Origin: a virus
Length of the DNA: 22,464 nt
Strand: one strand, 5' to 3'
IMG/VR virus record: IMGVR_UViG_3300008216_002762
Coordinates: 1-22,464 of that record
Shown here: positions 1 to 22,464 of the stretch, one piece after another
Numbering within the stretch: position 1 is the first letter of the stretch
How the letters are laid out: every line of letters starts with the position of its first letter
Notes under the pieces: generated by a model
What the model was told of the DNA's origin: nothing
The model's input: only the letters and a program-made list of their open reading frames with translations
The model's database searches: none
Program-made: the position numbers and the translations under genes

Positions 1-558
1 ACAGAGACCTACACCACGGATACAGAGACTACCATTGCTATCAATTACCCTGCAACCCAGGATGGTAGCGTCCCAGAAAACTCAGCATGGGGGCTGTTTG
101 GTGTCTCTGCAGCCAAGGCTCTAGGGGTAACAATAGAAAACCTAGAACTCACGATGCTAGCGAACCAGACTGTCCATCTCCGACGCCATGATAACCATAG
201 CTTTGGGGTAAACCGTCAGACAGGACAGCCAATGCTAGGCCCATACTGGGAGCTAGTCCATGTAGTCCAGCCTGGGGAGACGTATGAGCCTAAGGCATCT
301 GTTCCCCCCGTAGTCTCAGGCGGTAGTGGCCCTACAGCGGTAGCCCCGAACTCAGAGGAGGCCTACGCCAGAGCCCTCTATCTCCTAGGAGGTAAGACAA
401 GGGGAGACTTCTTCAACGCCGCCCTAAGCGATGAGGGTATTAAGGCTGACATCGCTCTCGTCCAAGGGATTGCCTCTGGGTCTTTCATCCAGGGCCTACT
501 AGATACAGGGGCAGCAGTAGAGCAAGATGATGGGACATACGCTCTACGCAAGGGCTAA
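1..558 (+). CDS. Unknown phage protein, 5'-truncated by the window edge
   Basis: The frame is open from base 1 to the TAA at 556-558, so the gene begins before the window; 185 residues are visible. An internal Met at base 154 has no SD before it and lies mid-domain, so it is not taken as the start. The visible part is a soluble domain (about residues 1-97, including HLRRHDNHSFG and GPYWELVHVV), a Ser/Gly/Pro-rich linker (about 98-117), and a helical C-terminal domain of about 68 residues ending in DDGTYALRKG that looks like a small winged helix. I do not recognise the family. It sits directly before replication and recombination genes on the same strand, so an accessory replication or DNA-binding role is possible. 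That is inference only. No signal peptide or membrane segment is seen. Confidence 0.8.
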   Translation, partial: TETYTTDTETTIAINYPATQDGSVPENSAWGLFGVSAAKALGVTIENLELTMLANQTVHLRRHDNHSFGVNRQTGQPMLGPYWELVHVVQPGETYEPKASVPPVVSGGSGPTAVAPNSEEAYARALYLLGGKTRGDFFNAALSDEGIKADIALVQGIASGSFIQGLLDTGAAVEQDDGTYALRKG

Positions 559-570
559 CAGCGTTGATGT

Positions 571-600
571 GCTTCTGCCTTCGGTAGAGGGGGCAGAAGC
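571..600 (+). other. Perfect 9-bp hairpin in the intergenic gap
   Basis: GCTTCTGCC (571-579) is exactly complementary to GGCAGAAGC (592-600), with a 12-base loop. It lies in the 77-base gap between the stop at 558 and the start at 636. No T-run follows, so it is not a classical factor-independent terminator. It could be an mRNA processing or stability element, or a partial terminator. Confidence 0.5.
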
Positions 601-635
601 CATTAACAGGGCTAACACAACACGAAGGGAGAGTC

Positions 636-1409
636 ATGTATTACCTACTAAAGGGAACCCCACAAGGTGTCCATGCGGTAGCCCGTAGCCTTAGAAGCGA
701 TGGGGTCTATCTAAGGAGTTACCCCGATGGCAGGGTCTATGCCAAGCTAGGCCGTAAACATTCTCGACTAGTCTCAAAACCAGACCCAGATCATGGTGTG
801 GTATTTAAGCGGGTCACGAAGGAAGAGGTAGGAGCACCCCTAAAAGTAGCGTCTAGCCCCATAGCCTACAACTGCAACCGCTGTGGGCAGCAGCAGCCTA
901 GCGTCACCAGCCTAGCCAACCATATACGAGAGGTACACCAAACCAATGAGAGGCCCTCTCCAGTAGTACAGGCTCCGATACCCGTATCTGCTGTTACGTC
1001 TAGCACCCTCTTTCAGGGTAGTCCCGCTAGCTTGTCTAGAGAGGTTGTTGGCAGACTAGCAACAGAGCTTAGGACTCAAGGGTGGAAGTGGAGGGCTATA
1101 GGGGAGAAGCTAGGCTACCCCTACACTACCATTATTAGCTGGATACAGCGGTACGTCCCTGGTGGGATGCCTACGCCTCCACCTAATAGCCGACAACTAC
1201 AGAAGGGGGAGAGAAAGCCTCCTCGTATTACCTATAGTCCAACCCCCTCTACAGGCACACCTGAGCCACAGCGACAGCCCCGTCTGTTAGAGCTTACCCA
1301 TAAGCTCCAAGGCCTCTGCAGAGAGGTGGACTCCTGTGCAGAAGAGATCGCTAACGAGATACGACGGCTACAACAGGCCTTCTTTCTTGGGGAGGAAACT
1401 AATGGGTAA
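636..1409 (+). CDS. C2H2 zinc-finger plus helix-turn-helix DNA-binding protein
   Basis: A 257-residue protein with three recognisable parts. Residues 80-101 form a C2H2 zinc finger, C80-x2-C83-x12-H96-x4-H101, which is the classical spacing. Residues about 133-173 form a homeodomain-like helix-turn-helix of the resolvase or sigma region 4 type (WRAIGEKLGYPYTTIISWIQ). After a Pro-rich linker (about 175-215), residues 218-251 form an amphipathic helix that may be a coiled coil for oligomerisation. The N-terminal 60 residues are basic and unassigned. A role in sequence-specific DNA binding, as an early-gene regulator or origin binder, is inferred. The start at 636 has an SD (AAGGGAG) just upstream. 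The 3' end overlaps the next gene by 8 bases, indicating translational coupling. No catalytic motif is seen. Confidence 0.85.
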   Translation: MYYLLKGTPQGVHAVARSLRSDGVYLRSYPDGRVYAKLGRKHSRLVSKPDPDHGVVFKRVTKEEVGAPLKVASSPIAYNCNRCGQQQPSVTSLANHIREVHQTNERPSPVVQAPIPVSAVTSSTLFQGSPASLSREVVGRLATELRTQGWKWRAIGEKLGYPYTTIISWIQRYVPGGMPTPPPNSRQLQKGERKPPRITYSPTPSTGTPEPQRQPRLLELTHKLQGLCREVDSCAEEIANEIRRLQQAFFLGEETNG

Positions 1410-1641
1410 AGCCCAACGCCCCATACCCTCTATCAGGTCGGGGGTGGTATTGGAGGTACGGATAGATGGAGAAGACCTCTTCTACTCGAATGCTATACGG
1501 GCTGCTCTAACAGCCTTTGGTCAGCGGGGGAAGAAACTCTCCATCGTAGTAGACCACAGGGATGGGACTACATCCTCCTATGCCTTGGAAGAAGTAGGTG
1601 GGGTGTTTGTGCTCTATGGGATAGATAGAAGTAAGGAGTAG
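1402..1641 (+). CDS. Small unknown phage protein (79 aa)
   Basis: The ATG at 1402 is preferred over an in-frame ATG at 1336, because GGGGAGG (1389-1395) lies at proper spacing before 1402 and the longer version would read through the conserved end of the previous gene. The product is small and mixed alpha/beta (VVLEVRIDGEDLFYSNAIRA, then KKLSIVVDHRDGT and VGGVFVLYGID), resembling a compact beta-sheet domain. There are no cysteines and no membrane segment. I do not recognise the family. It overlaps the zinc-finger gene by 8 bases and ends 2 bases before the exonuclease gene, so it is co-translated with the recombination genes. Function unknown. Confidence 0.75.
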   Translation: MGKAQRPIPSIRSGVVLEVRIDGEDLFYSNAIRAALTAFGQRGKKLSIVVDHRDGTTSSYALEEVGGVFVLYGIDRSKE

Positions 1642-1643
1642 AT

Positions 1644-2594
1644 ATGACCTCTAATTATGTATACGCCCTCTCCAGCGTAGGTGGATGCCCCCTAGCGTTG
1701 TCTGCTGAGGCCCTAGGGAAGCTGCCCGCTCGGAGCCCTGAGGTAGAGGAGAGGCTACGTCTAGCTGCGAGGGAGGGTACTCGACAAGAGGACTGGATAG
1801 CCGAAGACCTTATCTCGATGGGGTATCAGGTTGGGCCTCCTGCTGGACTCTGTACCCTCTGCCCAACAGGACGGAGTGGCTACCATGTAGACCTAGACTA
1901 TGGGGATGCGTCCTCTACGGGTCACATAGATAGGTTTGTTCATGGCCCTAATGGTGAGCGGTCTATGGTAGTGGAGATCAAGACGATGAGTCGCTACCAA
2001 TACGCTAAGTATGTACGGCGGGGCCTTAAAGCCTTCCCGAAATACCTATACCAAATCTCTGGCTATATGGTAGCCACGGGCCTCCCTGCTCTCTATGCCG
2101 TTAAGTGTAGGGATACAGGGGTAATGGTTGTAGAGGTACTAGAGGTACCACCTATGAGGTATGAGGAGCTACGGAACCATGTCCTGGTAGCAGAGAGGGC
2201 TAGGAGAAAGGGGGAGCTAGCCGAGTGCCACGAGTACCAGGAGTTCTGCGATGCTTGTGTGCTAAAGCCTAAGCCTGAGCGTCTCTCTACCCCTGCCCCT
2301 GATGCAGGGACTCACCTTGAGGCAGCTAAGGAGTACCGTGAGGGGTCTCGTCTTGTAGTAGAGGGGGAGGCTAAGGTAGCTAAGGCTAAGCAAGTCTTAC
2401 TAGAAGGGGCTAGGAATGGGCTCTCTAAGGTAGATGGGCTAGAGGTAACGTATATGCCAGAGTCAACCTCGTCTAGGCTTAACACTAAGAGGCTAGCTGC
2501 TCTTCTAGCTCCCGATGTCATTGCGTCATTGAAAGACCCTAACACAGTAAAAGAACATATTAGAATTACAGACACTCAGAAGGAGGCGGTATGA
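1644..2594 (+). CDS. YqaJ/Cas4-like PD-(D/E)XK exonuclease
   Basis: A 316-residue nuclease. Core motifs are E54 in the first helix, D96 in GHIDRF, the E111-I-K113 pair in VVEIKT, and Q137 with Y141 in QISGY; this is the PD-(D/E)XK arrangement of phage exonucleases (PDDEXK_1, YqaJ, Cas4). C15 near the N-terminus and a C195-x6-C202-x2-C205 cluster after the core recall the one-plus-three cysteine layout that binds 4Fe-4S in Cas4 and AddB; C70 and C73 form an extra CxxC. Residues about 240-316 (SRLNTKRLAALLAPD and following) resemble the C-terminal region of YqaJ-type phage exonucleases. The expected role is resecting DNA ends to feed single-strand recombination, with the neighbouring Sak4-like ATPase as partner. 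SD AAGGAG precedes the ATG. The gene overlaps the next one by 4 bases (ATGA). Confidence 0.85.
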   Translation: MTSNYVYALSSVGGCPLALSAEALGKLPARSPEVEERLRLAAREGTRQEDWIAEDLISMGYQVGPPAGLCTLCPTGRSGYHVDLDYGDASSTGHIDRFVHGPNGERSMVVEIKTMSRYQYAKYVRRGLKAFPKYLYQISGYMVATGLPALYAVKCRDTGVMVVEVLEVPPMRYEELRNHVLVAERARRKGELAECHEYQEFCDACVLKPKPERLSTPAPDAGTHLEAAKEYREGSRLVVEGEAKVAKAKQVLLEGARNGLSKVDGLEVTYMPESTSSRLNTKRLAALLAPDVIASLKDPNTVKEHIRITDTQKEAV

Positions 2595-3409
2595 CTGACT
2601 TTCAACAAGGGCTCGTAGGTATCTATGGCTATGCTAAGACTGCTAAGACTACCTTAGCTCTTACAGCCCCAAAGCCCCTCTTCCACTTCGACTTTGATGA
2701 GGGGTTTGCAAGGGCTGAGTCTCGGTTTAGCCAGTTTAAGATACGGAAGCTAGCCGTGAACACAGTACCAGACCTAGCTGACCTAGCCGATGCCGATATC
2801 ATTACTCTCCCTATTAGACAGCCCCTCTTGTGGCCTGGGCAGAAGGTAGCTGGGCTACTTGCCCTTAGGGAGATCGTAGACCAGACCCTACGTCTCATAA
2901 CAGACAACGCCTCGTGGATACGGACAGTAGCCCTGGATACGGGGAGTCTCTTTTGGACAGTAACACATGGGGGGAGGTTAGAGGAGCTACGCAATCTCTC
3001 TAAACATGATAAACAGACTCTCCACCCTACGGAGTATGCGGAGCCTAACTCACGGATAAGGGCCTACCTTACCAACATCAGGGCTGCGGGTAAAACCGCT
3101 ATCCTTACCCACCATACGAGGGATGTAAGGATGGTAAAGGTCATTAAGGGCCAGGAGGAAGAGGTGAAGGTAGGAGAGACTTGGGAGGGCTGGAGCCACC
3201 TAGACGGCCTGGTAGATGTCCTAGTCCGTACCCACAAGGAGGAGAGGTTTGTCCCAGGGAAGGGGAAGACTCAGAACCCCTACATGGAGATAGTTACCTG
3301 TGGGTGGAGCCTAGATGCTGAGGGGCAGAGGGTAGACAACCACTCATGGGATGGGCTCCTTACCTGTATCAATGAGAAGCGGGGCCAGAACGGGACAGGG
3401 AACCTCTAG
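2591..3409 (+). CDS. Sak4-like/AAA_24 P-loop ATPase, probable recombination protein
   Basis: A 272-residue RecA-fold ATPase of the single-domain type common in phages. The Walker A region is G13-Y-A-K-T-A-K19-T20; the canonical GxxxxGK[TS] has a second Gly where this has Ala18. A Walker B-like strand is VALDT (113-117). Residues 170-180 (AILTHHTRDVR) match the late strand that carries the sensor and gamma-phosphate contacts in Sak4 and AAA_24 proteins, followed by a conserved WEGWSHLDG segment. The length fits Sak4 rather than full RecA. It lies directly after the exonuclease gene with a 4-base overlap and strong SD AAGGAGG, so an exonuclease-recombinase pair is likely. It probably binds single-stranded DNA and promotes annealing or strand exchange. 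That biochemical role is inferred from family and context. Confidence 0.82.
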   Translation: MTDFQQGLVGIYGYAKTAKTTLALTAPKPLFHFDFDEGFARAESRFSQFKIRKLAVNTVPDLADLADADIITLPIRQPLLWPGQKVAGLLALREIVDQTLRLITDNASWIRTVALDTGSLFWTVTHGGRLEELRNLSKHDKQTLHPTEYAEPNSRIRAYLTNIRAAGKTAILTHHTRDVRMVKVIKGQEEEVKVGETWEGWSHLDGLVDVLVRTHKEERFVPGKGKTQNPYMEIVTCGWSLDAEGQRVDNHSWDGLLTCINEKRGQNGTGNL

Positions 3410-4119
3410 TGTATAGCCTAGCCCTAGACATCTTTGAACCCCGTAGCATAGAGACGGTGCTAAGCCAGAGCCTCAATGTGGCCCGCTGTCCCCTCCAGTC
3501 CCAAGGTCTGGCTGACTACTACTGGGAGGCCATCCATAGGGAGACGATAGAGCGAAAGCAGGGGGGAGAGCTTATCGGACAAGCCTACCCTAGGGGCAGA
3601 CTAGATGGGCAGCTACGGAAGTACATTATCTCTGAGGTACGGGTAACCCTGCTGTGTGAGGGGCTGATCTCTCCAGCTAGTGATGGAGGATGTCTTCTCT
3701 GGGGGAGGAGGGGGGACTACTATGTGCGGTTGAAGAGCTTTAAGAGGAAGTACATCTCTCTTATGGCCTATCTCTGGAGTATCCAGAAGAGGTGGGGGAT
3801 ACAGACCGTGTTTACCTCAGACCCAGTAGCCTCTGCCCTGGCGATAGGGGCCATAGTAACCAACTCCCATAAGACAATATCGGATACGTTGAACCCCTAC
3901 AGCGGGGCTAGGCCCCTGTTGTCAGCCCCGAACCCCTACATAGAGACTCTTATAGGCCTCTCAGGAGCCCATATAGGGGAGGTAACGGCTAAGAAGGTAC
4001 TTAGCCACTACAGCACCCCTTTCCTGGCCTTTACTGAGGATGTGGCAAGCCTACGGAAGGCCCTTGGGAAGAACTTGGCGGATCGAATACTACAAAGTAT
4101 AGGGAGAGCAACACCATGA
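3409..4119 (+). CDS. XPF/ERCC4-type structure-specific nuclease with helix-hairpin-helix tail
   Basis: A 236-residue protein. The N-terminal domain shows the ERCC4 nuclease order: D7 and E10 in LDIFEPRS, D36 in ADYYWEA, and the signature E48-R49-K50-x3-E54. The canonical motif is ERKx3D, so the last acid is Glu here. Residues about 181-232 (LIGLSGAHIGEVTAKKVLS onward, then LGKNLADRILQSIG) form a tandem helix-hairpin-helix DNA-binding domain, as in XPF, Mus81 and Hef. No helicase domain is present, so it resembles the short nuclease-plus-HhH form. It probably cuts branched or flap DNA made during replication or recombination. Translation starts at GTG 3409 inside the TAGTG that ends the ATPase gene. 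There is only a weak SD, so reinitiation is likely. Confidence 0.8.
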   Translation: MYSLALDIFEPRSIETVLSQSLNVARCPLQSQGLADYYWEAIHRETIERKQGGELIGQAYPRGRLDGQLRKYIISEVRVTLLCEGLISPASDGGCLLWGRRGDYYVRLKSFKRKYISLMAYLWSIQKRWGIQTVFTSDPVASALAIGAIVTNSHKTISDTLNPYSGARPLLSAPNPYIETLIGLSGAHIGEVTAKKVLSHYSTPFLAFTEDVASLRKALGKNLADRILQSIGRATP

Positions 4120-4151
4120 TGACACGGATAAAGAGAAGAGGGGAGGGGTAG

Positions 4152-5798
4152 ATGCTCTACTATGATGGGCCAGACCCCCACCCTACTTCGGGCTCCTTAG
4201 GGAGGAGGCTAGCATCCTGTAGCACCCTAGCCTGTGATGTGGAGACGGTCTCCCTAAAGGATAGGACACTCCTAGGAATAGGGATAGCTACGTCTCCTGA
4301 TGAGGCTTTCTACGTTACGGTGGACGACCCAGAGTTTACCACCCTAGCCCATGCCTTCCTGACAAACCCCTATACGCTTATCCTCCACAATGCCCACTTC
4401 GATTTACCCCTCATCCAGGCCACTATTGGTGGCCCCCCTGCCTTTGCCTACAACGTCATAGACACCCTTATTGCAGCCCAGCTTATCGGCTTGAGGCCTG
4501 ACTTAGCCTCCCTCTGCCTTGACCTCTTTGGCTACTTGAAGCCTCCTATCACCGACCTTATAGGCAAGGGGAAGAACCAGAAGACTATGGCTGAAGTGCC
4601 TGTACAGGATGTAGCCGAGAGGTGCTGCCTGGATGCTCGGATGACCTACCAGGTTTGGGAGCATATAAAACCTAACGTCCCGAAAGCAGCCCTAGAGTTA
4701 GAGCTACAAGTCCTCCCTATCCTTATAGAGGTAGAGAAGCGGGGTATCCTTGTTGACCAGGATCGGCTAGCCCTAGAGATTAAGAAGGCAGAAACACAAG
4801 TAGCCTTCTATGGGGCTCTAGCTGCTAGAGAGGATGTAAACCCACGTTCCCCTAAGCAGGTGGCTGCAAAGCTCAAAGAGCGGGGCCATACCCTTACCTA
4901 TAACTACCAGACAGGGAACCCTGTTACAAATGATGATGCCCTTAGGATGTACCATTGGGATGACCCTCTGTCGCACATCATCCTCTTTGCTAGGAAGTGT
5001 AGTCACACCCTCTCCTGGTTCGAGGCTATTAGGGACAAGCACCTCCAGGCAGATGGGCGTATCCATGCCAATTTTCACCAGACGATTACCGATAGTGGTA
5101 GGGTAGCCTCCTCTAAGCCCAATATGCAGAACGCAGAGGAGCCACATAGGGTTGTCTTTGTCGCCTCACCTGGGAACGAGGCCTACTCAGCCGACTTCAG
5201 CCAGATCGAGTACCGAGTGCTAGCCTGGGCTTCGGGGGACTCAAAGCTCCAACAGGTCTACGCTAACCCCTTAGGAGATATCCATACCGATACGGCCCTA
5301 AGGCTAAACGTCCCTCGTAGGATTGCAAAGAATGTAAACTTCTCCCTCCTCTATGGGGGAGATGAGCATACGATGTATACCCGCTATAACATCCCCTTAG
5401 ACCAAGGGAAGGCCCTCCTCCTAGACCACCGTATGACCTATAGAGAGCTATGGGGATGGGTAGATGAACAGAAGGAGGGAGTTAGAAGGAAGGGTTACAT
5501 CGAGACTCTTATGGGGCGTAGAAGGTACTTCCCCCATGCCCAATCTGATTGGGGAAAGGAGGCTGCTAAGGCTCTACGGGAGGCAATCAACCACCCTATC
5601 CAAGGGTCTGCTGCTGAGATACAGAAGAAGGCTATGGTAGCTTGGGCTAAGCACCCACAGACGAACAATATCCATGATGACACTTGGTTTGATAAGCCTT
5701 TAGGGGAGGTCATAGGGGAGCCTGGGGCTCTAGCCCCCTTTGATGCCCCCTTAAAGAGAAAGCGAGGGGCTAACTTTGGAGAGATCTATGATGCTTAG
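4152..5798 (+). CDS. Family A DNA polymerase with 3'-5' exonuclease domain
   Basis: A 548-residue replicative-type polymerase without a 5'-3' exonuclease domain. The proofreading domain has Exo I D29-x-E31, Exo II N80 and D84, and Exo III D161; the Tyr expected four residues before D161 (DEDDy type) is Arg157. The polymerase domain has motif A D348-F-S-Q-I-E353, motif B R389 to Y401 with K393 and F397, the helix motif HPIQGSAAEIQ, and motif C H508-D509-D510, usually H-D-E. Phe397 is at the position of E. coli Phe762. A strong SD (GGGGAGGGG) lies just before the ATG. The length is close to compact phage polymerases. It is expected to copy the phage genome. It sits between the XPF-like nuclease and the uracil glycosylase, which fits combined replication and repair. 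Confidence 0.95.
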   Translation: MLYYDGPDPHPTSGSLGRRLASCSTLACDVETVSLKDRTLLGIGIATSPDEAFYVTVDDPEFTTLAHAFLTNPYTLILHNAHFDLPLIQATIGGPPAFAYNVIDTLIAAQLIGLRPDLASLCLDLFGYLKPPITDLIGKGKNQKTMAEVPVQDVAERCCLDARMTYQVWEHIKPNVPKAALELELQVLPILIEVEKRGILVDQDRLALEIKKAETQVAFYGALAAREDVNPRSPKQVAAKLKERGHTLTYNYQTGNPVTNDDALRMYHWDDPLSHIILFARKCSHTLSWFEAIRDKHLQADGRIHANFHQTITDSGRVASSKPNMQNAEEPHRVVFVASPGNEAYSADFSQIEYRVLAWASGDSKLQQVYANPLGDIHTDTALRLNVPRRIAKNVNFSLLYGGDEHTMYTRYNIPLDQGKALLLDHRMTYRELWGWVDEQKEGVRRKGYIETLMGRRRYFPHAQSDWGKEAAKALREAINHPIQGSAAEIQKKAMVAWAKHPQTNNIHDDTWFDKPLGEVIGEPGALAPFDAPLKRKRGANFGEIYDA

Positions 5799-5824
5799 GA
5801 GAGCTAGTTCTGTTGGGAGGCCCT

Positions 5825-6439
5825 ATGCCACACTACCATCACCGTAATGTAGGGGTCTGTGTAGAGGAGTGTAAGAGGTTTGAGACATCTCTATCCTGTC
5901 CTGTCCCCGATGAGGAGGGAGCCCTGTACCAGACGAGGGGCGTTATGCTACTTGGTGAGGCTCCTGGGAAGGAAGAACGGGATGGACTCCAGCCCTTTAT
6001 TGGCCCTGCTGGAGGGTGGTTAAACAGGGCTATTGCTGAGAGTGGCTACCCCAACCTGAGAGACCACTTCTACCTCCTCAATGTTGTCCGCTGCTACGCC
6101 AAGGGGAACCCTCCCCCCACGAAGGCAGAGATCGAGTTTCATCGGCCTTTTGTCCTAGAGGCCATCTATGAGGCTGACCCCGCCTGTATCGTGCTCCTAG
6201 GGGCCATACCGTTGAAGTTCTTCAGCGTTACGGGGGGTGTCGGAAGCAGACAGGGACAGCGAATACCCTGGGAGGGGCGAATCCTCTGTCCCACCTACCA
6301 TCCCTCCTATGCGATGAGGACACGGAGCGACCACTATAGGGAGAAAATAGGGCAGGACATCAAGATGGCATGGGACTTGGCACAGCAGATAAAGAACCAG
6401 CCTAAGCGAGAGCCTATCAGGGAGATTCCTCGAAGCTAA
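5825..6439 (+). CDS. Family 4 uracil-DNA glycosylase (Fe-S type)
   Basis: A 204-residue glycosylase that removes uracil from DNA. Motif 1 is GEAPGKEE (44-51) followed by PFIGPAGG; then NVVRC (86-90), PPPTKAEIEFHRPFV (96-110), VLLGA, and the catalytic-loop motif CPTYHPSYAMR. This order is that of family 4 enzymes, which normally hold a 4Fe-4S cluster with four cysteines. Candidate ligands here are C12, C16 and C90, with His106 where the fourth Cys is expected. ATG 5825 is chosen because GGGAGG lies at 5815-5820; an upstream TTG at 5813 would place that SD inside the gene. It follows the polymerase gene by 26 bases. It probably limits uracil in phage DNA or counters deamination. Confidence 0.88.
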   Translation: MPHYHHRNVGVCVEECKRFETSLSCPVPDEEGALYQTRGVMLLGEAPGKEERDGLQPFIGPAGGWLNRAIAESGYPNLRDHFYLLNVVRCYAKGNPPPTKAEIEFHRPFVLEAIYEADPACIVLLGAIPLKFFSVTGGVGSRQGQRIPWEGRILCPTYHPSYAMRTRSDHYREKIGQDIKMAWDLAQQIKNQPKREPIREIPRS

Positions 6440-6462
6440 TCTAGAAGAAGGAGGTTAAGATA

Positions 6463-6699
6463 TTGAGTACATTACAAGGCAAACCCTTAACAGCTAGGGA
6501 GGTTATCTGTTTCTACTGTCTAGGGGAGAAGCATACGGAGTGCTTAGGGAACTACGTTGTGGACGGGGCTAGTCGAAGGTGTGTCTGCTGCCTACGGACG
6601 ACACTCCCTCCTAAGGTAAAGGTTCGGAGTAGGATGGCAAACAAGAGGGCTGTCCGTAAACACTTTACCCCAAAGAAGAAGGCTGTGGTGATCTGGTGA
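6463..6699 (+). CDS. Small Cys-rich, probably zinc-binding protein
   Basis: A 78-residue basic protein starting at TTG 6463, placed 8 bases after a strong AAGGAGG; no ATG fits. It has C16-x2-C19, H24, C27 and C40-x-C42-C43, a zinc-ribbon-like layout, followed by a Lys/Arg-rich C-terminus (VRSRMANKRAVRKHFTPKKK). The basic tail and zinc-ribbon pattern suggest nucleic-acid binding. I do not recognise a named family. It is the last gene of the plus-strand operon and converges with the minus-strand virion operon. Confidence 0.65.
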   Translation: MSTLQGKPLTAREVICFYCLGEKHTECLGNYVVDGASRRCVCCLRTTLPPKVKVRSRMANKRAVRKHFTPKKKAVVIW

Positions 6700-6722
6700 T
6701 TGACTAGAAACGATAGCCAATC
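6698..6722. terminator. Candidate bidirectional hairpin at the convergent junction
   Basis: GATTG-A-CTA (6698-6706) pairs with TAG-C-CAATC (6714-6722), with one A/C mismatch and a 7-base loop. The hairpin spans the stop codons of the two converging genes (TGA 6697-6699 plus strand, TAG 6706-6704 minus strand), the place where transcription from both sides should end. No U-run follows on either strand, so any termination is weak or factor-assisted. Confidence 0.35.
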
Positions 6723-6904
6723 ATCTCTAGAGCTTGGGCATATCGTGTAGTCAAGTCGATGTCCTTGCTGTGTAAGTGAGGAGCCCAGTTTTCGTCCTGT
6801 AGCTCCCATTGGTGTTGGAACTCTTTCGTGGCCCCACAGAGCTTACAAGTACCTGTAGTGTAAGGACTCTTTGGGGCCTCCAGCATCCAGTGATGGGTAC
6901 ACAT
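6704..6904 (-). CDS. Small zinc-binding phage protein (66 aa)
   Basis: The N-terminus has C2, H4 and H5 (CTHHW), followed by a CKLCG motif (C20-x2-C23); together these can bind one zinc. The layout of a Cys/His-x-Trp start, a short spacer, CxxCG and an aromatic residue resembles small zinc-finger proteins often found in tailed-phage genomes, whose functions are mostly unknown. An SD (GAGG) lies about 5 bases before the ATG. It follows the membrane-protein gene by one base and is the last gene of the virion operon. Confidence 0.65.
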   Translation of the reverse strand: MCTHHWMLEAPKSPYTTGTCKLCGATKEFQHQWELQDENWAPHLHSKDIDLTTRYAQALEMIGYRF

Positions 6905-6905
6905 C

Positions 6906-7106
6906 CTAACCTCTGAAGTAGAGCCCCGCTAAGCCTGCTAGGACAATAAGGAGGAGGGCTCTGTTAATGTTTACATCTGCTTTAAGCCCCCCAATAGAGT
7001 AGTAGACCTCGATCAAGAACTCTAGCCACCCCTCAGGAGTCCTTGCCTTCTCTAGGGAAATAGGATTTCCTAGGGTTCTCTTAGGAGTCTTAAAAGGGTT
7101 CTTCAC
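6906..7106 (-). CDS. Small single-helix membrane protein
   Basis: A 66-residue protein with a basic N-terminus (MKNPFKTPKR), an amphipathic middle (GWLEFLIEVYYSIGG) and one strongly hydrophobic C-terminal helix (about 49-63, ending GLYFRG). It starts at GTG in the TAGTG that ends the Asp-box protein gene, so it is coupled to it. One-helix proteins at the end of virion operons can be holins, pinholins or spanin-like factors. No lysin gene is visible beside it, so a lysis role is only a possibility. Confidence 0.6.
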   Translation of the reverse strand: MKNPFKTPKRTLGNPISLEKARTPEGWLEFLIEVYYSIGGLKADVNINRALLLIVLAGLAGLYFRG

Positions 7107-9166
7107 TAGAGCACTTCTCTTACTTCTACCGCTACGCTCTCTACATGGGACGGGAGGTCATCATAGGGGCTTAGCTGTCTCCCCATATGGTCTAGCCACC
7201 CTAGTAGGTCAACCGTCACATACCGAGTCCCTGTCTTTCCATAGGAGAAGGCTTGGAGAGGGATGTTTCCTTCTGCTGTATGAAGGGTCTTGATGATAGC
7301 TTCGACTGTCCTATTGTTGTTGTTAGCTGTAAGGGGGAGGTCTATGGTAAATCTAAACCCATCCAACACCTTAGAGCCGTCAGTCTCTGCTGTGTCTTTC
7401 CTGATCCTCTTCTTATAGATAACCTCTACATCCCCACCCTTAGGGGTATTCGTGTTTGTCCCTGCTCGGTTAAAGTTCTCTCTTAACTGGAACTGCCTCC
7501 CTGCTATCCCAGCACCAGAACCTAGCTGGACTTCCTTTGCTCCAGAGAGCACATTCCCTATATCCGTAGTCGGAGTAGCCCCATCCACCCCTCTATCAAG
7601 GTTGATGTATTCGCCTGAGGTGCTGCCTGACAGGTCATCGGCCTCCCGAAAGACGGCAATCCATGTCGCATCATCCCTAGGCATCCCTCCATCGAAGCGG
7701 GGCCTATCCATAACCCCGTCAGCCTCTCTCTTAACAGCCACACCAGAGGCAGGAGAGGCAAGAGGTTCGGCTTGGAAGAGGGTATCTGAGGTACGGGTGG
7801 CTGTGCGGGCTGAGAAGTGGAGGCGTACTGTGCCATCATCTCTAGCGGAGAGGGCAAGGACTTCTAGCTCTTGGTTAGCAGTGCCGTGAAAGTACATCCG
7901 ATGGTGTCCACAACCATCAAGCTCTATGAGGTGTCCCATCCCATTCCAAGCCATTACAGAGGCCTTCTTGGAGGCTGCATTGCCCCCATAGGTGTAGAAG
8001 AGCCACTGACTAGAGCCTACGGAAGCCACCATGTGGCCTTGCTTGGCAGTAGGGAGCCCATCATCCTTGTCTGGGCCTATGTTACGGATCAGGACTCCTG
8101 AAGAGGAGGAGACAAAAGTATACTCTAGTATCCCTCCATCCCCAGTCCCAAAGTAGAGGCTATCTCCATGTGGGTTGTAGGGGTTGCTCCATTTCCTAAG
8201 GCCCCTCCCGTTATTTGCGCTATAGAAGGGGAAGTCCATAAGTAGTTGGATCGTATTAGCACTTATATCTAGGGCGTAGAGGCCTTCCCCAAGCGTTGCA
8301 ACAGGAGCAGGGTCTCCGTTAAGGTCGAAGTAAGCTGCTGCTCCCTTAATGCCGCTATCGGAGATTACCTTTGGAGAACCTGATACCTCACCCCAGACAT
8401 TACCATCGTCGGTAGAGCTAGCTATCCTCATGGTGCCTCCATCCTCATCCCAGAGCATGGCATAGAGGGTAGTGCCTACCATGACCAGCTTTCCTCCATC
8501 CATATCCTCCCCAGCAGTTACGGCATTGGTAAGGGAAATCCCAGATGGAAGCTCTGTGCTAGGGGCGTTCCAGGTTGCGCCGTCGGTAGAGTTCCGTGAC
8601 CTAAACACATCCTCATCGGCAAAGATTGCAACCAGTCGAGAAGGGGTAGCTATCAAGTCAAAACCAACAAGGGGAGCAGACTGGTTTGCAATGACAGTCC
8701 CCCCACCAGTCCAGCTAGTAGAGGAGCCTGTGTACTTTCGCACAACAAGCCCGTCATTGTTGGAGGAGTTATCCCCATTCGTATCAAAGAGGCCCCAGAG
8801 GTCTCCCCTGAAGATGGCCGTAGCTCGAAGGATACTGCTAGCACCACCCCCAAAACCCGTAGGCTCGGTAGAGTCTTCTTTTAGGATGCCTAGTACCGTG
8901 TCCTTAAAGCGGGTGTCTATATCTTCGGAGTCGGCTATTCGGCCTATCCTTGATAGGCTATTGATCTCTCTAGAGGGGATACGGTCTAAGCCTAGCCCAT
9001 AGATAGGAGAGGGAAAGACAAAGGAGCTACGGGCAGTAAGACTCTCTAGCCGTTGGAGCCCTTCTTGTCGTACTACGGGGGCCTCGGAAGGGACTTTGAA
9101 ACGTTGTACTGGCCCTTTGAGACGGTACTTTACGCTGTTTAAGGTAACAAGGGCTGACTGAGGCAC
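7106..9166 (-). CDS. Asp-box (BNR-like) virion protein, probable tail or receptor-binding protein
   Basis: A 686-residue beta-rich protein. Residues about 110-450 look like a beta-propeller: repeated short strands with turns, including a canonical Asp-box S251-T-D253-D-G255-N-V-W258 and a shortened copy S193-T-D-G-A-T-W199. The C-terminal half (about 450-686) has further beta segments and ends VAVEVREVL. The length and surface-exposed composition (many Gly, Ser, Thr, Asp) fit a tail-tip, fibre or receptor-binding component. No catalytic sialidase residues could be assigned. Translation starts at GTG 9166 within TAGTG, with SD AGAGGTGA 4 bases before it. It is the longest gene in the downstream half of the virion operon. 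Confidence 0.7.
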   Translation of the reverse strand: MPQSALVTLNSVKYRLKGPVQRFKVPSEAPVVRQEGLQRLESLTARSSFVFPSPIYGLGLDRIPSREINSLSRIGRIADSEDIDTRFKDTVLGILKEDSTEPTGFGGGASSILRATAIFRGDLWGLFDTNGDNSSNNDGLVVRKYTGSSTSWTGGGTVIANQSAPLVGFDLIATPSRLVAIFADEDVFRSRNSTDGATWNAPSTELPSGISLTNAVTAGEDMDGGKLVMVGTTLYAMLWDEDGGTMRIASSTDDGNVWGEVSGSPKVISDSGIKGAAAYFDLNGDPAPVATLGEGLYALDISANTIQLLMDFPFYSANNGRGLRKWSNPYNPHGDSLYFGTGDGGILEYTFVSSSSGVLIRNIGPDKDDGLPTAKQGHMVASVGSSQWLFYTYGGNAASKKASVMAWNGMGHLIELDGCGHHRMYFHGTANQELEVLALSARDDGTVRLHFSARTATRTSDTLFQAEPLASPASGVAVKREADGVMDRPRFDGGMPRDDATWIAVFREADDLSGSTSGEYINLDRGVDGATPTTDIGNVLSGAKEVQLGSGAGIAGRQFQLRENFNRAGTNTNTPKGGDVEVIYKKRIRKDTAETDGSKVLDGFRFTIDLPLTANNNNRTVEAIIKTLHTAEGNIPLQAFSYGKTGTRYVTVDLLGWLDHMGRQLSPYDDLPSHVESVAVEVREVL

Positions 9167-10539
9167 TAGGTCACCTCTACAACGATGCTACCAGCTAGGG
9201 GTCGAGTCCTCGTTCTCGATAAGAGGAGTTCCCACTCCCCCCTGAGGTCTCTAAGAAGCTCTCTCCCCTCCTCAGCAGCAGCGTAAGGGGTAGCTCTCAG
9301 CACATACCAGGCAGTGTAGGCCTTTAGGTAAGCTGCGTTAAGCTCTACGTTGGTATCATCGGCTGTGATTATCTTCGGGGCTCCTTGACCAACCAACTTC
9401 AGTCTCCTATCCAAAGGAGGACTGGCTACGGTTACCATGTCAGGGGTAGCAACATGGGTCTCATCCCCTCCTACCCTTACCCCCGTAGGTTTGAGGACGA
9501 GATACTTGGTACCTTCCCGTTCATCTATCCAGTAGTCTGGGATACGTCGTCCAGGCCTGTTCATAAACCTCGTGTTATAGAGGCCTCCCCCAACAGCATC
9601 CTCCAACCACACCCCTGACAAGTACACAAACTTACTTAGCTCATCCCCTAAGGGCATCTCATACTCTTCTAGGGCCTTAGAGGTTAGGATCAGCCGTACA
9701 TTATCAAAGATAGCGTTTACGGCACCCCCTGCTGTGATAGACAGGGTAATGGTTAGCCTTTTCGGGTTATCACTTACCACGAAGTCGTCTACGGTCTTCT
9801 CCACGAACACATCTGTGTCGGTAAAGGTGGGAAGACTGTTCGTTGTGATGTCGTCGGTAATTTCCAGGCTGACTCGGCTGGCTGTATCTTGCTGGATAGT
9901 CCCTCTAAGGCTTAGGGTCTCACCTGCAAACTTAAAGAAGTTCCTAATTGAGAAGGTGATCTCAGCTTTAGCAGAACCATTCGAGGTTAGTTTCGCAGCA
10001 TAGCGGAGGTCATCCCCTACCTCAGTCGCTTCCCTTACAGCCGTAGTATTACTGTCTCTATCCCAGTCGTCGGGAACCGTGGAAGCAGTCCACCTCTCCA
10101 TCTGCCCCTTCCCAAAGAGGACATCCCCTGTGATAAGTTCTCGGTTGGTCTTCGGGACAAGGAGGCGTTTGGCTCCAAAGGCATACCTAGCCGCATTGTT
10201 CAGCCCATCGAAGAAGGACTGGATACGGTAAGGGGGGCTTAGGAGGATGTACTTGGTTGTCGTGTTTGGAGTTGAAGACCAGGCTGGGTCTACCGTTACC
10301 CTATCGTTGGCAGCGGTAGAGCCTGAGGTAATGCGGTCATCCCCAGAGGACGTACCAGCATAGGTATAGATATTGAAGCCCTTCAGGTCGTCATTAGCAG
10401 CATGGATAAGCCTAGTAGAGTCATCAAGGGTAGCAGACCCTCCTGCTGAGGCTGTCCCTGTAGCAGCCAAACAGAGGGGAAGCATCCTAGCTACCTCTAT
10501 GACGAGGGCTGACCTATCTATAGTCTCTATAGGGCTCAC
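9166..10539 (-). CDS. Virion structural protein with carbohydrate-binding-like jelly-roll insert
   Basis: A 457-residue protein. The N-terminal part (about 1-135) includes a beta-rich Ser/Thr stretch and a helix, GLNNAARYAFGAKRLLVP. The middle (about 136-287) has the layout of a CBM4/9-like jelly roll: GQMERW, PDDWDRDS, then alternating strands closing with IFDNVRLIL. The C-terminal part (about 288-457) resumes with EYEMPLGDELSK and a long helical region (AYLKAYTAWYVLRAT). This suggests a domain inserted in a head-tail or tail-associated protein. GTG 10539 is preceded by SD AGAGGGAAG. It overlaps the Asp-box gene by one base. It may be a neck or tail component that also touches surface glycans; this role is inferred. 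Confidence 0.6.
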   Translation of the reverse strand: MSPIETIDRSALVIEVARMLPLCLAATGTASAGGSATLDDSTRLIHAANDDLKGFNIYTYAGTSSGDDRITSGSTAANDRVTVDPAWSSTPNTTTKYILLSPPYRIQSFFDGLNNAARYAFGAKRLLVPKTNRELITGDVLFGKGQMERWTASTVPDDWDRDSNTTAVREATEVGDDLRYAAKLTSNGSAKAEITFSIRNFFKFAGETLSLRGTIQQDTASRVSLEITDDITTNSLPTFTDTDVFVEKTVDDFVVSDNPKRLTITLSITAGGAVNAIFDNVRLILTSKALEEYEMPLGDELSKFVYLSGVWLEDAVGGGLYNTRFMNRPGRRIPDYWIDEREGTKYLVLKPTGVRVGGDETHVATPDMVTVASPPLDRRLKLVGQGAPKIITADDTNVELNAAYLKAYTAWYVLRATPYAAAEEGRELLRDLRGEWELLLSRTRTRPLAGSIVVEVT

Positions 10540-10583
10540 TACACTTCCCTCTAACCTTTCCTAGTAAAGTCTCTTATAGGCAT

Positions 10584-10652
10584 CTACTTTCCCTTAGGCT
10601 TCTTCTTTGTTGGCTTCGGTCGAAGTGGGTAGCCACTCTTATGGGGGGACAT
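10584..10652 (-). CDS. Candidate 22-residue Lys/Pro-rich micro-protein
   Basis: A 22-residue frame (MSPHKSGYPLRPKPTKKKPK then GK) starts at ATG 10652-10650, one base into the TAATG that ends the preceding gene. The SD GGGAGG lies 4-5 bases upstream. The peptide is very basic and Pro-rich. The strong SD and stop-start coupling argue that it is translated. Similar very short basic peptides occur between structural genes of phages and are often missed. Function unknown; nucleic-acid or capsid binding is possible. Confidence 0.45.
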   Translation of the reverse strand: MSPHKSGYPLRPKPTKKKPKGK

Positions 10653-10897
10653 TAAACCTCCCTTCCTCGTTGTGCAAGCTGGCTAACAACTACTGGTGTT
10701 ATCTGGCTCTGACGAAGCTCCTCAAGGAGGTGTACCTCTTGTACCATATTTGCTGAGGTCATTGTGCTACCGTCTTTCCCCCAGCGGTATGCCCGATGAT
10801 GCGCCAATCCATCCCCTGTACAGGTACAGGATGCAGAGTCACAGATTTCAAAGTAGAACTCCGTACTCCGCTCTTCCGCCTTATAGTAGTGTGACAT
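10652..10897 (-). CDS. Small unknown protein with Cys/His cluster (81 aa)
   Basis: A good SD (AAAGGAG) lies 6 bases before the ATG. Residues C19, C24, C26, H33 and H34 (CDSASCTCTGDGLAHH) could bind a metal. The C-terminal half is helical (MVQEVHLLEELRQSQ). I do not recognise the family. It sits between the two-domain beta-sandwich protein and the micro-gene, and its stop overlaps the next start as TAATG. Confidence 0.6.
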   Translation of the reverse strand: MSHYYKAEERSTEFYFEICDSASCTCTGDGLAHHRAYRWGKDGSTMTSANMVQEVHLLEELRQSQITPVVVSQLAQRGREV

Positions 10898-10911
10898 TGC
10901 TAACTCCTTTC

Positions 10912-12123
10912 CTAAGCCTGCAACATAAGCCCTACAGAGTAGGTAAAGCTACCGCTACCACTATGAGCTACGCTAACTCTGATGGTTCTGGGTATTGCGA
11001 CCCCCTGCATCCCATCCCAGTTATCTTCAATATCGCTAGCACCAAGCCCTAGAGCTAGGTACTGCTGACCTGTAGAAGACTTAGCATTTGCATTTACTAT
11101 AGTAAAGTATTTATTGGATACAGGGTCTTTCCCTTGGATAGAAAGCGTTACGGTATCCGACCCAGGCACAGCCGTAATGTCAAAGAGGATTACTATCCCC
11201 CTAGCATTATAGGTGGTGATGTCTGAGCTTTGGGTACCCGTTGTCCGTGCTCCTGAGGCAAGGCCAGTTACTCCAGTATTCTGTCGTGTCCTATCCCAGG
11301 TTGACTCGTTAAATCCCTGGGAGTAGGCACCAACAATAAACTTCGTGTTGGTATCACCCTCGTTGAAGACGTTGGCAACAGCAGAGTTGGACTCCCCATC
11401 TGCTGAGGCTGTGACCCCCTGAAGCCAGGTTACATACCTGACACCCTTCTGGCTATTAGTGGCCTTCACCACATCATTAGCTGCTACATCGGTGACCCCT
11501 GCTAAGGAAGCATAGGCCTCTCCACCCTCTATGACGGGGTTGCCTGCAATGGCAGCGTCATGGGCCGCAGGGCCTTGGGCATAGATGCCAGAGGCTGAGG
11601 CAATGTTGACCCCCTCAAAGGTAGGCTGCACCATTGCATCCCCTTCAGCAGAGCCACGCCACCGCCGTACATCCCCTTCACCTGCGGCTGTGGGGGAGAC
11701 CTCATCGACACTCAGCCCCATTTGGACTGGGTTCCCTACCTCAGCAGCATCACTCGCTGCCATCCCCTGCACCGTGTTGGGGTACGAGGCGTTATGGATT
11801 GTACGGTAGGTAGCAGTAAGGGTTCCTGTTGTCCCAGCCGCACAGCTAATCCGTACCTGAGAGAGTGGGCCTGGAAGGAGGTAACGGGCTGTAGCAAGAG
11901 AGGTAAGCTGTGCTACTGAGGGGGCAGAGTTGATAGCTGAGAGGGTGTAGTAGAGGATATTGAAGTAGTTGGCCCCATCTATAGTACCCTGGAAGTCTAC
12001 TGTCCCATCCCAAGAGGAAGCTATAGCTAGGTTGACGAGGACGCTACCACCATCTGCTTGGAAATCTATGTTAGTAGCTGTGGTGGTTACAGCTACGGTA
12101 TCACGCCGTTCACCTATAGCCAT
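10912..12123 (-). CDS. Virion protein with two related beta-sandwich domains
   Basis: A 403-residue structural protein without Cys-rich or catalytic motifs. Residues about 10-110 and about 300-403 have the same layout: a hydrophobic strand, V-DFQGTIDG or V-TLSIQGKD, an aromatic strand (YFNI or YFTI), a Pro turn, and a last strand rich in Gly/Ser/Thr. Between them are two copies of a short motif, GMAASDAAEVGNPV (120-133) and GPAAHDAAIAGNPV (184-197). This is typical of tail-fibre, baseplate or capsid-decoration proteins with repeated immunoglobulin-like or jelly-roll domains. The SD AAGGAGGAG lies 12-14 bases before the ATG, longer than usual, right after a hairpin at 12145-12169. The specific virion role is not known. 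Confidence 0.65.
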   Translation of the reverse strand: MAIGERRDTVAVTTTATNIDFQADGGSVLVNLAIASSWDGTVDFQGTIDGANYFNILYYTLSAINSAPSVAQLTSLATARYLLPGPLSQVRISCAAGTTGTLTATYRTIHNASYPNTVQGMAASDAAEVGNPVQMGLSVDEVSPTAAGEGDVRRWRGSAEGDAMVQPTFEGVNIASASGIYAQGPAAHDAAIAGNPVIEGGEAYASLAGVTDVAANDVVKATNSQKGVRYVTWLQGVTASADGESNSAVANVFNEGDTNTKFIVGAYSQGFNESTWDRTRQNTGVTGLASGARTTGTQSSDITTYNARGIVILFDITAVPGSDTVTLSIQGKDPVSNKYFTIVNANAKSSTGQQYLALGLGASDIEDNWDGMQGVAIPRTIRVSVAHSGSGSFTYSVGLMLQA

Positions 12124-12144
12124 GAGGTTTCAGTTCTCCTCCTT

Positions 12145-12169
12145 CTAAGGGGCATCAGTTACCCCCTAG
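12145..12169 (-). promoter_or_regulatory. Hairpin directly upstream of the SD of the beta-sandwich protein gene
   Basis: On the minus strand CTAGGGGG pairs with CCCCTTAG around a 9-base loop. One pair (12148/12166) is G-U in the minus-strand RNA but a mismatch in the plus-strand RNA, which fits minus-strand transcription. AAGGAGGAG (12144-12136) follows at once. The hairpin may tune translation or protect the 5' end of a processed transcript. No U-run follows, so it is not a standard terminator. Confidence 0.4.
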
Positions 12170-12180
12170 GATATATTTAC

Positions 12181-12528
12181 CTAGATTGGCTCAGAGATCG
12201 CATAGGCAGCATCCTGCCTACCACTACCCCGCTCATAGACAATGATGAGGGTTACGTCTGACCCATCATCAGAGATAATCTTAGCTCCCTGCTCAGAGTG
12301 CTTAAGGTATCCCCAGTTGGAGGCCCCCACTGCATGGCCGAAGCTGCTGGTAGGGGTTCCTGTGGGGTGCCAATGGACACTATCCCCTGCTGGGACAAAG
12401 AACCAGATGTTCCCTGCATTGGCTGGAACCGTACCCCCAGCACTCGCTATCGACTCGGCAGAAGAGCCCATAGCTAGGGCCTCGGCAGAGACAAAAGGGG
12501 CTCGGAACTTGAGCTTGCTATTTGCCAT
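12181..12528 (-). CDS. Small virion-type protein, unknown (115 aa)
   Basis: A 115-residue beta-rich protein (NIWFFVPAGDSVHWHPTG, then KIISDDGSDVTLIIVYERG). SD AAGGAG precedes the ATG at good spacing. The Ala/Gly/Ser-rich, strand-rich composition and place among capsid genes suggest a minor capsid, decoration or tail component. No recognised family, no membrane segment and no cysteines. Confidence 0.6.
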   Translation of the reverse strand: MANSKLKFRAPFVSAEALAMGSSAESIASAGGTVPANAGNIWFFVPAGDSVHWHPTGTPTSSFGHAVGASNWGYLKHSEQGAKIISDDGSDVTLIIVYERGSGRQDAAYAISEPI

Positions 12529-12531
12529 CTC

Positions 12532-12930
12532 TTACTCCTTTAGTGCCTGACCTGCCATATTGACTACCTCACTCCTCCCAGGCCCTGGGCCTTGGGCTGC
12601 TCTACCTGGGTCTAGAGGAGGAAGACGTAGAACAGTGTCTACGACCTGTTTATCATGTTTAAGGAGAAACTCCCTTACTGTTTCAGGGTGTTCCTCGTTA
12701 GGCCACTCCATTGCTCCCCAGAAATGACGTACCATCTTAGCCATTAACTGAGGGTTCTTCTCCCTAAGGGCAGCCTCTAGGTCAGGGTGTAAGGCTTTAG
12801 TGGCCTCTACGGGGCTGCTAGGGACTTCTTGTGGCATTTCCTGTAACACTACTCCCTCCCTATGCTTAGCAGTCTCATAGTGCAACCTCTTCCCTGAGGC
12901 TTTAATGACAGCTCCACACTCGCATAGCAT
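12532..12930 (-). CDS. Unknown protein with N-terminal zinc-finger-like motif (132 aa)
   Basis: The N-terminus has C3-x-C5-x11-H17-x5-H23 (within RLHYETAKH), resembling a small C2H2 or U1-type zinc finger. A helical region follows (DLEAALREKNPQLMAKMVRHF, then REFLLKHDKQVVDTVLR), and a Gly/Pro-rich tail. SD AGGAGAG precedes the ATG. It lies in the capsid region between two unassigned small genes. It could be a head-completion or DNA-associated factor, but no function can be assigned. Confidence 0.6.
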   Translation of the reverse strand: MLCECGAVIKASGKRLHYETAKHREGVVLQEMPQEVPSSPVEATKALHPDLEAALREKNPQLMAKMVRHFWGAMEWPNEEHPETVREFLLKHDKQVVDTVLRLPPLDPGRAAQGPGPGRSEVVNMAGQALKE

Positions 12931-12941
12931 GGACTCTCCTA

Positions 12942-13283
12942 TTACTCACCGCTTAGGATGTCTTTCGTCACCACCCTATCATAAAAGGGCCTTAGCCAGA
13001 AAGGGGGCTTCTTTAGGACTCCCCTGCTTAGGCTATTGATCTCCATAACGTTATATCCTAAGAAGGTAGAGGACTTACCCTCCCAAGGGGCTACCTCTTT
13101 TACAGGTTCCTTAACTAGCTTCTCTGCCTTTAGGAGTCTCCACACTCGGTCTACGGTACCCAACCACTTCTTAACCGTCCAGTCTTCTCCTGCTATATGA
13201 AGGAGTTTCTTAGAACGGGTAAAGCCTATCTCTTGCCCCCCTATCTTAAAGCTGCGGAGGGAGTAGACATCGAAAGCAGGCAT
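12942..13283 (-). CDS. Unknown small basic protein (113 aa)
   Basis: A 113-residue basic protein with aromatic residues (DWTVKKWLGTVDRVWRLLK, then KKPPFWLRPFYDRVV). SD GAGGAG lies 7 bases before the ATG. DWTVKKWLGTVDRVWRLL could form a winged-helix-like element. It is not a recognised family. It sits between the decoration-protein gene and the zinc-finger-like gene, so a head or head-tail joining role is possible but unproven. Confidence 0.6.
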   Translation of the reverse strand: MPAFDVYSLRSFKIGGQEIGFTRSKKLLHIAGEDWTVKKWLGTVDRVWRLLKAEKLVKEPVKEVAPWEGKSSTFLGYNVMEINSLSRGVLKKPPFWLRPFYDRVVTKDILSGE

Positions 13284-13398
13284 TAAGCATCTCCTCTACC
13301 TGTATCAGGGAGTGGCCCCTGAGGGCTTTAGCGTCTTTCAACGTTTCCAGTACCCCCAGAGGCTCTCTTTTGGGAGGGTCTACACTCCCCTTATGCAA
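13246..13398 (-). CDS. Possible 50-residue small ORF in the gap
   Basis: A frame from TTG 13398 to TAA 13246 would give a 50-residue helical peptide (for example LETLKDAKALRGHSLIQVEE). It fills most of the 145-base gap between genes and overlaps the next gene by 38 bases in another frame. An AAGGAG lies 17 bases before the TTG, too far for normal use, and partly in a hairpin. Weak evidence; the reading could be chance. Confidence 0.25.
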   Translation of the reverse strand: MHKGSVDPPKREPLGVLETLKDAKALRGHSLIQVEEMLNACFRCLLPPQL

Positions 13399-13403
13399 GG
13401 TAT

Positions 13404-13422
13404 CAAGGGCCGAAGCTCCTTG
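13404..13422 (-). other. UUCG-tetraloop hairpin after the decoration-protein gene
   Basis: In minus-strand RNA CAAGG-A-GC pairs with GC-CCUUG around a UUCG tetraloop closed by C-G, with one bulged A. It starts 7 bases after the stop at 13429. A competing pairing (GCAAGG with CCTTGC, 13395-13400 and 13418-13423) is possible. No U-run follows; mRNA 3'-end stabilisation or a processing site is plausible. Confidence 0.4.
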
Positions 13423-13428
13423 CCTTAC

Positions 13429-14253
13429 CTACACTACTAACAGGACAACCTCTAGTCCTAGCATGATGGGGTCGTCCCCGCCAGTGCCTTCCGCAGCCTT
13501 CTTGACGGCTACCCCAATATAGTTACCTGGAGCGATGAGGCCAGTAGCATTGAAGCCAGCAGACACATCAGCCACAGCCAGGTCGTTTGCTGCTACCGCT
13601 AGGGACGCAGCAGAGATACCATCAGTGGTTGCAGAGGTAGTCTCATCATCCACCCCGCCCGAAGCGTCTATGGTGTAGGTGTCAGAGGTATCAAGGAGCG
13701 TCCCTGTCCCACACCACCAGAGGTAGGCAATCGTAGCGGATGTGCTCACACAGTTCTGGGGTACCATGAAGCCACACCCGACCTCAGCATTATCATCGTC
13801 CAGTCCCAGGCCCATAAAGTCATTGTCCCTGTCCTGGGGAGCGACGTGGGTCGTATATGGGAACTGCATGGAGATGGTGACTTCACGAGGTATCTGTATC
13901 GTAGCACGAACCTCAGACGTGGAGATGGCAAACCCTACCACCTGCATAAGGTTCTCTGCCCCAGTAGGGCGAGTTGTTGTGATCTCTCCTGCGGTAGTGG
14001 AGAGGTAGAAACTAGTCCCCTGGGTATAGGGGGCATCAATGTCCACAATGACACAGGAGGTGCAGAGGGTACCAGTCTCCGTGGTCTTAAAGGTGTTGGT
14101 AGCAATAGCCTCTGCAAACTTGGTGTTGTCGTCAGCATCGGCAAGCTCCCAGTCCGTACCATCGAAGTAGAGCATATCCCCTGCTACTACATCAGTGGAG
14201 CCTATCGTAGCGGTAAAGACGTTCCTAGCCTGCCTGACGTAAGGATCAGCCAT
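13429..14253 (-). CDS. Capsid decoration / head-fibre-like protein
   Basis: A 274-residue beta-rich, acidic protein directly after the major capsid gene. The N-terminal about 120 residues (ARNVFTATIGSTDVVAGD, then YTQGTSFYLSTTAGEITTT and VVGFAISTSEVRATIQI) have the layout of phage decoration proteins of the DUF2190 type: a GD strand, a Gly-Thr-x-Tyr-Leu turn and a final I-Q-I strand. The C-terminal about 150 residues are a second Gly/Ala/Thr-rich beta domain ending MLGLEVVLLVV. It probably binds the capsid shell outside, stabilising it or displaying a fibre. SD AAGGAG lies 8 bases before the ATG and is partly inside a hairpin (14264-14282). Confidence 0.65.
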   Translation of the reverse strand: MADPYVRQARNVFTATIGSTDVVAGDMLYFDGTDWELADADDNTKFAEAIATNTFKTTETGTLCTSCVIVDIDAPYTQGTSFYLSTTAGEITTTRPTGAENLMQVVGFAISTSEVRATIQIPREVTISMQFPYTTHVAPQDRDNDFMGLGLDDDNAEVGCGFMVPQNCVSTSATIAYLWWCGTGTLLDTSDTYTIDASGGVDDETTSATTDGISAASLAVAANDLAVADVSAGFNATGLIAPGNYIGVAVKKAAEGTGGDDPIMLGLEVVLLVV

Positions 14254-14263
14254 GTTATTTTCT

Positions 14264-14282
14264 CCTTAGTGAACTTCTAAGG
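14264..14282 (-). promoter_or_regulatory. Hairpin that partly sequesters the SD of the decoration-protein gene
   Basis: On the minus strand CCTTAG pairs with CTAAGG around a 7-base loop; four bases of the SD AAGGAG (14267-14262) are in the stem. It lies in the 47-base gap after the major capsid gene. This could lower translation of the downstream gene compared with capsid, or couple it to ribosomes finishing the capsid gene. Confidence 0.4.
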
Positions 14283-14300
14283 TAAGTTTTCCCTAGAGTT

Positions 14301-15248
14301 TTAGGCTGCTGAATCTATGCCACCTAGAGCCGCAAACATCTTAGCGGAGTAGGCGACTACTTGGAGATACACTACCATCCGATAGAGGTTCTCGTTCTTG
14401 TTCTCTTTGATACCAATGTCCTGAATGTCAGGGCCTAACATATCACCGTTGTGGATGACAGTAAGTCCCTGCTTCTCCCTCCCGAATTTCACAGCAAAGA
14501 TAGAGGTTGCCGTGCTGGAAGGCCAGGTGCTTGTATCGTTGTACTGCTCGGAGTTACTGATCCAGTCTGTGATAACAATCGGGATGCCATTGTACCGACG
14601 TACCTGGTGACCGAATAACTCAATGTTATCCATGACAACACCAGAGCCAGAAGCACGGGAGAGGGAGGTCACCTTCCGTCTCATCGTCTTGTTCATGATG
14701 AGGGCATCAGGAAGACCACTCTCTACCTGGTCTATCATAGCGTCTAGTCGGTCAACGGTAAGCTCTGTCTCAGCAGCCCCAGGGCCATCTACATTACCAT
14801 CATCCATAGCCATCATACGGGTCTCTGAACGGGCTAGGGAATCAAGCCCCTCATACTCTGTAGAGGTAGCTTCAGGCTCCCCAACAATGAAAAGCTGGGA
14901 GAGCTTACGAGACAGGCCTTTGGACATCAGGCTAAAGAGCACGGCCTTTTGGTCTTGGACGTTGCTCCGAGTCTGCATGGCATAACGGTCAAGGGGGGAC
15001 TGTACCCCAACAATGGTCAGGGTTGTGGTTTTCTTGGTGAAGGTAGGCTCGGTGTCATTCCAAGTGTCACCTACTGCGTGGGTGGCAGCAGTTGGAAGAG
15101 CGTTCTCTCTGTTGTAGACGAGAGAGTTCCCGTTGTGGCTCTCAAACTGGAGCCAGGGCATCAACTCGTCATGGGTGATAACGTTCTCGAAGACACCAGC
15201 GATTACCTTATCATTAGCTAATTTAGCATATTCACTAAGTGTGGGAAT
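14301..15248 (-). CDS. HK97-like major capsid protein, probable AUU start
   Basis: A 315-residue protein if started at AUU 15248-15246. The C-terminal half shows the phage major capsid pattern: RRYNGIPIVITDWIS, then IFAVKFGREKQGLTV, a Gly/Asp segment, and a final LQVVAYSAKMFAALGGI. The N-terminal frame is open back to an in-frame TAG at 15266-15264. It contains no ATG, GTG or TTG until TTG 15164 and ATG 15161, neither with an SD. AGGAGG (15265-15260) lies 11 bases before the AUU. Starting there gives MPTLSEYAKLANDKVIAG at the N-terminus, a capsid-like helical arm. The later starts would remove this arm. It follows the scaffold gene by 25 bases and precedes the decoration gene, the usual head order. 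The family call is strong. The start is inferred. Confidence 0.85.
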   Translation of the reverse strand: MPTLSEYAKLANDKVIAGVFENVITHDELMPWLQFESHNGNSLVYNRENALPTAATHAVGDTWNDTEPTFTKKTTTLTIVGVQSPLDRYAMQTRSNVQDQKAVLFSLMSKGLSRKLSQLFIVGEPEATSTEYEGLDSLARSETRMMAMDDGNVDGPGAAETELTVDRLDAMIDQVESGLPDALIMNKTMRRKVTSLSRASGSGVVMDNIELFGHQVRRYNGIPIVITDWISNSEQYNDTSTWPSSTATSIFAVKFGREKQGLTVIHNGDMLGPDIQDIGIKENKNENLYRMVVYLQVVAYSAKMFAALGGIDSAA

Positions 15249-15265
15249 CTTATCTGTTTCCTCCT
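15246..15265 (-). promoter_or_regulatory. SD and non-standard AUU start of the capsid gene
   Basis: AGGAGG at 15265-15260, then an 11-base spacer, then ATT at 15248-15246. No ATG, GTG or TTG in the capsid frame lies within 80 bases of this SD. The site decides the start of the capsid protein. Confidence 0.55.
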
Positions 15266-15273
15266 AAGGAATA

Positions 15274-15933
15274 TTAGGTTCCTTCTTGGTCTCTAAGTCC
15301 TGCCGCAATCTTATCTGTGGCTGAGAGGTCTCGCCAGGACTCGTTAGGGACACCTGAGGTGGAACCTGGGTTAGCCGTCTTAGTAGGAGGAGGGCCAACA
15401 GTTGTCGGGGGGTTAATGGAATCTTGGGGGGCTGTTGGAAGGTCATCGTTTGTACGTCCCTGCTCCATCTTCCACTCATAGGCCTTCAGGCGCATATCCT
15501 TAGGGTCGTCTAGGCCTACAAACTCTGCTTCTGGCACTCCCATTGACTGGGCTAACTCCTTGGCTGTCACCGCTAACTCACGAGAGAGAAGTTTGTCGGA
15601 GGTTTCCTCTGCCTGCCGTAGGGCCTCTCTGACCTTTCTGGCATTAGCTTTAGCCTCCTCATCGTCTCCGTAGAGATCAGCATCTTTAGAGGTATTTCTT
15701 AGCTCCTCTATGTCCCTCTTAACGTTTCCTATCTGGCTACGAAGGTCTCCTATGGTAGCATCCCTTTGACCTAAAAGCTTTCGGGTTACCTTTAGCTCTG
15801 TCTCTAAGGCTTCGGTCTTCCTAGTAGTCTCTAGCAGGGCTTCCTGGTTAGTAGGCCTACTACGCCTAGACTTAGAGTCGCTGCTGGAGCCTGTCTGCTC
15901 GGTTGCTGGGCCTGCCTTAGTGTCTTCTGCCAT
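15274..15933 (-). CDS. Probable capsid scaffold protein
   Basis: A 219-residue, highly charged, helical protein directly before the major capsid gene, the standard place of scaffold. Residues about 30-125 are predicted coiled coil by eye (RKTEALETELKVTRKLLGQR, then IGDLRSQIGNVKRDIEEL and ARKVREALRQAEETSDKL). The C-terminal part is Pro/Thr-rich and flexible, ending LSATDKIAAGLRDQEGT, a short helix of the kind that contacts capsid. ATG 15933 is chosen: SD GGGAGG lies 4 bases before it, whereas an upstream TTG at 15990 would lie inside the candidate promoter. No protease motif is seen. Confidence 0.75.
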   Translation of the reverse strand: MAEDTKAGPATEQTGSSSDSKSRRSRPTNQEALLETTRKTEALETELKVTRKLLGQRDATIGDLRSQIGNVKRDIEELRNTSKDADLYGDDEEAKANARKVREALRQAEETSDKLLSRELAVTAKELAQSMGVPEAEFVGLDDPKDMRLKAYEWKMEQGRTNDDLPTAPQDSINPPTTVGPPPTKTANPGSTSGVPNESWRDLSATDKIAAGLRDQEGT

Positions 15934-15960
15934 CTTACCTCCCTGAAGAACTCTAGTAGG

Positions 15961-15990
15961 AGAGTAGAGAATAGCTAGTAGGGTTGTCAA
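15961..15990 (-). promoter_or_regulatory. Candidate sigma-70-type promoter for the capsid operon
   Basis: On the minus strand TTGACA (15990-15985) is a perfect -35, followed by an 18-base spacer and TACTCT (15966-15961), a weak -10 matching 3 of 6. Transcription would begin near 15954, just before the scaffold SD. The terminator at 16022-16059 lies immediately upstream, so a new transcript start is expected here. Confidence 0.4.
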
Positions 15991-16021
15991 TAGGGACGCT
16001 AGTAGCCTAGCACACTGGTAG

Positions 16022-16059
16022 GGACAAACAAAGACCCCCTGAGGGGCTAGTTCAGGGGG
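16022..16059 (-). terminator. Factor-independent terminator after the large virion protein gene
   Basis: On the minus strand CCCCCTGA (16059-16052) pairs perfectly with TCAGGGGG (16042-16035) around a 9-base loop, followed by TCTTTGTTTGT. A GC-rich stem and U-rich tail is the classical form. It lies about 60 bases after the stop of the 1575-residue protein gene and separates it from the capsid operon. Confidence 0.75.
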
Positions 16060-16119
16060 CCTTGGGGGAAGGGAGAGATATGGGTGAGGAAGACAAACAA
16101 CCTCTAAGCTTTAACTCTA

Positions 16120-19100
16120 TTATAACAAACGTCTCCGCCTCTCTTCAAGGAGGATACGGGCCTCTAGGGTACGGAGTCTTGTCGCCTTACCCCAAAAGTA
16201 GAGGGCTGCATCTACCTCAGGGTCTGTGTCTCGAAGCTGCTGCCTAACCCTAGTTAGGGTACGCCTCATTTTTATTATACGAGGATGCTTCTTTAGCCTC
16301 TCTATAGTATCAACCTTCCCTCTACGGGTAGCCGCCTGGAGAGCCCTCCATATTGTATTGGTCTCAGGGTTCTGTAGAAGGTACCTCTCCTGAGCGTTCC
16401 AATAGCGTTCCAAAAGGCTTTTGTCATCGTGCCACTGGTGCCAAAGTGGGGGAACCTCCTTGTTGGCACGGAAGGATGCCTCAATGTTGTTCACTGTGTC
16501 CTGGCCGTACTTGCTTACCATTGCTGCGAGGTGTTCCTTAGCTCGCTCTGGCAGGAAGTCCCCAAAGGCGTCTTCCAAATCAGGGTTAGCGATAACCGTA
16601 GCAATGTATTCTGCCCTAGCAACATCTTCTAGAGGTACGAACTCCTTTCCCTCGGTCATCTCCTGTAGCTTAGTAAGGGCTTCCGCATGATCCCCATCTA
16701 CTTGGTAGAGATCAGAGATCATCGTACCGTATATGGTGTTAATATCTTGCATTGTCTTTAAGAACTTAGCAGGGGAACGCCTGCCTATTACCGACCCAAA
16801 AGCAGCGTGTCCTGCGTGTGTTTCCCAGAAGGCACGGGCCGTGTCCCCTTCACGGAAGAAGGTATTGAGGTCAATGTCTCCTCGCTCTTGCTGCTGGGCC
16901 GTCGTGAGCTTCTGCCATTTCTCAAGCTCAGCCTGCCTGGTATCAATAGCTTGGATACCTGTTTCCCCCTGGGTAATCCGTTGTTTCTGGCGGTAGGAGA
17001 GTACATCCCAGGTAAGGCCCGTCTCCTCAGCCTCCTTACGCTGGTCTGGGGCTAGCTGGGACAAGGGTATAAGAGCAGCCAACTCATCTCGAAGCTCGTC
17101 CCTATACTCTCGACGCTGTTTGGGCCAGCTACGGAGGCCAAAAAAGTCACCTGCCATCCCTATCCAGCCTGCTGGGGGGTCATCAGCGATACGGGCCTCC
17201 AACCAGAAGGGGAGAAGACGACCCTCTATTTCATGCCGAAAGAACTGGAGTGGGGTCTTTACAGGTTCCCCGATAAAAGTCTCTCTACCAGGAGCTATTC
17301 CTGGGATAGGGACTACATCCAGAACAGCAGAGGTAAGAGGGGCTGCACTACCCCTGAACCATCGACTTATATGACCTGCCGCTTCCTCTGGGTCGTCGGA
17401 GGCTCCTGCTCGTACCACAGTCCTTACAATAGAGTAGGCCTTACCCCCAAGACCAAGATGATGCCCGTCTACCTCAAGCATCATAAAGTCAGCCCCATCC
17501 CCTCCTTGATCTCTACTACGGGGGTCGAGGTGGATAGGCTTGTTGAGGGCTGTGCATACCGCTATATAGGCAGCTACCGTCCCCACAAAGAACTTACCAA
17601 AGGCCCGACGGGATTCTGCTCCTTGCCAGCCCCCTTGGACTGACTGGGCCATTAGCCCTGTCATAGCCCTTGTCCAACGAGGAGCTAGGAAGAAGGCTAC
17701 GGACTCTACCTCACGTTGGGTTGCCGAGACTCCTAGCCTCTTAGTAGAGATAACCCCTGTCATCTTGTTAATGTGCTGGGCTACATCATCTACGGAAGCT
17801 GCTCCCTTCTGTATGGCTGGGAGATAGGCCTGCCCCATCTCCATACGGGCTACATCAAAGAACATCTCGTAAGAGGCTGAGAAGCGTCCAAAAACCTGAC
17901 GGAAGAGGGTCGTTCCACCTGGAACCTTGGGAAGTGTACGGGCTACATACCCCCCAGGTTGAACAGCCTCCATAAACTCAGGGGAGCCCATGTGGAGACG
18001 CCTACCATAGAAATGGAAAAGACGTTGGACATCATCACTGCCTAGGTATGCCTGTCTCTGAGCAGGATCAATGAGGGATAAGAAGGACTTGCTAGCTGCC
18101 TTAACCCAAGCCACAGGAGCATTTGCTAGCAGCAGAGCCCCTTGGAGGAGGCTTGCTCCCTGGTCTAAGGTCAACGTCCCTAAACGAGACATAGACGAAA
18201 TATCAGATATCCCAGGCAGAGCCCCACCACCCCGCAGGGCAGACTCAAAGACACCTGTATCCTCTCGGAGTGCCTTCCCAAGGTAGTCAGCAACTTCTCT
18301 AGGGAAGAGGTACCCAGAAAAAGCGGGTTCCCATACCTTCCCCAAATCTAAACGAACCTTCTCTTCTTGCCTCGCTGTCTTTGCAGCAAACCTTGCAAGA
18401 GCAGCTTCTGCTCTACGCCGCCTCCCTTCTTCTTTTACCCCCAGTACAAGGGCATCTATCGCAGCCTTCTTCCTCTCGACATTTTGAAGCCGTCTAAATG
18501 TGATATAGTCTGTCCCCCACTGAGGATGGATACGCTTTAGCTGAGCCGTCTCTGAAGCAGTTAGCTTTATGTGCTTAGGGTTCCGAGCTACCTTTACCAG
18601 AGCACGGATAAGGCCTCCCTGACCCCTTTTACCTGCTAAGACTTGGCTAGCGGCTCGGGTAGTCGTTACCCTCTCTAGGAGTTCCGCCCCTACCCGTTGG
18701 TTAAGGGTGCTTCCCATAGCCCTTATGTTGTCAGCAAGCCTTGCATCCGTGATAACCTTCATAGCTCCCTTCATGTAGGTTTCTACGATGTCTCCTAGAG
18801 GGTCTCTAGACCCTGCCCCCATATAGACCGTGCCGTTGTTAATAGCCTCCTCCGCCATATCGTGCAGACGAGAGCTAGCCAAAACTCCAGGCTTAGCTCC
18901 TATAGCCCTTCCTCCAGTAGCGGACTTCCTATTTGCTATCTCTCCTATCATCTTCACAAAACGAGGGAAATAATGTTCGTGCTTTCCAAACTGTGTCAGT
19001 TCACGAGCCCATTTCTTTTCTGCTGCACGACGGGCTAGTTCCTTGGCTCGTACCCCAACAGCTTTGGCTACGGCTCCCTCAACAAGACTCTTCTGTACCT

Positions 19101-20847
19101 CGGTAAAGTAGCCGTCTATAAGATCATCAGCTATCTTAATAGCTGCTCGCTGCTCGGTACTAAGCTGGAAGTCCCCATACCGCTCTATAACATCTTGGAA
19201 AGGCACCTTCTCTGCCTCCATGCCCCTAACCTTAGCCCTGTACCCACCCAGAGGGTCAACTAACGGCTTCCATGTACCTCCTGGCCTCATTAAGGGCAGA
19301 GGTTTTCCTGCTGCATCAACAAATATTTCCAGGTGTTCTGGGGCTATAGGGAGTCCTGTCTCTCTAAACGCTGGAAGATGCCCCTGTTGTATCCGCAGAT
19401 TCACATCCCCTGGAAAATCTGACTTCTTGAAAGCTCGCAACCCTAGAAATTCTCCTCGCTTAAAGCCCCCTTCCCGTATTCCTGGTAGCTGCGCCATGTT
19501 TGTCCTATGATAAATCCAGGGGCCTGTCACTTTGGGTGTAACAGGGGAAGGAGGAGTTATTGCTCTTCGACGCTTCTCACTAAGGGCGGCTTGTTTGTTC
19601 AGTTTCCAGAGCTTCCTACTAGCTGTAAACTTCTTCCCTGGGTACTCCAGCCCTGGATAGTCTTTAGCATACTTGGACGCCTGCTGAATGAGTTTGTCCA
19701 GTCCCTCATCTGTTAACTGAAGGACTTTCTGTATCACCTTGTCATACGTCTCGACTGCTATACTCCCCCGTGAGACCTTTTGTACTCCAACGTTTACTCC
19801 CTCCTTCCAGAGAGGAGAACCTCGTTTAAGAATATCCGCAGGCGTTGGAAGGAGGGGACGACCAGGCATCCTCTTCACATTCATAAAGAGGTTGCCACCT
19901 TCCTCAAAGGTGCGGAAGAGCTTCGGGTCTTGTGTTAAACGCCGAAGAAGAGATATCTCCGTAGTCACAACGGTATCAGCGTTATCTTGAAGCCTCCTCC
20001 AATCTATAAGAGTCATAGCTAACTTATCCCGTTCATCAACTTTATTGATAAGTCCTGAGGGGTTTGTATGGTAAAGGACTTGTTTAATAGGAGGGATTTT
20101 CCCAAAAGGACTACGGTGGATACCAATAGCTATCTTCCGTAGCGTATTCAGTTCGTAGCCTTCTGCTTGAAGAACCTCATCTGTAAGGAGTTGGGCATAT
20201 TTCTTCCTGTCTACTTGGGGACGAAGGGCCTCTGGAATAGCTTCTCTAGCCCTCTCCAGCCTTTGAGCAAGAGTACCAACCCGTCCAAACCCCTTTGTCA
20301 CACCTACAGCAGCCTTGATAGCAATCTTAGGGAGCGCAGTTACAGGCACAATGTTTAGAGGGTCATACAACCAGGCGGCATGACGGGAGTGGGGCAAGAA
20401 CTCAGGCACCATATCGGCATTGCGATAGGCAGCCTCTAGGAAGTTTTTGAATCCTGAGGGAGTCCTGATCCCTAGAGGGCCGAGGGATATGGTATGACCA
20501 GCCTCGACCTCTACCCCAAGGAGTTCCTCCTGCTTCTTTGTGATATCGAGAGAGAGCGGAGAAGGAATACCAACGCCAGGAGGGAGGATAGAGGTTAAAG
20601 CAAGAATCTTTGCCGACCTTGGAGTTTGTCCCCTCTCTTCAAAGACACTTGCCGCAGCCCCAAGACGGGATTCCATTAGCCCCCTGGCAGTAGTCTGAGA
20701 GACGTCTACTGTTTTACTTAACAGGTTCCAAAAGCGGCCTAAGAGCCCAGGAGTCTCCTGCTGTACAAGTTCGGGTTGCTGGAGTCTGTTAGCGGAGGCA
20801 GTGATTCTCCGAAGTCTTTCGAGGCTGCTCTCCTGTTCTGTAACCAT
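16120..20847 (-). CDS. Large (1575 aa) virion-associated polyvalent-type protein
   Basis: The largest gene in the window. The product is rich in Ala, Arg, Glu and Leu, with long helical stretches. Residues about 443-540 (WIYHRTNMAQLPGIREGGF onward, then FPGDVNLRI and IAPEHLEIFV) resemble an ADP-ribosyltransferase or RNA 2'-phosphotransferase-like fold with H447-R-T449. Residues about 595-670 form a helical segment ending GKHEHYFPRF. A later region around residue 1050 (VAFFLAPRWTRAMTGL) and a hydrophobic stretch around 1085-1105 (FFVGTVAAYIAVCTAL) recall the C-terminal segments of large polyvalent proteins that phages carry in the head and inject. The C-terminus is basic (EARILLEERRRRLL). The start overlaps the previous stop as TAATG. 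The domain calls are by eye. An injected virion protein acting on the host or DNA is the best guess. Confidence 0.65.
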   Translation of the reverse strand: MVTEQESSLERLRRITASANRLQQPELVQQETPGLLGRFWNLLSKTVDVSQTTARGLMESRLGAAASVFEERGQTPRSAKILALTSILPPGVGIPSPLSLDITKKQEELLGVEVEAGHTISLGPLGIRTPSGFKNFLEAAYRNADMVPEFLPHSRHAAWLYDPLNIVPVTALPKIAIKAAVGVTKGFGRVGTLAQRLERAREAIPEALRPQVDRKKYAQLLTDEVLQAEGYELNTLRKIAIGIHRSPFGKIPPIKQVLYHTNPSGLINKVDERDKLAMTLIDWRRLQDNADTVVTTEISLLRRLTQDPKLFRTFEEGGNLFMNVKRMPGRPLLPTPADILKRGSPLWKEGVNVGVQKVSRGSIAVETYDKVIQKVLQLTDEGLDKLIQQASKYAKDYPGLEYPGKKFTASRKLWKLNKQAALSEKRRRAITPPSPVTPKVTGPWIYHRTNMAQLPGIREGGFKRGEFLGLRAFKKSDFPGDVNLRIQQGHLPAFRETGLPIAPEHLEIFVDAAGKPLPLMRPGGTWKPLVDPLGGYRAKVRGMEAEKVPFQDVIERYGDFQLSTEQRAAIKIADDLIDGYFTEVQKSLVEGAVAKAVGVRAKELARRAAEKKWARELTQFGKHEHYFPRFVKMIGEIANRKSATGGRAIGAKPGVLASSRLHDMAEEAINNGTVYMGAGSRDPLGDIVETYMKGAMKVITDARLADNIRAMGSTLNQRVGAELLERVTTTRAASQVLAGKRGQGGLIRALVKVARNPKHIKLTASETAQLKRIHPQWGTDYITFRRLQNVERKKAAIDALVLGVKEEGRRRRAEAALARFAAKTARQEEKVRLDLGKVWEPAFSGYLFPREVADYLGKALREDTGVFESALRGGGALPGISDISSMSRLGTLTLDQGASLLQGALLLANAPVAWVKAASKSFLSLIDPAQRQAYLGSDDVQRLFHFYGRRLHMGSPEFMEAVQPGGYVARTLPKVPGGTTLFRQVFGRFSASYEMFFDVARMEMGQAYLPAIQKGAASVDDVAQHINKMTGVISTKRLGVSATQREVESVAFFLAPRWTRAMTGLMAQSVQGGWQGAESRRAFGKFFVGTVAAYIAVCTALNKPIHLDPRSRDQGGDGADFMMLEVDGHHLGLGGKAYSIVRTVVRAGASDDPEEAAGHISRWFRGSAAPLTSAVLDVVPIPGIAPGRETFIGEPVKTPLQFFRHEIEGRLLPFWLEARIADDPPAGWIGMAGDFFGLRSWPKQRREYRDELRDELAALIPLSQLAPDQRKEAEETGLTWDVLSYRQKQRITQGETGIQAIDTRQAELEKWQKLTTAQQQERGDIDLNTFFREGDTARAFWETHAGHAAFGSVIGRRSPAKFLKTMQDINTIYGTMISDLYQVDGDHAEALTKLQEMTEGKEFVPLEDVARAEYIATVIANPDLEDAFGDFLPERAKEHLAAMVSKYGQDTVNNIEASFRANKEVPPLWHQWHDDKSLLERYWNAQERYLLQNPETNTIWRALQAATRRGKVDTIERLKKHPRIIKMRRTLTRVRQQLRDTDPEVDAALYFWGKATRLRTLEARILLEERRRRLL

Positions 20848-22464
20848 TAGGTAATTAGCCTCCTACGCCTTACTGCACTCGCTCTTTCCTGCTCTGCCTT
20901 ACGAGCAGCCTCTTCAGCAGCTTTCCTAGCAGCCTCTTGCTCGGCTAAATCGGCTGCCCTCTGACGCTCTGCCTCAGCCTGCTGTTGTTGCTGCTGTTGG
21001 AGGAGCCTCTCTCTAGACGCCGCTTCTATCCCTTTGGATGTCTGTTCTAGCCTAGCCCCCATCCCGTAGGAGGTGGCTCCTATACGACGTTGAGCAGAGG
21101 GAGTCTTGGCTAACCCTCGGATGGCCCTACTTGTTGGGGCTGGGACATACTGACGATAGAGGTCTGTTACAGGAGCAGGCTTACCTTCATCATCGACAAA
21201 AGTCTCCCCCATAAATGTCGCCTTCATTTCTGTGATGGCCTGTTCAATATCAGCTTCCCCGTAGTCACCAAGATCAAACCCTGATGTAGTTTCCTGAAGG
21301 TACTTCCTAGCCCCTACCCGCTCTCGCTCCTCTAGGCCTGAGAGAACCTCCTCAAAGGTACCTTCCATATCAGCCATCCCAGGAGGGGTTGGAGCAAAGA
21401 GGGCTCCTGCTTGGGCCTCGATCTGCTCGTCAGAGGGGAAGGTAGCTAGGGCCTCCTCTTTAAGTTGCTCAAAGGTCTTTGCTGTACCCGTAGCAAGTTC
21501 TGTCTCTATTTCATCTAAGGCTTCGAGGGCCAAGGCTTTCGTATCCTCCGTAAGAACTGTCTGGCCTAGTTTATGCTTCTCCCTTATTCCGAGAAAGAGT
21601 TCTTTCAGCCTCTCGTCGGCGGTAAGCTCTGCCTCTGGACGGTCTTTGAGTGTAGTTGCAATCTCTCCAAGAATACGGGTAACGTTTGCAGCAGTGGCAG
21701 ACGGTACGAATGTCGCTCTATGGGCCTCTGGGACATCCTTTACAGCAAGGTCAGTTTCTCCCGTGTCTGGGTCAGTGCGTAGCCAGTCAATAAGGTCGGT
21801 AGGGGTACGAGCATCTTCATTCATAGCAAGGAAATGTTGCTTTCTAACCTCATTCTCATTCGCTAAGAGGAACGCCTTCTTGCTCTCGGGAACCCAATGA
21901 AGACTAGCTACCAACGCACCATACTCATCAGCAACAGCCGTAACTTTCTCCACCCCAGGGAACCGTAGAGCGTCTATGGAGGTATCAAGTACGCTCCATA
22001 CCACCTCTGAATCAACCTCATCCCCCATCTCAGTCTCACGGAGGGCTTCATCACGGGCTCTTCGATGAAGGCGTGTGGCTTGTTCTGCCCTCCACCTTTG
22101 TACACCCTCCGTCTCCAGTTCGTCTGCTGATAGGTTATGAACCTTCTGAAGCACCTGCGTTATCCTATCCTCAGTCTGTTGCAACGTAGGCATAGCACGA
22201 ACATCTAGGATAAGCTCACCCAGCGCATAATCCACAGCATCAGCCCCCTGTCCTTCCATATGGTTCTTCCACCGTTGACCAGACGGGCTCTGGAGTATGT
22301 CATTCAGGTCTGGGTCATCAGGGTCAGAGGCTGTACTAAAGATCGCCTGGTACCAAAGGACTTTCTCCTCTTGTGGTGTTCGACCTCCACTCGCTGGAAA
22401 CGCCTTTATTATGGGCTCTGCAGAGAAAAATATGCCCTCCCCATTTTTAACCTGTCGGACAAGA
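20847..22464 (-). CDS. Unknown virion-region protein with Q-rich charged tail, 5'-truncated
   Basis: The frame is open from the TAA at 20849-20847 to the right edge (first whole codon at 22463), so at least 538 residues are visible and the gene starts outside the window. An internal ATG at 22259 has no SD, and 68 protein-like residues precede it (for example VLWYQAIFSTASDPDDPDLN), so it is not the start. The protein is acidic and helical, with Thr/Ala/Glu-rich repeated helices. It ends in a seven-Gln run followed by a charged coiled coil (QQQAEAERQRAADLAEQEAA) and a basic tip, ASAVRRRRLIT. No recognised family. Its position before the 1575-residue protein gene, with a TAATG overlap, suggests both act together in the particle, perhaps as internal or injected proteins. 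Confidence 0.7.
   Translation of the reverse strand, partial: LVRQVKNGEGIFFSAEPIIKAFPASGGRTPQEEKVLWYQAIFSTASDPDDPDLNDILQSPSGQRWKNHMEGQGADAVDYALGELILDVRAMPTLQQTEDRITQVLQKVHNLSADELETEGVQRWRAEQATRLHRRARDEALRETEMGDEVDSEVVWSVLDTSIDALRFPGVEKVTAVADEYGALVASLHWVPESKKAFLLANENEVRKQHFLAMNEDARTPTDLIDWLRTDPDTGETDLAVKDVPEAHRATFVPSATAANVTRILGEIATTLKDRPEAELTADERLKELFLGIREKHKLGQTVLTEDTKALALEALDEIETELATGTAKTFEQLKEEALATFPSDEQIEAQAGALFAPTPPGMADMEGTFEEVLSGLEERERVGARKYLQETTSGFDLGDYGEADIEQAITEMKATFMGETFVDDEGKPAPVTDLYRQYVPAPTSRAIRGLAKTPSAQRRIGATSYGMGARLEQTSKGIEAASRERLLQQQQQQQAEAERQRAADLAEQEAARKAAEEAARKAEQERASAVRRRRLIT

Follow-up and report, generated by a model that had tools for sequence, protein, structure and literature searches.

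A probable AUU start codon on the major capsid gene of a metagenomic phage, and isoleucine-codon starts among the structural genes of its clade

AUU and AUC starts are on record for a few cellular genes, most of them autoregulated or expressed at a low level. The gene encoding IF3, infC, starts with AUU in Escherichia coli, AUC in Streptomyces and AUA in Staphylococcus aureus (PMC5472188, PMC13009471). IF3 discriminates against such starts, as established in E. coli and Streptomyces (PMC5472188). The pcnB gene of E. coli, as far as its citation in PMC13009471 goes, is a single gene with an AUU start that limits its expression. S. aureus has further non-canonical isoleucine starts, AUU at cvfC1 and AUA at ccpN, and output from its AUU and AUA sites is about 10% of that from AUG in poor medium (PMC13009471). 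In sigR of Streptomyces the start is GUC, and repression by IF3 has been shown by experiment (PMC5472188). The preliminary description of the DNA discussed here gave infC as the known case; that stands, but it is incomplete, since pcnB and cvfC1 belong beside it (PMC13009471). Switches from an ancestral AUG to AUU appear only once in 61,358 in one reconstruction, a lower bound because annotation rarely allows AUU (PMC5622118). Our literature search for AUU or ATT starts, in which coverage of subscription journals was mostly absent, found no phage capsid or structural gene. Isoleucine-codon starts are already known from infC, pcnB, cvfC1 and ccpN; what is unusual here is their repeated use in the virion-structure block of one phage clade, the major capsid gene included.

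The window, by which we mean the whole stretch analysed, is an entire virus record of 22,464 bases whose ends are not closed. On its minus strand lies a gene for the major capsid protein (14301..15248), 315 amino acids long when read from an ATT codon at 15246..15248. The leader, read along the minus strand, runs from AGGAGG (15265-15260) through an 11-base spacer, AAACAGATAAG, to ATT (15248-15246), and the codons that follow are CCC ACA CTT (P-T-L), from which the protein runs P-T-L-S-E-Y-A-K-L. The Shine-Dalgarno (SD) sequence at 15260..15265 pairs with the anti-SD at -10.2 kcal/mol, and its spacer is longer than the 5-8 bases of most relatives. An in-frame TAG (15264..15266), read directly and by script, closes the frame upstream. 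The first canonical codons in frame, together at 15159..15164, are TTG at 15164-15162 (residue 29) and ATG at 15161-15159 (residue 30). A scripted recheck placed the in-frame stop at -18, found no canonical codon upstream and again put the first one at residue 29. The layout given in the preliminary description, from TAG to AGGAGG to ATT with no ATG, GTG or TTG before residue 29, is thus correct to the base, as is its remark that a standard gene caller would lose 28-29 N-terminal residues.

The assignment as a major capsid protein, made beforehand from sequence features, gains support from both profile and structure. The protein matches PHROG 212, major head protein, over its whole length (residues 2-314, E=1.9e-46), and its AlphaFold model (mean pLDDT 71.7) has an HK97-type fold: Foldseek retrieved family 2 encapsulins and HK97 heads at E values of 4e-16 to 1e-10, the encapsulins, not the phage heads, coming first. 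The Pfam SrpI-like family also scores above its cut-off. No nucleotide-level relative was found among GenBank phages.

The preceding gene (15274..15990, minus strand), a putative scaffold by position alone, has no Pfam or PHROG match and a probable ATG at residue 20 of its listed frame, after GGAGGGAAA. The following gene (gene 2; 13429..14253, minus strand) has no Pfam match, and the third gene surveyed in this block (gene 3) lies at 12181..12528 on the same strand; both start with ATG here. ARAGORN found no phage tRNA that might read ATT, either in the window or in the scanned stretches of five related contigs, and the window holds no Rfam element. A cluster of SNPs at 13077-13302, mostly inside a small gene (12942-13283), separates the window from the near-identical contigs L002, L004 and L005; it resembles the trace of recombination or of a rapidly evolving gene.

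How does this locus compare with the described systems? Like infC, the capsid gene has a clear SD and no ATG, GTG or TTG close by, as for SD-driven initiation at an isoleucine codon. Its product is a major head protein and not IF3, which excludes infC itself; no self-feedback is expected of a phage capsid, and its relatives mostly use ATG, whereas infC is cellular, is autoregulated by its own product and keeps its odd codon across bacteria. With cvfC1 and ccpN it shares a non-canonical isoleucine start under strong SD pairing, but those encode small or regulatory proteins whose starts are conserved among relatives. Like sigR, it combines a non-canonical start with a product that has to be kept in balance with a neighbour's, although the sigR codon is GUC and that gene is regulatory. 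The pcnB product is a low-level cellular enzyme, as against a high-copy virion protein here. That a high-copy protein should come from a start giving about 10% of AUG (S. aureus reporters, PMC13009471) is counter-intuitive, and it counts, like the long spacer, against the AUU reading.

The capsid family nevertheless points to this codon. In about 60 related capsids (46-75% identical), translation starts at the codon aligned with ATT or within 1-2 residues of it, nearly always at ATG, and the shared N-terminus is M-P-T-L-S-E-Y-A-K-L. The alignment holds from the ATT onward, and the in-frame codons upstream are without evident homology. A subgroup beginning MADALTEW, together with L157, starts one or two residues earlier. 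Even the distant copies, on contigs of Chloroflexi and other metagenome-assembled genomes (MAGs), begin at the same place with the pattern M-x-x-T-L-x-E-x-x-K-L. The window therefore carries, at the homologous start position, a codon other than ATG, GTG or TTG with no canonical codon near. That is more than chance: the ATT sits in the family's start-codon column, beneath an SD of -10.2 kcal/mol. With the family column, the pairing and the six overlapping contigs described below, the AUU start proposed at the outset is strongly supported, and we consider it very probably real.

The odd codon is not conserved among capsid orthologues, the nearest of which use ATG or TTG. TTG occurs in L028 and GTG in L045 and L047, and among the 63 capsids listed ATT is found outside the window's own lineage only in L031 (the same as L116; contig 3300003690_000028), whose capsid is 71% identical. 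The PHROG 212 head proteins examined thus resemble the window's capsid in sequence, length and fold, but apart from L031 they start with ATG, GTG or TTG. In L031 the homologous ATT stands six bases after AAAGGAG; a GTG lies in frame 57 bases upstream, but inside the preceding HNH gene. That gene, an HNH_3 endonuclease at L031:2504-2989, stands between the putative scaffold and the capsid, and its TAA overlaps the capsid SD (TAAAGGAG). The two AUU capsids are not sisters in a maximum-likelihood tree, so L031 is apparently a second, non-sister virus with this start, though the base of the clade is poorly separated and a single origin possible.

Two more cases lie elsewhere in the structural block. 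A survey of 223 non-redundant conserved starts in the clade gave 161 ATG, 10 GTG and 9 TTG. Most of the remainder were alignment offsets with a canonical codon adjoining; off-by-one and shadow-frame hits, numerous in the first-pass surveys, were removed by visual inspection. Four isoleucine starts are clear (4/223): the two capsid ATTs, an ATC at gene 2 of L008 and an ATC at gene 3 of L045. The former (L068; G002, contig 2811995110_000251, 11040-11861, minus strand), whose homologues begin MADPYVRQAR with ATG, has an in-frame stop at -9 and its next canonical codon at residue 70. The latter (L085; G016, contig 3300008217_002969, 1520-1864, minus strand), the homologue of window 12181-12528, has a stop at -6, its next canonical codon at residue 20 and an SD of -12.1 kcal/mol. 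A weaker ATT candidate is found in G009 (contig 3300009620_000084; L079, frame 622-990, minus strand; homologues begin MPEETFYIKQNDT), with an SD of -10.7 kcal/mol and, ten codons upstream, a TTG. Inspection left no CTG, ATA or ACG start. SD pairing is stronger at the four clear cases than at the ATG starts, whose median is -7.3 kcal/mol (Mann-Whitney p=0.016, n=4), in agreement with a published account of weak starts being compensated by their SDs (PMC5622118).

Hosts can be approached through the capsid's nearest cellular matches, which are mostly Chloroflexota MAGs, many bearing the name Dehalococcoidia, and are 31-48% identical to it across the part that matches. Other phyla appear too, and these matches hint, weakly, at Dehalococcoidia within the Chloroflexota as the host class. 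In Dehalococcoidia-class loci (L260-L289), infC starts at ATA, ATT or ATC in about 22 of 25 genomes with a readable N-terminus, at a conserved position with a strong SD in front. If this is the host class, then, its ribosomes would initiate at isoleucine codons, and autocontrol of IF3 is probably present, judging by those genes. The str operon of the same class has no isoleucine codon at any of 90 starts with a canonical column. Its S12 gene (L225-L259) starts with ATG in 10 of 24 loci, TTG in 9 and GTG in 5; TTG or GTG in 14 of 24 is unusual for so highly expressed a ribosomal protein gene.

How would such a start work? AGGAGG would position the 30S subunit at the capsid AUU, where the initiator fMet-tRNA (anticodon CAU) would be accepted despite the mismatch at the third position, presumably incorporating fMet, and the product would be the complete capsid of 315 residues, N-arm included. 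AUU being inherently weak and discriminated against by IF3, the stronger SD pairing would compensate in part, so that the start is tolerated. Such a start would yield less capsid than AUG does and would respond to IF3; reduced, SD-compensated, IF3-sensitive initiation is the likely consequence of the AUU start. We put a probability of nearly 0.9 (0.87) on capsid translation that is AUU-initiated, SD-compensated, weaker and IF3-sensitive, as lineage-specific tuning or drift. SD-buffered tuning or drift of structural genes, lineage by lineage, is the best-supported account, because the odd codon is sporadic and the gene that carries it depends on the phage. With ATG or TTG in the closest relatives, there is no support for a conserved scaffold:capsid switch. 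More capsid than scaffold is normally required, moreover, so that weakening the capsid start would push the balance the wrong way for a simple ratio-setter.

The most durable alternative is that AUU and AUC were selected, either to gate translation by IF3 and free ribosomes or to set a capsid:scaffold ratio. We think this improbable, though it deserves a hearing. All four clear cases in the one clade are AUU or AUC and lie in the structural gene block, the possible host class has an IF3 gene with an isoleucine start, and sigR is a precedent: its non-canonical start, under repression by IF3, fixes the proportion of SigR to RsrA (PMC5472188). The starts are not conserved, however: nearest relatives have ATG or TTG and the affected gene differs between phages. 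A weak capsid start, moreover, cuts the protein needed in the largest amount. Nor do the numbers settle matters. A comparable survey of 28 capsid-bearing MAG contigs outside the clade gave 0/89 near-cognate starts, and 4/223 against 0/89 and the 0/90 of the str operon is, with such small numbers, suggestive of enrichment but not proof. It is a shade less probable still that the clade repeatedly places virion-structure genes under IF3-discriminated isoleucine starts, coupling their translation to the IF3 and ribosome state of the host; if true, capsid assembly would be under an IF3-responsive control that gene callers cannot see.

Translation from the TTG or ATG at 15164 and 15161, with the part upstream untranslated, is far less probable. 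Both codons are canonical and in frame, but SD pairing there is just -1.8 and -2.5 kcal/mol, as against the value at ATT, and M30 is not conserved. Then there are the 28 residues that would be lost (15165..15248). Alignment with capsid homologues, proposed as a check in the preliminary description, finds them conserved as protein and the relatives starting at the ATT column. Changes in residues 2-28 relative to those homologues fall mainly at third codon positions: the stretch evolves as coding sequence. In the AlphaFold model residues 4-26 are a helix (residues 1-10 at low pLDDT), so the 28 residues are predicted to form an N-arm helix, which would go with them.

The AAG just before the ATT (15251-15249) is a poorer candidate yet. 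It is also one base from AUG and stands 8 bases after AGGAGG, but capsid homology begins one codon later, at ATT, and in the other cases the codon before the isoleucine start is ACC, AAC or GAC. The related idea of a frameshift fusion is impossible, because translation of the preceding gene ends at 15276-15274, before the capsid-frame TAG at 15266-15264 is reached.

ATT differs from ATG by a single substitution, and this is a metagenome assembly, so a sequencing or assembly error at one base had been the main alternative at the outset. It is now very unlikely. The capsid region is also covered, at 99.8-99.9% identity, by six further IMG/VR contigs from as many data sets, and all carry ATT; a scan of the viral collection with the exact start context and a free third base (ATN) hit these six and no others. 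Elsewhere the contigs vary, both relative to the window and among themselves, and because their SNP patterns differ we treat them as independent, though some of the data sets may share one sampling campaign. All seven contigs, window included, agree on ATT, and L031, a second virus, has the same codon. L031, L008 and L045 are each represented by one contig at the odd codon, and base error is therefore excluded less firmly for them than for the window. That the gene is a degenerating capsid copy, deprived of its start codon by substitution, is just as implausible, this being the single capsid match in the whole record, with a frame intact for 315 codons and identical in the six other contigs, mostly synonymous differences from relatives and its SD kept.

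AUU initiation of the capsid gene, in our preferred reading as tuning or drift, has consequences of two kinds. Gene callers that accept only ATG, GTG and TTG shorten the window's capsid by 28 residues and the gene 2 product of L008 by about 70, to the detriment of structure prediction and capsid-based classification. For the biology, repeated AUU and AUC codons at virion genes, a high-copy capsid among them, challenge the view that these starts are only for weakly expressed genes. IF3 control of phage structural genes is now directly testable, and phages of this clade may make their isoleucine-started structural proteins at reduced or adjustable levels.
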